From positions 1-64,000 of the forward strand of contig JAHDPL010000017.1 in the NCBI GenBank assembly GCA_018434355.1: DNA of 64,000 nt. Direction: 5' to 3'. Of the stretch, positions 1-64,000 are shown piece by piece. Numbering within the stretch: the first letter of the stretch is position 1; each line of letters starts with the position of its first letter. The notes beneath the pieces are model-generated. The model worked only from the letters and a program-made list of their open reading frames with translations, was not told where the DNA came from and searched no databases. The translations under genes and the position numbers were made by a program. Source of the DNA: Sporomusaceae bacterium. Lineage in GTDB: Bacteria; Bacillota; Negativicutes; UBA1444.

Positions 1-178
1 ATTTGCCTCGGATACGGCGATGGAAGTAACGACCAATGCGGTGCAGATCTTCGGCGGCTACGGGTACAGCCGCGAATATCCCGTTGAGAAGATGATGCGC
101 GACGCCAAGATCACCCAGATCTACGAAGGCACCAACCAGGCCCAGTGCATGGTTATCGCCGGTTCGGTCTGCCGATAA
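1..178 (+). CDS. Acyl-CoA dehydrogenase, C-terminal fragment (cut by window start)
   Basis: The frame is open from base 2 to a TAA at 176-178. The 58 visible codons are the C-terminal helical domain of an acyl-CoA dehydrogenase. It has the [19 protein letters not shown] segment followed by [10 protein letters not shown], whose Glu is the catalytic base in butyryl-CoA-type enzymes. The family oxidises a short-chain acyl-CoA to the enoyl-CoA and passes electrons through FAD to Etf, and etfBA lies just downstream. The next gene is a second, different dehydrogenase 60 bases on, so the genes are probably one operon. Chain-length specificity cannot be read from this fragment. Confidence 0.9.
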
Positions 179-238
179 GCCGTTCCAGAAAGTTGAAACA
201 AACGAACAAAAGAATGAAGACATTGGAGGAAGAAAAGA

Positions 239-1390
239 ATGCAATTTTTTCAATTCACCGAAGAACAGGACATGCTGAGAAAAGCGGTGCGCGAATTCGT
301 CGATGCCGAAGTAGCGCCAAAAGCCAAAGAATGGGATGAAAACGACCACTGCCCGGTTGAGCTGTGGCCGATGATGGGCGAACTCGGTCTGTGCGGCGTG
401 TTCGTACCCGAAGAATACGGCGGCGCCGGGCTTGGCATGACCGAGCGGGCAATCGTTCTGGAAGAAATCTCCCGGCATTCGGCCGGTTTGGGTATCGCCC
501 TGATGACCCACCACCTCGGCGTTGCCGCCATCCTTTACTATGGCAACGAAGACCAGAAGAAACGCTATCTGCCTGACCTGTGCTCCGGCAAAAAAGTCGG
601 CGGACTCTCCGTCACCGAACCGGGCGGCGGCTCCGACTTCATGGGACAGAAATGCACCGGCGAACTGAAGGATGGCATGTGGGTCCTGAATGGCCGCAAA
701 TGCTTCATCACCAACTCGCATATTGCCGATGTCGATGTCTGGACCGTCATCACCGGCCAGGATGAAAAAGGCCGTCCGGTTATGACCGCCTTCATCATCG
801 ACGGCGACGCCGAAGGCCACGCTCCTGGCCGTAAAGAGCACAAACTCGGCCTGCGCGGCTCGGTTACCGGCGACGTCGTCTGCAACAACGTCAAGGTCGC
901 TCCGTCCCAGATGCTGCAAAAAGAAGGCGCCGGCGCCAAGATCGCCATGACCACCATCCAGGAAGTCGGTCGGGCCGGCATGTCCGCAATCAACGTCGGC
1001 ATCCTGCGCGGTTGCATCGAAGAAGGCGTCAAGTTTGCCAATGAGCGGATCATCTACGGCAAGCCGCTCAGCAAAGTCCAGGCCATCCAGCTGCTCATCG
1101 GCGAATGCCGGGTCGAATACGAAGCCGCCAAATTGCTCACCTACCGCGCCGCCGGCATGCGCGACGCAGGCATCCCCTGCGCCACCGAATTCGCCTGCGC
1201 CAAATACTTCTCCACCGAAGCCGCAGTTCGCAGCTCCAAGCGGATCATGGACGCCATGGGCGGCTATGGCATCGTCAACGAATATCCAGTCGGACGCTTC
1301 CTGCGCGACGGCCTGGCCTCCATCGCCGCCGGCGGCACATCGCAGATCCAGCTACTCATCGCGGCCGGCGCAACGCTCAGCGGGAAGTAA
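239..1390 (+). CDS. Acyl-CoA dehydrogenase (isovaleryl/long-chain-type active site)
   Basis: Full-length 383-residue acyl-CoA dehydrogenase with the usual N-terminal helical, middle beta and C-terminal helical domains. FAD/substrate signatures are LSVTEPGGGSD near 123-133 and MGGYGIVNEYPVGRFLRD near 340-357. The ATG follows GGAGGA at 225-230. The usual C-terminal catalytic Glu (YEGT) is replaced by AGGT near 364-367. A Glu is present at 242 in the helix (IQEVGRAG) where isovaleryl-CoA dehydrogenase carries its base, so the enzyme is probably active with a relocated base. It sits six bases before etfB and would reduce the Etf encoded there. Substrate unknown; a branched or long-chain acyl-CoA is possible. 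Confidence 0.93.
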   Translation: MQFFQFTEEQDMLRKAVREFVDAEVAPKAKEWDENDHCPVELWPMMGELGLCGVFVPEEYGGAGLGMTERAIVLEEISRHSAGLGIALMTHHLGVAAILYYGNEDQKKRYLPDLCSGKKVGGLSVTEPGGGSDFMGQKCTGELKDGMWVLNGRKCFITNSHIADVDVWTVITGQDEKGRPVMTAFIIDGDAEGHAPGRKEHKLGLRGSVTGDVVCNNVKVAPSQMLQKEGAGAKIAMTTIQEVGRAGMSAINVGILRGCIEEGVKFANERIIYGKPLSKVQAIQLLIGECRVEYEAAKLLTYRAAGMRDAGIPCATEFACAKYFSTEAAVRSSKRIMDAMGGYGIVNEYPVGRFLRDGLASIAAGGTSQIQLLIAAGATLSGK

Positions 1391-1396
1391 GCTGAA

Positions 1397-2236
1397 ATGG
1401 GAATCTCCATCGCCGTCTGCATCAAACCGGTGCCGGACCCTGCCCACTACGACAAGATCAAGATCGATCCGGTCAAAAAGACCGTCGTGCGGGAAGGCAT
1501 CCCCACCATTCTGAACCCGTGTGACAAACATGCGCTGGAGGCGGCCCTGCAATTGCGGGGCCCCGACGGCCTCGTCACCGTCATTGCCATGGCTCCGCCC
1601 AACGCCGAGGAAACCCTGCGCGAAGCGCTCGCCATGGGCGCCGACGCTGCTGTGCTGCTTACAGACCGAGCTTTCGCAGGCGCCGACACCTGGGCCACCT
1701 CCTATACGCTCGCCGCCGGACTGAAGAAAGCCGGCAACTTCGACCTCATCCTCACCGGCACCGAAAGCGCCGACGGCGCAACCACCCAGGTCCCGGCCCA
1801 GCTCGCCGAATGGCTCAGTTGGCCGCATCTGTGGAACGCCGTCGCGATCGAAACTGCCGGCGAAACGGCGCTGAAGGTTAAAACCAAAGCCGAAAACGAA
1901 TGGTCCGATTACCAGATCGGTCTGCCCTGTCTGCTCGCCGTCTCGCGGGAAGCCAACAAACCGCGGCTTACCAGCCTGATGGGCGTCATGAAGGCAAAGA
2001 AGAAACCGTTGACCGTATGGAATCGCTGCGACCTTGACGTGGAAGACGCCTCGCTCGGCATGCCGGGCTCGCCCACTCAGCCGGGAGCCATCTTCGAGCC
2101 GGAAATGGGCCGCAAAGGCATCGTCCTTTCCGGCGACGCCGAAGAAATCGCCGCACAGTTGGTGGAAAAACTGCGCAGCGCCGGACTGTCGATCGAAACC
2201 GGCGACACTTGTGCACCGGGAGGGGCAGGCGTATGA
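1397..2236 (+). CDS. etfB: Electron transfer flavoprotein subunit beta
   Basis: A 279-residue EtfB/FixA-family protein. It starts with the typical ISIAVCIKPVPDP strand and has the family signature around DGATTQVPAQLAEWL at about 126-140. EtfB pairs with EtfA to carry electrons from acyl-CoA dehydrogenases to a quinone reductase, or in anaerobes to take part in flavin-based bifurcation. Which of these applies cannot be told from the sequence alone. The stop codon overlaps the etfA start in an ATGA, so the two subunits are translationally coupled. The start follows the dehydrogenase stop by six bases with no separate promoter. Confidence 0.95.
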   Translation: MGISIAVCIKPVPDPAHYDKIKIDPVKKTVVREGIPTILNPCDKHALEAALQLRGPDGLVTVIAMAPPNAEETLREALAMGADAAVLLTDRAFAGADTWATSYTLAAGLKKAGNFDLILTGTESADGATTQVPAQLAEWLSWPHLWNAVAIETAGETALKVKTKAENEWSDYQIGLPCLLAVSREANKPRLTSLMGVMKAKKKPLTVWNRCDLDVEDASLGMPGSPTQPGAIFEPEMGRKGIVLSGDAEEIAAQLVEKLRSAGLSIETGDTCAPGGAGV

Positions 2237-3270
2237 AAACGACAAATCCCGCCGACTGGAAAGGCATCCTGGTAGTCGGCGAAATCACCAATTGCCGGCT
2301 GCAACCGGTCAGCCACGAACTGGTCGGCAAAGCGTTGCAGCTGAAACAAGACTGTCCGGCAGCCGGCGAAGTTTCCGTCGTGCTGATCGGCAGCGGCATC
2401 GCCGCCGCAGGCAAGGAAATGCAAACCAGCGGCGCCGACGAACTCATTTTGGTCGACCACAGCCAGTGCGCGCTGTTCCATAATGATCTCTACGCCGCCA
2501 TCCTGAAAAACATCATTGAAGCAAGAAAACCCTCCGTTGTGTTGTTCCCGGCCACCGCCCGCTATCAGGACCTGGCCTCGATGCTCGGCATTCGACTTGA
2601 CACGGGGGTCGCGGCCCATTGCGTGGACATCCGGATCAACGAAACGGGAGACATCCTGGCCGTCGTTCCTGCGTTCGGCGGCAAAGTGCTGGGCGACATC
2701 CTGTGTCCGGCGCACCGGCCGCAGATGGCCACCGCCAAGCCGGGCATCTTCCGCCCGGGCGAGGCAAAACCCGGCCATACTGCCAAAGTCAGTGCGTTTG
2801 ACGCCGGCGGCGTCATCGCCGAAACGATGGGAAAAACACGCCTGGTGGCGCTGGATGCGGCAAGCTGCGCCGTGCCGGAAGGCATTCCGCTGGAGAAAGC
2901 GCCGGTCGTCGTATGCGGCGGCTGGGGAATGGGCTCCAAAGAAAACTGGCAACTGCTGGGCGAACTGGCAGGGATGCTCGGCGGTGCGGTCGGCTGTACC
3001 AGGCCGGCGATCGACGAGGGGTGGATGCCGGATGAGAGCAGCATGATCGGCACCAGCGGCAAGGTTATCCGGCCGAAGGTGTACATCGGCGCGGCATTGT
3101 CGGGCTCTTCGCACCATGTGTGCGGCATGAAGGATTCGGATCTGATCATCAGCATCAACAACGATCCGCAGGCGGCGATCTTCGAAGTCTCCGACATCCG
3201 GGTCGTCGGTGACGCCAAACAGGTGTTGTCGGCGTTGATCGAACGGATTCGCACCATCCGCAGCGCATAA
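2233..3270 (+). CDS. etfA: Electron transfer flavoprotein subunit alpha
   Basis: A 345-residue EtfA. The C-terminal FAD-binding domain is clear: PKVYIGAALSGSSHH, then GMKDSDLIISINNDPQAAIF, close to the family consensus in which this segment holds the FAD adenine and ribityl chain. I chose the ATG at 2233, which overlaps the etfB stop (ATGA) and has GGGAGGGGCAGG just upstream; an in-frame GTG at 2209 has no such support. It forms the Etf heterodimer with the preceding gene and accepts electrons from the acyl-CoA dehydrogenases upstream. No extra N-terminal ferredoxin domain is present. Confidence 0.95.
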   Translation: MKTTNPADWKGILVVGEITNCRLQPVSHELVGKALQLKQDCPAAGEVSVVLIGSGIAAAGKEMQTSGADELILVDHSQCALFHNDLYAAILKNIIEARKPSVVLFPATARYQDLASMLGIRLDTGVAAHCVDIRINETGDILAVVPAFGGKVLGDILCPAHRPQMATAKPGIFRPGEAKPGHTAKVSAFDAGGVIAETMGKTRLVALDAASCAVPEGIPLEKAPVVVCGGWGMGSKENWQLLGELAGMLGGAVGCTRPAIDEGWMPDESSMIGTSGKVIRPKVYIGAALSGSSHHVCGMKDSDLIISINNDPQAAIFEVSDIRVVGDAKQVLSALIERIRTIRSA

Positions 3271-3272
3271 TA

Positions 3273-3293
3273 AATTGGGGACTGTCCCCAATT
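3273..3293. repeat. 21-bp palindrome (REP-like)
   Basis: A perfect 9-bp inverted repeat, AATTGGGGA and TCCCCAATT, separated by CTG, directly after the etfA stop. This kind of palindrome is a recurrent intergenic element in several Firmicutes genomes (from memory, not checked). Only one copy is visible in this window. It could also act as a 3' mRNA stabiliser. Confidence 0.55.
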
Positions 3294-3302
3294 ATCCGTG
3301 AC

Positions 3303-3330
3303 AAAGAGGGTTCTGCAGGGAACCCTCTTT
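3303..3330 (+). terminator. Hairpin after etf operon
   Basis: A perfect 11-bp stem (AAAGAGGGTTC / GAACCCTCTTT) with a six-base loop, 32 bases after etfA and before the chemoreceptor gene. There is no clean T-run beyond the stem's own TTT, so it may be a weak terminator or a processing hairpin. Confidence 0.5.
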
Positions 3331-3365
3331 GTTGATGAAAATGAGCAAAAAAGGGAGGGCTTTGG

Positions 3366-5333
3366 GTGAGCCTGAAAGCCAAATTTGTCAGCGGACTGAT
3401 CGTTGTTCTGATTCTGACCACGCTCGGAGTGGCCGGGGCAATTTTTCGCTCGATGTACGTGGACGTAATGGCGCAGACCGCCACCAGCCTGCGTTCCCAG
3501 GCTGAAATGCTGGCAGGCGAAACGGCGGTATGGTTTGCCGCCACTCGCAGCTCCGGCGCGACCCTGGCCGCCAATCCGCAACTGACCCGCGGCACGGTGG
3601 ACGAAGTGCAGGGCATTTTGGCAAATCTGCAAAAAAACACGCCGGGTTTTGAGTCGGTATTCGTGCTGAACCGGGCCGGTCGCCTGACCCATATCTATCC
3701 GTTCAACCAGCAACTGGTCGGGGTCGACTTCACCGACCGGGCGTATTTCAAAGACATCGTCGCCGGCAAGGACTTTGTCGCCTCCTCGGTCATCAAAAGC
3801 CGCAACACCGGCGCTTCAATCTTTATCCTCGCTTATCCGCTGAAGGGGGCGGACGGCAGCCTGCAGGGAATGCTCGGCCTGACGGTCGACATCCGCGCCG
3901 TACAGGAGCGGGTGAAAAACGTGAAGGTAGGCGAGACCGGCTATGCGGCGCTGTTTGGCTCCGACATGAAGCTGATCGCCCACAAGGACGCCAAAATGGT
4001 GGATGAAGGCAAGACCGTGCCGGAAGCACCGCAAAAATTGGCAAAGGAAAATTCCAAGGCGGTCATCAGCTACAAGAGTATGACCGGAATCGAGACGGTG
4101 GCCACTGTAGCGCCGGTGCCTGGTTCCGGTTGGTTCATGGGACTGGTGGTGCCGGAAGCGGAGACTTATAAAGCCTTCTACGACAGCTTGCGCAGCGCGG
4201 CGCTGGTACTGGCGATCGCTTTGCTACTGGCGATCCTGCTTTCGTGGGGCTTCTTTGGCCGGATGTTTCAGCCGCTGTTGGACATGGCAGGGCAAGCCGA
4301 ACGATTTGGCCGGGGCGATTTTTCCGCGCCAGTCAGCGTGAAAAGCCGCGACGAAGTCGGCCGGGTCGGCGAGGCGCTGAACAACATGCGTGAAGGGCTG
4401 CGCAGCATGATCCGCCAGGTCTCCCAGTCGGCGGAACAACTGGCGGCGTCTTCGCAGGAAATGAACGCCAGTGCGACCCAGTCGGCCGATGCCGCCAACA
4501 ATGTGGCCGAATCGATTTCCCATGTGGCGGCCGGAGCGGAGCAGCAGGTGAAAATCGTCGGCGACGCGGCGGCGGCAATCGATGAGATTTCCCGCAACAT
4601 CAGCGCGGTGACGTCGCAGGCCGGCCAGGTCGTCCAGCTGACAGGAAAAACGGCCCAGGCCGGACAGTCGGGACGGCAGGCGCTCGACAAAGTCGCGTTG
4701 CAGATGAAGGATATCAGCGACAGTTCCCGCTCGGTTTCGCTGGCCGTCGGCGAGCTGTCGACCAGTTCGAAAAAAATCGTCGAGATTGTCAGCCTGATCT
4801 CAGGCATTGCCGGACAAACCAACCTGCTGGCGCTAAACGCAGCCATTGAGGCGGCCCGGGCCGGCGAACAGGGACGCGGCTTTGCCGTGGTGGCCGAAGA
4901 AGTGCGCAAACTTGCGGAGCAATCCGAACAGGCGGCGCAGCAGATCGCCGAACTGATCGGCCAGAACGTCAAAGACATCGAAGGCGCCGTGCGGGCGATG
5001 CAAGCCGGCGAAACGAAGGTCGGCGAAGGAACCAGAGTGATGCAGGACGCCGGTGCGGCGTTCGACGAAATCGCCCAGTTGATCGAAACCGTCAAGCTGC
5101 AGGTCGACGGCATGAACCGGTCGGTGGAGTCGGTAGCCAGACTCAGCGAGCGCATCGTGCACTCCACGCGCGAGATCGAAGGGATTTCAAAAGATACCGC
5201 GATGCAGACGCAGAATGTGTCGGCGGCGACCGAGCAACAGTCCGCCTCGATGCAGGAAATCGCCTCAGCCAGCCATACCTTGTCGAAACTGGCTCAGGAC
5301 CTGCAGGTCGGGATTCAGAAATTCCGGGTGTAG
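3366..5333 (+). CDS. Methyl-accepting chemotaxis protein with periplasmic Cache sensor
   Basis: A 655-residue transmembrane chemoreceptor. There is one membrane helix at about 7-28, a dCache-type sensor domain at about 35-275, a second helix at about 277-298 rich in Leu/Ala/Ile, a HAMP domain at about 300-352 and a long cytoplasmic signalling coiled coil to the end. The conserved hairpin tip reads GIAGQTNLLALNAAIEAARA, the part that contacts CheA and CheW. The GTG start is preceded by AAAGGGAGGG. The ligand cannot be deduced; dCache domains often bind amino or carboxylic acids. It is a single transcription unit, bounded by the hairpin upstream and a good terminator at 5355-5390. Confidence 0.93.
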   Translation: MSLKAKFVSGLIVVLILTTLGVAGAIFRSMYVDVMAQTATSLRSQAEMLAGETAVWFAATRSSGATLAANPQLTRGTVDEVQGILANLQKNTPGFESVFVLNRAGRLTHIYPFNQQLVGVDFTDRAYFKDIVAGKDFVASSVIKSRNTGASIFILAYPLKGADGSLQGMLGLTVDIRAVQERVKNVKVGETGYAALFGSDMKLIAHKDAKMVDEGKTVPEAPQKLAKENSKAVISYKSMTGIETVATVAPVPGSGWFMGLVVPEAETYKAFYDSLRSAALVLAIALLLAILLSWGFFGRMFQPLLDMAGQAERFGRGDFSAPVSVKSRDEVGRVGEALNNMREGLRSMIRQVSQSAEQLAASSQEMNASATQSADAANNVAESISHVAAGAEQQVKIVGDAAAAIDEISRNISAVTSQAGQVVQLTGKTAQAGQSGRQALDKVALQMKDISDSSRSVSLAVGELSTSSKKIVEIVSLISGIAGQTNLLALNAAIEAARAGEQGRGFAVVAEEVRKLAEQSEQAAQQIAELIGQNVKDIEGAVRAMQAGETKVGEGTRVMQDAGAAFDEIAQLIETVKLQVDGMNRSVESVARLSERIVHSTREIEGISKDTAMQTQNVSAATEQQSASMQEIASASHTLSKLAQDLQVGIQKFRV

Positions 5334-5354
5334 AGGTCTCCTTGTTCACTTGCT

Positions 5355-5390
5355 CCCCGTATCGCTTACCGGCGGTGCGGGGATTTTTTT
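5355..5390 (+). terminator. Intrinsic terminator after chemoreceptor gene
   Basis: An 11-bp GC-rich stem (5355-5365 with 5372-5382, including G-T pairs), a six-base loop and then ATTTTTTT. It lies 22 bases after the chemoreceptor stop. Confidence 0.85.
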
Positions 5391-5494
5391 GCCGGCCGGC
5401 AATGCTGCGGGCAGGGAGGAGAACCGACGCCGATTCGCGAAATTGTTGCTAAAGGGATTTTGGCAGGCGGACCTGTCAAACGACGAGGTGCGAT

Positions 5495-6238
5495 ATGAAA
5501 CGGATAGTTACGCTTTTGCTGATGGGACTGCTGCTGGCCGTCCTGCTGCCGGGCGCGGCGCTGGCGGCGAACGAGACTTTTTTGCTGCAGGCGGGTACGC
5601 CTTGGGAAACGACAGGCTATGTCGTCGACTCGGGAGAGGCCGGCCCCACGGCGCTGATATTGGGCGGCGTGCATGGCAATGAACCGGCCGGAGCGGCTGC
5701 GGCGGAGCAAGTGCTCGCGTTCAAACCGGTTCGAGGCAAACTGGTCGTGATCCCGCAGGTTAACCGGCCTGGTTTGCAGCAGTCGCTGCGCTATCTGAGC
5801 GGCGCCGGCGATATGAACCGCGCCTACCCGCCGACCGGCGAAGACACGCCTGCCAATCGGATGGGAGCGGCAATCATCGAGCTGATGAACCGGCGCAATA
5901 TCGCCATGTTGATCGATCTGCACGAAGCGCGCACCTTTCACAAGCTCGACCGTACATCACTGGGACAGACGTTGCTTTTTGCCGACAATACGGCCAGCAC
6001 CGGCCTGGCGATGGATACGGTGGATGCGGTGAACCGCCGGATCACCGATGATGTGATTAAATTCTCGCTGGTCGGCCACCCGATTCCTTCCAGCGCCGCC
6101 TGGTACGCGGGAAAATATCTCGGCATCGCCGCGTTCACCGTGGAGACCAGCTCGCGCCAACCGCTGGCCGACCGGGTGCAGCAGCACCTGCTGGTGGTGC
6201 GGGAACTGCTGGCGTCAGGCGGATGGTTGCCCAGATGA
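5495..6238 (+). CDS. Exported succinylglutamate desuccinylase/aspartoacylase-like zinc hydrolase
   Basis: A 247-residue protein with a Sec signal peptide (KRIVTLLLMGLLLAVLLPG ending ALAA). The M14/AstE-like zinc-site motifs are visible: GGVHGNEPAG at about 54-63 (His and Glu ligands) and LIDLHEA near 132-138 (His ligand). The family removes acyl or amino-acyl groups from amide-linked substrates. It is the first gene of a tightly coupled operon with pgsB, pgsC and pgsW and overlaps pgsB by an ATGA. That suggests trimming or release of poly-gamma-glutamate outside the membrane; the role is inferred from context. At about 250 residues it is shorter than typical AstE. Confidence 0.8.
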   Translation: MKRIVTLLLMGLLLAVLLPGAALAANETFLLQAGTPWETTGYVVDSGEAGPTALILGGVHGNEPAGAAAAEQVLAFKPVRGKLVVIPQVNRPGLQQSLRYLSGAGDMNRAYPPTGEDTPANRMGAAIIELMNRRNIAMLIDLHEARTFHKLDRTSLGQTLLFADNTASTGLAMDTVDAVNRRITDDVIKFSLVGHPIPSSAAWYAGKYLGIAAFTVETSSRQPLADRVQQHLLVVRELLASGGWLPR

Positions 6239-7392
6239 CGCTGCCGCCGGGGGCCGCCCAGATCGGCTTTCTGTTTTGCCTATCGCTCTGGCTGGGCTGG
6301 CTGGGCCTGCTGAGCTGGGAACGCCGTCGACATCAGCACCGGTTGGCGGGGCTGCGACTGCGCGTCCATGTCAACGGCACGCGCGGCAAATCCGGCGTGA
6401 CCCGGCTGATCGCCGCCGGGCTGCGCGGCGGCGGCTACCGCCCCTTTGCCAAGGTGACCGGCACCGCCGCCAAATGGATCGAACCGGACGGGACGGAGCG
6501 ACCGATTCCCCGTCGCGGCTTGCCGAACATCCGCGAACTGATCGAAACCGTCCGCCAAGCGAAGCGTTCGCAGGCCGATGCGCTGGTCTGCGAATGCATG
6601 GCCCTGCAGCCGGAGCTGCAGGAGTTTTGCGAGCGACGGCTGATTCGCTCTCATATCGGTGTGATCACCAATGTGCGGCACGACCACGAGGAAGTGATGG
6701 GGCCGGACCTGCCGGACATCGCCGCTTCGCTCTCCCGCAGCGCGCCGCAGGGAGGCGCGCTGGTCGTCACGCCGGAAACGGCGGCGCTGTTGCCGAAGTC
6801 TGCGACGGACGCTTGTCGGCTGCGGGTCGTCGATCCGGCGACGTTGTCGGCTCAGGAACTGGCAGGCTTTGCTTTTGCCGTCGAGGCGGAAAACGTGACG
6901 CTGGCCCTGGCGGTGTGCGAACTGGCCGGTGTGCCGCGAGCAGCGGCCCTGGCGGCGATGCAGGCGTCGCAGCCGGATGTCGGCAACCTGGCGGTGCGCG
7001 GACTGCCGCTGCCGCGAGGCGGCAAGCTGCGTTTTGTCGATGCACTGGCCGCCAACGACCCCGACTCGACGGAGATTCTCTGGCGACGCTATGTGGATGG
7101 CGCGGCGGATGCGGTGCTGTTGCACGCGCGGGCCGACCGGCGGCTGCGGACGGAAAAACTGTGCGAACGCCTGGTCGTCCTGCATCAGGGAGTGTTTTAT
7201 CTCAGCGGCGACAGCGGCTTTGCCACCGCCTGTCTGCGGCGTCTCGGTGTAGAGGGCGAACGGCTGGTCCGTCTCGACGAAGCAACGCTGGCCGCCGTGA
7301 CCGAGCAGGTCCGCCGCCGGACTCCAGCGGCGCAGACTGACGGCGAGGTTACCCTGTTTGCCGCCGGCAACCGGAAAGGATTTGTGGTCTGA
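6235..7392 (+). CDS. pgsB: Poly-gamma-glutamate synthase PgsB/CapB
   Basis: A Mur-ligase-like amide ligase of about 385 residues with an N-terminal membrane anchor (FLFCLSLWLGWLGLL). The ATP-binding loop VHVNGTRGKSGVTRL lies near residue 44-58, and ITNVRHDHEEVMGPD matches the PgsB/CapB consensus. PgsB activates glutamate chains with ATP and extends poly-gamma-glutamate at the membrane together with PgsC. The ATG at 6235 overlaps the upstream stop (ATGA); an ATG at 6223 is possible but has its purine-rich site directly adjacent. The next gene starts three bases after its stop. Confidence 0.92.
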   Translation: MTLPPGAAQIGFLFCLSLWLGWLGLLSWERRRHQHRLAGLRLRVHVNGTRGKSGVTRLIAAGLRGGGYRPFAKVTGTAAKWIEPDGTERPIPRRGLPNIRELIETVRQAKRSQADALVCECMALQPELQEFCERRLIRSHIGVITNVRHDHEEVMGPDLPDIAASLSRSAPQGGALVVTPETAALLPKSATDACRLRVVDPATLSAQELAGFAFAVEAENVTLALAVCELAGVPRAAALAAMQASQPDVGNLAVRGLPLPRGGKLRFVDALAANDPDSTEILWRRYVDGAADAVLLHARADRRLRTEKLCERLVVLHQGVFYLSGDSGFATACLRRLGVEGERLVRLDEATLAAVTEQVRRRTPAAQTDGEVTLFAAGNRKGFVV

Positions 7393-7395
7393 CAG

Positions 7396-7830
7396 ATGCA
7401 TTTTTTGTTTATCGGGATTTTGGTTTCACTGTTCATCACCGAAACGAGCGGGTTTTCCCCCGGCGGCATCGTCGTGGCCGGCTATCTGGCCCTGTTTGCC
7501 CGGCAACCGGTCTGGCTGGCCGGGACGCTGGCGGTGGCTCTGGCAAGCTGGGGAGTGGTGCGCCTGCTTAGCCGACATTTGCTGCTGTATGGACGGCGTC
7601 TGTTTGCGATGCATCTGCTGACAGGGCTGCTGCTGGGGCAGGCCGTGATGCTGTACGGACGAGGCTGGGCCGAGTGGGACTGGGGAGTCAATGTGATTGG
7701 CTGGATCGTGCCTGGCCTGTTGTCGCGCGACTTTGACCGGCAGGGCTTTTTGCCGACGCTGGCGGCGACCGCGCTGGCGGTGGCGCTGATCTGGCTGGTG
7801 GCGATGCTGGGGGACGGACTGCTATGGTAA
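7396..7830 (+). CDS. pgsC: Poly-gamma-glutamate biosynthesis protein PgsC/CapC
   Basis: A 144-residue integral membrane protein with four to five predicted helices and the PgsC opening MHFLFIGILVSLFITE followed by a GFSPGGIVV motif. PgsC is the membrane partner of PgsB in poly-gamma-glutamate synthesis. It begins three bases after pgsB and its end overlaps the next start, so the whole operon is co-translated. Length matches the family (about 150 residues). Confidence 0.92.
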   Translation: MHFLFIGILVSLFITETSGFSPGGIVVAGYLALFARQPVWLAGTLAVALASWGVVRLLSRHLLLYGRRLFAMHLLTGLLLGQAVMLYGRGWAEWDWGVNVIGWIVPGLLSRDFDRQGFLPTLAATALAVALIWLVAMLGDGLLW

Positions 7831-8828
7831 AGCGACTGTGGCTGCTGCTGGCGGCGACGCTGCTGTTCATCGCGCTCTGCCAGCCATTTTTGCAGGCGCG
7901 GCCTACGCTGTACCAGACAGAAAAGCGGGCGGCTCTGGCGCTGGCCGAACAGGCGCAGGCGCTGCTCGGCCCCAGGATCAGCGGCCCCGAGTATAGCTGG
8001 ATCACCACTACGCTGGCCCCGCCCGAAGCGAAACGGCTATCCCGTCATCCCGACTTTGCCGCGGTGGCGGTCGGCTGGCTGAAACAGGCGGGCGCAGGTC
8101 CTGGCAGCCGGGTGGCGGTCAACTTGTCCGGTTCGTTTCCGGCGCTGAACATCGCGGTGCTGGCGGCGATCGAGGCGGTCGGCGCACAGCCGGTCATCAC
8201 CTCCTCCGTCGGCGCTTCCACCTGGGGCGCGACCGATCCTGAGTTTACCTGGCTGGACATGGAACGCGAACTGAATGTGGCCGGGCTGTGGAGCTGGCGA
8301 ACAGTCGCCGCGTCGCTGGGCGGGGTGGGAGATGCCGGCGGCGGACTGACGCCGGAAGGCAAAGAACTGGCGCGTGCGGCAATCCGCCGCAGCGGCGTCG
8401 ACCTGATCGCGGCAGCGGACCTGCAGGGTGCGATCGGGCGGCGACTGCAACTCTACCGCGGCGAGGCGGGCGAACTGCCGCCGGTACTGGTGAACGTAGG
8501 CGGCAGCCATGTGTTGTTCGGTGAGGCGGGCCACCGTGCGCCGCTGCCGCAGGGACTGAACCGGGGCTATCATCCGCTGCTGGGCGCGCAGGACGGGCTG
8601 GCGGCGGCTTTCCTGCAGGCAAATCGGCCGGTGATCCATTTCATCAACGTACGGCAATTGGCGGCGCAGTACGGAATTAGCGAGAATACGCCGCCGGGGA
8701 CAAGCGGCGCTTTCGTTTCGCGGCAACCGCCGCCGGTCTTGCGGATTTTGGCAGGGTGCTGGCTGGTCGGCGTGGTTTGGCTGCTGTGGCGGGGCAAAGC
8801 AGGATTTTCCACCGCAACAGTCAAATAA
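7824..8828 (+). CDS. pgsW: Poly-gamma-glutamate system protein PgsW
   Basis: A 334-residue protein with a membrane helix near each end (WLLLAATLLFIALCQPF at the N-terminus, LAGCWLVGVVWLLW at the C-terminus) and an extracytoplasmic body between. The order pgsB-pgsC-pgsW and the body motifs (VAVNLSGSFPALNIAVLAA; VVNVGGSH-like VLVNVGGSHVLFG) fit the PgsW family, a poorly characterised component that stands in place of the Bacillus PgsA protein in some Firmicutes and Fusobacteria. It overlaps pgsC by seven bases. It is probably a factor for polymer export or length; its biochemical role is unknown. Confidence 0.82.
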   Translation: MVKRLWLLLAATLLFIALCQPFLQARPTLYQTEKRAALALAEQAQALLGPRISGPEYSWITTTLAPPEAKRLSRHPDFAAVAVGWLKQAGAGPGSRVAVNLSGSFPALNIAVLAAIEAVGAQPVITSSVGASTWGATDPEFTWLDMERELNVAGLWSWRTVAASLGGVGDAGGGLTPEGKELARAAIRRSGVDLIAAADLQGAIGRRLQLYRGEAGELPPVLVNVGGSHVLFGEAGHRAPLPQGLNRGYHPLLGAQDGLAAAFLQANRPVIHFINVRQLAAQYGISENTPPGTSGAFVSRQPPPVLRILAGCWLVGVVWLLWRGKAGFSTATVK

Positions 8829-8861
8829 TAAATAATATTGCTAAAAAACAGGGGGAGCGGA

Positions 8862-9389
8862 ATGAAAAAGATAGCAGCGGGTCTCATGACCATATTATTG
8901 CTGGTTTTGTGCGCCAGCGCAGCTCTGGCGGCGCCGGAGCCGACCAAACTGGTGGAAGTGTTTCGCAAGCCAGGCGTAAACTATGGCGGGTTCAAATCGA
9001 TCGGCAACGAAGTGTCGGTCAGCATCCGACCGGCGGGAGATTCGTTCTACGACCGCAGCGATCCGTTCCTGCGGCAGCGGCTGGCGGAATTGTCGCTGGC
9101 GGCAGCAAAAAACCAGGGCTGGGTGGCGATCGACAACACCAGCGCCGATGTGCGGATCTCAGTTAAATTGACGGAATGGGGCCGTTTTCGCAACAAGCAG
9201 GACCAAAACCTGATGGAGTTTTTTGCCCTGGAGTGCCGGGCCTATTCCGTATCGTCCGGCGAAATGATCCTGCGCGCCACGGCCCGCTACAGCCGGGTCG
9301 ATCCGCTGGAAGGCTCGATGGAAAAAATGAATGCCGCATTCGTTTCGGTGATGGAAGAGATTCTGCTGGCGCTGAAGACGAACGGCTGA
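8862..9389 (+). CDS. Exported protein of unknown function
   Basis: A 175-residue protein with a clear signal peptide (KKIAAGLMTILLLVLCAS, cleavage near ALA-AP) and a soluble alpha/beta body without recognisable catalytic motif. The ATG at 8862 follows GGGGGAG; an upstream in-frame TTG at 8838 lacks a ribosome site. It lies 33 bases after pgsW in the same direction and could be the last gene of that operon. It resembles small envelope proteins that follow biosynthetic operons, but I do not recognise the family. Confidence 0.7.
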   Translation: MKKIAAGLMTILLLVLCASAALAAPEPTKLVEVFRKPGVNYGGFKSIGNEVSVSIRPAGDSFYDRSDPFLRQRLAELSLAAAKNQGWVAIDNTSADVRISVKLTEWGRFRNKQDQNLMEFFALECRAYSVSSGEMILRATARYSRVDPLEGSMEKMNAAFVSVMEEILLALKTNG

Positions 9390-9439
9390 CCGGTCGCATA
9401 GAGAAAAAGAGACGACCGGCAAGGGGAGGAGAGCAATTG

Positions 9440-10462
9440 ATGGAAAAACGCAGATTGGGCCGGACTGGCCTGGAGGTCGGCTGCATCGGCTTCGGCGCGT
9501 TGCCGATCCAGCGATGCACGATGGAGGAAGCGGGGCCGGTGCTGCATGCCGCGCTCGACAGGGGCATCGACTTTATCGACACGGCGCGGGGCTATTCGGA
9601 CAGTGAGGAAAAAATCGGCCGCCATCTGGCTGGGCGACGCAGCGAGTACGTATTGGCGACCAAGAGCTTTGCCCGCACCAAAGACGGCATGGCAAAGGAT
9701 ATCGACATCAGCCTGAAAATGCTGCAGACCGACGTGATCGACCTGTATCAGGTGCACAACATCAAAAAAAGACCGGAGCTGGAAACTGTGCTCGGTCCCG
9801 GCGGCGCGCTGGAAGCGCTGAAAGAAGCCCAGACCGCAGGCAAGATCCGGCACATCGGCATTACCGGCCACGACTACGGCCTGTTGGTTGAGGGCATCAA
9901 AACCAATGAGTTCAGCACGGTGCAGGCCCCGTTCAACGCCGTCGAACTCGCGGCGCTGGACAACCTGTTCCCATTGGCCAAAGCGATGGATATCGGCCGC
10001 ATCGTAATGAAGCCGCTTGGCGGCGGCCAGATCGACAGCAAGGTCGCTTCGCTGCGGTTTATCCTGCAACATGACATCACGGTCGCCATCCCCGGCATGG
10101 ACGAACTGGCCCATATCGAGGAAAATCTGAAAGCAGCCGAACCGTTCGTTCCGCTTTCGGCAGCGGAAAAAGCGGCTCTTGACGCGGAAGTCGCCGAGCT
10201 CGGCAAAAACTTCTGCCGCCGCTGCGGCTACTGCATGCCCTGCGTGCAAGGAATCGAAATCCCGCTGTTGTTCATTTTGCATCTGCAATACGAAAAATAT
10301 GGCATGCAGCAGGTCATCCCGGAGAAATACAACGCGATGGCGGCGGCCAAGGCTACGGCCAAGGCGTCGGCCTGCATCGAATGCGGCGTATGCGAGACCC
10401 GCTGCCCCTACGATATCCCGATCCGCGAACGGATGAAAAAAATCGCCCAGGACCTGGGCTGA
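9440..10462 (+). CDS. Aldo/keto reductase fused to a C-terminal 2x[4Fe-4S] ferredoxin domain
   Basis: A 340-residue protein. Residues 1-250 are an aldo/keto reductase barrel (RRLGRTGLEVGCIGFGALP, the DTARGY segment with catalytic Asp/Tyr, TKSF with the Lys, VHN with the His). Residues about 255-330 carry two ferredoxin-like cysteine clusters, CRRCGYCMPC at about 259 and CIECGVCETRCP at about 312. This COG1453-type fusion is common in strict anaerobes and may exchange electrons between a carbonyl substrate and ferredoxin. The ATG follows AAGGGGAGGAGAG. The gene is 12 bases from the thioredoxin-reductase-like gene and clearly in one operon with it. The substrate is unknown. Confidence 0.92.
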   Translation: MEKRRLGRTGLEVGCIGFGALPIQRCTMEEAGPVLHAALDRGIDFIDTARGYSDSEEKIGRHLAGRRSEYVLATKSFARTKDGMAKDIDISLKMLQTDVIDLYQVHNIKKRPELETVLGPGGALEALKEAQTAGKIRHIGITGHDYGLLVEGIKTNEFSTVQAPFNAVELAALDNLFPLAKAMDIGRIVMKPLGGGQIDSKVASLRFILQHDITVAIPGMDELAHIEENLKAAEPFVPLSAAEKAALDAEVAELGKNFCRRCGYCMPCVQGIEIPLLFILHLQYEKYGMQQVIPEKYNAMAAAKATAKASACIECGVCETRCPYDIPIRERMKKIAQDLG

Positions 10463-10474
10463 GGAGGCAATATT

Positions 10475-11338
10475 ATGTCTGAACAAATCTTTGACATCGC
10501 GATTATCGGCGCCGGCCCTGCCGGCCTGTCGGCGGCGCTCACAGCGCGGGTGCGCAATAAATCGGTGGCACTGTTTGAACACATGGACTTTAGTCCGAAA
10601 CTGCAAAAAGCCCACGCGATCAACAACTATCTCGGTATGCCGATGACCGCCGGCAAGGACATGATGAAACAGATGGCCGACCACTGCCTGGCGGCGGGGC
10701 CGACGCTGATCCGTGAAAAAGTCACCAACATTTACGCCGGCGACACGTTCACCCTGCTGACCCCGAACAACACCTACGAGGCCAAAACGCTGGTGTTGGC
10801 GATCGGCGTAAGCAACGCGGCGATGCTGAGCGGGGAAAAAGACCTCGTCGGCAAGGGCGTCAGCTACTGCGCCACCTGCGACGGCATGCTGTATCGGGAC
10901 AAACCGGTCGCGGTCATTGCCTATACGGAAGAGGGCGAGCACGAAGCCGACTTCCTTGGTGAAATCTGCCCGGTCGTTTACTTCATTCCCCAATACAAAA
11001 CCGAATACCAGCCAAAACACCAGAGCGTCCAGGTGATGAAGGCGCGGCCGCAGACTGTGCTGGGCAGCGATGAAGTGACCGGCCTGGCGACCGACGCCGG
11101 CGAGCTGAAGGTGGAGGGGATCTTTATCCTGCGTCAGTCCGACCCGGCGGAAACCCTGCTGCCGGAACTGGAGATGGATGGCCCGTTCGTCAAGGTCAAC
11201 CGCGACCAGGCGACCAATGTGTCTGGCGTGTATGCGGCAGGCGACTGCACCGGCAAACCCTGGCAAATCGCCCGGGCGACAGGTGAAGGACTGGTGGCGG
11301 TGCTGTCCGCGATCGGTTATATCGACGGCAAAAAATAG
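10475..11338 (+). CDS. Thioredoxin-reductase-like flavoprotein lacking the NADPH motif
   Basis: A 287-residue protein of the thioredoxin reductase family. The FAD-binding GAGPAG is at 12-17, the redox-active CATC at 132-135 and a C-terminal GVYAAGDCTG motif binds FAD. The second dinucleotide fold is altered: where NADPH-dependent enzymes have GGGxSAxEE and HRR, this protein reads VIAYTEEGEHEADFL and has no HRR. That is the pattern described for ferredoxin-dependent flavin thioredoxin reductases and related pyridine-nucleotide-independent enzymes. Its partner gene encodes a ferredoxin-domain protein, which fits. The electron donor is therefore inferred to be ferredoxin, and the disulfide substrate is unknown. 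Confidence 0.85.
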   Translation: MSEQIFDIAIIGAGPAGLSAALTARVRNKSVALFEHMDFSPKLQKAHAINNYLGMPMTAGKDMMKQMADHCLAAGPTLIREKVTNIYAGDTFTLLTPNNTYEAKTLVLAIGVSNAAMLSGEKDLVGKGVSYCATCDGMLYRDKPVAVIAYTEEGEHEADFLGEICPVVYFIPQYKTEYQPKHQSVQVMKARPQTVLGSDEVTGLATDAGELKVEGIFILRQSDPAETLLPELEMDGPFVKVNRDQATNVSGVYAAGDCTGKPWQIARATGEGLVAVLSAIGYIDGKK

Positions 11339-11433
11339 TGGCAGGATTCTGACTTCTCCTTGTAGAATAATAATATTCAGGCTATTCTCTTAAAATGGCC
11401 GGAATAACCAAGCGATAGGGAGGAGACACAGCA

Positions 11434-11721
11434 ATGACGAGTGTGGTCGAACAACGGTTTGGGTTTGATGTGGCGCTGACAAAACTGGAAGAAGGCAAAC
11501 GGCTCCAGCGGGTAGGCTGGCAAAATCTTGGCGAGTTTATCTTTTTGGTGCCCCCGGCAAGCGAAAAAGTCATTGCTGGCGATTACTTGTCGACAGCATT
11601 CAAAGAAGGCGCAAAAATCGAGATGAATCCGTTCATCATGCGCTGCCTGCCGCCCAACAAATGCATGCCGTGGAACGCCACCCACACCGACCTCTTGTCG
11701 AAGGACTGGCGGGTATTGTAG
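11434..11721 (+). CDS. DUF2829-family protein (Tad2-like)
   Basis: A 95-residue protein matching the DUF2829 fold. It has an N-terminal GFDVALTKLEEGKRLQRVGW helix, an EFIFLVPP strand, and a C-terminal PWNATHTDLLSKDWRVL that is the family hallmark (PW..(S/T)..DLL..DW). DUF2829 includes Tad2, the phage protein that sequesters the cyclic ADP-ribose signal of Thoeris immunity. The gene sits at the edge of a phage-derived island, is preceded by GGGAGGAG and is followed by a bidirectional terminator. Function as an anti-defence sponge is inferred from the family; many DUF2829 proteins are untested. Confidence 0.75.
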   Translation: MTSVVEQRFGFDVALTKLEEGKRLQRVGWQNLGEFIFLVPPASEKVIAGDYLSTAFKEGAKIEMNPFIMRCLPPNKCMPWNATHTDLLSKDWRVL

Positions 11722-11740
11722 ATAAGGGAAACAGAAAAAT

Positions 11741-11783
11741 AACAGCGTATTGGCCTGTTGCTGGTCAATACGCTGTTTCTTTA
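11741..11783. terminator. Bidirectional intrinsic terminator
   Basis: A perfect 12-bp stem (AACAGCGTATTG / CAATACGCTGTT) with a 13-base loop, T-rich on the plus side and A-rich upstream. It lies between two converging genes (DUF2829 and the ImmA-like gene). Confidence 0.85.
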
Positions 11784-12203
11784 TTATTCAATGTCGTGGC
11801 AGCTGAGACGGCTGTTTAGAATCGCCGCATCGCAGCCCAGCCGTTCTTGCAAGGCTTCAAAATCCATGCCGACAATTTTCATCGCTTCCAGAACTTCTTG
11901 CCGGTCCAGCAGAAGTTTTGCCGCTGCGCGGCGGATCTGTACATGTTCATCCGTTGGATCGCGGTCTAGGTAAAATGTAAAAGGACGCGCCTTTATGGAC
12001 AAGCCAAAGAATTCGTGATAAACAACCGCCCTCGCAAAAAGAAACGCTAACTCCATCGGATTATAGGCGGTGGTCTTCGGCAATGTGATAGATGGCGGGG
12101 TCGAGTCCCGCCGCGGACTGTATTTGGCCGAACCGCCGTCAGGCAGGTTTTTGTAATGGATTGTAATTTGGCAAGATTTCAGCCTTGCTGCGATATCAAT
12201 CAA
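11784..12203 (-). CDS. ImmA/IrrE-like protein, metalloprotease motif degenerate
   Basis: A 139-residue protein encoded directly after a Cro/CI repressor and overlapping it. The arrangement and the C-terminal half (HVQIRRAAAKLLLDRQEVLE, typical of ImmA tails) point to the ImmA/IrrE family, which cleaves phage or ICE repressors. The expected HExxH reads YHEFFGL, so the second zinc His is absent and protease activity is doubtful. The TTG start at 12201-12203 has a five-G run eight bases upstream. Family assignment is moderate because the N-terminal half is weak. Confidence 0.6.
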   Translation of the reverse strand: MIDIAARLKSCQITIHYKNLPDGGSAKYSPRRDSTPPSITLPKTTAYNPMELAFLFARAVVYHEFFGLSIKARPFTFYLDRDPTDEHVQIRRAAAKLLLDRQEVLEAMKIVGMDFEALQERLGCDAAILNSRLSCHDIE

Positions 12204-12573
12204 TCGATAAACCCCCTTGTTTTTTCAGATATTCCAGATAATCCAGATGTTGCAAAAATTGCTTTTTCAACGGCGGCGGCAAGTGCCTGATCCGGTTAAG
12301 CAAAACGATTTCGTCAAAGCCGAGGAATTGGTCCAACTCAGGTACTGCCTGATATTTTGGCTCCTCCATGCCTCGAAAGAAATCCGGCAACGTGATTCCT
12401 ACCGCCGAGCAGATTCGCTGGATAACGGAAACGGCAATTTTGCGGGTATCTGTGGACTCGTAGCGCGACAGGGTTGACGGATCGACATCGATTTTTGTAG
12501 CTAACTGTTCCAGGGTCATTCCATGGGTTTCCCTGATCTGGCGAATGCGTTGGGCAACCGTTATGTTCGACAT
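12196..12573 (-). CDS. Cro/CI-type XRE repressor
   Basis: A 125-residue protein with an N-terminal helix-turn-helix of the XRE family (VAQRIRQIRETHGMTLEQLA, then VDPSTLSRYE) at about 5-60, followed by a short Leu-rich tail probably used for dimerisation. The ATG at 12571-12573 has AGAGGAGG upstream, which decides this start over a longer open frame. It is divergent from the phage replication genes and overlaps the ImmA-like gene, the classic lysogeny switch layout. It probably binds the TTGCAA-type sites at 12630-12657. Confidence 0.88.
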   Translation of the reverse strand: MSNITVAQRIRQIRETHGMTLEQLATKIDVDPSTLSRYESTDTRKIAVSVIQRICSAVGITLPDFFRGMEEPKYQAVPELDQFLGFDEIVLLNRIRHLPPPLKKQFLQHLDYLEYLKKQGGLSID

Positions 12574-12628
12574 ACGCACACCTCCTCTGGATTTTTGTCT
12601 GGGTTCATCATACTCCTTGCCTAGCGAA

Positions 12629-12672
12629 TTTGCAATATGTTTTTTGCATTTTTGCAATAAAAGTGTTATAAT
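12629..12672 (+). promoter_or_regulatory. Phage early promoter with TTGCAA-type operator repeats
   Basis: A -10 box TATAAT at 12667-12672 with TTGCAT at 12644-12649 as -35 (17-base spacer). Three TTGCA-based half or full sites, at 12630-12635, 12644-12649 and 12652-12657, lie across the -35 region. TTGCAA is itself palindromic. This is the expected position for the binding sites of the divergent repressor. Operator assignment is an inference. Confidence 0.6.
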
Positions 12673-12688
12673 CAAATCAATAGAAAAT

Positions 12689-12735
12689 CGTCTGAAACGC
12701 GGCGACTCCCAGGCGGAGGCGCCGCGTTTCAGACG
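12689..12735 (+). other. Strong 5'-leader hairpin before the replication gene
   Basis: A perfect 16-bp inverted repeat (12689-12704 with 12720-12735), extended inward by an A-G mismatch and four more pairs. It begins about ten bases after the predicted transcription start, and no clear T-run follows. It may be an attenuator, a 5' stabiliser or a protein-binding site. Confidence 0.6.
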
Positions 12736-12763
12736 TTCTTGTGGAAGAAAGAGGCGAAAACAG

Positions 12764-13216
12764 ATGCCGTATATGGACGCATGGGATTCATCGCTCAATC
12801 CGCCGGCAAAAGCAATATATTTCTTGTTGCAACGATATGCCGACAATACGACTCATCATTGCTGGCCATCGATTGGAACGCTGGTCGTCAAGTCCGGTTT
12901 TTCCAGGCCGACGGTGAAAAAGGCACTGCGCGAACTGGTGCTGGGCAAGTGGCTGATCATTCGCCCGCGAATCCGCAAAGATCGTGGGCGTAGCAGCAAC
13001 GACTACGAATTGCTGAATCCTCTGGGTAAACTGCATTCCAGGGGTAGGCAGGCAGAATACCCGGAGGCAGGCAAAGAGGTTGCCGGGCCCCGGCAAGCAG
13101 ATTACCTCGAACTTACTCAGATAACTAACTCAGTAAACTATTCAGGGAACAAAAATAAAAGTAGGACTCCCAAAGGATTTGCTTCGTTGGGAATCGACTT
13201 CGACAAGAAAAATTAG
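12764..13216 (+). CDS. Phage replication initiator-like winged-helix protein
   Basis: A 150-residue protein with an N-terminal winged helix-turn-helix (PPAKAIYFLLQRYAD, then WPSIGTLVVKSGFSRPTVKKA) and a low-complexity, polar C-terminal part. This architecture is typical of phage and plasmid replication initiators and HTH_36 proteins. The ATG follows GAAAGAGGCG. It is followed by a helicase loader homologue, supporting a replication role in which it would melt or mark the origin for the loader. No iterons were noticed inside it. The C-terminus is shorter than in complete initiators, so the gene may be reduced. Confidence 0.65.
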   Translation: MPYMDAWDSSLNPPAKAIYFLLQRYADNTTHHCWPSIGTLVVKSGFSRPTVKKALRELVLGKWLIIRPRIRKDRGRSSNDYELLNPLGKLHSRGRQAEYPEAGKEVAGPRQADYLELTQITNSVNYSGNKNKSRTPKGFASLGIDFDKKN

Positions 13217-13248
13217 TTTCAACAAAATGAAAGTGAGGCGCAGACCCG

Positions 13249-13761
13249 ATGACAATAAACGAAGCACGGCGTTTGGTCGCCGTTGCCCTTGCGGCATATC
13301 CATCGATGCAGGAAAAGGACCTGTCGCTGACGGCAGCAGTCTGGCAAAAAATGCTGGGTGATCTCACGATGGAGAACCTGGAAAAAGCAGTTCTGAAAAT
13401 CATCGCTACCAAGAAATTTTTCCCCAGTATTTCAGAAATCCGCAGCGAAGCGGTTTCTTTCGCTGCTCCGCTCCATCCGCTGCCGGAGGAGGCCTGGGCC
13501 GAAGTGATGGCCCAGCTCGATCCCTATCGCACGCCGCATTATTCCGATCCGCTGATTCATCGGGCGGTGAGGGCCATCGGTTATATCAACCTGTGCATGA
13601 GCGAACGCGTCGGTGTCGAGCGGGCGCATTTCCTGCAGATTTACGGCGCTTTTCTGCAAACCGACACCAACCGGCGGCAAAACGAAGCCGTCATGGAAAT
13701 CACGGGCACCCATGCTCCGGAGCTGCTGCGACTGCTCGCCGGCATCGGGAGGCCGCTATGA
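13249..13761 (+). CDS. Phage replicative helicase loader (G39P-like)
   Basis: A 170-residue protein resembling the SPP1 G39P family, which loads and inhibits the replicative helicase. The N-terminal helical domain (ARRLVAVALAAYP, AAVWQKMLGDLTMENLEKAV, then KFFPSISEIR) matches the family pattern of a small MEKD-like helical bundle before a disordered linker. It follows the initiator-like gene and overlaps the amidase start by ATGA. In this small island it would bring host DnaB-type helicase to a phage origin, if the element still replicates. Confidence 0.72.
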   Translation: MTINEARRLVAVALAAYPSMQEKDLSLTAAVWQKMLGDLTMENLEKAVLKIIATKKFFPSISEIRSEAVSFAAPLHPLPEEAWAEVMAQLDPYRTPHYSDPLIHRAVRAIGYINLCMSERVGVERAHFLQIYGAFLQTDTNRRQNEAVMEITGTHAPELLRLLAGIGRPL

Positions 13762-14330
13762 AGATATGCATCGATCCCGGCCACAGCGGACCGTTTGAAC
13801 CGGGCGCCTGCGCCGGCGGCTTTAACGAAGCCGACATCAACTGGTACATCGCCAAGTTTGCCATGGCCGAACTGAAATATCGCGGTCACCAGGCGCTGCT
13901 GACCCGGGGCAAGAAGATAGACAACGACGAACTGGCTTTTCGCGCCGAATGCGCCAACGAGTGGCAGGCCGACCTGTTCATCAGCATCCATTGCAACAGC
14001 GCCGCCCGCATCGAGGCGGACGGCACCGAGACCTACTATTACCCCGGCAGCCGCTGGGGCGAACAACTGGCTCGCTGCATCCAGTTTTGCATGACCGATG
14101 CGATGCTGACCGAGGATCGCGGCGTCAAAACCGCCGACTTCCAGGTGCTGCGCGAAACCCTCTGCCCGGCGGTGCTCGTCGAGTGCGGCTTTCTCTCAAA
14201 CCCGCTCGACCGCGAGATGCTCACCGATTCGCTGGAACAGTGGCGAATGGGCGCGGCGATCGCGGTGGCGGTGGAAGACTTTCAAAAAATCCGCAAAAAG
14301 TTTAACCCGTTGGCGTTCGCTGACGAATAA
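13758..14330 (+). CDS. N-acetylmuramoyl-L-alanine amidase (Amidase_3, endolysin-like)
   Basis: A 190-residue cytoplasmic (signal-less) amidase covering just the catalytic domain. The zinc ligands are visible: His9 in DPGHSG, Glu24 in FNEADIN and His78 in SIHCNSA; the catalytic Glu142 lies in VECGFLSN. It cleaves the bond between MurNAc and L-Ala of peptidoglycan. The absence of a signal peptide and its place after phage replication genes argue for a phage endolysin rather than a cell-division amidase; no holin is evident. The start overlaps the loader stop (ATGA). Confidence 0.9.
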   Translation: MKICIDPGHSGPFEPGACAGGFNEADINWYIAKFAMAELKYRGHQALLTRGKKIDNDELAFRAECANEWQADLFISIHCNSAARIEADGTETYYYPGSRWGEQLARCIQFCMTDAMLTEDRGVKTADFQVLRETLCPAVLVECGFLSNPLDREMLTDSLEQWRMGAAIAVAVEDFQKIRKKFNPLAFADE

Positions 14331-14337
14331 ACCGCAG

Positions 14338-14343
14338 TATAAT
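14338..14343 (+). promoter_or_regulatory. -10 box of a promoter for the structured leader
   Basis: A perfect TATAAT eight bases after the amidase stop. No good -35 is visible (TTCGCT at a 16-base spacing is the nearest). Transcription from here would start near 14350, about 25 bases before the structured element. Confidence 0.5.
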
Positions 14344-14375
14344 AAGGATGTGGAAAACAACTGAATACGCTCTGT

Positions 14376-14454
14376 GGGGATGGAGCAAGTAATACCGGGC
14401 ACTGTCGCAGGACACTCTCCTGCGGTTGCCATACACACTCCATCCCCGGAGTTG
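14376..14454 (+). ncRNA. Candidate novel structured RNA / riboswitch-like leader
   Basis: The closing stem is a perfect 10-bp pair (GGGGATGGAG 14376-14385 with CTCCATCCCC 14438-14447). Inside are GGCA/TGCC (14398-14401 with 14427-14430) and a 7-bp hairpin CGCAGGA-CACTC-TCCTGCG (14406-14424), joined by asymmetric internal loops. A terminator follows immediately. The 3' strand of the closing stem can instead pair with the 5' strand of the terminator (TCCCC 14443-14447 with GGGGA 14454-14458), giving mutually exclusive folds as in transcriptional riboswitches. I do not recognise the aptamer. It would control the DUF1659 gene. Confidence 0.55.
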
Positions 14455-14485
14455 GGGACACGTTCGTCATGACGTGTCCCTTTTC
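14455..14485 (+). terminator. Intrinsic terminator downstream of structured leader
   Basis: A 9-bp stem GGGACACGT (14455-14463) / ACGTGTCCC (14472-14480) followed by TTTTCATTT. It lies between the structured RNA and the DUF1659 gene, so read-through would be needed for expression of that gene from the upstream promoter. Confidence 0.82.
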
Positions 14486-14559
14486 ATTTGCTCAAAAAGC
14501 CTCGTGCGTTTTGATAAATACCAGGAAGCGCCGCGCGCGCTTCGAAAGGAGGAAACCTC

Positions 14560-14784
14560 ATGGCTGTTGTGAAAACGCCCCAGGAATCCCGGATCGGCAT
14601 CAAAGTCGCCAACGGCACCAGCGCCAGCGGCGCGGCCCTGTTCAAGACGCTGCGGTTTTCCAACGTGAAACCGTCCGCCAGCGACCAGGACCTGTTCGAC
14701 GTGGGTGCGAGCATCGGCGCTTTGCAGGGCGCGGCGCTTGTCGCGGTCCTGCGCACCGACGAAGCGGATCTGTCGAACGAGTAA
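14560..14784 (+). CDS. DUF1659 family protein
   Basis: A 74-residue protein of the DUF1659 family, recognised by its short all-beta/helix pattern and by its partners: DUF1659, DUF2922 and YvrJ proteins form a small conserved gene set in Bacilli and Clostridia. The ATG is preceded by AAAGGAGG. The function of the set is unknown. It is separated from the next member by an unusual 272-base intergenic stretch that holds a large structured element. Confidence 0.75.
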   Translation: MAVVKTPQESRIGIKVANGTSASGAALFKTLRFSNVKPSASDQDLFDVGASIGALQGAALVAVLRTDEADLSNE

Positions 14785-14791
14785 GGGTAAC

Positions 14792-14994
14792 GGTTTTCTG
14801 CAACACGCAGTTGCGCCGATTCTCGCCGGAATTCGTTAGCGGCTCGGAAGTGCATATTTCCGGTCGGCCCGAATGCTACATCCTGTAGCTCGGACCTAAA
14901 ATCAACATCCGGTTGATTTTACCGGAATTTTTCTCCCATCGCCGACGAATTCAACCGGCTCGAATCAAAGGCAACTGGTTAGTTGCAGAAAACC
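14792..14994 (+). ncRNA. 203-nt rod-shaped structured element with three-way junction (ncRNA or MITE-like)
   Basis: The ends are a perfect 13-bp inverted repeat (GGTTTTCTGCAAC 14792-14804 / GTTGCAGAAAACC 14982-14994). Moving inward, further arms pair across small internal loops: CAGTTGC with GCAACTG, GATTC with GAATC, CCGG with CCGG, GAATTCGT with ACGAATTC. The tip is a three-way junction: stem TTCCGGT 14858-14864 with ACCGGAA 14921-14927 encloses two hairpins (14869-14893 and 14898-14920, the latter a perfect 9-bp stem). No open frame was seen in it. It may be a structured RNA, or a palindromic mobile element inserted between DUF1659 and DUF2922. Confidence 0.6.
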
Positions 14995-15056
14995 TCCCGG
15001 AAAAAACCGGGGTGAAACACTCTTCTCAAAAAAATCATAGAAAGGAGGGAAACCCG

Positions 15057-15269
15057 ATGACCAAGACACTGAAAATGCCGTTTCGTAACGCTGCCGGCAA
15101 GGAAGTCAACTTCATGCTGGCCAATCCGAAAGAAGGCATCACCAAAGCGGAAGTGTTGGCCACGATGGCGCTCGTCATCGCCAAGGACCTGTTCGCTACC
15201 ACCGGCGGCGATCTTGTCAGCGCGCTGGAACCGTCGATCCTGATCCAGGACACCGGCGTACTGGCTTAG
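15057..15269 (+). CDS. DUF2922 family protein
   Basis: A 70-residue protein of the DUF2922 family (TLKMPFRNAAGKEVNFML opening, then NPKEGITKAEV, ending in SILIQDTGVLA). The ATG follows AAAGGAGGG. DUF2922 genes are found next to DUF1659 and YvrJ genes in Firmicutes, and no function is established. It is followed two bases later by the YvrJ gene. Confidence 0.78.
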   Translation: MTKTLKMPFRNAAGKEVNFMLANPKEGITKAEVLATMALVIAKDLFATTGGDLVSALEPSILIQDTGVLA

Positions 15270-15271
15270 TC

Positions 15272-15457
15272 ATGGACTGGGGCCAGTTAATCTCGCAAGT
15301 CGGCTTCCCGATTGCGGTTTCTGTCTGGCTCCTGGCCCGTCTGGACAATCGCCTCGGCGCGTTTGAAAAAACCGCCGTGGCGATCTGCCAGCGACTGGAG
15401 GACCAGACACTGCGCTGCAACGAGTGCCGCGAGTGGCGAGCGCGAAATGCAAAATAG
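15272..15457 (+). CDS. YvrJ family protein
   Basis: A 61-residue protein with one N-terminal membrane helix (QVGFPIAVSVWLLARLDNRL), matching the YvrJ family. The tail is charged and has two Cys (LRCNEC). It is the third member of the DUF1659-DUF2922-YvrJ set and starts two bases after DUF2922. Its size and topology would suit a small membrane anchor or holin-like protein, but no activity is known. A holin for the upstream amidase is a conjecture only. Confidence 0.72.
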   Translation: MDWGQLISQVGFPIAVSVWLLARLDNRLGAFEKTAVAICQRLEDQTLRCNECREWRARNAK

Positions 15458-15473
15458 AAAGAAGGCACAGATT

Positions 15474-15800
15474 ATGCTGTTAACCGATATCACAAAAATC
15501 ATCCGGTTGCTACTGGGGGCGTTTGAGGAAGTCGCCTCGCAAGATGAACTGACCCAGCGGCGAATCGGCCAAATCGGCCAGGTGATCGGCGCTGTCGAAG
15601 ACGTCGCCGAAACCGAAGGCGCACCGGACCTGAACGTGGCTGAAAAACGCATCGAAGAAGCGCACGACATCATCCACCGCATCGCCGCGATCCTGGCTAT
15701 GGAGGAAGGGTGGGGCGGGGAAGACAACGTACTTCGCGAGGAAGCGTGGGACGGCAAGCTGGACGGCGAAACGATCGCCCTGGCGGAAGATGAAGAATAG
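15474..15800 (+). CDS. Hypothetical acidic helical protein
   Basis: A 108-residue protein, mostly helical and strongly acidic at its C-terminus (ends ALAEDEE). I do not recognise a family. It lies 16 bases after yvrJ in the same direction and before a strong terminator, so it is the last gene of this operon. The ATG at 15474 has a modest AGAAGG upstream; the longer frame beginning at 15312 overlaps yvrJ and is unlikely. Confidence 0.65.
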   Translation: MLLTDITKIIRLLLGAFEEVASQDELTQRRIGQIGQVIGAVEDVAETEGAPDLNVAEKRIEEAHDIIHRIAAILAMEEGWGGEDNVLREEAWDGKLDGETIALAEDEE

Positions 15801-15832
15801 GGGATCAATTGCATAGAGAACAAACGAATGAT

Positions 15833-15872
15833 AAATGCGGAGAATAGACGAGCTATTCCCCGCATTTTTTTG
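15833..15872 (+). terminator. Intrinsic terminator ending the phage-derived operon
   Basis: AAATGCGG (15833-15840) pairs with CCGCATTT (15860-15867), and an inner GAATAG/CTATTC pair closes a five-base loop. A run of Ts follows. It lies between converging genes. Confidence 0.88.
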
Positions 15873-15889
15873 CGCCAATCAGTCTTGGT

Positions 15890-16318
15890 TTATTTTTTGA
15901 TTCTGGTCCAGACGCCGGCCGCCACGACGGCATCCTTGTCGCCGACATGCCGGTAGATGCAGGTGATCTTGTCCGGACTGACGAGGGTGGCATCGGTAAA
16001 GCCGTCCATATCCACCAGGTAGAGGGTCTTGTTGTCCCAACCGATGACGCCGGCCATGTTTTCCGATGCCAGTTTGGAGGTGAAGGTGGCGTAGAAGACG
16101 CGGCCCTGTTGTTTGGTAATGACGAGTTCGGCGGTCAGATTGCTGAGGAGATCGCGATGATGCGTCCAGTCGCCAGGCGGGCCGCCTTTGGTGAGCAGGG
16201 CAGCTTCGGATTTTACGGCCCAGGTGCCGACCAGGTTGGGGAGATTCTCGGCGGCCGAGCAGACGCCGGTTCCCAGCAGAAACACCAGTAACGCGAGGCA
16301 GAGAACGGTTTTTTTCAC
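15890..16318 (-). CDS. Small exported protein of unknown function
   Basis: A 142-residue protein beginning with a signal peptide (KKTVLCLALLVFLLGTGVCSA). The mature part looks beta-rich (LVGTWAVKSEA, ELVITKQQGRVFYATFTS, then GVWTRIKK), reminiscent of small lipocalin-like barrels that open with GxW, but I cannot name a family. The GTG at 16316-16318 has AGGAGGCG seven bases upstream; the longer frame to 16408 would hide the signal peptide. The gene converges with the phage-derived operon and diverges from the helicase island. Confidence 0.7.
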   Translation of the reverse strand: MKKTVLCLALLVFLLGTGVCSAAENLPNLVGTWAVKSEAALLTKGGPPGDWTHHRDLLSNLTAELVITKQQGRVFYATFTSKLASENMAGVIGWDNKTLYLVDMDGFTDATLVSPDKITCIYRHVGDKDAVVAAGVWTRIKK

Positions 16319-16492
16319 AGTGAAACGCCTCCTTCTGCTTTGGGGTTCATGCAGGGAGTATTCGGGAGGGAGAGAGGGAAACCCTGCAAAAGGGAAAAGC
16401 AGTGTCAATAGTGGATAATATTATCATTACAGAGCAGGAAATACGATTAAATCCGTGAAATCTATAAGGTGATAATGATAGGAGGGTGATCC

Positions 16493-18886
16493 ATGCCTCC
16501 ACTAAATGCGGTTACCAATCAGGAAAGAACTCTGTATGATGCATTACGCCATGACCTGGCCGATGCGGTCGAAATCCGTATCATGGTTTCGTTTGTGATG
16601 GAAAAAGGCGTCAAACTGGTTCTGGACGATCTTCGGCATGCTGCCGAACGCGGAGTCAATATTCAACTGCTAACCAGCACCTATATGGGCATCACGGAGC
16701 CGTCCGCCCTGTTGATACTACGGTCGGCACTGGGAGACAAACTGGACCTGCGGGTTTATAAACCTACGGATAGGTCTTTCCATGTCAAGGCTTATTTGAT
16801 TCGGACAAAAACTGACAATGTTGTTTATGTCGGCTCATCCAACATCTCGCGTGAAGCATTGACACGCGGGGTTGAGTGGAATTTTCGGTTGCAGCAGTCG
16901 CTATCGCCTCACGACTTTGAACACTTTTCGACTACTTTCGATGAGTTTTTTTGTCATCGCTCGGAAAAGGTGACAGATGCTTGGATTAAACAATATGCTG
17001 AATCATGGCGGCGGGTAAAAGTTATCGATTTTGATCCGATAGAAGTAGAGGCTTGCCCTGAAAGAATTGTGGCCCGCGGGTTTCAGATAGAAGCACTGTA
17101 TGCACTGGAACAAGCAAGAGCGGACGGAGTCAAAAAAGCTTTGGTAGTGGCGGCAACCGGCACCGGAAAGACTTATTTGGCAGCGTTTGACAGTCATCGC
17201 CCCGAGTACCGTCGCGTATTATTTATGGCACATCGGGATGAAATTTTGCAGCAGACGGAAGAATCATTCCGCAAAGTCAGGCCGGATGCAACCTATGGCA
17301 GGTTGGGCGGCGGCAGGCAAGAGACTCAAGTGCAGGTGCTATTGGCGAACGTCCAAACTCTGTCACAGCAACGATACCTATCACCGGAGGAGTTTGCACC
17401 GGACAGCTTCGATTACATCGTTGTAGATGAATTCCATCACGCGGCAGCGTCCAGTTATCGCCGAGTATTGGATTATTTCCGACCGAAATTTTTGTTGGGA
17501 TTGACCGCTACGCCGTATCGGAGCGACAATCAGGATTTGTTTGCCTTGTGCGATGGCAACGTGGCTTATGAGATTTTTCTTGTTGATGCGATTAATCGTG
17601 GATTGTTGGTACCGTTTCGTTATTATGGTTTTTACGATGAAACCGATTATGGACAGGTCGAGTATAAAAATGGTCGCTATGACACTGCTCAACTGGAAAA
17701 GGCGCTGGTCCGGAAACAGCGCGCTAGTCTGGTGTTGGCAAAGTATAAACAGTTTGAAACAAAACGGGCGCTGGGATTCTGCGCCAGTATCGGGCATGCG
17801 GAATTTATGGCGGAGTATTTTGCAAAAAACGGGGTTCCTGCGGCAGTCTGCCATAGCGGAAGCGCAGGTAACCCATTCTTCTTGCCACGCGAGGCAGCGC
17901 TGGCTAAACTTGGCACAGGAGAAATCAAGGTGCTATTTTCCGTCGATCTTTTCAACGAAGGGGTAGATATGCCTTCACTCGATATGGTGTTGTTTTTGCG
18001 ACCGACGGAGTCTTTCGTAGTCTTTTTGCAACAATTAGGGCGCGGTCTTCGCAAGGATGGACAGAAAAAGTATCTTGATGTATTGGACTTTATCGGCAAC
18101 TACAAACGGGCGCATTATTTGCCGCTGATTTTGTCGGGTCAGAATCCGTGGGCGGCAAAGGATCGTTCTACCGTGAACCTTCATAATATTGGGTATCCGG
18201 ATGACTGCCAGGTGAATTTCGACTTTCGATTGATTGACCTGTTTCTTGAGATGCGAAGACAGGAACCGCTAAAACAACGGATGCAGGATGAATATTGGCG
18301 GTTGAAAGCGCAACTGGGCCGCAGACCACTACGAACGGAAATGTACAATGGCGTTGATATTCCGTTGGAAGTATATTTGCGGCCAAATGGCTGGATTGGA
18401 TTTCTGTCCTTGCTTGATGAGCTTACAGCTGAAGAAATAGGCTGGATTGATACTTCGGCAGAAAAATTTTTACGGGAACTCGAGAGAACGGCAATGAGTA
18501 AATCTTACAAAATGCCGACGATAGGAGCTTTTTTGAAGGCCGGGGGAATGGTTGCAGACGTGGGTTTGGCGGAGATGGTGAAAAGTTGGCGAAGTTACTA
18601 TGCTGAACCGGTTCGGGCGAAAGACATGGAACGGGACGCAAACAGCTGGAACTGGCGAATGTGGGATGATGCAAGGCTTTACCGGTTGGCGGAGGAAAAC
18701 CCGATTCACTTCTTAGCCCAAGGCAACCGGTTCTTTCAATACGATCAGATCAACAAACGGTTTCGGATCGGTGAAGAAGTGCAGTCATATTTGACACCGA
18801 CACTGGCAGACCATGTTGCCGATATCTTGGCTTGGCGAACTGAAAGCTATTTTGCCAGGCGTTATCGAACGAAAGGAGATGACTGA
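16493..18886 (+). CDS. PLD-family nuclease fused to SF2 (DEAH-type) helicase
   Basis: A 797-residue protein. Residues about 1-190 are a phospholipase-D-like domain with FHVKAYL near 96-102 and YVGSSNIS followed by GVEWN, an H-K-N-E pattern as in BfiI-type nucleases. Residues about 200-560 are an SF2 helicase: Walker A VVAATGTGKT near 220, DEFHH near 310, LGLTATPYR, and motif VI QQLGRGLRKDG near 511. The last 240 residues have no recognised motif. Codon use is more AT-rich than in neighbouring metabolic genes, suggesting transfer. It is followed by a MazG-like gene and a second, longer PLD-helicase, forming a probable nucleic-acid-processing defence operon. Confidence 0.85.
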   Translation: MPPLNAVTNQERTLYDALRHDLADAVEIRIMVSFVMEKGVKLVLDDLRHAAERGVNIQLLTSTYMGITEPSALLILRSALGDKLDLRVYKPTDRSFHVKAYLIRTKTDNVVYVGSSNISREALTRGVEWNFRLQQSLSPHDFEHFSTTFDEFFCHRSEKVTDAWIKQYAESWRRVKVIDFDPIEVEACPERIVARGFQIEALYALEQARADGVKKALVVAATGTGKTYLAAFDSHRPEYRRVLFMAHRDEILQQTEESFRKVRPDATYGRLGGGRQETQVQVLLANVQTLSQQRYLSPEEFAPDSFDYIVVDEFHHAAASSYRRVLDYFRPKFLLGLTATPYRSDNQDLFALCDGNVAYEIFLVDAINRGLLVPFRYYGFYDETDYGQVEYKNGRYDTAQLEKALVRKQRASLVLAKYKQFETKRALGFCASIGHAEFMAEYFAKNGVPAAVCHSGSAGNPFFLPREAALAKLGTGEIKVLFSVDLFNEGVDMPSLDMVLFLRPTESFVVFLQQLGRGLRKDGQKKYLDVLDFIGNYKRAHYLPLILSGQNPWAAKDRSTVNLHNIGYPDDCQVNFDFRLIDLFLEMRRQEPLKQRMQDEYWRLKAQLGRRPLRTEMYNGVDIPLEVYLRPNGWIGFLSLLDELTAEEIGWIDTSAEKFLRELERTAMSKSYKMPTIGAFLKAGGMVADVGLAEMVKSWRSYYAEPVRAKDMERDANSWNWRMWDDARLYRLAEENPIHFLAQGNRFFQYDQINKRFRIGEEVQSYLTPTLADHVADILAWRTESYFARRYRTKGDD

Positions 18887-18887
18887 T

Positions 18888-19205
18888 GTGGTTCAATATG
18901 ACAAACTGGTGCGGGACCGGATCCCCGAAATCATCAAGGAAGCGGGGAAAGCACCGATAACCAGGACGGTAAAAGACCCTGCAGAGCTAAAGCTGCGGTT
19001 GATTGACAAACTGGCCGAGGAAACCCAGGAATACAGGGAATCGGGTTCGATTGAAGAAATTGCCGATATCCTGGAAGTGCTGCAAGCATTGGTGGAGCAG
19101 GTCCACGGGCTGAGTTGGGAGCAGGTGCGTGAAATTCAGGGTCGCAAATGGGAAGAGCGGGGCGGCTTCCGGGACGGAATTGTGCTGGAGCGGGTGGAAG
19201 GATAG
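18888..19205 (+). CDS. MazG-like NTP pyrophosphohydrolase
   Basis: A 105-residue all-helical protein of the MazG/PRA-PH superfamily. It opens YDKLVRDRIPEII and contains EETQEY followed by EEIADILEVLQAL, the metal-binding ExxE...ExxD pattern that handles nucleoside triphosphate magnesium. The GTG at 18888 has AAAGGAG nine bases upstream; an in-frame ATG at 18879 sits directly on that site and is less likely. The start region overlaps the helicase stop. In this setting it may hydrolyse modified or signalling nucleotides. Its last nine codons recur as a remnant at 24788-24817. Confidence 0.85.
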   Translation: MVQYDKLVRDRIPEIIKEAGKAPITRTVKDPAELKLRLIDKLAEETQEYRESGSIEEIADILEVLQALVEQVHGLSWEQVREIQGRKWEERGGFRDGIVLERVEG

Positions 19206-19236
19206 GAAAGGGATTTTCTGAAAGGCAGGCAGGAAG

Positions 19237-22200
19237 ATGCTCAAAACAGGGCTCTACGAACAGGTGATCAATCAATGGATGGCCGCCGAACTGGCGCGGA
19301 CGGATAACGTGGCGAAAGCAGCGCCGATTGATGCGGCCGAATCGGCAAAGGTGCTGGCGAAGTATCTGGCGGAGATTATCGAGAACAGCCTGGACCGTTA
19401 TAAAGATGGCGGCAGTTTGGCCGATCAAATCTTGCTGGTCAACAAGTTGCTCGCCTGGCTGAAACATGAAACCCAAGAACCTGGCCTGGCTGAGTTTGCG
19501 GTGCCGGAGCCCGGAAAGCAACTGCTGGCCCTGCTCGAGCGACAAAACAACCCCCTGGCCATCGACGAAAGGGCCGAGATCATCCGGCCACAATCTTCGC
19601 TGGCGATCAGTTCTTTGTTCACCGGGGCCGGCAATGAACCGAGCCTGTTTTCGGAGCTGAAAAAAGAAATCGCGTCCTGTGACCGGATCGACCTGCTGGT
19701 TTCGTTTATCAAGTGGAGCGGCCTGCGCATGATCATGGAAGAACTGCGCGAGTTCAGCCGTAACGGCGGACAGCTCCGCGTCATCACCACCTCCTATATG
19801 GGCGCAACAGATGTCAAGGCGATTGAAGAGCTGCGCAAACTGGCACAATGCGAAATCAAGATTTCCTATGAAACCAAGCGAACTCGCCTGCACGCAAAAA
19901 CCTATGTGTTTTATCGTGAAACGGGATTTACGACGGCCTATGTTGGCTCGTCCAATCTCTCCAACGCGGCGATTTCCAGCGGTTTGGAGTGGAATGTCAA
20001 GGTGACAGCCAAGGATTTGCCAGATACGATCCGCAAAATCGAGGCCACTTTCGAGAGTTACTGGAACTCGCAGGAGTTTGAACGCTATGGTGAACAGCAA
20101 GCCTACCGACTGGCGGCGGCGCTGAAGGCCGAACGGACTGCCGGGACGAATTCGCCTACGTCCTTTCTCTTCGACATCCATCCCTACCCCTATCAGCAGG
20201 AGATTTTGGACAAGCTGGAGGCCGAACGCAAAGTCCGTGGCTACTATAAGAATTTGCTGGTGGCGGCGACCGGGACCGGCAAGACGGTGATTGCGGCGCT
20301 GGATTACAAACGGTTTTGCCGCGAAAATCCCGGCCGGCCCAATCGGCTGTTGTTTGTGGCCCACCGCGAAGAGATCCTAAAGCAGAGTGTGGAATGTTTT
20401 CGCGGCGTACTGAAAGACCTGAATTTCGGCGACCTGTTCGTGGGAAACTACCGACCGGAGCGGTTGGACGCCCTGTTTGTTTCAGTGCAGACCTTTAACG
20501 CGCGGGAGCTGGAACAGGGCACTACGCCGGACTATTATGACTACATCGTGGTCGACGAGTTTCATCATGCAGCGGCCCCGACCTACCAAACACTGTTAAC
20601 CTATTATCAGCCGCGAATTTTGTTGGGGTTGACGGCGACGCCGGAACGGATGGACGGCAAGAGCATCCTGGATTATTTTGACCAAAGGATTGCAGCGGAT
20701 ATCCGGCTGCCGGAAGCGATCGACCGCAAATTGCTGTCGCCGTTCCAGTATTATGGATTGACGGATACTGTGGACCTGGATTCACTGCGCTGGGGCCGGG
20801 GCGGATATCAAGATTCGGATTTGACCAACCTTTACGCATTCTCGGCAGGGGTTGCCCGGCGACGCGCCGACCTGATCGTGGAGTCGATGTGCAAATATGT
20901 GACGGACATCGATGAGGTCATCGGGCTGGGGTTCTGTGCGTCAAAGGAACACGCGCGGTTTATGGCCGATTATTTCAACGAACGGCAGATTCCGGCGATG
21001 CATCTGACCTCTGACTCGCCAGCGGAAGAGCGAAAAAGCGCCAAAAACAGGCTGGTGCGTGGTGAGCTTAAATTTCTGTTCGTGGTTGACCTCTACAATG
21101 AAGGGGTCGATATTCCGGAAATCAACACGGTGCTGTTTCTGCGGCCGACCGAAAGCTTGACCGTGTTTTTACAGCAACTGGGACGAGGCCTGCGGCTGGC
21201 AGCGGGCAAAGACTGCCTTACGGTACTCGATTTTATCGGCCAGGCTCACAAGAAGTACAATTTTGAAGAGAAGTTTGCGGCGCTGTTATCCAATTCGACC
21301 CGCAGCCTGCAGCATGAAATCAAGCAAGGGTTTGTCTCGGTGCCCAAGGGCTGTTTTATTCAGATGGAGCGAAAAGCTCAGCAGTACATTCTGGAAAATA
21401 TCCGTAGTTCGTTTGGCGTGCGGGCCGGTCTGGTGGCCCGATTGCAGTCGTTTGAGGAAGAAAGCGAGCTGCCGGTGACGTTGGTGCATTTTGCCCAGTA
21501 TTATCATCTGGATGTCCGCAAGATTTTTGAACGGGGCAGTTTTGCTCGGCTTTGCGTTTTGGCGGGAGTGCGGGACGATTTTCAGGAAGAAGTCGAAGCG
21601 GAACTGACGAGGGCGCTGCCACGACTCTGTCAGATTGACGCACCGGGTTGGATTCGGTTTTTGCAGGAATACCTGGTGCGGATGGAAGAGATGGATGTGG
21701 CCCGGTTGACGAAGCCGCAGCAGTTGATGTTGCAGATGTTTTATCAGACGGTGTGGAACGAAGCGGCCCAGGACCTGGGCGCGGAGGATGTCCAGCGCAA
21801 CTTGCAGCGGTTGGCAGTAGCGCCGGTGATGCGGCAGGAACTTTTGGCCTTGCTGCAGTATAGTCTCGACCGGGTAGATCTGGTGGCGGCGCCGGTTGAG
21901 CTCGGCTTTCTGCATCCGCTCGAACTGCACTGCCATTATTCGCTGCGCCAGATTGCAACGGCGATGGAGTATTTCAACTACGGGGCGCTACAGGGACTGG
22001 GTGTGAAGTATTTCAAGGAAAAGAAGACCGATGTGTTTTTTATCACGCTGAACAAGTCGGACAAAGATTACTCGCCTACGACGATGTACAATGACTACTC
22101 GATCAATGAATCGCTGTTCCACTGGCAGAGTCAAAGCACCACTTCGGACACCTCCGCCACCGGACAGCGCTACATTCATCACCGGCAAACCGGCAACAAG

Positions 22201-22383
22201 GTGTTGCTGTTTGTCCGCGAAGCCAAAAAGGACGAGTTTGGCGATGCGGCGCTCTACACGTTTTTGGGCCGGGCCGACTACGTGAAGCATGAAGGCGGCA
22301 AGCCGATGAATATTGTCTGGCAGCTGCAGGCGCCGATTCCGGCGAAGTTGATTAAGAAAACGAACAAACTGGTGGTGGGATAA
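19237..22383 (+). CDS. PLD nuclease-SF2 helicase-DUF3427 protein
   Basis: A 1048-residue protein: an N-terminal helical domain (1-130), a PLD-like domain (about 130-300) with LHAKTYVFY near 218 and YVGSSNLS followed by LEWN, and an SF2 helicase (about 310-690) with AATGTGKT near 342, DEFHH near 438, LGLTATPER and QQLGRGLR near 645. A C-terminal DUF3427 domain of about 350 residues follows. As in its shorter relative upstream, the PLD motif lacks the standard Asp. DUF3427 has no established function. The gene is 31 bases after the MazG-like gene and one base before the Nudix gene, so all four are likely one operon. Confidence 0.9.
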   Translation: MLKTGLYEQVINQWMAAELARTDNVAKAAPIDAAESAKVLAKYLAEIIENSLDRYKDGGSLADQILLVNKLLAWLKHETQEPGLAEFAVPEPGKQLLALLERQNNPLAIDERAEIIRPQSSLAISSLFTGAGNEPSLFSELKKEIASCDRIDLLVSFIKWSGLRMIMEELREFSRNGGQLRVITTSYMGATDVKAIEELRKLAQCEIKISYETKRTRLHAKTYVFYRETGFTTAYVGSSNLSNAAISSGLEWNVKVTAKDLPDTIRKIEATFESYWNSQEFERYGEQQAYRLAAALKAERTAGTNSPTSFLFDIHPYPYQQEILDKLEAERKVRGYYKNLLVAATGTGKTVIAALDYKRFCRENPGRPNRLLFVAHREEILKQSVECFRGVLKDLNFGDLFVGNYRPERLDALFVSVQTFNARELEQGTTPDYYDYIVVDEFHHAAAPTYQTLLTYYQPRILLGLTATPERMDGKSILDYFDQRIAADIRLPEAIDRKLLSPFQYYGLTDTVDLDSLRWGRGGYQDSDLTNLYAFSAGVARRRADLIVESMCKYVTDIDEVIGLGFCASKEHARFMADYFNERQIPAMHLTSDSPAEERKSAKNRLVRGELKFLFVVDLYNEGVDIPEINTVLFLRPTESLTVFLQQLGRGLRLAAGKDCLTVLDFIGQAHKKYNFEEKFAALLSNSTRSLQHEIKQGFVSVPKGCFIQMERKAQQYILENIRSSFGVRAGLVARLQSFEEESELPVTLVHFAQYYHLDVRKIFERGSFARLCVLAGVRDDFQEEVEAELTRALPRLCQIDAPGWIRFLQEYLVRMEEMDVARLTKPQQLMLQMFYQTVWNEAAQDLGAEDVQRNLQRLAVAPVMRQELLALLQYSLDRVDLVAAPVELGFLHPLELHCHYSLRQIATAMEYFNYGALQGLGVKYFKEKKTDVFFITLNKSDKDYSPTTMYNDYSINESLFHWQSQSTTSDTSATGQRYIHHRQTGNKVLLFVREAKKDEFGDAALYTFLGRADYVKHEGGKPMNIVWQLQAPIPAKLIKKTNKLVVG

Positions 22384-22384
22384 A

Positions 22385-22768
22385 TTGCAGGTGCAGGTGA
22401 CGGCGGCGATTATTCAGCAAGAAGGAAAATATCTGATCTGTCAGCGAGCGCATGACGACGAACTGCCGCTGATGTGGGAGTTCCCCGGCGGCAAGCTGGA
22501 GCCGGGTGAGACGCTGGAGCAGTGCATCATCCGCGAGTGCAAAGAAGAGCTGGGCGTCGAGATCCGGCTGTGCGGCGAGTTTGGCCGGACGAGCTATCCG
22601 TATAAGCAATGGGAACTGGTGTTCGCCTTTTTCCAGGCGGAAATCGTGGCCGGCACGCTGACTTTGGCGGTGCATGAGCAAATCCGATGGGTGAGTGCGG
22701 CGGAACTGAAACAGTACGTCTTCTGCCCGGCCGATGTGGCGATCGTGGAAAAATTGATGAATATATAG
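22385..22768 (+). CDS. Nudix (MutT-like) pyrophosphohydrolase
   Basis: A 127-residue Nudix hydrolase with a clear Nudix box (GGKLEPGETLEQCIIRECKEE running into LGV). The opening VTAAIIQQEGKYLICQRA is typical of the MutT/8-oxo-dGTP type. It starts with TTG two bases after the DUF3427 stop, preceded by GGTGGTGGGA. It would hydrolyse a nucleoside diphosphate-X substrate. Genes of this type often accompany DUF3427 helicases (my recollection), suggesting a shared task rather than general house-cleaning. Confidence 0.9.
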   Translation: MQVQVTAAIIQQEGKYLICQRAHDDELPLMWEFPGGKLEPGETLEQCIIRECKEELGVEIRLCGEFGRTSYPYKQWELVFAFFQAEIVAGTLTLAVHEQIRWVSAAELKQYVFCPADVAIVEKLMNI

Positions 22769-22785
22769 GCGGCCGTGTTTGAAAC

Positions 22786-22802
22786 GTCGACAAATTGTCG
22801 AC
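22786..22802. promoter_or_regulatory. 17-bp perfect palindrome, possible operator
   Basis: GTCGACAA-A-TTGTCGAC, a perfect 8-1-8 inverted repeat between the Nudix gene and the DUF2075 gene, 110 bases before the latter's start. It has no T-run, so an operator is more likely than a terminator. No cognate regulator is identified. Confidence 0.4.
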
Positions 22803-22911
22803 AGTTCAACAAGTTCGCTGTTAAAGTTGGTTGCGAACCTCCCGAACCAATTTATTAGCTTGTATCAGAAAATGTGTCCTTCGAAGTCCATGTAGCAGAG
22901 GAGCGAGATCT

Positions 22912-24786
22912 ATGCGCCTATACTCGGGTACTTCAGAGCTCTTTGTCCAAGATGCGATGCGCAACCAGATTTCAGAGAAATTGAAAGCGAGTTTTTTCAA
23001 AGCGTTTCGCTATAGCCCGTCACCGGCAGAGGTGGGATCATGGCAGAATTCACTGTTGGCAATGGCTGCTGTTATAGAGCAAGCGAATTTGAAGGACCAC
23101 GGCATACTTTTAGAATACCAGTTGCCGCTTAGTTCCAAACGATTAGACTGTCTGATTACCGGGCAAGATCAAAACGGGAAAGATAATGCCGTAATCGTTG
23201 AATTGAAGCAGTGGCAGAAAAGTGATGAGTGCGATGCGGATAGTTCGGTTTTGACATGGCTGGGAGGGACAAAACGCGAAGTATTGCATCCCTCAGTCCA
23301 GGTCGGCCAATACCAAATGTACTTGCAAGATATGCACACGGCATTCTATGAAGGCGATAACCCCGTTACACTCAACTCTTGTGCTTATTTGCACAACTAT
23401 CGTGCATTGACGGATGATGCCATTTACGCGGAAAAGTTTCATGACACGGTCGAAAAACACCCCCTATTTACGGCAAACGACATGGAAAGTCTACAAGACT
23501 ATTTGCAAAAACCTCTTGAAAATGGAAATGGGATCGAGGTCTTGCGCCGGATTGACGAGGGCTGCTATCGGCCCAGCAAAAAACTGCTGGACCATGTAAG
23601 CAAGACGATTAATTCACGATCCGATTTTGTGCTTCTTGATGAGCAGAAAATTGCATATGATCGTGTTTTTGCTGAAGTACGCAAGGATTATCATCACCAA
23701 GACAAGGCTGTGATAGTGATTCGTGGCGGCCCGGGGACCGGAAAATCGGTGATTGCGATCAATTTGATGGCGGACTTATTGCGAAGTGGCTATAATGCAC
23801 AATATGCTACCGGGTCAAAGGCATTTACCGAAACGCTAAGAAAAATCATTGGGGCTAGAGGTTCGACGCAATTCAAGTATTTCAACAGTTATGCCCAAGC
23901 ACCGGAAAATATAGTCGATGTGCTGATTTGTGACGAGGCGCATCGCATTCGCGAAAGCAGTAACAGTCGTTTTACAAAAGCAGCTTTACGATCGGGCATC
24001 GCTCAAATTGAAGAGTTGATTAATGCAGCTAAAGTATTGGTTTGCTTTATTGATGATAAACAAGTTGTGCGTCCGGTAGAGATCGGTTCAACGGAATATA
24101 TTCTCGAATATGCCCGCCAAAAGCAATGCCGGATTATGGAGTACAAGCTGGATGTACAGTTCCGTTGCAGCGGTTCGGAAAGCTATATCCAATGGATTAA
24201 CAACACGTTGGCTGTAGAGCGGACACCGAATGTGATCTGGAATGCAGGCGAAGAACAGTTTGATTTTCGGGTCATGGATTCGCCTGAAGCGGTGGAGAAT
24301 GCATTGAAGCTCAGGTTGCAAGAGGGTTTTACTGCCCGAATGACAGCCGGATTTTGCTGGCCATGGTCCGACCCTGATGCAGCGGGGCAACTGCTCAATG
24401 ACGTTAACGTAGGGAACTATAAAAGACCTTGGAATGCAAATCCTGATGCCGGCAGATTGGCGCCAGGGATTCCAAAGTCTTCTCTATGGGCGTATGACCC
24501 GAATGGATTTCATCAAGTCGGTTGCATATATACAGCACAGGGATTTGAATTTGACTATGTGGGTGTGATTTTTGGCAATGATTTGGCATATGATCTCGAT
24601 TCGGGGAAATGGCTCGGCAATCGGCAAAATTCATTTGACAGTGTAGTAAAACGCGATGCAGGAAAATTTTTGGACTTGGTGAAAAATGTGTACCGCGTGT
24701 TGTTGACTCGGGGCGTAAAGGGTTGCTATGTGTGTTTTATCGACAAGGACACGGAAAGATTTTTCCGAAGTCGCATGGAGCATTAA
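22912..24786 (+). CDS. PD-(D/E)XK-like nuclease fused to DUF2075 (Schlafen-type) helicase
   Basis: A 624-residue protein. The N-terminal 120 residues contain RLDCLI near 78 and VIVELKQW near 96, a D...ExK pattern fitting a PD-(D/E)XK nuclease. From about 250 on is a DUF2075 helicase with Walker A RGGPGTGKS near 270, Walker B LICDEAHRI near 338 and late motifs GFEFDYVGV and YRVLLTRG. The ATG at 22912 is set by GAGGAG eight bases upstream. Codon use is AT-rich. Directly after its stop lies a remnant of a mazG-like gene, so it appears to have been inserted in place of that gene. A defence role is likely by domain content, not proven. Confidence 0.82.
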   Translation: MRLYSGTSELFVQDAMRNQISEKLKASFFKAFRYSPSPAEVGSWQNSLLAMAAVIEQANLKDHGILLEYQLPLSSKRLDCLITGQDQNGKDNAVIVELKQWQKSDECDADSSVLTWLGGTKREVLHPSVQVGQYQMYLQDMHTAFYEGDNPVTLNSCAYLHNYRALTDDAIYAEKFHDTVEKHPLFTANDMESLQDYLQKPLENGNGIEVLRRIDEGCYRPSKKLLDHVSKTINSRSDFVLLDEQKIAYDRVFAEVRKDYHHQDKAVIVIRGGPGTGKSVIAINLMADLLRSGYNAQYATGSKAFTETLRKIIGARGSTQFKYFNSYAQAPENIVDVLICDEAHRIRESSNSRFTKAALRSGIAQIEELINAAKVLVCFIDDKQVVRPVEIGSTEYILEYARQKQCRIMEYKLDVQFRCSGSESYIQWINNTLAVERTPNVIWNAGEEQFDFRVMDSPEAVENALKLRLQEGFTARMTAGFCWPWSDPDAAGQLLNDVNVGNYKRPWNANPDAGRLAPGIPKSSLWAYDPNGFHQVGCIYTAQGFEFDYVGVIFGNDLAYDLDSGKWLGNRQNSFDSVVKRDAGKFLDLVKNVYRVLLTRGVKGCYVCFIDKDTERFFRSRMEH

Positions 24787-24787
24787 A

Positions 24788-24817
24788 GGAATTGTGCTGG
24801 AGCGGGTTGAAGGGTAG
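24788..24817 (+). pseudogene. 3' remnant of a second mazG-like gene
   Basis: These 30 bases encode GIVLERVEG and a stop. They match the last nine codons and stop of the MazG-like gene (19176-19205) at 28 of 30 positions; both differences are synonymous. The remnant begins one base after the DUF2075 gene's stop. It marks a recombination junction. Confidence 0.8.
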
Positions 24818-24846
24818 GCAAGCTTTCGATAATTGTCATGTTCTGC

Positions 24847-24873
24847 GACGGGTTCGATTCAATCGAATCCGTC
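24847..24873 (+). terminator. Palindromic hairpin, probable terminator
   Basis: A 13-bp stem with one G-T pair around a single central base (GACGGGTTCGATT / AATCGAATCCGTC), followed by AATTTTCC. It separates the DUF2075 gene and mazG remnant from the ADP-ribosylglycohydrolase gene. Confidence 0.55.
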
Positions 24874-24947
24874 AATTTTCCTATAACCGTTCTTTTCTGA
24901 CGAGTCAATCGGCTCTTACCCATTATGAAAATTGGGGGGAATAACTC

Positions 24948-25925
24948 ATGAACAGCAACCGCGCCGAGAACGCAACCGAAATAATCCGCCGCGCCCAGGG
25001 CAGTCTGTTGGGGCTGGCTGTCTGCGACGCCCTGGGAACGACGCTGGAGTTTCGCCGACCGGGAACTTTCGCGCCGATCACTGACATCGTGGGCGGCGGG
25101 CCGTTCCAGCTGAAGCCGGGACACTGGACGGACGACACCTCCATGGCGCTTTGCCTGGCGGAAAGTCTGGTCGAGCGGCAGGGCTTCGATGCGGCGGACC
25201 AGATGAAGCGCTACCTGCGCTGGTTCCGCGAGGGCATCCTCAGCAGCACGGGACACTGCTTTGATATCGGCCGCACAACGGCTGACGCGCTATGCAGTTA
25301 CGAGAAGACCGGCAACCCCTTCAGCGGTCCCGTAAGTCCGCAAACTGCCGGCAACGGCTCCATCATGCGGCTTGCTCCGGTACCGTTGTTTTTTGCCGCA
25401 GAACCGCAAGCCGCGATCGATTTCTCAGGGGAAAGTTCCCGCACCACCCATGGCGCAGCGGAGGCGGTCGATGCCTGTCGCTATTACGGCGGACTGATCG
25501 TCGGCGCGCTGCACGGGGCCGGCAAGCAGGAACTGTTGTCGACCAGGTATTCGCCAGTGGCCGGGCTGTGGGAGCGATGTCCCCTGACTCCCGGAATCCG
25601 CAACATAGCGGACGGCTCGTTCAAGACGAAGCAGCCGCCGCAAATCAAAGGCTCGGGCTATGTGGTCGAGTCGTTGGAGGCTGCGCTATGGGCTTTTTAC
25701 CATTCGGACAATTTCAAGCAGGGAGCCCTGCTGGCGGTGAATCTCGGCGATGATGCCGATACGACGGGCGCGGTGTACGGTCAATTGGCGGGAGCATACT
25801 ATGGACGGGACGGGATTCCCGAGGAATGGCTGCAAAAGATCTGGCTTCGCGAGCATGTCGAACGACTGGCTACCGCACTGACAGCGCAGTTGCAGGCGGG
25901 TTTCAAGGGCGTTGTACTTGAGTAG
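24948..25925 (+). CDS. ADP-ribosylglycohydrolase (DraG/ARH family)
   Basis: A 325-residue DraG-type hydrolase. The binuclear magnesium-binding residues are visible in WTDDTSMAL near 61-67 and [20 protein letters not shown] near 265-284. The N-terminal [13 protein letters not shown] is also typical. The family removes ADP-ribose from proteins or nucleic acids or degrades related compounds. ATG at 24948 follows a G-rich stretch (GGGGGGAA). It stands at the edge of the helicase island; genuine functional linkage is uncertain since a probable terminator lies between. Confidence 0.92.
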
Positions 25926-26114
25926 GCCAATGATGTGCTCGCCGAAAGGGAGTGCGTCGACGCCTACGCTGCACAGCAGCAGGTTATAGCAGGAAACCTT
26001 CGTAATCCCGGCGAAACCTTCCTTGAAGTGAACGCTAAAGTAATAGGGCCCACAGGCAAATTTGATGTGAAAGAAGCGGCCATTGCCAAGACCAGGTTTG
26101 GTGGGAAAGGATAA
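25926..26114 (+). pseudogene. Possible gene remnant, unknown family
   Basis: An open frame directly continues after the ADP-ribosylglycohydrolase stop, in the same frame, to TAA at 26112. Its 62 codons end in KVIGPTGKFDVKEAAIAK, which reads like the C-terminus of a real protein. No ribosome site or plausible start was seen (GTG at 25935 only). It may be the 3' end of a gene whose 5' part was lost. No family recognised. Confidence 0.35.
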
Positions 26115-26128
26115 GCAGGTGAAATTGA

Positions 26129-26515
26129 ATGAAGATTTTGCGATACAGTAAAAAGTATGAATCGCTGCTGTTTGATTTGCTTGCTGGTGAGGGACCTGGT
26201 TGGAGCGTTTACTACGACTCTGCCGGTCGTGAACGATACATCAGGGCGCTTGAAACGAGTATAACCTATATCGCCTGTGACGATGGACTTGTATGGGGCT
26301 ACGTGCGTTGCCGTGCAGATGACGGTTTCGGCATTTATATATATGATTTGCTTGTCAGAAAATCGCATCGGGGCAGACGGATCGGCAAAAGTCTGGTTCA
26401 ACAGGTATGCCGGGACTTTCCTGACCAACGCGTCTATGTGATGAGCGATGAAGATTCCTATTACGAAAAAATCGGATACCACAGAGTGGGATCGATTTTT
26501 TCGGTCAATTTGTAA
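26129..26515 (+). CDS. GNAT-family N-acetyltransferase
   Basis: A 128-residue GNAT acetyltransferase. The acetyl-CoA loop is visible as VRKSHRGRRIGKSLVQQV near 78-95, following a YIYDLLV strand, and the C-terminal part has the usual YEKIGYHRVG. It transfers an acetyl group from acetyl-CoA to an amine of unknown identity. The ATG is preceded by GCAGGTG. Codon use is somewhat AT-rich. It stands alone between the remnant and the azoreductase gene. Confidence 0.85.
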   Translation: MKILRYSKKYESLLFDLLAGEGPGWSVYYDSAGRERYIRALETSITYIACDDGLVWGYVRCRADDGFGIYIYDLLVRKSHRGRRIGKSLVQQVCRDFPDQRVYVMSDEDSYYEKIGYHRVGSIFSVNL

Positions 26516-26547
26516 GTGAGCAATTTTTTTTGCCAGGAGGCGCCACG

Positions 26548-27162
26548 ATGAGTCAAGTGTTAACGATAGTCGCCAATCCGCGCAGCAACTCCTTTACCCG
26601 CAGGTTGCTGCAGTCGTTTCTGTCGGCATACAGTCGGCGTAATCCCGCCGATGTTATCACGGAACTCGACGTTTACCAATGCGACATTCCGGTCATTGAC
26701 GATGCGGTGATCAAGGCGTGGGACAAGCCGCTGCAAGAGCGGTCGCCGGCAGATTTGGCAGTGCTGTCTCGCATCGACCGGTTCACCGACCAGTTTATCG
26801 CCGCCGACAAGATCGTGATTGCCTCGCCGATGTGGAACTTGCATTTTCCGCCTCAGCTGCTGGCGTATCTGGCGACGGTGATGGTGGCGGGAAAAACCTT
26901 CGTTTATACCGAACAGGGCTGCCAGGGCCTGCTGCATGACAAACCGGTCATGTTGCTGCATGTGCGGGGCGGAGTGTTTTCGGAGGGTCCGCTGCAGGCG
27001 ATGGACTTTGCCACGCCGCATTTGCGTTCGCTCTGCGGGATGATTGGGCTGACTGATTTTCGATCGGTGATCTGCGAAGGGATCGAGCAGGCGCCGGACC
27101 AGGCCGAAAAGCTGCTGCAACAGGCGATGCGGCAGGCGGAACAAATGGCTGAAACGTTTTAG
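26548..27162 (+). CDS. FMN-dependent NADH azoreductase / quinone reductase
   Basis: A 204-residue flavodoxin-like protein of the AzoR family. It has an N-terminal phosphate-binding ANPRSNSFTRRL, the FMN-contacting SPMWNLHFPPQLLAYL near 99-114, and LLHVRGGVFS. It reduces quinones or azo compounds with NAD(P)H in two-electron steps, usually against electrophile stress. The ATG at 26548 follows CAGGAGGCG, deciding it over an upstream in-frame start at 26530. No neighbour suggests a specific substrate. Confidence 0.88.
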   Translation: MSQVLTIVANPRSNSFTRRLLQSFLSAYSRRNPADVITELDVYQCDIPVIDDAVIKAWDKPLQERSPADLAVLSRIDRFTDQFIAADKIVIASPMWNLHFPPQLLAYLATVMVAGKTFVYTEQGCQGLLHDKPVMLLHVRGGVFSEGPLQAMDFATPHLRSLCGMIGLTDFRSVICEGIEQAPDQAEKLLQQAMRQAEQMAETF

Positions 27163-27183
27163 ATTGACTAGGAGATGGGAAGT

Positions 27184-28050
27184 ATGACTGAAAACGATTT
27201 GGCTGTTTTTGAGAATTTTAAGATTCGTCGGCATTTCGACGAGCAAACGGAAACCTGGTATTTTTCCGTAGTGGATATAATTCAGGTCTTGATTCAGCAA
27301 AGCGACTATCAAGCGGCGCGCAATTACTGGAAAGTGCTGAAAAATCGACTGAATAAAGAAGGCAGTGAAACGGTTACAAAATGTAACCAGTTGAAAATGA
27401 TAGCGGAAGATGGAAAACTTCGCTTGACCGATGTTGCCAGTGCGGAAACATTGTTACGCCTGATTCAGTCGATCCCCTCACCCAAAGCGGAACCAATCAA
27501 ACTTTGGCTGGCCAAAGTAGGTTATGAACGGATGCAGGATATGGCCGACCCGGCCCGTTCGCTCGACCGGGCCCGCGAATACTGGCAACAGCACGGGCGC
27601 AGCGAAAAATGGATTCAGCAGCGGATGATGGGACAAGAAACCCGCAACAAGCTGACCGATTACTGGCGGGATCATGAGATTAACGGTGAAGCGGAATATG
27701 CGGTTCTAACCAATCTGATTCATCAGGAATGGGCGGGCGTGTCGGTCAAGAAACACAAAGCCTTGAAGAATTTGCAGACACAGAATTTGCGCGACCACAT
27801 GAGCGAGGCGGAGCTAATCTTTACTGCGCTGGCCGAGCTATCCACCCGGCAAATCGCCGAAAGCATAAAAGCGACAGGGATGAAGGAAAACGCAGAAGCC
27901 AGTAAAAAAGGTGGGCGCATTGCTAAAAGGGCCAGGCAGGAATTGGAGCAAAAGACCGGTCGTAGCGTAGTGACAGGGGAGAACTTTTTGCCGCCGGTGG
28001 CTCGTAAAAAAGAAATCGGTGATGAACGCGGTCAGGGTGGTAATGAATAA
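27184..28050 (+). CDS. DinD/Bro-N-like protein
   Basis: A 288-residue protein with an N-terminal Bro-N-like domain (FKIRRHFDEQTETWYFSVVD, then a central TDVASAETLLRLIQSI). The C-terminal half resembles E. coli DinD: LKNLQTQNLRDHMSEAELIF, then the KGG...RAR..LEQ..G pattern. DinD is LexA-controlled and modulates RecA; Bro-N proteins are common on phages as antirepressors. Either role is possible. The ATG at 27184 has AGGAG nine bases upstream; the ATG at 27175 abuts that site. No LexA box was noticed upstream. Confidence 0.72.
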   Translation: MTENDLAVFENFKIRRHFDEQTETWYFSVVDIIQVLIQQSDYQAARNYWKVLKNRLNKEGSETVTKCNQLKMIAEDGKLRLTDVASAETLLRLIQSIPSPKAEPIKLWLAKVGYERMQDMADPARSLDRAREYWQQHGRSEKWIQQRMMGQETRNKLTDYWRDHEINGEAEYAVLTNLIHQEWAGVSVKKHKALKNLQTQNLRDHMSEAELIFTALAELSTRQIAESIKATGMKENAEASKKGGRIAKRARQELEQKTGRSVVTGENFLPPVARKKEIGDERGQGGNE

Positions 28051-28440
28051 ATGCAACAACTCTCCCTCAACACCCCTGCGGAGGGGTTCATCGACATCAC
28101 CGGGCAAGTGCGCAAGATTGTGGCGGCAGGCAATGTGCAAAACGGCCTGTGCCAGATTTTTGTGCCGCATACCACGGCTGGCGTGACGATCAACGAAAAC
28201 GCCGATCCCGATGTAGTGACGGATATGCTGGCGGCGCTGGGCAAGATGGTGCCGGATCTGCCGTACCGACATAGCGAGGGCAATTCGCCGGCGCATGTAA
28301 AAAGCAACTTGGTCGGCTGCTCATTAACGGTTCCGATTTCAGAGGGACGGTTGTGCCTGAGCACGTGGCAGGGGATTTACTTTTGCGAGTTCGACGGGCC
28401 GCGCAGCCGCAAGGTGTGGGTGAATCTGGTCGGCAGCTAG
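28051..28440 (+). CDS. YjbQ family protein (UPF0047)
   Basis: A 129-residue YjbQ/UPF0047 protein. Recognised by PHTTAGVTINENADPDV near 35-51 and EGNSPAHVKSNLVG near 80-93, both with conserved histidines. Members can show low thiamine-phosphate synthase activity in vitro, but the physiological role is unsettled. The ATG immediately follows the previous stop, so translation is probably coupled to the DinD-like gene. Length and motifs match the family. Confidence 0.92.
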   Translation: MQQLSLNTPAEGFIDITGQVRKIVAAGNVQNGLCQIFVPHTTAGVTINENADPDVVTDMLAALGKMVPDLPYRHSEGNSPAHVKSNLVGCSLTVPISEGRLCLSTWQGIYFCEFDGPRSRKVWVNLVGS

Positions 28441-28468
28441 TCGATAATGCGTTTTGGGAGGTGTGCTT

Positions 28469-29767
28469 GTGCGAAAAGCCTTTAAGCCGCTACTGGCGTT
28501 ACTGCTCCTCTTATTGTTTGGTTTGGCGGGACCGCTTAAAGCGGAGGCCATCCGGTCTGGTCCCAATGCGTCTCCTGCCCACTTTTTTCAAGACGAGTCG
28601 TTTGAGTTTGAGTTTTTGCGGACGCTTGGCGCTGCGTATTATGGCGGCGCCGACATTATGGAGTGCCTCGACACGGCAAGCCGAATCGGCGAAGGCGATG
28701 AAGACGCCTGGTATGATGAATGGGAAAAAACGGCCGACAGCGTGCACCAGCTGGGGCTAGCCGCTGAAAAGAACGGTGCTGCCATCAGCGCCGGGCGTGC
28801 ATTCCTGCGCGCAGCCAACTATTACCGTACGATGGATTTCTACCTGCGGGCCGACCCCGACGATCCCCGCATCCTGTTGGCCGGTCGCAAAAGCCGCCAG
28901 ACGTTCCTGCGGGGGATGCGGCAGCTCGGCTACCATATTGAAACCGTCCGAATTCCTTATGAGCAAACGACGCTGCCTGCCTACCTCATTCTGCCTGCCC
29001 AGGGTGGTAAAAAACTGCCGCTGCTGATTGTCCATTCCGGATTTGACGGGACCAAGGAAGAGGTCGTGCTTTATCCCGGTTTTGCAGCGTTGGAGCGGGG
29101 CTACGCCGTACTGGCGTTTGACGGGCCTGGGCAGGGCGAGGCGCTGAGGGAGCAAAAACTGTATTTCCGGCCGGACTGGGAAAAAGTGCTGAGCCCGGTT
29201 GTCGATTATGTGCGGTCGCGACGCGAAGTGGACTCCGGCAAAATTGCCTACATGGGGATCAGCATGGGCGGAATGCTGGCGCCAAGGGCGGCGGCCCATG
29301 AGCACCGGATCAAGGCCCTGATCGCCAATAACGGTTTGTATAGTTTTTATGAAAGTCTGGCGCAGCGGATGCAGGGGATTGACGCGTTGGCGTTTAGCGA
29401 CCCGGACCGGTTCAATTTGATAGTCGCGGAAGTGATGCCAAACAGCACGGCGTTCCGCTGGATGGTCAACAACGGCAAAATGGCGTTTGGCGTGCCGGAT
29501 GCTGCATCGCTGTTCCGGCGTCTCAAACAGTATAGCGCAGCCGACGCGCCGGGGATCAGAGCGCACAGCCTGATTCTTGACGGCGAACGGGAGTCGATGC
29601 CGGGACAGGCCCGCAAGCTGTATGACCTGATCATCGCTCCTAAGACATATTTGCTGTTCAAATCCAGTGAGAGCGCCGATTTGCATTGTCAGGTCGCCGG
29701 GTCTGCCACCGGTGCGCAGTATATCTTTGAATGGCTGGACAAGCTGATGAAAGCCGACAGGCCATAA
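28469..29767 (+). CDS. Exported alpha/beta hydrolase (FrsA/dihydropseudooxynicotine-hydrolase-like)
   Basis: A 432-residue hydrolase with a signal peptide (RKAFKPLLALLLLLLFG ending in KAEA). A helical N-terminal region (about 40-170) precedes the alpha/beta fold. The nucleophile elbow is GISMGGM, the acid lies in LILDGERE and the likely catalytic His in SADLHC. The GTG start at 28469 follows TTTTGGGAGG. It may cleave C-C or ester bonds of an imported compound; the substrate is unknown. It is followed by a small exported protein gene 15 bases on. Confidence 0.85.
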   Translation: MRKAFKPLLALLLLLLFGLAGPLKAEAIRSGPNASPAHFFQDESFEFEFLRTLGAAYYGGADIMECLDTASRIGEGDEDAWYDEWEKTADSVHQLGLAAEKNGAAISAGRAFLRAANYYRTMDFYLRADPDDPRILLAGRKSRQTFLRGMRQLGYHIETVRIPYEQTTLPAYLILPAQGGKKLPLLIVHSGFDGTKEEVVLYPGFAALERGYAVLAFDGPGQGEALREQKLYFRPDWEKVLSPVVDYVRSRREVDSGKIAYMGISMGGMLAPRAAAHEHRIKALIANNGLYSFYESLAQRMQGIDALAFSDPDRFNLIVAEVMPNSTAFRWMVNNGKMAFGVPDAASLFRRLKQYSAADAPGIRAHSLILDGERESMPGQARKLYDLIIAPKTYLLFKSSESADLHCQVAGSATGAQYIFEWLDKLMKADRP

Positions 29768-29782
29768 GGGGAGGTGCACAAC

Positions 29783-30202
29783 ATGAGTAAAAAAATCGTT
29801 GGGTTTGCGCTGTTATTCGTCCTGCTGCTGTCAAACAGCGTTTTTGCCGCCAGTTGGGTGTTTTACAGCCGGGAAGGAAAACTGCACACACTATATATTG
29901 ACAGTTCCAGCGTGTACAAAGATGGCGATCGCCTGACCTACTGGGTTCTCCAGGTTCTGGATCGGCCGCTGTCCAGCAACTATGCGAAACAGACCTTGAA
30001 ATTCGAAGTGAAGCTAAATGCGCCGCGTGAGTTCCGAATTGCCGAATCCTGCATCTATGACGCGAATAATCGGCCAGGCGGCCCTCACAAGGTCAATCCA
30101 GTCGAATGGGAACCGGCAGAGGACTATGACAACCGGCAATTTGATTTTGCCCTGCGTTATGCAAAAAACCGCAAGGATCCGGGGACCCGGCCAAGTCCCT
30201 GA
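29783..30202 (+). CDS. Small exported protein of unknown function
   Basis: A 139-residue protein with a signal peptide (SKKIVGFALLFVLLLSNSVFA). The mature part begins SWVFYSREGKLHTLYIDSSS, a beta-rich pattern seen in small surface proteins that open with the W-Y-strand of a sandwich. No family recognised. ATG at 29783 is preceded by GGGGAGG. Likely co-transcribed with the hydrolase upstream; ends before a bidirectional terminator. Confidence 0.7.
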   Translation: MSKKIVGFALLFVLLLSNSVFAASWVFYSREGKLHTLYIDSSSVYKDGDRLTYWVLQVLDRPLSSNYAKQTLKFEVKLNAPREFRIAESCIYDANNRPGGPHKVNPVEWEPAEDYDNRQFDFALRYAKNRKDPGTRPSP

Positions 30203-30235
30203 GGGGAATGGGAAAGAACGGTAAAATAATGCAAA

Positions 30236-30280
30236 AAGCGTAGGATTGAAGCTTGTTCCTGCTTCATCCTACGCTTATTT
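30236..30280. terminator. Bidirectional intrinsic terminator
   Basis: AAGCGTAGGA...TGAAGC pairs with GCTTCA...TCCTACGCTT with one bulged T and an eight-base loop, followed by ATTTTG and preceded by AAAA. It is shared by the exported-protein gene and the converging LysR gene. Confidence 0.85.
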
Positions 30281-30295
30281 TGTTGCCGACAAAGA

Positions 30296-31243
30296 TTACA
30301 ATGCGAGTACCCTGTCGCCGTATTTTTCACTCACGATTCGTAGAAATAGCTTGGCTGCCTGCGACACATAGGCGTTCTTTTGCACGGCCACGCACAGCGT
30401 CCACCAGGGGTCGAAGCTGGCATCGACAAAATAGCAGTCGCAGGGATAGCTGCCGGGAAAGATGTCTAGGTACCGCAGCGGGACGAAAGTGGCGCCGATG
30501 CCGGTGCTGGACAGCCGCCTGGCCGTCTCAAAGCTTTTGGTGGTCAGGATGACCGGCGGGCTGATCTGCGCCTTGTTAAGGATGAGATCGGCCGCCTGGC
30601 GGATTTTCTGTTCCTTGTTGACCATCACGAAGGGTTCATTTGCAAACGATTGCAGTGGCATTTGCGGATATTTTGCCCCTGCGGTGGACACAGCATGTCG
30701 GCTTTTGGGATGGTTTTTTGCGGTGACCAGCACCAGCGGGTCGCGGGCAAGCGGATATACGTCGGCGCCTCCGTGCAGCATGGTTTCTTCGTAAGGCAGG
30801 GCGTGCATCAAAGCAAAGTCGATTTCTCCGGCTGGCAGAGACTTGGCTAGTTCAGTCGAATTTTTTTCCACGACGGACACCTCGATGTTTGGACAAAGCT
30901 GGCGAAATTCCGGCAAAATGACCGGCAGGACCTGTGTGGCCAGATAGACGGTTATGCCGACCGTAATCCGGCCTTTTTTTAAGTTGTTGATATCACTGAT
31001 TTCGATCTCGAAGTCACTGTAGATTTTCAAAATGTCCTTGGCGATCTGGTAATAACGCTCTCCGGCAAAGGTCAGCACCAGGCCGGTGTTGGTTCGTTGA
31101 AACAGGCGGGTTCCCAGCGAAGCTTCGATTTTTTGCACGCAACTGCTTAGCGACGGCTGGGTCATGAACAGTTTTTTTGCGGCGCGGGAAATACTGCGTT
31201 CTTCAGCAATGGTTTTCACATACATCAGTTCTCGTTCGGTCAC
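30296..31243 (-). CDS. LysR-type transcriptional regulator
   Basis: A 315-residue LysR protein with an N-terminal winged helix-turn-helix (RSISRAAKKLFMTQPSLSSC) and a C-terminal two-lobed effector domain (GRITVGITVYLA..., then DFALMHALP). The start is GTG at 31241-31243. It is divergent from the MatC-DUF6282-icd cluster, the usual position for a regulator that controls its neighbour in response to the transported or degraded acid. The 57-base gap between its start and the promoter at 31300 should hold its binding site, but I could not pick a clear T-N11-A. Confidence 0.93.
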   Translation of the reverse strand: MTERELMYVKTIAEERSISRAAKKLFMTQPSLSSCVQKIEASLGTRLFQRTNTGLVLTFAGERYYQIAKDILKIYSDFEIEISDINNLKKGRITVGITVYLATQVLPVILPEFRQLCPNIEVSVVEKNSTELAKSLPAGEIDFALMHALPYEETMLHGGADVYPLARDPLVLVTAKNHPKSRHAVSTAGAKYPQMPLQSFANEPFVMVNKEQKIRQAADLILNKAQISPPVILTTKSFETARRLSSTGIGATFVPLRYLDIFPGSYPCDCYFVDASFDPWWTLCVAVQKNAYVSQAAKLFLRIVSEKYGDRVLAL

Positions 31244-31299
31244 GACGTTTCACCATCCGTTATTGAAAAAATCTATGGGGAATATAAAACAATAAGTAT

Positions 31300-31328
31300 T
31301 TGAGTATGCCATGTACCCATTATATAAT
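31300..31328 (+). promoter_or_regulatory. Sigma-A-type promoter for the matC-like operon
   Basis: TTGAGT at 31300-31305 and TATAAT at 31323-31328 with a 17-base spacer, 56 bases before the transporter start and divergent from lysR. Confidence 0.75.
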
Positions 31329-31383
31329 CGAAATCGACGAACAACAAGAATATTCGAACAACATGAGGATGGAGGAAGAAAAG

Positions 31384-32682
31384 ATGATAAGTCTGGTTGT
31401 GGTGCTCGCTATCATCGTTTCCATTGCGCTGGGTTATCGGACAAAGATCAACACCGGATTTTTTGCCATTGCATTCGCCTACCTGATCGGCTGTTTTGTG
31501 CTGAATCTAAAGGCAATCGATGTGATCCGGATGTGGCCGCTCAGTATATTTTTCGTCATTTTTGCCGTGTCTTTGTTTTATAATTTTGCCCTGGTCAACG
31601 GCACGCTGGAAAAACTGGCTGCCCACTTGCTGTACGGATGCCGCCGGTTTCCCCATCTGTTGCCGCTGGCCGTGTTCTTTGCCGCGACGATGATTGCGGG
31701 GATGGGAGCCGGTTTCTATACCGTGTTGGCCTTTATGGCGCCGATCACTCTCTTGTTGTGCGACAAGACCAACATGAGCAAGATGGTGGGCGCGATGGCC
31801 GTGAATTATGGGGCGCTGGCTGGCGCCAACTTCATGAGCAGCCAAAGCGGCATCATCTTCCGTGGCTTGATGGAGCGGGCTGGTGTCAGTGCGGAATCTT
31901 CATTCGTCTATGCCACGATGATCTTCATTGCAACGCTGATTATCCCGATTGTAGTGATCGGCGGCCTGATTTATTTCAATAAAGCCAAAGGCGGGACTTG
32001 CGACAATCTGGTGGTAGAAAAGCCGGGGCCGTTTGACGCCAAACAGAAAACGACCTTGTATCTGATTGTGCTGATGATGGCGATTGTATTGATCGCGCCG
32101 GTTATGCATCAGATTTTCCCTGCCAACAAAACGATCACATTCATCAATTCCAAAATGGATATCGGTCTGATCGCCAGTGTGTTCACGGTGATTGCCTTGC
32201 TACTCAAACTAGGCGACGAAAAGAAAGTAATCGCCATGGTTCCCTGGAGTACGCTGATCATGATCTGCGGTGTCGGCATGCTGATTTCGGTGGCGATCAA
32301 AGCCGGCACGATCAAGATTTTGGCGGCATGGATCGGCGCAAACATTCCCTGGGCTCTGGTGCCAATCGCAATGTGTGTCGTCGGCGCGATCATGTCGCTG
32401 TTTTCCAGCACATTGGGCGTTGTCACACCGGCCCTGTTTCCGCTGGTTCCCGCCCTGGCCGCGTCGTCAGGCATCAATCCGATGGTGCTGTTTGTCAGTA
32501 TCGTTATCGGCGCGCAGGCTTCGGCGATCTCGCCGTTTTCTTCCGGCGGTAGCCTGACGCTCGGTTCCTGTTCCAGCGATGAAGGACGGGCCGAACTGTT
32601 TCCGCAGCTACTATTCCGGGCGGTGCCGATCGGATTTGTTGCGGCGCTGCTGATGACGGTTGCCTATTCGGTGCTGTTTTAA
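31384..32682 (+). CDS. MatC-type dicarboxylate carrier
   Basis: A 432-residue membrane protein with about 11-12 helices, starting with the MatC-type N-terminal domain and containing re-entrant-like segments (MSSQSGIIFRGLME, SPFSSGGSLTLGS). The family transports malonate or other dicarboxylates. ATG at 31384 follows GGAGGAAG. It is the first gene of a unit with DUF6282 hydrolase and isocitrate dehydrogenase, under the promoter at 31300-31328 and probably controlled by the divergent LysR. The imported acid is unknown. Confidence 0.82.
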   Translation: MISLVVVLAIIVSIALGYRTKINTGFFAIAFAYLIGCFVLNLKAIDVIRMWPLSIFFVIFAVSLFYNFALVNGTLEKLAAHLLYGCRRFPHLLPLAVFFAATMIAGMGAGFYTVLAFMAPITLLLCDKTNMSKMVGAMAVNYGALAGANFMSSQSGIIFRGLMERAGVSAESSFVYATMIFIATLIIPIVVIGGLIYFNKAKGGTCDNLVVEKPGPFDAKQKTTLYLIVLMMAIVLIAPVMHQIFPANKTITFINSKMDIGLIASVFTVIALLLKLGDEKKVIAMVPWSTLIMICGVGMLISVAIKAGTIKILAAWIGANIPWALVPIAMCVVGAIMSLFSSTLGVVTPALFPLVPALAASSGINPMVLFVSIVIGAQASAISPFSSGGSLTLGSCSSDEGRAELFPQLLFRAVPIGFVAALLMTVAYSVLF

Positions 32683-32730
32683 GCGGAGAGTTCTGAGCTG
32701 GAGATTGCATGAGCAGAGGAGGAAAATAAA

Positions 32731-33573
32731 ATGTCAATTAAAGAACGGGAAGCGCTATTGCGTGGAGTCATCGATGTTCATATTCATACCACGCCGGATG
32801 TCCGAAAGCGGCGACTGAGCGACCTGGAGCTGGCGGCAGAAGCCCGACGGGTAGGAGCGCGGGCCATCGTGATCAAATCTCATGTCGTGCCGACGATGGA
32901 CCGGGCCTGGATTGCCGGTCAGGCCACGCCGGGAGTGCAGGTGTTCGGCGGCATTACGCTTAATCCACACATCGGCGGGCTTAATCCGCTGGCAGTCGAG
33001 ACAGCAGCCCAAATGGGAGCGAAATTTGTTTGGCTACCGACAGCCTGGTCGGCCAATGAGCGTAAACGCAAAGGGGCCGGCGATGGGGTGGAGACGGTTG
33101 CGGACGGAAAAGTACTGCCGGCGTTGGTCGATATCCTCAAACTGATTGCGAAAAACGGCCTAATTTTGGGTACCGGCCATCTGACGCCGTCGGAATGTCT
33201 GGCCGTTGTCGAAGAGGCCCGCAAACAGGGAGTGGAAAAAATCGTTGTCAATCACCCCGAGTGGACGACGGTCGACATGTCGATTGACGAACAAAAGGCG
33301 CTGTCGCAGTTTGATGTCTTGTTCGAACGCTGCTACGCCCGTTCGGTTGACGGAAGGTATGAGACGAATTTCCGCCGCAATCTGGCAGCAATGGAAGCGC
33401 TGGGCTTTGCCTCGACGATTGTCGCGACTGACGGCGGCCAAGTGGAAAATCCCGTTTGGAGTGAGGCGTTGTCGGAGTATATTGAGTTTCTGCTGCAGGC
33501 AGGCGTGTCACAGAACGATGTGGACAGAATGACCAAGCATAATCCAGCCCGAATATTGGGCTTGGTGGATTGA
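32731..33573 (+). CDS. DUF6282-family amidohydrolase-like protein
   Basis: A 280-residue protein with the amidohydrolase/PHP metal-site order: DVHIHT near 15-20, LGTGHLTP near 148-155, VVNHPEW near 172-178 and ATDGG near 232-236. The family (DUF6282) has no assigned reaction; the site suggests hydrolysis of a cyclic amide or lactone, or a decarboxylation. It follows the MatC-like gene by 48 bases and is one base from the reading start region of the isocitrate dehydrogenase gene, so it probably acts on the transported compound. Confidence 0.8.
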
Positions 33574-33583
33574 GGTGCAAAAA

Positions 33584-34789
33584 ATGGCCGAGAAAATAAC
33601 TATACAGAAGGGGAAACTGGTCGTGCCTGACTGTCCTGTCATCCCCTTTATCGAAGGCGACGGCACCGGCCCGGATATCTGGGCGGCGTCGCAAAAGGTG
33701 CTGGACGCCGGCGTTGCCAAAGCATATGGCGGCAAGCGTCGCATCGAATGGCTGGAGATATTGGCGGCGGAAAAAGCGCACCGGTTTACCGGTGAGTGGT
33801 TGCCGCAAAAAACATTGGCGGCGATCCGTGAACATGTGGTGGCGATCAAGGGGCCGCTCGGCACACCGATCGGCGGCGGTTTCCGCAGTATCAACGTATC
33901 GCTGCGGCAGGAACTGGATTTGTACGCCTGCATCCGACCAGTCAAATGGGTTCCGGGCACGCCGAGCCCAGTCGTCCATCCGCAGAGGGTCAACGCGGTA
34001 ATTTTCCGCGAAAACATCGAAGACAACTATTCGGGGATCGAGTGGGCGGCGGGGACGGAGCAAGTCGAGCAGGTACGAGGTTTTCTTAATGGCGAGATGG
34101 GTTGCCATTTGCCGGAGGAGTCGGGCATCGGCATCAAGTTCATCAGTCGGGCCGGTTCGGAGCGGATCATGCGGCGGGCTCTGCAGTATGCCGTGGAGCA
34201 GGGGAGAAAGACGGTGACGATCGTGCACAAGGGTAACATCATGAAGTACACCGAAGGTGCGTTCAAAACCTGGTGCTACGAACTGGCGAAAAAGGAATTT
34301 GCTGCGCTGACCGTCACCGAGGAAGAGGTCTGGCAGGGCGCGTCAGTGGAAGGAAAAATCCTGATCAACGACCGGATTGCCGACAATATGTTCCAGCAAA
34401 TTTTACTTAGGCCGCAGGAGTATGAGGTGTTGGTCTGCCCCAACCTGAACGGCGATTATCTGTCGGACGCGATGGCGGCGCAGGTCGGCGGACTGGGCAT
34501 GGCGCCCGGAGCCAATGTGGGCGATGCGGCGGCTATTTTTGAGGCGACGCATGGCAATGCACCGAAGTATGCCGGCATGGACAAGATGAATCCCGGTTCG
34601 GTGATTTTGTCCGGCGTGATGATGCTGGATTATCTCGGCTGGAGCGAGGCGGCGCGATTGATTGAGTCGGCGCTCGGCAAAACGATCCTGCAAAAGACCG
34701 TCACCTACGATCTGGCTCGCGGCATCGACGGGGCCACAGAATTGAAGACATCGGAGTTTGGCGCGGCGATCATCGCCAATATGGGATAG
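33584..34789 (+). CDS. icd: NADP-dependent isocitrate dehydrogenase
   Basis: A 401-residue isocitrate dehydrogenase. Substrate loop [19 protein letters not shown] near 90-108 includes the Ser that contacts isocitrate; [17 protein letters not shown] near 322-338 carries the Lys-Tyr pair that marks NADP specificity. It oxidises isocitrate to 2-oxoglutarate. The ATG at 33584 follows GAGGTG, which overlaps the DUF6282 stop. Its place in a transporter/hydrolase operon instead of with citrate synthase or aconitase is unusual and suggests a dedicated route; a related 3-isopropylmalate-like substrate cannot be excluded. Confidence 0.88.
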
Positions 34790-34800
34790 TACATATAGTA

Positions 34801-34850
34801 GATAAAAACCGGGACTGAAGCTTGCGTAAGATTCAGTCCCGGTTTTTATC
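34801..34850 (+). terminator. Intrinsic terminator after icd
   Basis: A perfect 19-bp stem (34801-34819 with 34832-34850, GATAAAAACCGGGACTGAA) and 12-base loop, ending in a T-run. It starts 12 bases after icd. Confidence 0.93.
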
Positions 34851-35007
34851 ATTGCGATCAAAGGGGTTCCAGTAAAATCTGCCATTCTGTGGCGTTCAAA
34901 CTAGTGTTTCCGATTGAAAAGTAAAAAAACTTTGTCGAGTTAAAGGAGTTTTGTCATTAACGGCGAAACAAGCAGGAGTTTGAAATGCCTTTGTGGGAGG
35001 CGCCGAA

Positions 35008-36912
35008 TTGTCGGCAGAAAAGAATCGTTCCTCGGAAACAGAACGTTACCGCAACATGTATTCGCTGATCCGCAGCATGTGCAACAATGCGCCGGACCTG
35101 ATCTGGGCCAAGGATCTGGAGGGACGTTATCTGTTTGCCAATCAGGCGATTTGCGATGTGCTGCTGAACGCCCGCGACACCGATGAACCGATCGGCAAGA
35201 CCGATTTGTATTTTGCCTGCCGGGAGCGTGACGAGCATCCGGAAGATTCGGACTGGCACACCTTTGGCGAAGTCTGCGTCGATTCGGACCAGGTGGTGCT
35301 GACGTCGAAGCAGGCGGGGCGGTTTGACGAGTTCGGCAATGTGCGGGGAAATTTCCTCCGACTGGATGTGCATAAAGTTCCGTTTTTTGATGCCGATGGC
35401 GAGCTGATCGGCACGGTGGGCTGCGGTCGCGACGTGACAAAGGAAAAAGAGATGGAAGCGGCGCTGCGCCAATGTGAATCACGGTACCGCCTGATCGCCG
35501 AGAATACGGATGACGTGATCTGGACGATGGATCTGGTGACAGGAAAGTATACGTTTTTTAGCCCGTCGGTAGAAAAACTGGGCGGGTATTCGGTGGAGGA
35601 AGCGTTGCAGCTTTCCTGGGACAAACTATTGGCGCCGGAGACGGTGCCGATCGCTCGCAGGCGGCTGAATGAAAGGTTGCAGAAGTTTGCCGCCGGCGAT
35701 CTGTCGCAGCAGGTTGGACGCTCCGAATATGAGCATATCTGCAAAGACGGCAGCGTCATCCCGGTTGAAATGTCGACGACGCTGTTGACCGACGCTTCCG
35801 GTAAAGTGACGACTCTGCTCGGCATTTCCCGTAACATCAGCGAACGCAGGAAAGCCGAAGCGGCATTGCGGCAAAGCGAACAGCGTTACCGCGCGCTGAT
35901 CGAGCAGTCGGCGGAAGCGATCCTGCTGGTGGATATCGCCGATAATCAGATTGTCGAGATCAATCCGGCCTGTTGTCGTCTGCTGGGCTTTGAGCGGGGT
36001 GAGCTGCTCGGGCAATCGCTGTGGACCTGCAGCCTGGATGACGCGGAAACGATTGAAAAGGCGCAGCGTTGCAGTCTGTCGCCGGCGGGGCAGCAACAGC
36101 CGATGGCTTGCGTCTATCGTCACAAGAACGGCGTGCTGATTTATGTGGAGCAAACCGGCAGTATCGTCGAACTTGATGGTCGCAGGTTGTTTCTCGCTTC
36201 GCTGCGCGATGTCACCGCCGAACACAAACGGCAGCAAAAGATCAGCCAGGAGCTGAAACTGGCCCGCGATCTGCAAAAAGCCACGTTGCGCGAGTTCCCT
36301 GCGGCGCCGGGCGTGACGGTGCGGACGGTTTACGAGGCGGTCGGGGCGGTCAGCGGCGATATCTATTTACTGGAATGGATCGTGCCCGGAAGAGTGTTTC
36401 GCGGCTATATCGCCGATGTGATCGGCCACGACATCGCGGCGGCGCTGGTGACTTCGGCCATGTCGGTGCTGCTGCACGAGGCGGCCGAGATGCGGGTTTC
36501 GCTGGCCGATCAGTTGGACTGGATCCACCGCCGGACACTAAAAACATTTCCCGAGGACTTTTTCGTCGCCGTGGCTGCAATCGAGGTGGATCTGGATGCG
36601 AGGCGACTCCGTTATGCCACTGCCGGCGTCAACCAGTTTTGGCAGGCCCGTCATGGCAACGTCGCACGGATCGCCGCCCCGTCGCTGTTTTTGTCGGTGA
36701 CGGAAACCCCGGACCTCTGCACCGGCGAAGTTGAGCTGAAACCGGGTGATTTGTACTATTTCCCCACCGATGGACTGACCGATCTGATGAGTCAGGAGGA
36801 GACCGGCTGTTTTGCTGATTTTGACGCGGGTGTCGCCTGGCTGGAGCGGTTGGCGGTTTCGCCGCTGCGGCGCGACGATGCGACGGCGATCTGCATCCGG
36901 ATTGAAGGATGA
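35008..36912 (+). CDS. Triple-PAS sensor with SpoIIE/PP2C phosphatase output
   Basis: A 634-residue cytoplasmic protein with three PAS domains (about 15-145, 150-280, 285-405), a coiled coil (KISQELKLARDLQKATL) and a SpoIIE-type PP2C phosphatase domain (about 420-634). Metal-site motifs SGDIY, DVIGHDIAAAL, PTDGLTDL and RRDDAT are present. Such proteins dephosphorylate anti-sigma antagonists (STAS domain proteins) in response to a PAS signal. The TTG at 35008 has TGGGAGG seven bases upstream and is preferred to a GTG at 34993. No STAS or anti-sigma gene is adjacent. Confidence 0.9.
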   Translation: MSAEKNRSSETERYRNMYSLIRSMCNNAPDLIWAKDLEGRYLFANQAICDVLLNARDTDEPIGKTDLYFACRERDEHPEDSDWHTFGEVCVDSDQVVLTSKQAGRFDEFGNVRGNFLRLDVHKVPFFDADGELIGTVGCGRDVTKEKEMEAALRQCESRYRLIAENTDDVIWTMDLVTGKYTFFSPSVEKLGGYSVEEALQLSWDKLLAPETVPIARRRLNERLQKFAAGDLSQQVGRSEYEHICKDGSVIPVEMSTTLLTDASGKVTTLLGISRNISERRKAEAALRQSEQRYRALIEQSAEAILLVDIADNQIVEINPACCRLLGFERGELLGQSLWTCSLDDAETIEKAQRCSLSPAGQQQPMACVYRHKNGVLIYVEQTGSIVELDGRRLFLASLRDVTAEHKRQQKISQELKLARDLQKATLREFPAAPGVTVRTVYEAVGAVSGDIYLLEWIVPGRVFRGYIADVIGHDIAAALVTSAMSVLLHEAAEMRVSLADQLDWIHRRTLKTFPEDFFVAVAAIEVDLDARRLRYATAGVNQFWQARHGNVARIAAPSLFLSVTETPDLCTGEVELKPGDLYYFPTDGLTDLMSQEETGCFADFDAGVAWLERLAVSPLRRDDATAICIRIEG

Positions 36913-37078
36913 TGAAATGTTGTGTGACGCCGGAGTTTAAGCTGTCGATGGGGAATCGGCAGCTTTTTGATTTTTCTGCGCTGGTCCGCGCCATTGATAT
37001 GGCCGGCGATATGCAATAAAATATAACAATACACAAACACTTGATGACGACGATGTTCAAGCGAAAGAGGTGGATCTG

Positions 37079-40000
37079 GTGGCGCAGGTGCGACGGATTT
37101 ATGTGGAAAAGAAACCGGGGTTCGATGTGGAAGCCGGCGGGTTGCTGCAGGATCTGCGGGATAATGTGGGACTGACCGGACTCGCCCGGTTGCGGCTGGT
37201 CAACCGCTACGACGTGGCGGGGCTTAGCGACGCCGAATACGCGATGGCCCGGCAGACGGTGTTTGCCGAACCGCCCGCCGATATGGTGTTTGATGAGATG
37301 ATCGAACTGGGGTCCGAAGCCCGGGTGTTCGCTATGGAGTACTTGCCCGGACAATATGACCAACGGGCTGACTGGGCGGCCCAGTGCATCCAGGTCGTGA
37401 CGCAAAAGGACCGGCCGGAGGTCGTTTCCGCTAAACTGATCGCGCTGTATGGTGAACTGACGGACGAGCAGTTTGCGGCAGTCAAAACCTATTGCATCAA
37501 CCCGGTGGAAGCGCGCGAAGCGTCGCTGGCCAAGCCGGAATCGCTGACACTCGATGCGCCGACGCCGCCGGATGTGTCGGTGCTGGAAGGGTTTGGCGCG
37601 CTGGACCAGGCCGGGCTGCAAAAACTGGCCGAAGAGATGGGGTTGGCGATGAGCTTGGCCGATCTGACCTTTTGCCAGGGATATTTCCGCGACAGCGAGC
37701 GGCGCGACCCGTTTGTGACCGAAATCCGGGTGATCGACACTTACTGGTCGGATCATTGTCGACATACGACCTTTTTTGCCGCGGTGGACCGGGTGGCGAT
37801 CGAAGACGGCAAGTATACCGCGCCGATTGCTGCAGCGTTTGAAGCTTATCAGTCGGCCCGCAACACGCTCTATGCCGATGCGCCGCGCGAAATGTGCCTG
37901 ATGGACCTGGCCACGTTGGGGATGAAGCAACTGAAAAAGGCCGGCAAACTGGCCGATCTCGATGAATCCGATGAAAACAACGCCTGCAGCATCGTGGTCG
38001 AAGCGATGATCGACGGCAAGCCGCAGCCTTGGCTGGTGATGTTCAAGAACGAAACCCACAACCACCCGACGGAGATCGAGCCGTTCGGCGGCGCGGCGAC
38101 CTGTCTGGGCGGCGCGATTCGCGATCCGCTGTCGGGGCGTTCCTATGTATATCAGGCGATGCGGGTGACCGGCAGCGCCGACCCGCGGCAAAAGCTGGAA
38201 GACACGCTGCCTGGCAAACTGCCGCAGCGCAAGATCACCACCGGCGCAGCGGCGGGTTACAGTTCCTATGGCAACCAGATCGGTCTGGCGACCGGTCAGG
38301 TGGCGGAGGTCTACCATCCCGGCTATGTGGCGAAACGGATGGAGATCGGGGCGGTGATCGCGGCGGCGCCCAAAGAAAATGTGGTGCGCAAAGCGTTGTC
38401 GGCCGGCGACGCGGTGATTCTGGTCGGCGGCCGGACCGGTCGCGACGGTTGCGGTGGCGCGACAGGTTCGTCCAAGGAGCATACCGAGGATTCGCTGGCG
38501 ACGTGCGGCGCGGAAGTGCAAAAAGGCAATCCGCCGACCGAACGCAAGATCCAGCGGTTGTTCCGTCAGCCGGCGGCAAGCCGATTGATCAAGAAATGCA
38601 ACGATTTCGGCGCCGGCGGCGTCTCGGTGGCAATCGGCGAATTGGCCGAAGGGCTGGAGATCGACCTGGATGCGGTGCCAAAGAAATACGACGGGCTGGA
38701 CGGCACCGAACTGGCGATTTCCGAGTCGCAGGAACGGATGGCGGTGGTGGTGGACGCGGCGGATGCGGCGAAATTCATCGAACTGGCGGCGGCCGAAAAC
38801 CTGGAGGCGACAGTTGTCGCCCGGGTCTCCGATACGCGGCGGCTACGAATGCACTGGCGCGGCAAGCCGATCGTCGACATCAGCCGCGACTTCCTCGACA
38901 CCAACGGCGTGCGGCAGCATGCGGCAGTGCGTGTGGAAGCGCCGCCGGAGGCGGCAGCCTATTTTGGCCGGACTTCGGCAGCTGCGGGGGAATGCGATCT
39001 GGCCGCAGCATGGCTGGCCAATCTGGCCGACCTCAATGTCTGCAGCCAGCGCGGCATGGTCGAGCGTTTCGATAGCTCGATCGGCGCGGCGACGATCCTG
39101 ATGCCGTACGGTGGGGCGCAGCAGGCCACGCCGCCGGAAGGGATGGCCTCGAAGCTGCCGGTGCTGGAAGGCGAGACGACAAGCGGCACTTTGATGAGCT
39201 ATGGTTTCAATCCCTACCTTTCGGAGTGGAGTCCGTTCCATGGCGCACTGTACGCCGTGACCGAATCGGTGGCGAAGATTGTGGCGATGGGCGGCGATCC
39301 GGCGCGGGTGCGGCTGACGCTGCAGGAGTATTTTGAGAAACTTGGCAGCGACGAAACGCGCTGGGGCAAACCGTTCAGCGCACTGCTCGGCGCTTACTGG
39401 GCCCAGCTGCAACTGGGAACTGCGGCCATCGGCGGCAAGGACAGCATGTCCGGTTCGTTCCGCGACCTAAATGTGCCGCCGACTCTGGTCTCGTTCGCGG
39501 TGGCGCCGGTGGAGGCGGAGCGGGTGATTTCGCCGGAGTTCAAGGCGGTCGGCAGCAAGGTCGTATTGGTTCCGCTGGTTCGCGATGCAGCAGGCATGCC
39601 GGACTTTGACGCGGTGAACCGGGCGTTTGGCCGGGTGGCAGAACTGATTGCCGCAAAACGGGTGGTGGCGGCGCGCACGGTCCGTCTTGGCGGCGTGGCG
39701 GCGGCGGTCAGCGTGATGGGATTCGGCAACCGAATCGGGTTTGTCTTTGCTGAGACGATTACTCGCGAGCAGCTATTTAGCCCGGACCATGGCTCGCTGG
39801 TGCTGGAACTGGCGGCAGGCGAAAACCCGGCCACGGCGCTGGCCGGTGTCGAATATGTTATATTGGGCCAGACCCAGGCGGAGCCGGAAATCTGCGTGCT
39901 GGGAGCGACGGTTTCCCTGGCGGCGGCGCAGCAGGCCTGGGACGAAACGTTGGAAAAAGTATTTCCGACCCAAACCGGGCAAGCGCCCGAGACGGTCGTT

Positions 40001-40852
40001 TTCAAGCCGTATCCTGGTCCGGCGTTGCCCGGTCGGTCCAAAACCGCCGTGGCGAAACCACGGGTCGTTATCCCGGTATTTCCTGGCAGCAACTGCGAGT
40101 ATGATTCGGCCCGCGCCTTTGCCCAGGCCGGCGGCGAGCCGGAAGTGCTGGTGGTGCGCAACCTGTCGGCCAGAGACATCGAGGAGTCGGTCGACGCGCT
40201 GGCCAAGGCGATCCGCCGCTGCCAGATATTGATGTTGCCGGGCGGCTTCAGCGCCGGTGATGAACCGGACGGCTCCGGCAAGTTCATTGCGGCGCTGTTC
40301 CACAGCCCGGTATTGACCGAGGCGGTCATGCAGTTGCTGAACGCACGCGATGGCCTGATTCTTGGCATTTGCAACGGATTCCAGGCGCTGATCAAACTGG
40401 GCTTGCTGCCGTACGGACAGATCCGGCCGTTGTCGGAGGACAGCCCGACTCTCACCTTTAACCGGATCGGTCGTCACATCTCGCGAATGGCCGAAACCCG
40501 GGTGGTATCCGGCCTGTCGCCCTGGCTCAGCATGGTCAAACCTGGCGACATCCACACAATTCCGGTTTCGCACGGCGAAGGCCGCTTGGTGGCTAGCAGA
40601 GAGCACCTGCAGCGGATGGCGGCGCAGGGGCAGATTGCCACCCAATATGTTGACGCGGCAGGCAACCCGTCGATGGCGATCGAAGTCAATCCCAACGGTT
40701 CCGACTGGGCGATCGAAGGGATCACCAGCCCGGACGGAAGGGTCTTTGGCAAGATGGGCCACTCCGAGCGGATCGGCCGGCATGTCGCCGTCAATATTCC
40801 CGGCGAAAAAGACCAGCGGATCTTCGCCGCCGGGGTGCGGTATTTCCGATAA
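37079..40852 (+). CDS. purL: Phosphoribosylformylglycinamidine synthase, long single-chain form
   Basis: A PurL of about 1257 residues combining synthetase and glutaminase. The ATP-binding FGAM synthase halves fill residues about 1-950 (NETHNHPTEIEPFGGAATC near 324; GGKDSMSG in the second half). The C-terminal class-I glutaminase shows FPGSNCEYDSARAF, GICNGFQAL with the nucleophile Cys, and SHGEGR. It converts FGAR, glutamine and ATP to FGAM in purine synthesis and needs no PurS or PurQ. The GTG at 37079 has AAAGAGG eight bases upstream; a GTG at 37070 overlaps that site. It is not beside other pur genes. Confidence 0.95.
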   Translation: MAQVRRIYVEKKPGFDVEAGGLLQDLRDNVGLTGLARLRLVNRYDVAGLSDAEYAMARQTVFAEPPADMVFDEMIELGSEARVFAMEYLPGQYDQRADWAAQCIQVVTQKDRPEVVSAKLIALYGELTDEQFAAVKTYCINPVEAREASLAKPESLTLDAPTPPDVSVLEGFGALDQAGLQKLAEEMGLAMSLADLTFCQGYFRDSERRDPFVTEIRVIDTYWSDHCRHTTFFAAVDRVAIEDGKYTAPIAAAFEAYQSARNTLYADAPREMCLMDLATLGMKQLKKAGKLADLDESDENNACSIVVEAMIDGKPQPWLVMFKNETHNHPTEIEPFGGAATCLGGAIRDPLSGRSYVYQAMRVTGSADPRQKLEDTLPGKLPQRKITTGAAAGYSSYGNQIGLATGQVAEVYHPGYVAKRMEIGAVIAAAPKENVVRKALSAGDAVILVGGRTGRDGCGGATGSSKEHTEDSLATCGAEVQKGNPPTERKIQRLFRQPAASRLIKKCNDFGAGGVSVAIGELAEGLEIDLDAVPKKYDGLDGTELAISESQERMAVVVDAADAAKFIELAAAENLEATVVARVSDTRRLRMHWRGKPIVDISRDFLDTNGVRQHAAVRVEAPPEAAAYFGRTSAAAGECDLAAAWLANLADLNVCSQRGMVERFDSSIGAATILMPYGGAQQATPPEGMASKLPVLEGETTSGTLMSYGFNPYLSEWSPFHGALYAVTESVAKIVAMGGDPARVRLTLQEYFEKLGSDETRWGKPFSALLGAYWAQLQLGTAAIGGKDSMSGSFRDLNVPPTLVSFAVAPVEAERVISPEFKAVGSKVVLVPLVRDAAGMPDFDAVNRAFGRVAELIAAKRVVAARTVRLGGVAAAVSVMGFGNRIGFVFAETITREQLFSPDHGSLVLELAAGENPATALAGVEYVILGQTQAEPEICVLGATVSLAAAQQAWDETLEKVFPTQTGQAPETVVFKPYPGPALPGRSKTAVAKPRVVIPVFPGSNCEYDSARAFAQAGGEPEVLVVRNLSARDIEESVDALAKAIRRCQILMLPGGFSAGDEPDGSGKFIAALFHSPVLTEAVMQLLNARDGLILGICNGFQALIKLGLLPYGQIRPLSEDSPTLTFNRIGRHISRMAETRVVSGLSPWLSMVKPGDIHTIPVSHGEGRLVASREHLQRMAAQGQIATQYVDAAGNPSMAIEVNPNGSDWAIEGITSPDGRVFGKMGHSERIGRHVAVNIPGEKDQRIFAAGVRYFR

Positions 40853-40867
40853 GGAAACAGCAAATAG

Positions 40868-40896
40868 AAACGGGGGTGCGTCAGCGCCCCCGTTTT
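40868..40896. terminator. Intrinsic terminator after purL
   Basis: AAACGGGGGTGC pairs with GCGCCCCCGTTT (one G-T) around a four-base loop, followed by a T. It lies between converging purL and the HAD gene. Confidence 0.85.
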
Positions 40897-40904
40897 GCGT
40901 TTTC

Positions 40905-41618
40905 CTATAGGCAGATGTCGTATAACTCGGTCAGGCGGCTGATCGTGTAGGTGCTGGGGATTTCGGCGGATTCCGGCTGCGCCTTGTGGTTTAGCCAGCA
41001 GGTGTCGATTCCGGCCAGCAGGCCGCCTTTGATGTCGGTATTCAGCGAATCGCCGATGATCAGGGCCTGCCTGACATTAAAGCCGGGAATGCGGCTCATC
41101 ACATAATCGAAAAACTGTTTGGCCGGCTTTTGAAAACCAATGGTCTGTGAGTCGAACACCGCCTCGAAAAACTCGGCTAAGCCGGACTGTTTCAGCCGCT
41201 TGCGCTGGGTGCGGGTGATCCCGTTCGTGATCACAAACAACCGGTGCGACCCGGACAAGCGCTGACAAACGGCCAACGCCCCGTCCATCTGCTGCGTGCC
41301 GTTGCCCAACAGTTCCCGGTATTGTTTTTCCCATTCCACGCCATCCACGACAACTCCCAGTTTGGCCATGGTCGCGGCAAAGCGCGTGTGCAGCACAGTT
41401 TCCAGAGTGATGCGGCCGTTTTCATAATCCGTCCAAAGCTGTTTATTGACAGTGTTGTACAGATGGAACAAGTCGTCCGTGAACGCATAGCCGTGCCGCC
41501 GGAACAACTGGTTGAGCGAATCGGCTTCGTTGGCGGCGAAATCGAGCAGCGTATCGTCCAGATCGAACAGCAGGATTTTGTAGGCCTTTTTTATATGCGC
41601 CGAGGGTGTGTTTGGCAT
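40905..41618 (-). CDS. HAD-family nucleotidase, YjjG-like
   Basis: A 237-residue HAD hydrolase. Motif I is LLFDLDDTLLDF, motif II VITNG, motif III Lys in QKPAKQFFD and motif IV IIGDSLNTDIKGG. The cap size and the sequence fit the YjjG/TIGR02254 group, which dephosphorylates non-canonical pyrimidine nucleotides. The ATG at 41616-41618 is preceded by GGGAGGTC. It is convergent with purL and stands alone. Confidence 0.9.
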   Translation of the reverse strand: MPNTPSAHIKKAYKILLFDLDDTLLDFAANEADSLNQLFRRHGYAFTDDLFHLYNTVNKQLWTDYENGRITLETVLHTRFAATMAKLGVVVDGVEWEKQYRELLGNGTQQMDGALAVCQRLSGSHRLFVITNGITRTQRKRLKQSGLAEFFEAVFDSQTIGFQKPAKQFFDYVMSRIPGFNVRQALIIGDSLNTDIKGGLLAGIDTCWLNHKAQPESAEIPSTYTISRLTELYDICL

Positions 41619-41826
41619 GAAGACCTCCCAGAAAAGTTTCTATCCAACAATTTACTACAGAGTGGTCGAAACATCAATTGCAGCGGAGACGGCATCGGGG
41701 CCGTTCGTAAGAAAATTTGCAAAAATACCGAAATATCCGGTTTTCTAGCAGGAAATGAACATGTGTAGAAAGAAAATGAATAATTGGAAATTTGTCAACA
41801 AATCAAGTTGGGAGTGTGAAAACGGA

Positions 41827-42831
41827 ATGATGCGAAAAATCCCTGCGTTTCTGGTGATCCTTGTACTGTTGGCTTTTGTGGTTGGCGGCTGCGGTGGCCA
41901 GGCTAAGCCCGAGGCCCCCAAAGCGGAAGCTCCCAAGTATCCGACCAAGTCAGTGGAAATCATCATCCCCTGGGGCGCCGGTGGAGCGACTGACGTACTG
42001 TTCCGTGCTCTCGGCGCTGTATATCCCAAATACACCAACAACCAACAACTGGTGGTGAAAAATGTGCCGGGCGGCGGTGCGGCGATCGGTTATACCGAAG
42101 CGGCCAAAGCCAAACCCGATGGCTACACGATCGTAGCCACGGCTACGCCGATGATCACCAAGATTCACATGGATAATGTCGCGTTTGCGACCAACAGCTT
42201 TGCTCCGGTCATCATGATTGCCGACAATGCCTGCATGATCATGGTGCCGGCAGATTCGCCCTATAAAAACCTGAAAGACCTGGTGGAAGACGCCAAAAAA
42301 CGACCGGAAGCAATTACGGTCGGCAACGGCGGCGCTGGCGGCGGTACCCATCTGGCCACTCTGGCATTCCAGAACTTTGCCGGTGTCAAATTCAAGCATG
42401 TGCCGTTTGAAGGCGGCGGCCCCTCAATTACCGCTGCGCTGGGCAAACACGTGAACGCAATTATGGTTTCGGCGCCGGAAGGCGTGCCGCAGGCCCAGGC
42501 CGGACAATTGCGCGTACTGGGCATTCTCGGCGACAGTCGTCTGCCGAAGTTCCCCAATGTGCAGACCGCCAAGGAACAGGGAATGGACTTCAAAGTCACG
42601 ATGTGGCGTGGCGTAATCGTGCCCAAAGATACCCCTGCGCCGATGATCGCCCAGATTCATGACATCTTCAAGAAATGTATGGATGATCCCGACTTCAAGA
42701 AAAAGGCCGCTGAACTTAGCGTGGAGCTCAAGTATATGAATCAGGCCGATTTTGGCAAGTTCTTGATGTCCGAAGACGAGCGCTACAAAAACCTGATGAT
42801 CAAGGAAAAATTCGGCAACCGTTACAAATAA
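41827..42831 (+). CDS. tctC: Tripartite tricarboxylate transporter substrate-binding lipoprotein
   Basis: A 334-residue TctC-family protein with a lipoprotein signal (RKIPAFLVILVLLAFVVGGC, lipobox VGGC). The mature protein opens YPTKSVEIIIPWGAGGATD, the family's hallmark loop around the bound carboxylate. ATG-ATG at 41827/41830 are both possible; GGGAG lies rather far upstream. It delivers the substrate to the TctA/TctB permease encoded downstream. Between it and the permease genes lie an M24-like and a Gfo/Idh-like enzyme, hinting at the fate of the imported substrate. Confidence 0.93.
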   Translation: MMRKIPAFLVILVLLAFVVGGCGGQAKPEAPKAEAPKYPTKSVEIIIPWGAGGATDVLFRALGAVYPKYTNNQQLVVKNVPGGGAAIGYTEAAKAKPDGYTIVATATPMITKIHMDNVAFATNSFAPVIMIADNACMIMVPADSPYKNLKDLVEDAKKRPEAITVGNGGAGGGTHLATLAFQNFAGVKFKHVPFEGGGPSITAALGKHVNAIMVSAPEGVPQAQAGQLRVLGILGDSRLPKFPNVQTAKEQGMDFKVTMWRGVIVPKDTPAPMIAQIHDIFKKCMDDPDFKKKAAELSVELKYMNQADFGKFLMSEDERYKNLMIKEKFGNRYK

Positions 42832-42842
42832 CCGAACGATGA

Positions 42843-42890
42843 CTCTGGCAGCCCGGTCGGTTTGAGCCGGCCGGCTTGCCAGGGTTTTTG
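42843..42890 (+). terminator. GC-rich terminator after tctC
   Basis: CTGGCA...TGCCAG encloses GCCCGGTCGG/CCGGCCGGC with a bulge and a short loop, then GGTTTTTG. It probably attenuates transcription so that the binding protein is made in excess over downstream genes. Confidence 0.75.
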
Positions 42891-42948
42891 TATGCATTTT
42901 TTCCTGACAAGCCCCAAATAACTTAGCAATAAGAAAGAGGTGCGGGAA

Positions 42949-44058
42949 TTGACCAGACTACAGGAAGTGGAATTGAAACAACAACGGATCCAGCAACTAC
43001 TGGAAGAAAAGAATATCGATGCGATTCTGCTGAAAAAACAGGCGAATTTCTCCTGGTTTACCGCCGGGGGTTACAATATGGTCGGCATTGCTTCGGAAAC
43101 CGGTGTGACCTCATTATTAGTGACGAAATCGGCGCGCTACATCATCGCCAACCGGATTGAAATGCAGCGGATGCTGGTGGAAGAAGGCTTGGGCGAACTG
43201 GGCTTCCAGCCGCTGGAGTTTGAATGGGCGGTGGACCGCGAAGCCGAATTGGTGCGGCAAATCGTGCCTGATCTAAGCCGGGTCGGCGCCGATATGGGGT
43301 TCGCCGATGCCCGCAATATGGACGGCGAGATCAAAAAACTGCGCTACAGCCTGACAGAGAGCGAAGTGGAGCGCTACTGCTTCCTCGGCAGCAAACTGTC
43401 GGCGGCGCTGGAGAAAGTGATGCTCGGTATCCGGCCGGGCGACCAGGAATGTGAGATTGCCGGGCGTTTCGGCCTGGAACTCTGGAAGGACCGGATCGAT
43501 CCGACCGGCATAATGGTGGCGGCCGATGAACGGGTCGCGCTGTACCGTCATCCGATCCCCACGCAGAAAATGGTCAAACGCTATGTAATGTGCTGCATCA
43601 ATGCCCGCTACAAGGGGCTGATCACCACGATCACCCGCATCATGCACTTTGGCCGGCCGGCAGAGGCGTTGACGGCGCAGTTTGCTCAGAACCTGGAGAT
43701 TGAAAACCGGATGATCGCGGCGACCCGGGTTGGGCAGCCAATGGTGCGCGGCTTTGAAGCGGCGCTCGATGGCTATCGACGGATCGGCAAACCCGATGAA
43801 TGGCTGCTGCATCATCAGGGCGGCTCGATGGGGTATTACGCGCGGGACATCAAGGTGGTGGCCGATACCAAAGATCTGGTGCAGGAACGTCAGGCGTTCT
43901 GCTGGAACCCGTCGATCACCGGCACCAAGACCGAGGACGGCTTTATCGCCACATCACAGGGACCGGTCATGATCTCGCAGCCGGTGATTTTCCCGCAGGT
44001 CAGGCAGGAAATCGACGGCGTGCAGTTTGTCCGTCCGGGCATGCTGGTGGTGGACTGA
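42949..44058 (+). CDS. M24-family (creatinase-like) protein without metal ligands
   Basis: A 369-residue creatinase/aminopeptidase P-fold protein: N-terminal creatinase_N-like domain (1-130) and M24 catalytic domain (about 135-369). The five metal ligands of M24 peptidases are mostly missing: the two Asp sites read Asn218 and Thr227, and the first Glu reads Asn320; His288/289 and Glu329 remain. Metal-free M24 relatives include creatinase itself. TTG at 42949 has AAAGAGG eight bases upstream. It lies in the tct operon and so may hydrolyse or cleave the imported compound. Not a typical Xaa-Pro peptidase. Confidence 0.85.
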   Translation: MTRLQEVELKQQRIQQLLEEKNIDAILLKKQANFSWFTAGGYNMVGIASETGVTSLLVTKSARYIIANRIEMQRMLVEEGLGELGFQPLEFEWAVDREAELVRQIVPDLSRVGADMGFADARNMDGEIKKLRYSLTESEVERYCFLGSKLSAALEKVMLGIRPGDQECEIAGRFGLELWKDRIDPTGIMVAADERVALYRHPIPTQKMVKRYVMCCINARYKGLITTITRIMHFGRPAEALTAQFAQNLEIENRMIAATRVGQPMVRGFEAALDGYRRIGKPDEWLLHHQGGSMGYYARDIKVVADTKDLVQERQAFCWNPSITGTKTEDGFIATSQGPVMISQPVIFPQVRQEIDGVQFVRPGMLVVD

Positions 44059-44059
44059 T

Positions 44060-45094
44060 ATGAAACGAATAGGGATTGCGATATTGGGCAGTGGCATGGT
44101 TGCCAATGTTCACGCGGCGGCCCTGCAGGAAATTGCCGGCGCCGATGTGCGCGGCGTGTGGGGCCGCAACCAGGCTGTGGCAAGCGAGTTCGCCGCCAAA
44201 TACGGTATGGCGGTTTATCCTGATTTTGACGCCGTGCTGGCTGATCCGACGGTCGATGCCGTCATCAATTGCCTGCCGCCCGGCTACCATGCCGAATACG
44301 GCATCAAAGCGGCGGCAGCCGGCAAGCACCTGTTCGTGGAAAAGCCGATCGATGTCAGCCTGGAACATGCGGCGCAGCTGGTCAAAGCTTACCGCGACCG
44401 GGGTCTGACCCTGTCGGTGGTGTTTCAGAACCGGTTTTCACCGGCGGCGCAAAAAGTCAAGGCGGCGCTGGACTCCGGGTTACTGGGCCGGATCATTCAG
44501 GGCGACGCCTATGTGAAATGGTACCGTTCTCCCGAATACTACAAAGCCAACGCCTGGCGGGGCACCCATGCGATCGAGGGCGGCGGCGCGCTGATCAATC
44601 AGGCGATTCATACCATCGACCTGCTGCAGTGGTTCATGGGGCCCGTCAAATCAATCTGCGGCCATGTGCGGACGGCTGTGCACGCGATTGAAACCGAAGA
44701 CCTGGGCGTGGCGGTGCTGGAGTGGCAAAACGGCGCGGTGGGAGTGATCGAAGGGTCTACGGCGCTATGGCCGGGGGTAAAGGAAAAAATCGAGATCCAT
44801 GGCGAAAAAGGCTTTTTCACGCTGGAGGGTGGCAACATCACTGCGTGGAAAGTTCAGGGTTGCGAAGAAAGCGAGTACTTAACGCCGGTTAAAGTATCCT
44901 ACGGGGAAACCAATTCACCGGCGATTTCCCATGTGAATCATCAGGCCCAGCTGGAAGATTTCATCGCCGCCATCAATGAAAAACGCGATGCGCTGGTGAG
45001 CGGCGAAGAGGGAACAAAGGCTCTGGCCATCGTGCTGGCGATATATGCCTCATCCCGGCAAGGAAAAACAATTATGATGGATAGCATGTCATGA
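44060..45094 (+). CDS. Gfo/Idh/MocA-family oxidoreductase
   Basis: A 344-residue NAD(P)-dependent oxidoreductase with an N-terminal Rossmann fold (IGIAILGSGMVANVHAAAL) and the family EKPIDVSLEHA motif near 105-115, followed by a C-terminal beta-sheet substrate domain with a GGGALINQAIHTIDLL helix. Members oxidise sugar or polyol hydroxyl groups. ATG at 44060 comes one base after the M24 gene's stop and its end overlaps tctB (ATGA), so it is a firm part of the transport operon. The substrate is probably a hydroxylated carboxylate or sugar acid. Confidence 0.92.
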   Translation: MKRIGIAILGSGMVANVHAAALQEIAGADVRGVWGRNQAVASEFAAKYGMAVYPDFDAVLADPTVDAVINCLPPGYHAEYGIKAAAAGKHLFVEKPIDVSLEHAAQLVKAYRDRGLTLSVVFQNRFSPAAQKVKAALDSGLLGRIIQGDAYVKWYRSPEYYKANAWRGTHAIEGGGALINQAIHTIDLLQWFMGPVKSICGHVRTAVHAIETEDLGVAVLEWQNGAVGVIEGSTALWPGVKEKIEIHGEKGFFTLEGGNITAWKVQGCEESEYLTPVKVSYGETNSPAISHVNHQAQLEDFIAAINEKRDALVSGEEGTKALAIVLAIYASSRQGKTIMMDSMS

Positions 45095-45534
45095 AACGTT
45101 GGGAACGCATCGCAGCGATCAGCCTATTTCTGATTGGTGTGGGCGGGGCAATCGGCGCCTGGCAGATCGGTTTTGGCACTTTTCAGGCGCCGGGGCCCGG
45201 CTTCTTTCCATTTTGGCTGGCAACACTGCTGGCCTTGTTGTCGCTGGTATTTTTCGTTCGCAATTTGGGTGCGGACGCTACACCGATGGTTCTTTGGGCG
45301 CAGGGCTCCTGGGTGCGTCCACTGAAGGCGGTCTGCGTTATGTTTGTCTATGTTCTGCTCATCGGAAGGTTGGGGTTTATCTCGTCGTCGGCCCTGCTGT
45401 TTGTCGCCTGGCTGCGCATTGTCGAACACTCTTCCTGGAAAACGGTGGCACTTCTCGTCGTTGGCGGTACAGCAGGCTTGTATCTATTTACCAGCTTGCT
45501 GTCGATTTCACTGCCGCGAGGTATTCTGATATGA
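45091..45534 (+). CDS. tctB: Tripartite tricarboxylate transporter small membrane subunit
   Basis: A 147-residue TctB with four membrane helices and the typical APGPGFFPFWLATLLAL loop near 32-48. It forms the small subunit of the TctAB permease. The start overlaps the Gfo/Idh stop in an ATGA, and tctA follows 15 bases later. Confidence 0.93.
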   Translation: MKRWERIAAISLFLIGVGGAIGAWQIGFGTFQAPGPGFFPFWLATLLALLSLVFFVRNLGADATPMVLWAQGSWVRPLKAVCVMFVYVLLIGRLGFISSSALLFVAWLRIVEHSSWKTVALLVVGGTAGLYLFTSLLSISLPRGILI

Positions 45535-45549
45535 GGGAGGCGCGCAGAT

Positions 45550-47043
45550 ATGCTTGAAATGCAGGGCTTGTTGAATGGCTTTGCGCTGGCGCTGACCCCG
45601 GTCAATCTGTTGTTCGGTTTCATCGGCGCGGTGCTGGGGACGGCGGTGGGGGTGCTGCCCGGCCTGGGGCCTGCGGCGACAATTTCACTGTTGCTGCCGA
45701 TTACCTACGCACTGGGTTCACCGCTGACTTCGATCATCATGATGGCCGGCATTTATTGCGGCGCGATGTACGGCGGCTCGACCACCTCGATCTTGCTCAA
45801 TATCCCCGGTGAGGCCGCTTCGGTTGTCACCTGCATCGACGGCTACAAAATGGCGAAAAATGGTCGGGCCGGCGCCGCGCTCGGCATTTCGGCGATCGGT
45901 TCCTTTATCGCCGGCACATTTGGCATTATTGCACTAACCTTTATTGCACCTCCTTTATCTTCTTTCGCTCTAAAATTTGGCCCAACGGAGTACTTTTCAC
46001 TGACCCTGCTCGGCCTGACACTGGCCGCGTTCCTGTCCGGCAAATCGATGCTGAAAGGAATGATCATGGCCGTGTTCGGCCTGCTGCTGGCCACGGTAGG
46101 GATTGATCCCGTAGGCGGAGCACTTCGCTACACCTTCGGAACGATGATTTTGATGGACGGATTTGATTTCCTGGCGCTGGCGATGGGGGTATTCGGCATC
46201 GGTGAAATCCTGATCAGTCTGGAAGAAGACATGAATTCGGAACTTGTTACCACGAAGATCAAGGATATTTACCCGACAATGAAAGATTGGCTGGAAAGTC
46301 GCTGGGCGATTCTGAGAGGGACAGTTATCGGCTTCGGTGTAGGTTTACTGCCGGGCGGCGGTGCGGTCATGGCCTCGATGATCGCTTATGCAATCGAAAA
46401 GCGGGTGTCCAAAACCCCGGAACGATTTGGCGAAGGTGCGATCGAAGGGGTGGCTTCGCCGGAGTCTGCCAATAATGCTGCTTCCAGCGCCTCGTTCATC
46501 CCGATGCTGACCCTTGGGATTCCCGGCAACCCGGCGATTGCGATGATCTTTGCCGCGCTGTTGATTCAGGGAGTGCAGCCGGGGCCGTTTCTGATCGTCG
46601 ACCATCCGGACGTGTTCTGGGGCGTCATCGCCTCGATGTATATCGGTAACGTAGTCCTGTTGTTCTTCAACCTGCCGCTGGTGGGGGTCTGGGTGCAGAT
46701 GCTGCGGGTACCGTACTCAATCATGGCGCCGCTAATTGTGATGATTTGTTCCATTGGCGTCTACAGTCTGAAAAATGATGTGGACGACGTACTGATGATG
46801 TTCATCTTCGGCATATTCGGCTACATCCTGCGCAAGTTCAAGTTTGAACTGGGGCCATTGATTCTGGCGTTTGTGCTGGGCCGGATCCTGGAACGTTCGC
46901 TCAGTCAGGCGCTGATTATCTCCAGCGGCGATGTGTCGGTGTTTGTGACCAAGCCGATTTCGGCAGTGCTGCTCGGCATTGTGTTCCTGATGCTCTTGAC
47001 GCCGCTGGCGCTGATGCTGCGAGAGAAAAAGTCGGAAGTCTGA
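45550..47043 (+). CDS. tctA: Tripartite tricarboxylate transporter large membrane subunit
   Basis: A 497-residue TctA with about 12 helices. The family signatures GTAVGVLPGLGPAATISLLLP near 29-48 and a second related loop LPGGGAVMASMIAYAIEK near 265-282 are present, the two inverted TctA motifs. It moves a carboxylate, driven by an ion gradient, using TctC as the binding protein. GGGAGG lies nine bases before the ATG. It is the last gene of the operon, before a terminator. Confidence 0.95.
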   Translation: MLEMQGLLNGFALALTPVNLLFGFIGAVLGTAVGVLPGLGPAATISLLLPITYALGSPLTSIIMMAGIYCGAMYGGSTTSILLNIPGEAASVVTCIDGYKMAKNGRAGAALGISAIGSFIAGTFGIIALTFIAPPLSSFALKFGPTEYFSLTLLGLTLAAFLSGKSMLKGMIMAVFGLLLATVGIDPVGGALRYTFGTMILMDGFDFLALAMGVFGIGEILISLEEDMNSELVTTKIKDIYPTMKDWLESRWAILRGTVIGFGVGLLPGGGAVMASMIAYAIEKRVSKTPERFGEGAIEGVASPESANNAASSASFIPMLTLGIPGNPAIAMIFAALLIQGVQPGPFLIVDHPDVFWGVIASMYIGNVVLLFFNLPLVGVWVQMLRVPYSIMAPLIVMICSIGVYSLKNDVDDVLMMFIFGIFGYILRKFKFELGPLILAFVLGRILERSLSQALIISSGDVSVFVTKPISAVLLGIVFLMLLTPLALMLREKKSEV

Positions 47044-47061
47044 TGCTTTGACGGATAATAC

Positions 47062-47116
47062 AAAAAGCGTGGCCGGATGAACTCTTGACAGGAGTCTTTA
47101 TCCAGTCGCGCTTTTT
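47062..47116 (+). terminator. Intrinsic terminator after tctA
   Basis: AAAAAGCG (47062-47069) pairs with CGCTTTTT (47109-47116), with inner GGAT/ATCC and ACTC/GAGT stems. It starts 18 bases after tctA. Confidence 0.8.
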
Positions 47117-47161
47117 AGTTGTAAACTGCGGGGCAGGAGTTTCCACTGCGCCGGCGAAATA

Positions 47162-47174
47162 GATAATCATTATC
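47162..47174. promoter_or_regulatory. Fur-family box
   Basis: GATAAT-C-ATTATC, a perfect 6-1-6 inverted repeat matching the core of the Fur consensus TGATAATNATTATCA at 13 of 15 positions with its flanks. It lies 22 bases before the DsbA-like gene start, where a repressor would block transcription or initiation. Confidence 0.6.
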
Positions 47175-47196
47175 CAAATGAACGGAGGCGACCCCT

Positions 47197-47808
47197 ATGA
47201 CAAAACCACTGAAAATCATCTTTGATTTTTCCTGCCCCTATTGCTACCTGGCCTGGAGCTATTTTAAGGCGTTGAAGCAGACCGAGTCGCTTGCCGACGA
47301 ATGGTTCAGCTGGGAGATTCATCCGGAAGTGCCGAAGAGCGGCAGCCCGCTGCAAGAGGTGGTCCAGGTGGCCGACATGGCCGAGCGCAGGCAGCGTCTG
47401 AATGGGCTGGGCGAGCCGGTCGGCGTCAAGCCGGGCGAAAAAGTGTTTGTGCCCAATACGCGGCTGGCCCTGTGCGCGTTGGAATTTGCCCGTGAACAGC
47501 AAAAGCAGCACGCCTGGATTGATGCCGTATATCAGGTCAGCTTTGTCGGCCAGAAAAATATCGGCGACATCGACGTACTGCTGGATATTGCCCGGGAAAT
47601 AAAGCTGGACACGGCGGCGCTGCGCCAGGCGCTGGAAAGCGAAAAATATCTGCCGCTGCTATTGGCGAATGACCAGTGGTGTATGGGGCAGAAGATCGAA
47701 TGGGTGCCGACGGTGCTTGATGCTGACAAGAGAGTCATTGAGGGCGCCTTCACTTACGCGGAATTTGTCGCCGCAATGCGGGAAAAGGTGCTGAACCGTC
47801 AGGACTGA
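47197..47808 (+). CDS. DsbA-family (FrnE-like) thioredoxin-fold protein
   Basis: A 203-residue cytoplasmic DsbA-like protein. The redox motif CPYC lies near 14-17 (FDFSCPYCYLAW), and a helical insertion plus a cis-Pro segment (IEWVPTVLD) complete the fold. It resembles FrnE and 2-hydroxychromene-2-carboxylate isomerase-like proteins; with two active Cys, a disulfide oxidoreductase is more likely than an isomerase. GGAGG is eight bases before the ATG. A Fur-like box lies just upstream. Its 3' end overlaps the converging GGDEF-EAL gene by ten bases. Confidence 0.85.
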   Translation: MTKPLKIIFDFSCPYCYLAWSYFKALKQTESLADEWFSWEIHPEVPKSGSPLQEVVQVADMAERRQRLNGLGEPVGVKPGEKVFVPNTRLALCALEFAREQQKQHAWIDAVYQVSFVGQKNIGDIDVLLDIAREIKLDTAALRQALESEKYLPLLLANDQWCMGQKIEWVPTVLDADKRVIEGAFTYAEFVAAMREKVLNRQD

Positions 47809-50306
47809 CCGGACAAGCCTGCCAGGCTGCCTTCCGCCAAAAGTTCGGTGGCGTCTGCAGCAGTTAGCGGTTGGTAATAATAAAACCCCTGGATTTCATC
47901 GCAGCCCTCACGGCGCAGGAAGTCGACCTCGGCTTGCGTTTCCACCCCTTCGGCGATCACTTTGACATCGATCCGTTTGGACAGGGCGATGATCAAACTG
48001 ACGATGGCCGCGTCTTTTTCGTTCCTCTCGATGCCGGAGACAAAGGGTTTGGCGATTTTAATCCGGTTAAGCGGCAACAGCTTCAGATTCATGAATGAGG
48101 AAAAGTCGGTGCCGAAATCGTCGATCGTGATGTTGATCCGTTGGGCCTTGATCAACTCCAGCGTGGCAAGGATGCGGGCATCTTTCTGACAGGCGATCCG
48201 TTCGGTGATTTCAAATTCGATGCAGGCGGGATCCAGCTCCAGTTGCTGGAGCTGCGTCGTTACCCGGGTCAAAAATCGGCTGTCCAACAATTGCCCGGCC
48301 GAAATGTTGATTGCCATGCGCAGGTCTGTATACCCGGCTTGTTGCCATTGTTTCAGCTGAGCCAGCGCCTGGCCGGCCACCCAGTCGCCCAGTGCGACGA
48401 TGATGCCGGTCTCTTCCGCCAGCGGAATGAAGTCCTCCGGGTTGATCAGGCCTTCCTGGTTCATGTTCCAGCGCAGTAGCGCCTCAAATCCGCTGACCCG
48501 GTTGCTGGTCAGATCGATCAGCGGCTGGTAGTGCAGCAACAGTTCGTTGCGTTCGATGGCGTGGTTCAGCTGGTTGCGGATGCGACTTTTTTTCGACACT
48601 TGTTGTTTCATCAATGGCGAACAGAACCGATAGACGTTTTTGCCGGCGTATTTGGCTTCATACATGGCGATGTCGGCATTTTTCACCAGCGTTTCCGGGT
48701 CCATGCCATCTTCAGGATAAATCGCGATGCCTACGCTGAAGGCGATGAAGCTTTCCCGGTTGTTGACACGGAAAGCGGTGCGGAATTCCCGTTGCAATTG
48801 ATCCAGCACCCGCGTGATCATCTGGGTGGCGTGCTGGCGGTCGAGCTGCTCGACCAGCAACATGAATTCGTCACCGCCGATGCGGGCCAGCGTATCACCG
48901 GTCCGGATCAACTGACTGAACCGTTCGCTGACCTTGGCCAGGATGGCATCGCCATGGGTGTGGCCGAAAGTGTCATTGGTAAACTTGAAATTGTCCAGGT
49001 CGAGAAACAGCACGGCAAAAACCGATTGGTTGGCTTCGGCCCGCTGCACCGCGCGTTCCAGCAACTGCTGGAACATGCGTCTGTTGGGCAGGCCGGTCAG
49101 ATGGTCGTGGTTGGCCAGATGTTCGATTTTGGCTTCGACCGCTTTGCGTTCGGCGATCTCTTTTTGCAGAAAAGCGTTGCTTAGTTCCAGTTCGGCGGTC
49201 CGTTCGCCGATGCGCCGTTCCAGTTCTTCGTTACTTTGACGCAGCAGCAATTCTGCCTGTTTGCGGAACTCGATGTTGTGCGCCAGACAGATATAACCGA
49301 GCAAATCGTCAAATTCATCGCGGGCCGCCTGCACCGACAACAGACAGGGGATCGGCCTGCTATCGCGTTTGCGCAGGCAGATTTCCAGGTTTTGCTGCCC
49401 TGCGGCGTTCGTCTGGTCGAGCGGCTGAAAATCGCCATAGGCCGATTCATCAAGCAAATCGGCGAACGGCCGACCGAACAGTTCCGTTGCCGGATAACCG
49501 GTGAGACTGATGGCGGCGGCATTGACTTCCTCAATGACCAGTTGTTCGTTGACCAGCAGCACCGGGTCGGCCATATTGGCCAGGATATGTTCGGCGGCGG
49601 TGCGAAAGTTCAGCATCATCACCCGGTAGCGGGTGATCGAATACCACAGGCCGACGACAAAAATTGTCGAGAAGATGATCGCCACCGGAACCATCTCGTA
49701 GCCGAGCATTGGCAAAAACGTGTCGACCGGCGCTCCCAGCAAATAAACGGCAGCAATGGTGCCGGTCATGATCCGGGCCTGACGTTTGACCCGACGGGCT
49801 TTGGCATTGCGGCCCCAGTCGTGGATCAACCAGAGAGCAAACATGACCAACACGCTGTAGTAGGCCGCAAAAGCGGCGTGCCAGTACATGTCTTTTGAAT
49901 AGGGATACATCCAGCCCCAGGCGGTTTTGATAAACCAATCTTCAGGATAACCGACTGTGTTGGCGAAGAAGATCGCCGCCGGGACAAACAGCAGCGCTTT
50001 TGCCGCGTTTTGGCGAAAAACCCCTTTGTTGCCGGTGAAGCTGACGGTGAAGACAACAAAAACCGGATATAAAAAACACCAACCCACAGCGGAAAAAATC
50101 CGCCAGCGGTTGGCTTCGTCCGCCGTAGCGGCGCTGATCATAAAGGTGTAGCCCAGCCCCCAGATACAGAGGGCAAGACACATCGCCAGAAACAAACGGT
50201 TGGTCGCCGCTGTCCGGTTGGCCAGGTAGACCTGGACGCCGCTATACAAATTGAAGATGACGGTGGTGAAGGTCAACAGCGAAATAAGCAGCACGTTGGC
50301 ACCCAC
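47799..50306 (-). CDS. 7TM-PAS-GGDEF-EAL cyclic-di-GMP protein
   Basis: An 835-residue protein. About 1-225 is a seven-helix sensor of the histidine-kinase N-terminal 7TM type, then PAS (about 235-355), coiled coil, GGDEF (about 400-560, intact RIGGDEF near 475) and EAL (about 575-825, FEALLRW near 605). EAL residues EITE, DDFGT, AEGVET and Q of QGFYYYQP are present, but the usual KIDxxF Asp is Ala (IKIAKPF). It could both make and degrade c-di-GMP. The GTG at 50306 is my choice just before the first helix; AGGTG is close upstream. It ends tail-to-tail with the DsbA-like gene. Confidence 0.88.
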   Translation of the reverse strand: MGANVLLISLLTFTTVIFNLYSGVQVYLANRTAATNRLFLAMCLALCIWGLGYTFMISAATADEANRWRIFSAVGWCFLYPVFVVFTVSFTGNKGVFRQNAAKALLFVPAAIFFANTVGYPEDWFIKTAWGWMYPYSKDMYWHAAFAAYYSVLVMFALWLIHDWGRNAKARRVKRQARIMTGTIAAVYLLGAPVDTFLPMLGYEMVPVAIIFSTIFVVGLWYSITRYRVMMLNFRTAAEHILANMADPVLLVNEQLVIEEVNAAAISLTGYPATELFGRPFADLLDESAYGDFQPLDQTNAAGQQNLEICLRKRDSRPIPCLLSVQAARDEFDDLLGYICLAHNIEFRKQAELLLRQSNEELERRIGERTAELELSNAFLQKEIAERKAVEAKIEHLANHDHLTGLPNRRMFQQLLERAVQRAEANQSVFAVLFLDLDNFKFTNDTFGHTHGDAILAKVSERFSQLIRTGDTLARIGGDEFMLLVEQLDRQHATQMITRVLDQLQREFRTAFRVNNRESFIAFSVGIAIYPEDGMDPETLVKNADIAMYEAKYAGKNVYRFCSPLMKQQVSKKSRIRNQLNHAIERNELLLHYQPLIDLTSNRVSGFEALLRWNMNQEGLINPEDFIPLAEETGIIVALGDWVAGQALAQLKQWQQAGYTDLRMAINISAGQLLDSRFLTRVTTQLQQLELDPACIEFEITERIACQKDARILATLELIKAQRINITIDDFGTDFSSFMNLKLLPLNRIKIAKPFVSGIERNEKDAAIVSLIIALSKRIDVKVIAEGVETQAEVDFLRREGCDEIQGFYYYQPLTAADATELLAEGSLAGLSGQS

Positions 50307-50452
50307 TTTACACCTGTCTGGAAATATCAAGCATATTTTACCATTGATTGCAACGGCGGGCAATAAAGCGCAGGAGTTTTCCTCGTTATCCCGAACGTAA
50401 AATAGTAAGACTGTGAATCGGTGCCGATTGAACTGACGGAGGAGACTGTCGG

Positions 50453-51127
50453 ATGGCTGAGCAGGCTCTGGAATTCATGGCTCAGGTTTGGCTATTGCGC
50501 GGCGAGATCGGCGTGCTGCTGGTTCAGCATGCGCTGCTGGCGGCGGCAGGGATTGCCGGCGGCGCTGCGATTGCGATTCCGGTCGGCGTTTTCATTTCAC
50601 GCCATCCGGCCTGGGGCGAACCGCTGGTTCAATTTTGCGGCATGTTGTACACCGTGCCGTCGCTGGCCTTGCTCGGACTGCTGATTCCATTTCTCGGCCT
50701 AGGCTGGGCACCGACAATTGTGGCGCTGACGATTTATGCGCTGCTGCCGCTGTTGCGCAACACCTACATCGGGATCGTGGAAGTCGATGCCGCGCTCAAA
50801 GAGGCGGCGATAGGAATGGGGGCCACCGACCGACAACTGTTTTGTCAGGTTGAGTGGCCTCTGGCGTTACCGTTTATCATGGCCGGGCTGCGCACCGTCA
50901 CGGTGATGACGATCGGCATTGCCACGCTGGGGGCGCTGGTCGGCGCCGGAGGACTGGGCGTGCTGATCTTTCGCGGATTGCATATGATGGACAATGGCTT
51001 GTTGCTCGCAGGGACTTTGCCGGTCGCGCTGCTGGCGGTGGCGGCGGACAACCTGCTGGAATGGGGCGAGCTGCGGGTGAGGCAGACCATGGGGGTCTTA
51101 AGTATCACGACGGAAGAGGAGAGGTGA
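50453..51127 (+). CDS. Osmoprotectant ABC transporter permease (OpuCB/YehY-like)
   Basis: A 224-residue permease of the glycine betaine/carnitine/choline class with five to six helices and the EAA loop (EVDAALKEAAIGMGATDRQL). ATG follows GGAGGAG by eight bases. It is the first of four genes (permease, binding protein, ATPase, permease), the standard OpuC/Osm arrangement. It forms half of the membrane pore with the last gene's product. Confidence 0.93.
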   Translation: MAEQALEFMAQVWLLRGEIGVLLVQHALLAAAGIAGGAAIAIPVGVFISRHPAWGEPLVQFCGMLYTVPSLALLGLLIPFLGLGWAPTIVALTIYALLPLLRNTYIGIVEVDAALKEAAIGMGATDRQLFCQVEWPLALPFIMAGLRTVTVMTIGIATLGALVGAGGLGVLIFRGLHMMDNGLLLAGTLPVALLAVAADNLLEWGELRVRQTMGVLSITTEEER

Positions 51128-51134
51128 GATTGTT

Positions 51135-52046
51135 ATGAAAATCGCAACCAATTGGTGCCTAATCCTACTGATTATAGCAGGAGCAGCCTTGTCCGGCTGT
51201 GGATCGACGCCGGCGCCGCAGGCGGCGAAACCGGAACTGAAAATCGTGATTGCCTCGAAGCCGTTTGCCGAGCAGTTCATTTTGGCGCATATGGCGGCGG
51301 AAGTGCTAAAAGCAAAGGCAAAGGTCGTCGTCGACATCAGCAAGATCGGCATGGGGCCGAGCGAACTGCTGCATCCGGCGCTGCTCAAAGGGCAGATCGA
51401 CGTTTATCCCGAATACACGGGGACGGCCTGGATGGCGATCCTGAAACAGCCGGTGGAAAGGGACAAAACTGTGCTGTTTGGCAAAGTCAAGGCGGCCTAT
51501 GCCGAACAGTTCAAGCTGGAGTGGCTGCCGCTGCTCGGATTTCAGAATACCTTCGCGCTGGCGGTGACCCAGGAAACCGCCGCGAAATGGCAGCTGAAAA
51601 CGATCGGCGATCTGGCCCGTCAGTCCAACCTGACGCTGATGGGCGATGCGACCGCTTTTACCCGCGACGATGAATACCCCGGCCTGAAGAAAGCCTATGG
51701 GCTGGATGGCAAAGCGAAAGTCGTCGATGTCAATTTCTATTACGAAGGACTGAAGCAAAAACAGGCCGACGTGGCGCTGGTCTTTTCCACCGACGGCCGG
51801 CTGAAACAATACAACCTGGTCATTCTCGCCGATGACAAACAATTCTTCCCGCCGTATGAAACCGGTTTTGTCCTGCGCGGCGAGCTGGCGGCAAAATATC
51901 CGCAGGTGCGCGAAGCACTCTCCCTGCTCAGCGGCAAGATTAACGAGCAGACGATGACGGAACTGAACTATCAGGTGGAAGTGGCGAAAAAAGACCCGGC
52001 TGATGTTGCCAGGCAGTTCTTGCGGGATCAAAAGATCCTGCCATGA
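51135..52046 (+). CDS. Osmoprotectant-binding lipoprotein (OpuCC/ProX-like)
   Basis: A 303-residue lipoprotein with signal and lipobox ALSGC near residue 22. The mature part begins LKIVIASKPFAEQFILAHM and has the DVYPEYTGT motif near 95-103, the family's signature for quaternary-amine binding. It supplies the two permeases and ATPase encoded around it; its stop overlaps the ATPase start (ATGA). Confidence 0.93.
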   Translation: MKIATNWCLILLIIAGAALSGCGSTPAPQAAKPELKIVIASKPFAEQFILAHMAAEVLKAKAKVVVDISKIGMGPSELLHPALLKGQIDVYPEYTGTAWMAILKQPVERDKTVLFGKVKAAYAEQFKLEWLPLLGFQNTFALAVTQETAAKWQLKTIGDLARQSNLTLMGDATAFTRDDEYPGLKKAYGLDGKAKVVDVNFYYEGLKQKQADVALVFSTDGRLKQYNLVILADDKQFFPPYETGFVLRGELAAKYPQVREALSLLSGKINEQTMTELNYQVEVAKKDPADVARQFLRDQKILP

Positions 52047-52771
52047 TCGATATTTCGCGGGTAACGAAACGCTACGGCGCATCCGTTGCCGTCAAGGAAG
52101 TTTCGCTGACGGTGGCAGCCGGGCAGACAATGGTGCTGATCGGGCCTTCCGGCTCCGGTAAGACCACCTTGCTCAAAATGATCAACCGCATGGTGGACTT
52201 CGATGAAGGAAGCATCCGGGTGAATGGACTGGATATTGCCGGCGCTGATCCGGTCGCACTGCGGCGCGGCATCGGTTATGTGATTCAGCAGATTGGTCTG
52301 TTGCCGCATTTTTCGGTCAGCGACAACATTTCGTTTGTGCTGCGGCTGCTCGGCCAGCCGAAACCGCTGCGTGACGAACGGGCCGAAGCATTGGCCCGTC
52401 TGGTCGGTTTGCCGCCGGAGGTGCTGGTGAAACGACCCTTCCAGCTGTCCGGCGGGCAGCAGCAGCGGGTCGGTGTGGCCCGCGCCCTAGCGGCCGATCC
52501 GGCGATCATCCTGATGGACGAGCCATTTGGCGCAGTCGACCCGATAACCCGCCGCAAGTTGCAGGACATGATTCTCGAGTTGCAGGAGCGGATGCGCAAG
52601 ACGATCGTATTCGTCACCCACGACATGCAGGAGGCATTGACGCTGGGACACCGGGTGGCAGTGCTGGACCGGGGCGAACTGGTGTGGCAGGACACGGCGG
52701 CGGCGACGGCCGAGAGCGAACAGCCGTTTGTCCGCGAACTGATCGGCGCAACCGGGCGGTGTGCCCGGTGA
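52043..52771 (+). CDS. Osmoprotectant ABC transporter ATPase (OpuCA-like, no CBS domains)
   Basis: A 242-residue ABC ATPase. Walker A GPSGSGKTT near 34-42, Q-loop VIQQIGLLPHF, signature LSGGQQQRVGVARAL near 135-150, Walker B IILMDEPF near 154-161. Unlike Bacillus OpuCA and OpuAA, it ends without CBS domains, so the ionic-strength sensor is absent. Its start and stop overlap neighbours (ATGA and GTGA), giving coupled expression. Confidence 0.94.
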   Translation: MIDISRVTKRYGASVAVKEVSLTVAAGQTMVLIGPSGSGKTTLLKMINRMVDFDEGSIRVNGLDIAGADPVALRRGIGYVIQQIGLLPHFSVSDNISFVLRLLGQPKPLRDERAEALARLVGLPPEVLVKRPFQLSGGQQQRVGVARALAADPAIILMDEPFGAVDPITRRKLQDMILELQERMRKTIVFVTHDMQEALTLGHRVAVLDRGELVWQDTAAATAESEQPFVRELIGATGRCAR

Positions 52772-53403
52772 CGCCGGGGCCGCTGCAACTGCTGGCCGAA
52801 TATGTCGGCGGCAAATATAATGTACTGCTGGCGGCGCTCTGGCAGCAATGCCAACTGGTGCTTATCGCCAGCGCCGTTACGTTGCTCTTGGGAGTTGGCG
52901 TTGGTGTGTGGATGAGCCGTCGGCCGCGACTGGCCCGGATTTTGCTGCGCATAGCAGGCACGCTGTATACCATCCCGATTCTGGCGACCTTCGCCCTGTT
53001 GATTCCGCTGCTCGGCATCGGCCAGACGCCGGCGCTGGTGGCGCTCGTCATGTACGGGATGTTGCCGGTGCTGCATAACACTTACGCCGGGCTGCGCGAC
53101 GTCGACCCGGCGGTGCGCCAGGCGGCCCGGGGCATGGGAGCCGATGCCCGACAAATGCTCCTGCTGGTCGAACTGCCGCTGGCGCTGCCGAAAATCATCG
53201 CTGGAGTCCGCACGATGGTGGTGATGAACATCTCGGTATCGACGTTCGCGGTGTTCATTGGCGCCGGCGGACTGGGTGCGATCATCCTGCAGGGCATTCG
53301 TACCTTCCACGACGGGATGTTGCTGGCCGGGACCCTGCTGACGGCCCTGCTGGCGATGATTGCGGAGCAACTGCTGAAATGGTTGGAGCAAAAAGTAAGA
53401 TAA
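52768..53403 (+). CDS. Osmoprotectant ABC transporter permease (OpuCD/YehW-like)
   Basis: A 211-residue permease with five to six helices and EAA-loop RDVDPAVRQAARGMGADARQM. The GTG at 52768 overlaps the ATPase stop (GTGA); earlier in-frame starts fall inside the ATPase gene. It pairs with the first gene of the operon. The operon ends here, nine bases from the converging selenoprotein gene. Confidence 0.9.
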   Translation: MTPGPLQLLAEYVGGKYNVLLAALWQQCQLVLIASAVTLLLGVGVGVWMSRRPRLARILLRIAGTLYTIPILATFALLIPLLGIGQTPALVALVMYGMLPVLHNTYAGLRDVDPAVRQAARGMGADARQMLLLVELPLALPKIIAGVRTMVVMNISVSTFAVFIGAGGLGAIILQGIRTFHDGMLLAGTLLTALLAMIAEQLLKWLEQKVR

Positions 53404-53411
53404 GGCGCTGC

Positions 53412-53909
53412 TTATTTCGGCTCCCTGCTGCGGACGATTTCCACCAGCGAGGCTACGTCGTCGGGACCAAATCGGCCTAATGCCAGTGAACTGTAAACGG
53501 AATTGAACACCGTTCCGCCGGGTTTCAACAGAAATCCTGCGGCGTGCAGGTACAATCCTTTTGCTTCATAAAACACGCCGGTCCGGGCCGAGAAGGTTTT
53601 GGCGTCAATGCCATAACCGACCGGAAAAGTCAGCTTCAGGCCTTTTACTGTTTCCTCGGCTTTTTCCAAGGGGTCGACCGACAGCGCCACGACTTGGATC
53701 TCCAGCTTTTTCAACAGTTCGGTTTGAACTTGAAAATCCAGCAACTGCTGGCGGCAATACCTTCACCAGTCGCCCCGGTAAATGATGATTGCCGTCCACT
53801 TTGCTGCCAGATCAGCAGGCATTTTCAGCAACTGTCCTCCCACTGTCGGAACTTCGATCGCGGGAAAAATGTCTCCGGCATCCAATAATACTGATTGCTC
53901 ACGCGCCAT
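53412..53909 (-). CDS. Peroxiredoxin-like AhpC/TSA-family selenoprotein (in-frame UGA)
   Basis: Read through one TGA (53763-53765), this is a single 165-residue thioredoxin-fold protein. The residue coded by TGA is 49, in IIYRGDW-U-RYC, exactly where relatives have YRGDWCPYC. The frame is uninterrupted on both sides, and the second part continues the family pattern (QQLLDFQVQTELL, then VVALSVDP, FPVGYGID). A hairpin 11 bases after the TGA fits a bacterial SECIS. ATG at 53907-53909 has AGAGGAG eight bases upstream. It likely reduces peroxides or disulfides with a U-x-x-C site. A naive annotation would split it into two pieces. Confidence 0.78.
53738..53751 (-). promoter_or_regulatory. Candidate bacterial SECIS hairpin
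   Basis: On the minus-strand mRNA, CCAGC-AGUU-GCUGG begins 11 bases after the UGA, so the loop lies 16 bases from it, with a G as the second loop base. This fits the reported bSECIS rule (loop 16-37 bases from UGA, G among the first two loop bases), recalled and not checked by folding. Confidence 0.6.
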
Positions 53910-54026
53910 TACCGTCACTCCTCTTTCTTTGCAAATTCCGTATGGGACGATGTTTGTGGTTTGATTGTATTGTAGGGTAAATTGCTGGTCAAAACAAGAA
54001 GTGGAAAATAATAGGAGGGAATATTG

Positions 54027-54989
54027 ATGGAGGCGTTTTCCGAGGTTCTCCAGGCTGCCGGTAAATCGCTGGTGAGGGGGGAGCTTCGCTGTCTGCAGGT
54101 CAATGTCGGCTACCGTTGCAATTTGCAATGCAGTCACTGCCATGTCGAGGCTGGACCGAAACGCAGCGAGGCGATGAGCCGGACGGTGCTGGAGGACGTG
54201 CTTGCCTTTGCCGAAAAATCGGCGGTAGCCGAAATCGACATTACGGGCGGTGCACCGGAACTGTGGCCGCTATTGCCGGAATTCCTCGAACGCAGCCGGC
54301 GGCTGGCCTCGCTGGAAAGACTGCTTGTGCGGACCAATCTGGCGATTCTTGCCGAAGACGGATTCGCAGAGTTCCCCCGCTTGTTTGCTGAAAACCGGGT
54401 CGAGCTGGTTGCTTCGATGCCCTGTTATCTGGAAGAAAACGTTGATGCGCAGCGCGGGCGCGGCACTCACTGCCGCAATATCGGTGTGTTGCAGGCGCTC
54501 AACCAGGTCGGCTACGGCACCGGCGAGTACAAGCTGCATCTGGTCTACAATCCCGGCGGCAACTATCTGCCGGGGCCGCAGGCCGAACTGGAAGCCGATT
54601 ACAAGCAGCATTTGCGCGAGACTTATGGCATCGGCTTTGATTCGCTGTTCACCATCACCAACATGCCGATCGGTCGTTTTCGCCGGCAGTTGGCGAAGCA
54701 GGGATTGCTGGCGGGTTATCTGGAACTGCTGCAAACCAGCAGCAATCTGCAAAATCTCGAGCAGGTGATGTGCCGGAGCACGCTTAGCGTTAACTGGCAG
54801 GGGCGGGTATTTGACTGTGACTTCAACCAGATGCTGAAGATGGCTGGCGGACTGGGGCCGGCTTATATCGGCGACATCAGTCCGCAGGCATTGGCAGGGC
54901 AACCGATTGCCGTCGGCGATCACTGCTTTGCCTGTGTGGCCGGTGCTGGCAGCAGCTGTCAGGGCAGTCTGGCCGCATCCGGCGATTAA
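54027..54989 (+). CDS. ArsS-type radical SAM/Cys-rich protein
   Basis: A 320-residue radical SAM enzyme: CNLQCSHC near 29-36 binds the [4Fe-4S] cluster, and the Cys-rich tail HCFACVAGAGSSCQGSL matches the ArsS/rSAM_SeCys family (in some members a Cys of this tail is selenocysteine; here it is TGT). ArsS acts in arsenosugar-type synthesis. AGGAGGG seven bases upstream sets the ATG at 54027. It diverges from the selenoprotein gene and leads a unit with a disulfide oxidoreductase, followed by a converging glycosyltransferase of the same pathway group. Confidence 0.88.
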   Translation: MEAFSEVLQAAGKSLVRGELRCLQVNVGYRCNLQCSHCHVEAGPKRSEAMSRTVLEDVLAFAEKSAVAEIDITGGAPELWPLLPEFLERSRRLASLERLLVRTNLAILAEDGFAEFPRLFAENRVELVASMPCYLEENVDAQRGRGTHCRNIGVLQALNQVGYGTGEYKLHLVYNPGGNYLPGPQAELEADYKQHLRETYGIGFDSLFTITNMPIGRFRRQLAKQGLLAGYLELLQTSSNLQNLEQVMCRSTLSVNWQGRVFDCDFNQMLKMAGGLGPAYIGDISPQALAGQPIAVGDHCFACVAGAGSSCQGSLAASGD

Positions 54990-55012
54990 ATGGATTACAG
55001 GGAGGAAACGAT

Positions 55013-56437
55013 ATGAAGCAGTATCGCATTGTGGTCCTGGGCGGCGGCGCGGCAGGCATCGTGACGGCGATGGGCGCAGCCGGCATGGGGATTTCCGTGG
55101 CCTTGGTGGAAAAAGACCGGATCGGCGGCGAATGCTCCTGGAGCGGCTGCGTGCCGTCCAAGGCATTGCTCGCGGCAGCCAAAGAAGTGCACCGGATCCG
55201 TCAGGCCGAAAAATGGGGTCTGACTATCGGTGAAGGAATCGATGTCAGCGGCGTGCCGGCGAAAGTCCGTGAACTGACTCAAAGGGCGGCCGACCGCAGC
55301 CAGACGGTGGCGCAACTGAGGGCGGCCGGCGTGGAAATCTATTACGGCGCCCCCCGGTTTGTATCCGCCAATGAGGTGGTGGTGGATGGCGTACATCTCT
55401 ACGGCGAAGATATCGTGCTTGCCACAGGCTCGTCGCCGGTCCGACCGGCGAATATTGGTCTGGAAACCGTGCCGTATGTGACAAATCAGCAAATCTTCGA
55501 TTTGGAGAAGATCCCGGCCTCTTTCGGGGTGATCGGCGGTGGGCCGATTGGCGTAGAAATGGCTCAGGCGTTTGCTCGTCTGGGCAGTTCGGTCACCATA
55601 TTTCAGTCCGCTAGTCAGATCCTGCCGCATGATGACAAAGAACTGGCGGATGCGTTGGCGGTTATTCTGCGGCAGGAAGGCATAACTATTCACCTCGCAA
55701 GCCGGGTCAGGCGAGTTGAAAAAAACGGTGAAAAGATTCGGATCACAGCAGCCGATGCGGCGGGGAATTTTGTGGCCGCCGAAGTCGATTCGCTACTTGT
55801 CGCCGCCGGCAGGCAGGCGAATCTCGAGGGGTTGGGCTTGGCGGAAATCGGCGTTGAACATACGACCAAAGGAATCAAGGTCGACAAACATCTGCGGACG
55901 ACCGTTCCTGGCATCTGGGCCTGCGGCGACTGTACCGGCCAATATCCGTTTTCCCACATCGCGGAGGTGGAGGCGCGCATCGTGTTGCAGAACATCTTGC
56001 TGCCGATCAATCAGGAACCTGATTACGCCGGCATTCCCTGGGGGACGTTCACCGACCCCGAACTGGCCCACCTGGGCCTGACGGAAGCGCAGGCGGCAGA
56101 GCAGGGGCTGAGCTACCGGGTCTACCGACAGCCGTTTTCGTTGGTGGACCGGGCGGTGGTCGAACAGGAAGACGCCGGGATGATCAAGCTGATTGCCAAA
56201 CCGAACGGACAGCTGCTCGGCGCGCATATTCTCGGCGTGGGTGCCTCGGACCTGCTCAATGAACTGGTTGTGGCCAAACACGCGGGTGTTGGCCTGAAAA
56301 CGTTGTCATCACTGCCGCACATATATCCCAGCTGGGGCTATGGCATCCAACGCGCCATCGACCACTGGCTGATTGAAGTCAGCAAGCGCTGGTACGCCCA
56401 GTTCGCCCTCAAGGCGCTGAAGAAACTTTCCGGCTAA
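55013..56437 (+). CDS. Class-I pyridine nucleotide-disulfide oxidoreductase
   Basis: A 474-residue flavoprotein with FAD motif VVLGGGAAGIVTAMGAA near 7-23, redox-active disulfide GGECSWSGCVPSK (CxxxxC) near 42-54, NAD(P)-binding GVIGGGPIGVEMAQAFARLG, and the C-terminal dimer domain ending in LPHIYPSWGYGIQRAIDHW. It looks like dihydrolipoamide dehydrogenase/mercuric reductase relatives, but the GWxxC variant and location by ArsS suggest a specialised reductase. It lies 24 bases after the radical SAM gene, with a GGGAGG site. Confidence 0.9.
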   Translation: MKQYRIVVLGGGAAGIVTAMGAAGMGISVALVEKDRIGGECSWSGCVPSKALLAAAKEVHRIRQAEKWGLTIGEGIDVSGVPAKVRELTQRAADRSQTVAQLRAAGVEIYYGAPRFVSANEVVVDGVHLYGEDIVLATGSSPVRPANIGLETVPYVTNQQIFDLEKIPASFGVIGGGPIGVEMAQAFARLGSSVTIFQSASQILPHDDKELADALAVILRQEGITIHLASRVRRVEKNGEKIRITAADAAGNFVAAEVDSLLVAAGRQANLEGLGLAEIGVEHTTKGIKVDKHLRTTVPGIWACGDCTGQYPFSHIAEVEARIVLQNILLPINQEPDYAGIPWGTFTDPELAHLGLTEAQAAEQGLSYRVYRQPFSLVDRAVVEQEDAGMIKLIAKPNGQLLGAHILGVGASDLLNELVVAKHAGVGLKTLSSLPHIYPSWGYGIQRAIDHWLIEVSKRWYAQFALKALKKLSG

Positions 56438-56446
56438 AGAACCGGT

Positions 56447-57769
56447 TCATTTGCCCATTCGGTAGTAGCCGGCCTTGATGGTTTCTGGTGAGACACCGAG
56501 CCGGTAAGCGGCATAGGCCCACATCGTGCGATACATCGCCTGCAGTTTGGTCTCGTTTGCATATTTGCGGGCGCTGGTCTCGACCACTTCGGGCAGGATC
56601 GCGATCTTGCCGGCACGGCGCATGCTGGTCGACAGCGCGGCATCTTCCATGATCGCGGTTTCGGGGAAGCCGCCAAGCTGCCAGAACCGGTCGGAGCCCA
56701 GGAACATGCCGCGATCACCGAAAATCATCCGGGTCATCCGGCAGAACAGGTTTGCGCCAAAGGCCAGAAACCGGTAAAACGGTTCCGGCGGGAAGAATCC
56801 CAAATCGAAGCCGCCGCCGATCAGGTGAGGGTCTTGCATGGCCGACAGCATCGCCGCCATGCCGCCGGCCGGCATGCGACTGTCGGCATGGAAAAACAGC
56901 AGGATTTTGCCGCGGGCGACCGCAGCGCCGGCGTTTAACTGACGACCACGGTTGGCAACCGGGCAGCGCAGCGTCCGCACGCCGGCCTGTCTGGCGATTT
57001 GCAGCGTATTGTCCTTGCTGCCGCCATCGACGACGATCCGTTCACAGCAGGGATGCTCCAGACTGCGCAGGCAGTCGGCCAGATACAGTTCTTCATTCAA
57101 TGTCGGCACAATGATGGAAACGGCGATGTCTGTTGCTGCACTTGCCGCCTGGTAGTCGAGCCAGTCCTCGTAGGTGTCGATGTCTCGTTTCGGTGGCAAT
57201 GAAAACAGCGGCAAGGATTGCTGCCGGCAGAGGTCCTGCACCAATGCCAGCACTTGCGGCGTTGACCAGGGAATCTCCGCCTGGAGTACCCTGGCGGCCT
57301 GTTGCTGAAACTGCCGGTTGGCGCCGAACAGATAAAAGCCGCCGTCAATGCTTGGTCCGACTACCGCCGGTTCCGTATCCAGCCGTGAAAAAGCGGCGGC
57401 TATTTCAGCTTCGTCCAGTTCCGGAATATCGGAGCCGATGACCATCACTTGCGCTGACCCCTGTCGGAAGCCTTCACTTAGGGCGTTTGCCATCCGTTCG
57501 CCGATGTTTTCTCCCAGCTGGCGGATATAGGGGAGATTGCGCGTTTCAAACCAGGCGGCATCGGAATCCGGCGTCAGGGCGACAAGGCGTTGCCAGCGAC
57601 CATCTCCGCCGCTGGCGGCCAGAATCGTCTCCAACATGGTTTGATAAATCTGCGCAGCCTGTTCGAGGCCGACCTGCGCGCCGATGCGGGTCTTTACCTG
57701 ACCGGCGGTCGGGGTTTTGGCAAACAGGATCAGCAGACGTTCCGCCGGAATAGGCGTTGAGTTGGTCAT
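56447..57769 (-). CDS. Fused glycosyltransferase: TIGR04282-like (DUF2064) + TIGR04283-like (GT2)
   Basis: A 440-residue two-domain protein. Residues 1-205 are a nucleotidyl-/glycosyl-transferase-like DUF2064 domain (LLILFAKTPTAGQVKTRIG; IGSDIPELDEAEI). Residues about 215-440 are a family 2 glycosyltransferase (VSIIVPTLNEELYLADCL; IVVDGGSKDNT; FFHADSRMP). These domains are often separate neighbours of ArsS-type radical SAM genes; here they form one chain. The ATG lies at 57767-57769 with GGAGGA upstream. It converges with the oxidoreductase gene. Confidence 0.88.
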   Translation of the reverse strand: MTNSTPIPAERLLILFAKTPTAGQVKTRIGAQVGLEQAAQIYQTMLETILAASGGDGRWQRLVALTPDSDAAWFETRNLPYIRQLGENIGERMANALSEGFRQGSAQVMVIGSDIPELDEAEIAAAFSRLDTEPAVVGPSIDGGFYLFGANRQFQQQAARVLQAEIPWSTPQVLALVQDLCRQQSLPLFSLPPKRDIDTYEDWLDYQAASAATDIAVSIIVPTLNEELYLADCLRSLEHPCCERIVVDGGSKDNTLQIARQAGVRTLRCPVANRGRQLNAGAAVARGKILLFFHADSRMPAGGMAAMLSAMQDPHLIGGGFDLGFFPPEPFYRFLAFGANLFCRMTRMIFGDRGMFLGSDRFWQLGGFPETAIMEDAALSTSMRRAGKIAILPEVVETSARKYANETKLQAMYRTMWAYAAYRLGVSPETIKAGYYRMGK

Positions 57770-57838
57770 GAGCAGTCCTCCTGATTTTGAATGCGGTAAC
57801 AGCGGCGAATCGATTAAAGCGAACTTACATCAAGAACT

Positions 57839-57867
57839 TTGAGCCGGTCCTGTATAATGATTATAAC
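57839..57867 (+). promoter_or_regulatory. Possible promoter of zwf
   Basis: TTGAGC at 57839-57844 and TATAAC at 57862-57867 with a 17-base spacer, about 50 bases before zwf. An overlapping TATAAT at 57853-57858 lacks a matching -35. Confidence 0.5.
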
Positions 57868-57919
57868 ATCGGGAAAGACAAACACAGATGCAGTTTTTCC
57901 CGCCAAAGGAGAGGGCATA

Positions 57920-59449
57920 ATGCTTCAGGACTCCATCGCAGAATCGATTCACAGACCCGCCGTGCTTGTGATTTTCGGGGCGTCAGGCGACCTGACCCGC
58001 CGCAAGATCATTCCGGCCTTGTATAACCTGTTTTTGGACCGCTGGTTGCCGCAGCAGTTCCGCATCATCGGTTTCGCCCGCACCGCGATGGAACCGGCGG
58101 CGTATGTCGCTCAGTTGCGTAGCGGCGTGGATCAGTTTTCCCGTCGCGGCAAAACGGGCGATGCTGAATGGCGTGAATTTGCCGCCAAGATGGAGTATCT
58201 GGCGGCCGACTATGAAGACGAATCGGCCTATCGCGCGCTACTGGCATCGATGAACGCGGGTTGGGGCGAAGCCGCCGACAAGATCTTTTACCTGTCCACG
58301 CCGCCGGCGCTGCTGCCGACGGTCATCCAGCGGCTGGGGCAGGCCGGCGATTATTGGGACCGCCCGGAATACCGGATCGTGGTTGAGAAACCCTTCGGTC
58401 ATGACCTGGCATCGGCCCGCGAATTGAATGCGTTGCTGAAACGCGATTTTAGCGAGACGCAGATCTACCGGATGGACCATTACCTCGGCAAGGAAACGGT
58501 GCAGAATATCCTGGCGTTCCGCTTTGCCAACGCGATGTGGGAACCGCTGTGGAACCGGTCTTTCATCGACCATGTCCAGATCACCGTTTCCGAGGAGATC
58601 GGCGTTGGTCGGCGCGGCGGCTACTATGAGGGTTCAGGGGCGCTCAGGGACATGATCCAGAATCACCTGCTGCAGCTGTTGTGTTTGGTGGCGATGGAGC
58701 CGCCCACCTCGTTTCAGGCCGACGAAGTGCGCAACAAAAAAGTCGACGTGCTGAACGCGATCCGGCCGATTTTGCCGGAGCAGGTCGATCAGTTCGCCGT
58801 GCGGGGCCAGTATGCTGCCGCGGCGGACGCTGACCGCGAACGGGTCGCCTATCGCAGCGAAGCAGGGATTGATCCGCATTCGACAACCGAGACGTTTGCC
58901 GCGCTCAAGCTGTATATCGACAACTGGCGCTGGCAGGGTGTGCCCTTCTATTTGCGCACAGGCAAAAGGATGCCGGCCCGCTCGTCGGAGATTTCGTTGC
59001 AGTTCCGGCCGGTACCGCATCATCCGTTCTCCAATACGTTGATTCAGCCCAACCGGCTGGCGATCCAGATCGATCCGCAGGAAGGGATATTGTTGCGCAC
59101 GCTGGCCAAGGAACCGGGGATCGGCATGAACCTGAAGCCGGTCGAGATGCATTTTTCTTATCATGAAGTGTTTGCCACCGCCTCGCCGGATGCCTATGAA
59201 ACGCTGATGTTGGAAATCGTGCGCGGCGATCCCGGCCTGTTCATGCGGGCCGACCAGGTGGAGGCTGCCTGGGTCGCCATCGCGCCGATCCTGCAGGCAT
59301 GGCAAACCACAGTGCCGCAGGATTTTCCCAACTACCAGGCCGGTGAATGGGGGCCGGCGGCGGCAGAGGAATTGATCGGCCGCGACGGTCGCAGCTGGTT
59401 TATGCCGGTTTGTCTGGAACCCGGGTCGCGCAACGGGTGCAAGATATGA
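57920..59449 (+). CDS. zwf: Glucose-6-phosphate 1-dehydrogenase
   Basis: A 509-residue G6PD. The NADP-binding loop is [18 protein letters not shown] near 20-37, and the active site peptide [14 protein letters not shown] near 178-191 includes the catalytic His and Lys. It oxidises glucose 6-phosphate to the lactone in the oxidative pentose phosphate pathway. ATG at 57920 follows AAAGGAGAGGG; a longer in-frame start lies within the promoter. The stop overlaps pgl (ATGA). A gnd gene is not seen in this window. Confidence 0.96.
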
Positions 59450-60174
59450 TCGAGGTGTTTTCTGACAACGACGCGCTGAATACGGCGACGGCGGAGCGGA
59501 TTGTCGCGGCAGCAGGCAGGGCGGTCGCAGAGCGCGGCGCGTTTCATCTGGTATTGTCCGGCGGCGAAACGCCCAAGCCGCTGTATGAACTGTTGGCGAC
59601 GCCGGAATGGGCGTATCGGTTGGACTGGAGAAATGTGCATGTCTACTGGAGCGATGAACGCTGCGTGCCGGTTGACGATCCACGCAGCAACGCAGGAATG
59701 ACGCGGCGGGCGCTGCTGGATCATGTGCCGGTTCCGACGGCGCAGGTTCATCCGCTGTATTTGGGGGGGAGTCCCCGGCAGGCGGCGATGGACTATGAGG
59801 CGCTGCTGCGGCGAAGCGCATCCGGCGGTTTGCCCCGGTTCGACTTTGTGCTGCTTGGGCTTGGCGTGGACGGGCATACGGCGTCGCTGTTTCCCGGCAC
59901 GGCGGCGGTCGCCGAGCGGCAACGTCTTGTCTGCGAACTTTACCTGCCGGAACAGGGGATGCACCGATTGACCATGACCCTGCCATTGTTGAACCAGGCC
60001 CGGCATATCGTCTTTCTGGTTGCCGGGGCCGGCAAGGCGTCGATGTTGCAACAAGTGCTGTCTGACGTTGTCGATTCTGCCGGTCAGATTCCGCCAGCCC
60101 GGCTGGTCCGGCCGGTTGGCGGCGAACTTGAATGGCTGGTTGACGCTGCTGCGGCAAGCAATTTGCATGTTTAG
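59446..60174 (+). CDS. pgl: 6-phosphogluconolactonase
   Basis: A 242-residue DevB-type lactonase with the family motif [16 protein letters not shown] near 33-48, [12 protein letters not shown] near 64-75 and [18 protein letters not shown] near 134-151. It hydrolyses the product of Zwf. The ATG overlaps the zwf stop, so the two are coupled. Earlier in-frame starts fall within zwf. Confidence 0.95.
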
Positions 60175-60280
60175 TATTGCGAAATGGCTAAAGGACAGAG
60201 GATTTGGCGCGATGACGTCAAACTAATACTATGATACATCCGAAGGACTTCGGAACTCGATGAGATGGGAGGGCAAGCCA

Positions 60281-61921
60281 ATGAAAAAATCTGTGGTTTT
60301 GAGAATCGCGACTTTGCTGGTGGTGAGTTGCGGAATTCTGTTGATGGGCCAACCGGCGTTTGCCGCAATCAAGATATTCGAGGAAGCCGGCGTCGATTCG
60401 CTGGCGGCGCAGGATATCCGTTTCGCGGCTGCGGCGTTTGAACAACTGCTGCGAGAGGAAATGGGGACCGAACTGCGTCAGGATGTGAGCCTGTATATCT
60501 GTCCGGACCGTGACAGCTACCTGCGGGTGCGCCAGCGTGAATTTCGCGAAAAGAAAGATGTAGCGGAAAAGGCCGACAAGACGTTCGGCGGCGTCTGGTA
60601 CAACCAGTCTGGTTTTGGCGTGATCATCATGGATCTGTCGAACCCCGCTTTGAAAACGGGCCAGGACCGGGTATCCTCGGTGGGCCGTCAACTATTTTAT
60701 CAGGCAATTTACCAGTGGGCTGGCGACGATTTCACCAAGAAAGCGTTGCAATGGCTGGCAGAGGGATCGGCTAACCTAGTCGGATCGCGCGTCGGTGAAA
60801 TGACCGGTTATGAAAGCGTCGAAAAATGGAAGCTGGACCGGTTCAATACCCTGCGCAACATCAAACGGGCGGTATCGCCGCAGGAGATCGTGCAGCGCAA
60901 CCCGGAAGCCTGGCTGAAATTTATCAATGAAGGCCGTCACCCTGGAGAAGTGGCCGACCTGATGGTGTTTTTCCTGATGAAGCAAAAAGGATTGCCCACG
61001 ATTGCCTCTTACTTTCAAAAAGTACCGGTGGAGTCGAGCGACCGGGCGTTTGAAAAGGCGTTCGGACTCGAGATCGGTCAGTTCCTCAGCGATTATCAGG
61101 CATGGTATATTCTTGCGATGGGAGAGCCGGCCAAGATTCAATTCAGCCTGCGCGGCAACGTGTCGGAAGAGCACCGCGCCTACTTTGAAAAAGGCGGCGA
61201 AATGGTGCGGCAATTGGTGTTTGACGCCTGGAACGCCCAGCTCAAAGATGCGCTGCGGGTTGTGTTGACCGAGAACCGCGACGAGTATGTGTCGACGATG
61301 GCCCGCGAATTCGGCCTGTCGCGCGAGCAGGCGGCAGACCAGGCCAAGAATGAGTTCTGGACCGACCGCGGTAGCGTAGTCGTGATGAATGTGGCCTCGA
61401 TGCCGGAACCTGAAGACAAGATTTATCAGATCGCCTTCGTAGTTGGAAGTCGACTGATCGCCGAAACCGGCGGCGCGAAAAACATGGACAACATGAAGTG
61501 GCTGTCCTATGGCGCGGCCAGCGTTCTGGCGGCGCGTTCGGCGGAGCGTTCCGGCTTCGCCCGCTATGGCGATTTTCAGGGATCGTGGGAATACGGCCTG
61601 GCGCAGAGCCGAAGCTGGGCATCGCCGGCGCAGTTGATGACGCTGGCCAACTGGTCGGCTGCCGCCGAAAAACATGGACCGGCTGCCGTGCGCGGCGTGG
61701 CGGCGCTGTCGACCCACTATCTGGCCGATAAATACGGCGGCTATCCCCGGCTCGGCGAATGGATGAAAGAAACCAACAAGACCGGCAACCCGGCGGCTGC
61801 GTTCAGCAAGGTGTACGGCATGAGCGTCGCGCAGCTTTGGGACCGGGCCCGCGATTTTGTCGAACCGTATCAGGGAGGCTGGACGCCACCTGCGAACACT
61901 GGTTCGGAAGGGACAGAATGA
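60281..61921 (+). CDS. Exported protein with duplicated, inactive gluzincin (peptidase MA-like) domains
   Basis: A 546-residue protein with a signal peptide (KKSVVLRIATLLVVSCGIL, cleavage near AFAA). The first half resembles peptidase-MA-like gluzincins: LYICPDRDSYLRV, then a helix where HExxH would be (RQLFYQAIYQW) and LQWLAEGSA, the downstream Glu motif. The zinc-binding His are gone. The second half (about 310-480) repeats the layout (VVLTENRDEYVSTMA..., VGSRLIAETGG..., MKWLSYGAAS), again without HExxH. ATG at 60281 follows GGGAGGG. Probably a structural or binding protein; role unknown. Confidence 0.72.
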   Translation: MKKSVVLRIATLLVVSCGILLMGQPAFAAIKIFEEAGVDSLAAQDIRFAAAAFEQLLREEMGTELRQDVSLYICPDRDSYLRVRQREFREKKDVAEKADKTFGGVWYNQSGFGVIIMDLSNPALKTGQDRVSSVGRQLFYQAIYQWAGDDFTKKALQWLAEGSANLVGSRVGEMTGYESVEKWKLDRFNTLRNIKRAVSPQEIVQRNPEAWLKFINEGRHPGEVADLMVFFLMKQKGLPTIASYFQKVPVESSDRAFEKAFGLEIGQFLSDYQAWYILAMGEPAKIQFSLRGNVSEEHRAYFEKGGEMVRQLVFDAWNAQLKDALRVVLTENRDEYVSTMAREFGLSREQAADQAKNEFWTDRGSVVVMNVASMPEPEDKIYQIAFVVGSRLIAETGGAKNMDNMKWLSYGAASVLAARSAERSGFARYGDFQGSWEYGLAQSRSWASPAQLMTLANWSAAAEKHGPAAVRGVAALSTHYLADKYGGYPRLGEWMKETNKTGNPAAAFSKVYGMSVAQLWDRARDFVEPYQGGWTPPANTGSEGTE

Positions 61922-61976
61922 TGAACGGGATGCGAGGAACAGTCAATTAACTTAGCGGAATACGGAGGGAATTATC

Positions 61977-63065
61977 TTGCGTTCTATTCACCGGACAAAG
62001 AGGCTCGACAAAAAATGGCTGCTCTGCCTTATCCTGCTGCTCGTGCTGATCGTCGGCGGTTGCGGTCAGGCTCCTGCGGCTCCGGCAGCGCCGGCAAAAC
62101 AGCCGGAAGCGAATAAATTGCGGGTCGGCCTGGTTTTTGATGTGGGCGGTCGCGGCGACAAGTCGTTCAATGATGGCGCATACGCCGGGTTGGAAGCCGC
62201 GAAGAAGGAATTGGGCGACCGACTTGAAATCAAGGTGTTGGAACCGGCCGGCAGCGGGGACAACCGTGAACAGTTGCTGCGACTGTTGGCGCAGGAGAAA
62301 AGCGACCTGGTTTTTGGCGTAGGGTTTATGTTTACCGATGCAATCCGCAAGGTGGCCAAGGATTTTCCCCAGACCAAATTTGTCCTGGTTGACGGTTACA
62401 TCCCGGATCTGAAACCGGAGAGCAATATCGCATGCTTGCTTTACCGGGAACAAGAAGGCGCGTTTTTGGTCGGTTCGATGGCGGCGATGAAAAGCAGTAG
62501 CGGCAAGATCGGCTTTATCGGCGGCATGCAGATTCCGTTGATTGAAAAATTCGAAGCCGGCTACACGGCCGGCGCCCGCTATGCGAAGCCGGACATCGTG
62601 GTGATGGCGGACTATGTCGGCACGACCAGCCTGGCGTTCAAAGACCCGGTCAAGGGCAAGGAATTGGCTCTGCGGCAATTAAGCGCGGGAGTTGACGTTC
62701 TGTTCGCCGCCGCAGGCTCATCCGGACTGGGTGCGCTTGACGCCGTGGTGGCGCAAAAAAAACTGTTCATCGGCGTTGATTCCGATCAGTCGCTCAATGC
62801 CACGCCGGAGCAACGGCCATTCATTCTGACCAGCATGCTGAAACGGGTCGACGTAGCGGTGCAGGATACGATTCGCCAGGTCGGTGCGGCTGCATTCAAA
62901 GGCGGCTATCGCGAGTTTGGCCTGCGTGAGAATGGCGTAGGCTATGCCGACAATGAATATAACCGCGCGGTTGTGGCGCCTTACAAATCGAAACTTGAGG
63001 AAATCCGCAACCGGATTCTGGCCGGCGACATCAAGATTCCGATCAACCGCAAGGAACTGAAATAA
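61977..63065 (+). CDS. BMP-family ABC transporter substrate-binding lipoprotein
   Basis: A 362-residue Med/PnrA-like lipoprotein: signal with lipobox VGGCG near residue 28-32, then LRVGLVFDVGGRGDKSFNDGAYAG, the nucleoside-binding hallmark of basic membrane proteins, and FIGGMQIPLIEKFEAGY. It binds purine nucleosides in characterised relatives. The TTG start at 61977 has GGAGGG seven bases upstream. It is followed directly by its ATPase gene. Confidence 0.92.
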   Translation: MRSIHRTKRLDKKWLLCLILLLVLIVGGCGQAPAAPAAPAKQPEANKLRVGLVFDVGGRGDKSFNDGAYAGLEAAKKELGDRLEIKVLEPAGSGDNREQLLRLLAQEKSDLVFGVGFMFTDAIRKVAKDFPQTKFVLVDGYIPDLKPESNIACLLYREQEGAFLVGSMAAMKSSSGKIGFIGGMQIPLIEKFEAGYTAGARYAKPDIVVMADYVGTTSLAFKDPVKGKELALRQLSAGVDVLFAAAGSSGLGALDAVVAQKKLFIGVDSDQSLNATPEQRPFILTSMLKRVDVAVQDTIRQVGAAAFKGGYREFGLRENGVGYADNEYNRAVVAPYKSKLEEIRNRILAGDIKIPINRKELK

Positions 63066-64000
63066 GTGCAGATAAGACCGGTTATTGAGTTTCGCGGCGT
63101 CGGCAAACGATTTGCCGGCATCGCGGCGAACGAGGATATTTCTTTTGCGGTAAACCAAGGCGCCGTTCATGCCGTGGTCGGCGAGAACGGCGCCGGCAAA
63201 ACGACGCTGATGAATTTGCTGGCCGGATTGTACAGGCCGGATGCAGGCAATATCCTGGTCCGGGGCGAGCCGGTGGATTTTCATGGGCCGCAGGCTGCGC
63301 ACCATGCCGGGATCGGTATGGTGCATCAGCATTTTATGCTGGTCGAACGATTCACGATACTGCAAAATATTTTGCTCAGCTGCGAAAGCAGCTACGGCCT
63401 GTTGCCGCAACTGCAGGCAAGGCAAAAAGTGAGTGCGATTTGCCGGCGACTGGGACTGACGCTCGACCTGGATGCTACGGTGGAAACGTTGCCGGTCGGT
63501 CTGCGGCAGCGGGTCGAAATCGTCAAACTGCTGTACCGGGGCGGCGATATCCTGATTTTTGACGAACCGACCGCGGTGCTGACGCCCGGCGAAACGGCGG
63601 ACCTGCTGGAACTGCTGCGCAGTATGAGCCAGCAAGGGAAAACGATCTTGTATGTCAGTCATAAACTGAGCGAGGTGCTGGCGATTGCCGACACAGTCAG
63701 CGTGTTGCGGCAGGGAAGACTGGTTGGCACGGTCGGCGCTGCCGAAACGACGCAGGGCCAATTGGTCGAAATGATGATCGGCCGTTCGTTGACGCCGTCG
63801 GCAGAGCGGCAAACGGTGACTGCGGGACCGTTGCTGCTTGCACTGAACGCAGTTCATTGTCGTGATGGCAGGCGGGCCAAGGCGCTACAGGGGCTGTCGC
63901 TGCAGATCCGCGGCGGCGAAATATACGGCGTGGTCGGCGTTTCCGGCAACGGCCAGCAGGAGCTGACCGGCGTGGTCACCGGCGAGATTGCGCCGACCGG
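63066..64000 (+). CDS. BMP-type nucleoside ABC transporter ATPase (NupO/YufO-like), truncated by window end
   Basis: An open frame from a GTG immediately after the binding-protein stop to the window end (311 codons). The first ABC domain shows Walker A VVGENGAGKTTLMNLL near 39-54, IGMVHQHFMLV, the non-canonical signature LPVGLRQRVEIVKLL and Walker B ILIFDEPTAVLTP. A second ABC domain begins near 265 and reaches its own Walker A (VVGVSGNGQQE), as expected for this tandem-ATPase family. Remaining permease genes would be outside the window. Confidence 0.92.
   Translation, partial: MQIRPVIEFRGVGKRFAGIAANEDISFAVNQGAVHAVVGENGAGKTTLMNLLAGLYRPDAGNILVRGEPVDFHGPQAAHHAGIGMVHQHFMLVERFTILQNILLSCESSYGLLPQLQARQKVSAICRRLGLTLDLDATVETLPVGLRQRVEIVKLLYRGGDILIFDEPTAVLTPGETADLLELLRSMSQQGKTILYVSHKLSEVLAIADTVSVLRQGRLVGTVGAAETTQGQLVEMMIGRSLTPSAERQTVTAGPLLLALNAVHCRDGRRAKALQGLSLQIRGGEIYGVVGVSGNGQQELTGVVTGEIAPT

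Follow-up and report, generated by a model that had tools for sequence, protein, structure and literature searches.

Does the single TGA (53763–53765, minus strand) within an otherwise open reading frame of a Sporomusaceae bacterium terminate a gene, or is it decoded as selenocysteine (Sec)? The frame lies in the window, i.e. the whole stretch of 64,000 nucleotides analysed here, and occupies positions 53909–53412 of the minus strand. It comprises 165 codons from ATG to TAA, with 48 open codons upstream of the TGA and 116 downstream. The initial annotation proposed one frame open on both sides of the TGA, the motif YRGDW-U-RYC and a good ribosome site. Coordinates and motif are confirmed by the sequence, and the ribosome binding site AGAGGAG (53918–53924) is found 8 nt upstream of the ATG at 53909. 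Further upstream, a sigma-70-like promoter (TTGACC-17-TACAAT, 53964–53992, minus strand) agrees with 10 of 12 consensus positions and is a weak candidate, identified by consensus match only. One point against the selenoprotein reading is the codon-usage score of its first 48 codons, 0.48 versus 0.63–0.73 in neighbouring genes. As argued below, the restored gene, which standard annotation would split or label a pseudogene, very probably encodes a 165-residue peroxiredoxin-like selenoprotein in which UGA codon 49 is predicted to be read as Sec.

Several lines of evidence treat the frame as one protein across the UGA. In a Pfam search with TGA translated as U, an AhpC-TSA domain (PF00578) is matched with 58.1 bits (cut-off 26) over residues 12–121 and thus spans the TGA. 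Downstream of it, 24 of the 28 near-invariant positions (at least 93% conserved among 80 relatives) are retained. Comparison with a paralogue from the same genome gives nucleotide identities of 52/71/38% by codon position upstream of the TGA and 61/69/29% downstream. Third positions are the most diverged on both sides, the pattern of selection acting on a protein in both parts. The AlphaFold model, built from 45 sequences, is confident (pLDDT 93.6) and adopts a peroxiredoxin fold; its matches in the PDB are peroxiredoxins with a query TM-score of about 0.8. Since TGA is the ordinary stop of six of the ten genes neighbouring the window gene, the genetic code is not otherwise altered and a reassigned UGA is ruled out.

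Reading UGA as Sec requires a dedicated apparatus, the absence of which the initial annotation had named among the outcomes that would refute its proposal. The assembly of this genome (3.9 Mb in 55 contigs, listed as 100% complete) contains all four genes. Profile matches identify selA (457 bits), selB (355 bits) and selD (399 bits); the SelA and SelB genes adjoin, and SelD is located on contig C30. The selC product, a tRNA-Sec with the anticodon UCA, is encoded on the window's own contig (C43:96696), so contamination is an unlikely explanation of its pairing with the gene under study.

Three further genes of this genome carry an in-frame UGA at known Sec sites, and two of them encode peroxiredoxins. 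SelD itself (G000:C30:35506-36417) shows the UGA at its known place (MKLTDFTKRGG-U-AAK), followed by a SECIS-like hairpin of 7 bp. A search of the genome for AhpC-TSA genes yielded the other two: a PrxU gene (G000:C17:189384-189782) with the UGA in DFTFV-U-PTE and 373 bits to NF040737 (cut-off 270), and a Bcp/PrxQ-like gene (G000:C33:108466-108852) with the UGA in DNTPG-U-TDE. Judging from these in-frame UGAs, several proteins of the peroxiredoxin type seem to contain selenocysteine in this organism. Searches for other selenoproteins in the same genome gave only chance matches to the formate dehydrogenase pattern V-U-H-x-P and no match to GrdB, for which no control gave a match either.

The hairpin that the initial annotation placed 11 bases after the UGA is present. 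CCAGC-AGUU-GCUGG (53738–53751, minus strand) begins 11 nt past the UGA and has a 5-bp stem, a 4-nt loop at +17 to +20, a spacing of 16 nt and a folding energy of −8.1 kcal/mol. Bacterial SECIS elements are described by a loop of 3–9 nt, a stem of 4–16 bp, a G at loop position 1 or 2, a spacing of 16–37 nt and a minimum free energy of at most −7.5 (PMC13188914 Fig. 2), and the hairpin lies within all four of these published constraints. Its placement is shared with the other UGA genes of the genome. The hairpins of SelD (AUAGGGC-CGGGC-GCCCUAU) and of the Bcp type (CCCGCG-AGUUU-CGCGGG) have their loops at +17, that of PrxU (GGCAGC-GGUC-GCUGCC) at +18, so that a register of +17 or +18 is common to all four, a criterion chosen after the genes had been seen. 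The loops of the window gene (AGUU) and the Bcp type (AGUUU) are almost identical. No such hairpin occurs in the Cys paralogue or in a Cys AhpC (L156) of the same genome. Rfam SECIS_1 matched nowhere in this genome, nor in the control genomes.

How much weight can the hairpin bear? Among synonymous recodings of the gene, 18% yield a hairpin at the exact place and 46% one with a similar stem in a wider range, a high rate which arises because QQLL written with common codons is nearly palindromic. The background rate of comparable hairpins is 3.8% per codon across ten neighbouring genes, and 11 of the 80 Cys relatives (14%) have one at this place by chance. Given the synonymous-codon null, we dropped the hairpin as stand-alone proof; it is consistent with Sec insertion and is weak evidence by itself, not significant alone.

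The residue expected at the UGA position can be read from homologues. The paralogue, 46% identical, has FCRGDW-C-RQDRQQLLDY with TGC in place of the UGA codon; it thus retains Cys49 and carries Asp at position 52, where the second Cys is missing. It is split between two contig ends (G000:C32:1-389 and G000:C52:33759-34155), and the contigs stop inside the element at the break. This element is insertion-sequence-like, flanked by a duplicated 8-base target (AGGTCTAT) and with ends resembling inverted repeats; its short transposase-like ends received no Pfam identification. The paralogue is therefore apparently disrupted by an insertion sequence, with C32 and C52 putatively joined across it. Relatives sharing 36–48% of residues along their whole length come from Actinomycetota, Ktedonobacteria, rhizobia and Deinococcus. 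The initial annotation left open whether Cys or Sec stands at the UGA position in homologues. Cys is found there in the paralogue and in all relatives fetched: CxxC is present in 80 of 80, by a scan (alignment A1) whose pattern required Cys and whose reach therefore covered Cys forms only.

Other searches for relatives returned little. A first contig scan with the single window protein as query found no relative, and no close orthologue was seen in the class (380 genomes) or in an evenly drawn sample of the phylum (398). Together with the Cys-requiring scan, these searches brought up no second Sec orthologue. The pattern RGDW-UGA-xYC gave six matches in IMG/VR, all of them chance matches full of stops. 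A relative on a plasmid of Deinococcus sp. QL22 (L055:3968-4460) has Arg for the first Cys (YRGDWRPFC) and is split in two frames; it is probably a decaying copy.

Could the locus be explained without selenocysteine? The TGA may be the result of a recent nonsense mutation at the first active-site Cys codon, or of faulty assembly, in which case the gene would be a newly formed pseudogene. Such an event would suit the representation of the UGA form by just one sequence, the single base which separates TGA from TGC and TGT, and the disruption of the paralogue in the same genome by the apparent insertion sequence. However, it would have had to strike precisely codon 49, which is hit by only one of 71 single-base routes to a stop and by one of the 15 routes to TGA, counts that assume a Cys codon at this position. 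It would also have had to do so in a genome equipped with all the Sec genes and with three further selenoproteins encoded through UGA, of which two are likewise peroxiredoxins, and in front of a hairpin placed as in those genes, while the invariant residues downstream were retained. We consider this explanation highly improbable. The UGA could also be a real stop, so that a short product of 48 residues is made, perhaps alongside a second one started at a TTG (53744) further downstream. Both portions are indeed open frames; yet the 48-residue stub would stop short of the active site, the TTG has no ribosome site upstream and the homology forms one continuous domain, and we give this explanation next to no credence. 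The reading of UGA as Sec within one protein is thus retained in what follows.

Where does the predicted Sec sit within the active site? In peroxiredoxins, the TxxC motif holds a Thr and the peroxidatic Cys, both with established roles. Alignment with solved structures in the PDB places residue 49 at this Thr and Cys52 (53754–53756, minus strand) at the peroxidatic Cys. The initial annotation had put the UGA at the expected redox residue; this holds insofar as it replaces an active-site Cys of the CxxC motif, but the residue replaced is the N-terminal Cys and not the peroxidatic one, which corresponds to Cys52. By its sequence, the window protein would thus be a UxxC Prx-like protein and not a TxxU Sec-peroxiredoxin. 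Sec49, with which the redox motif U-R-Y-C begins, is predicted to occupy the thioredoxin-type nucleophile position of CxxC, the reverse of the TxxU arrangement of PrxU. The paralogue, which keeps Cys49 and has Asp52, suggests that residue 49 is the one whose loss the family tolerates least.

Within the selenoprotein reading, the roles could be inverted: the protein would be a true peroxiredoxin with Cys52 as the peroxidatic residue and Sec49 as its resolving partner. The alignment of both residues speaks for this assignment, as do the peroxiredoxins retrieved by the fold comparison. On the other hand, the protein lacks the Thr found in peroxiredoxin active sites, CxxC is invariant in the family, and the combination of Cys49 and Asp52 in the paralogue points to position 49 as essential. 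We therefore judge this assignment unlikely, and favour Sec49 as the nucleophile.

With Sec49 in this role, a sequence of events can be proposed. SelB with Sec-tRNA(Sec) would decode UGA codon 49 as selenocysteine, guided by the hairpin just downstream. Sec49 would lie at the N-terminal end of the active-site helix, with Cys52 three residues further; in the model, residue 49 immediately precedes helix 50–61. The Sec49 selenolate may then attack a disulfide or a peroxide, after which Cys52 would resolve the intermediate, forming a selenenyl-sulfide that a thioredoxin-like donor would reset. A thioredoxin-type cycle is the likely chemistry. The best reading is a predicted UxxC thiol:disulfide oxidoreductase or peroxidase with a selenenyl-sulfide intermediate.

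The relationship between the Sec and Cys copies bears on their history. In the tree, the window protein and the paralogue are sisters (100/95) and group with the Ktedonobacter and Deinococcus forms (98/95). The simplest history that we infer is that the gene arrived by transfer and was duplicated, after which Cys gave way to Sec in one of the copies; alternatively, the ancestor may have had Sec and the paralogue acquired Cys. Of the two directions, the former was the commoner in a published survey, with 33 Cys-to-Sec versus 15 Sec-to-Cys events (PMC1794560). As a tentative proposal, which we hold at somewhat less than even confidence, the gene would be the product of a switch from Cys to Sec particular to this lineage. 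It may even be the first Sec member of its Prx-like subfamily, in which the analysis otherwise met Cys proteins only (Actinomycetota, Ktedonobacteria, rhizobia). The recipient would already have been a Sec-using bacterium, and the Cys copy would subsequently have been lost to the insertion sequence. A single genome with Sec (UxxC) and Cys paralogues, together with three further UGA genes sharing the hairpin register, is open to comparison and offers a compact test case for Cys-to-Sec conversion in thiol redox proteins.

The genomic neighbourhood had also been brought forward as an argument, in that the gene diverges from an ArsS gene whose family includes selenoproteins. The adjacency is correct: arsS, a radical SAM gene, lies at 54027–54989 on the plus strand, its product scores 387 bits to TIGR04167 (cut-off 300), and the family has Sec members with GxxU (PMC13188914). 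However, the window copy ends in GSSCQG and has Cys (GSSC) at the family's Sec site; it lends no support to the Sec reading and was dropped as an argument. Downstream of arsS, we find a MerA/dihydrolipoyl-dehydrogenase-like flavoprotein and, at 56447–57769 on the minus strand, arsenosugar-type glycosyltransferase domains (TIGR04282/TIGR04283) fused in one protein. The three genes likely form an arsenosugar cluster. On its other flank, the window gene is convergent with a glycine-betaine-type ABC transporter.

How does the protein compare with known families? PrxU (NF040737) has the same fold, is encoded in the same genome and shows an active-site UGA with the same hairpin register. In contrast, its Sec is at the peroxidatic position (TFVU), whereas the window protein has UxxC and reaches only 21.2 bits against the PrxU cut-off of 270, which together rule out an identity with PrxU or a TxxU Sec-peroxiredoxin. 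The SelL-related redox proteins (NF040769) share the peroxiredoxin-like fold, but the window protein, at 19 bits, stays far below their cut-off (120). The 'peroxiredoxin family proteins' of Mycobacterium, Ktedonobacter and Deinococcus (YRGSWCPYC) have the same invariant residues, with Cys instead of Sec. Finally, PMC13188914 (Table 1) lists among its high-confidence predictions a selenoprotein family named 'Prx-like thiol:disulfide oxidoreductase' (PF00578, UxxC); 225 sequences of Prx-like 1 were counted in the GOS survey (PMC2398784) and 22 in another report (PMC1088965), and WP_010940744.1 is an example of a published Sec member. Like the window protein, these proteins combine an AhpC-TSA domain, UxxC, many Cys relatives and a SECIS-like hairpin (PMC13188914, PMC2398784, PMC1088965), a likeness which rests on the listed domain and motif, the relatives fetched for the window protein being Cys proteins. 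UxxC Prx-like selenoproteins are thus already known, and by domain and motif the window gene is a new, strongly supported member.
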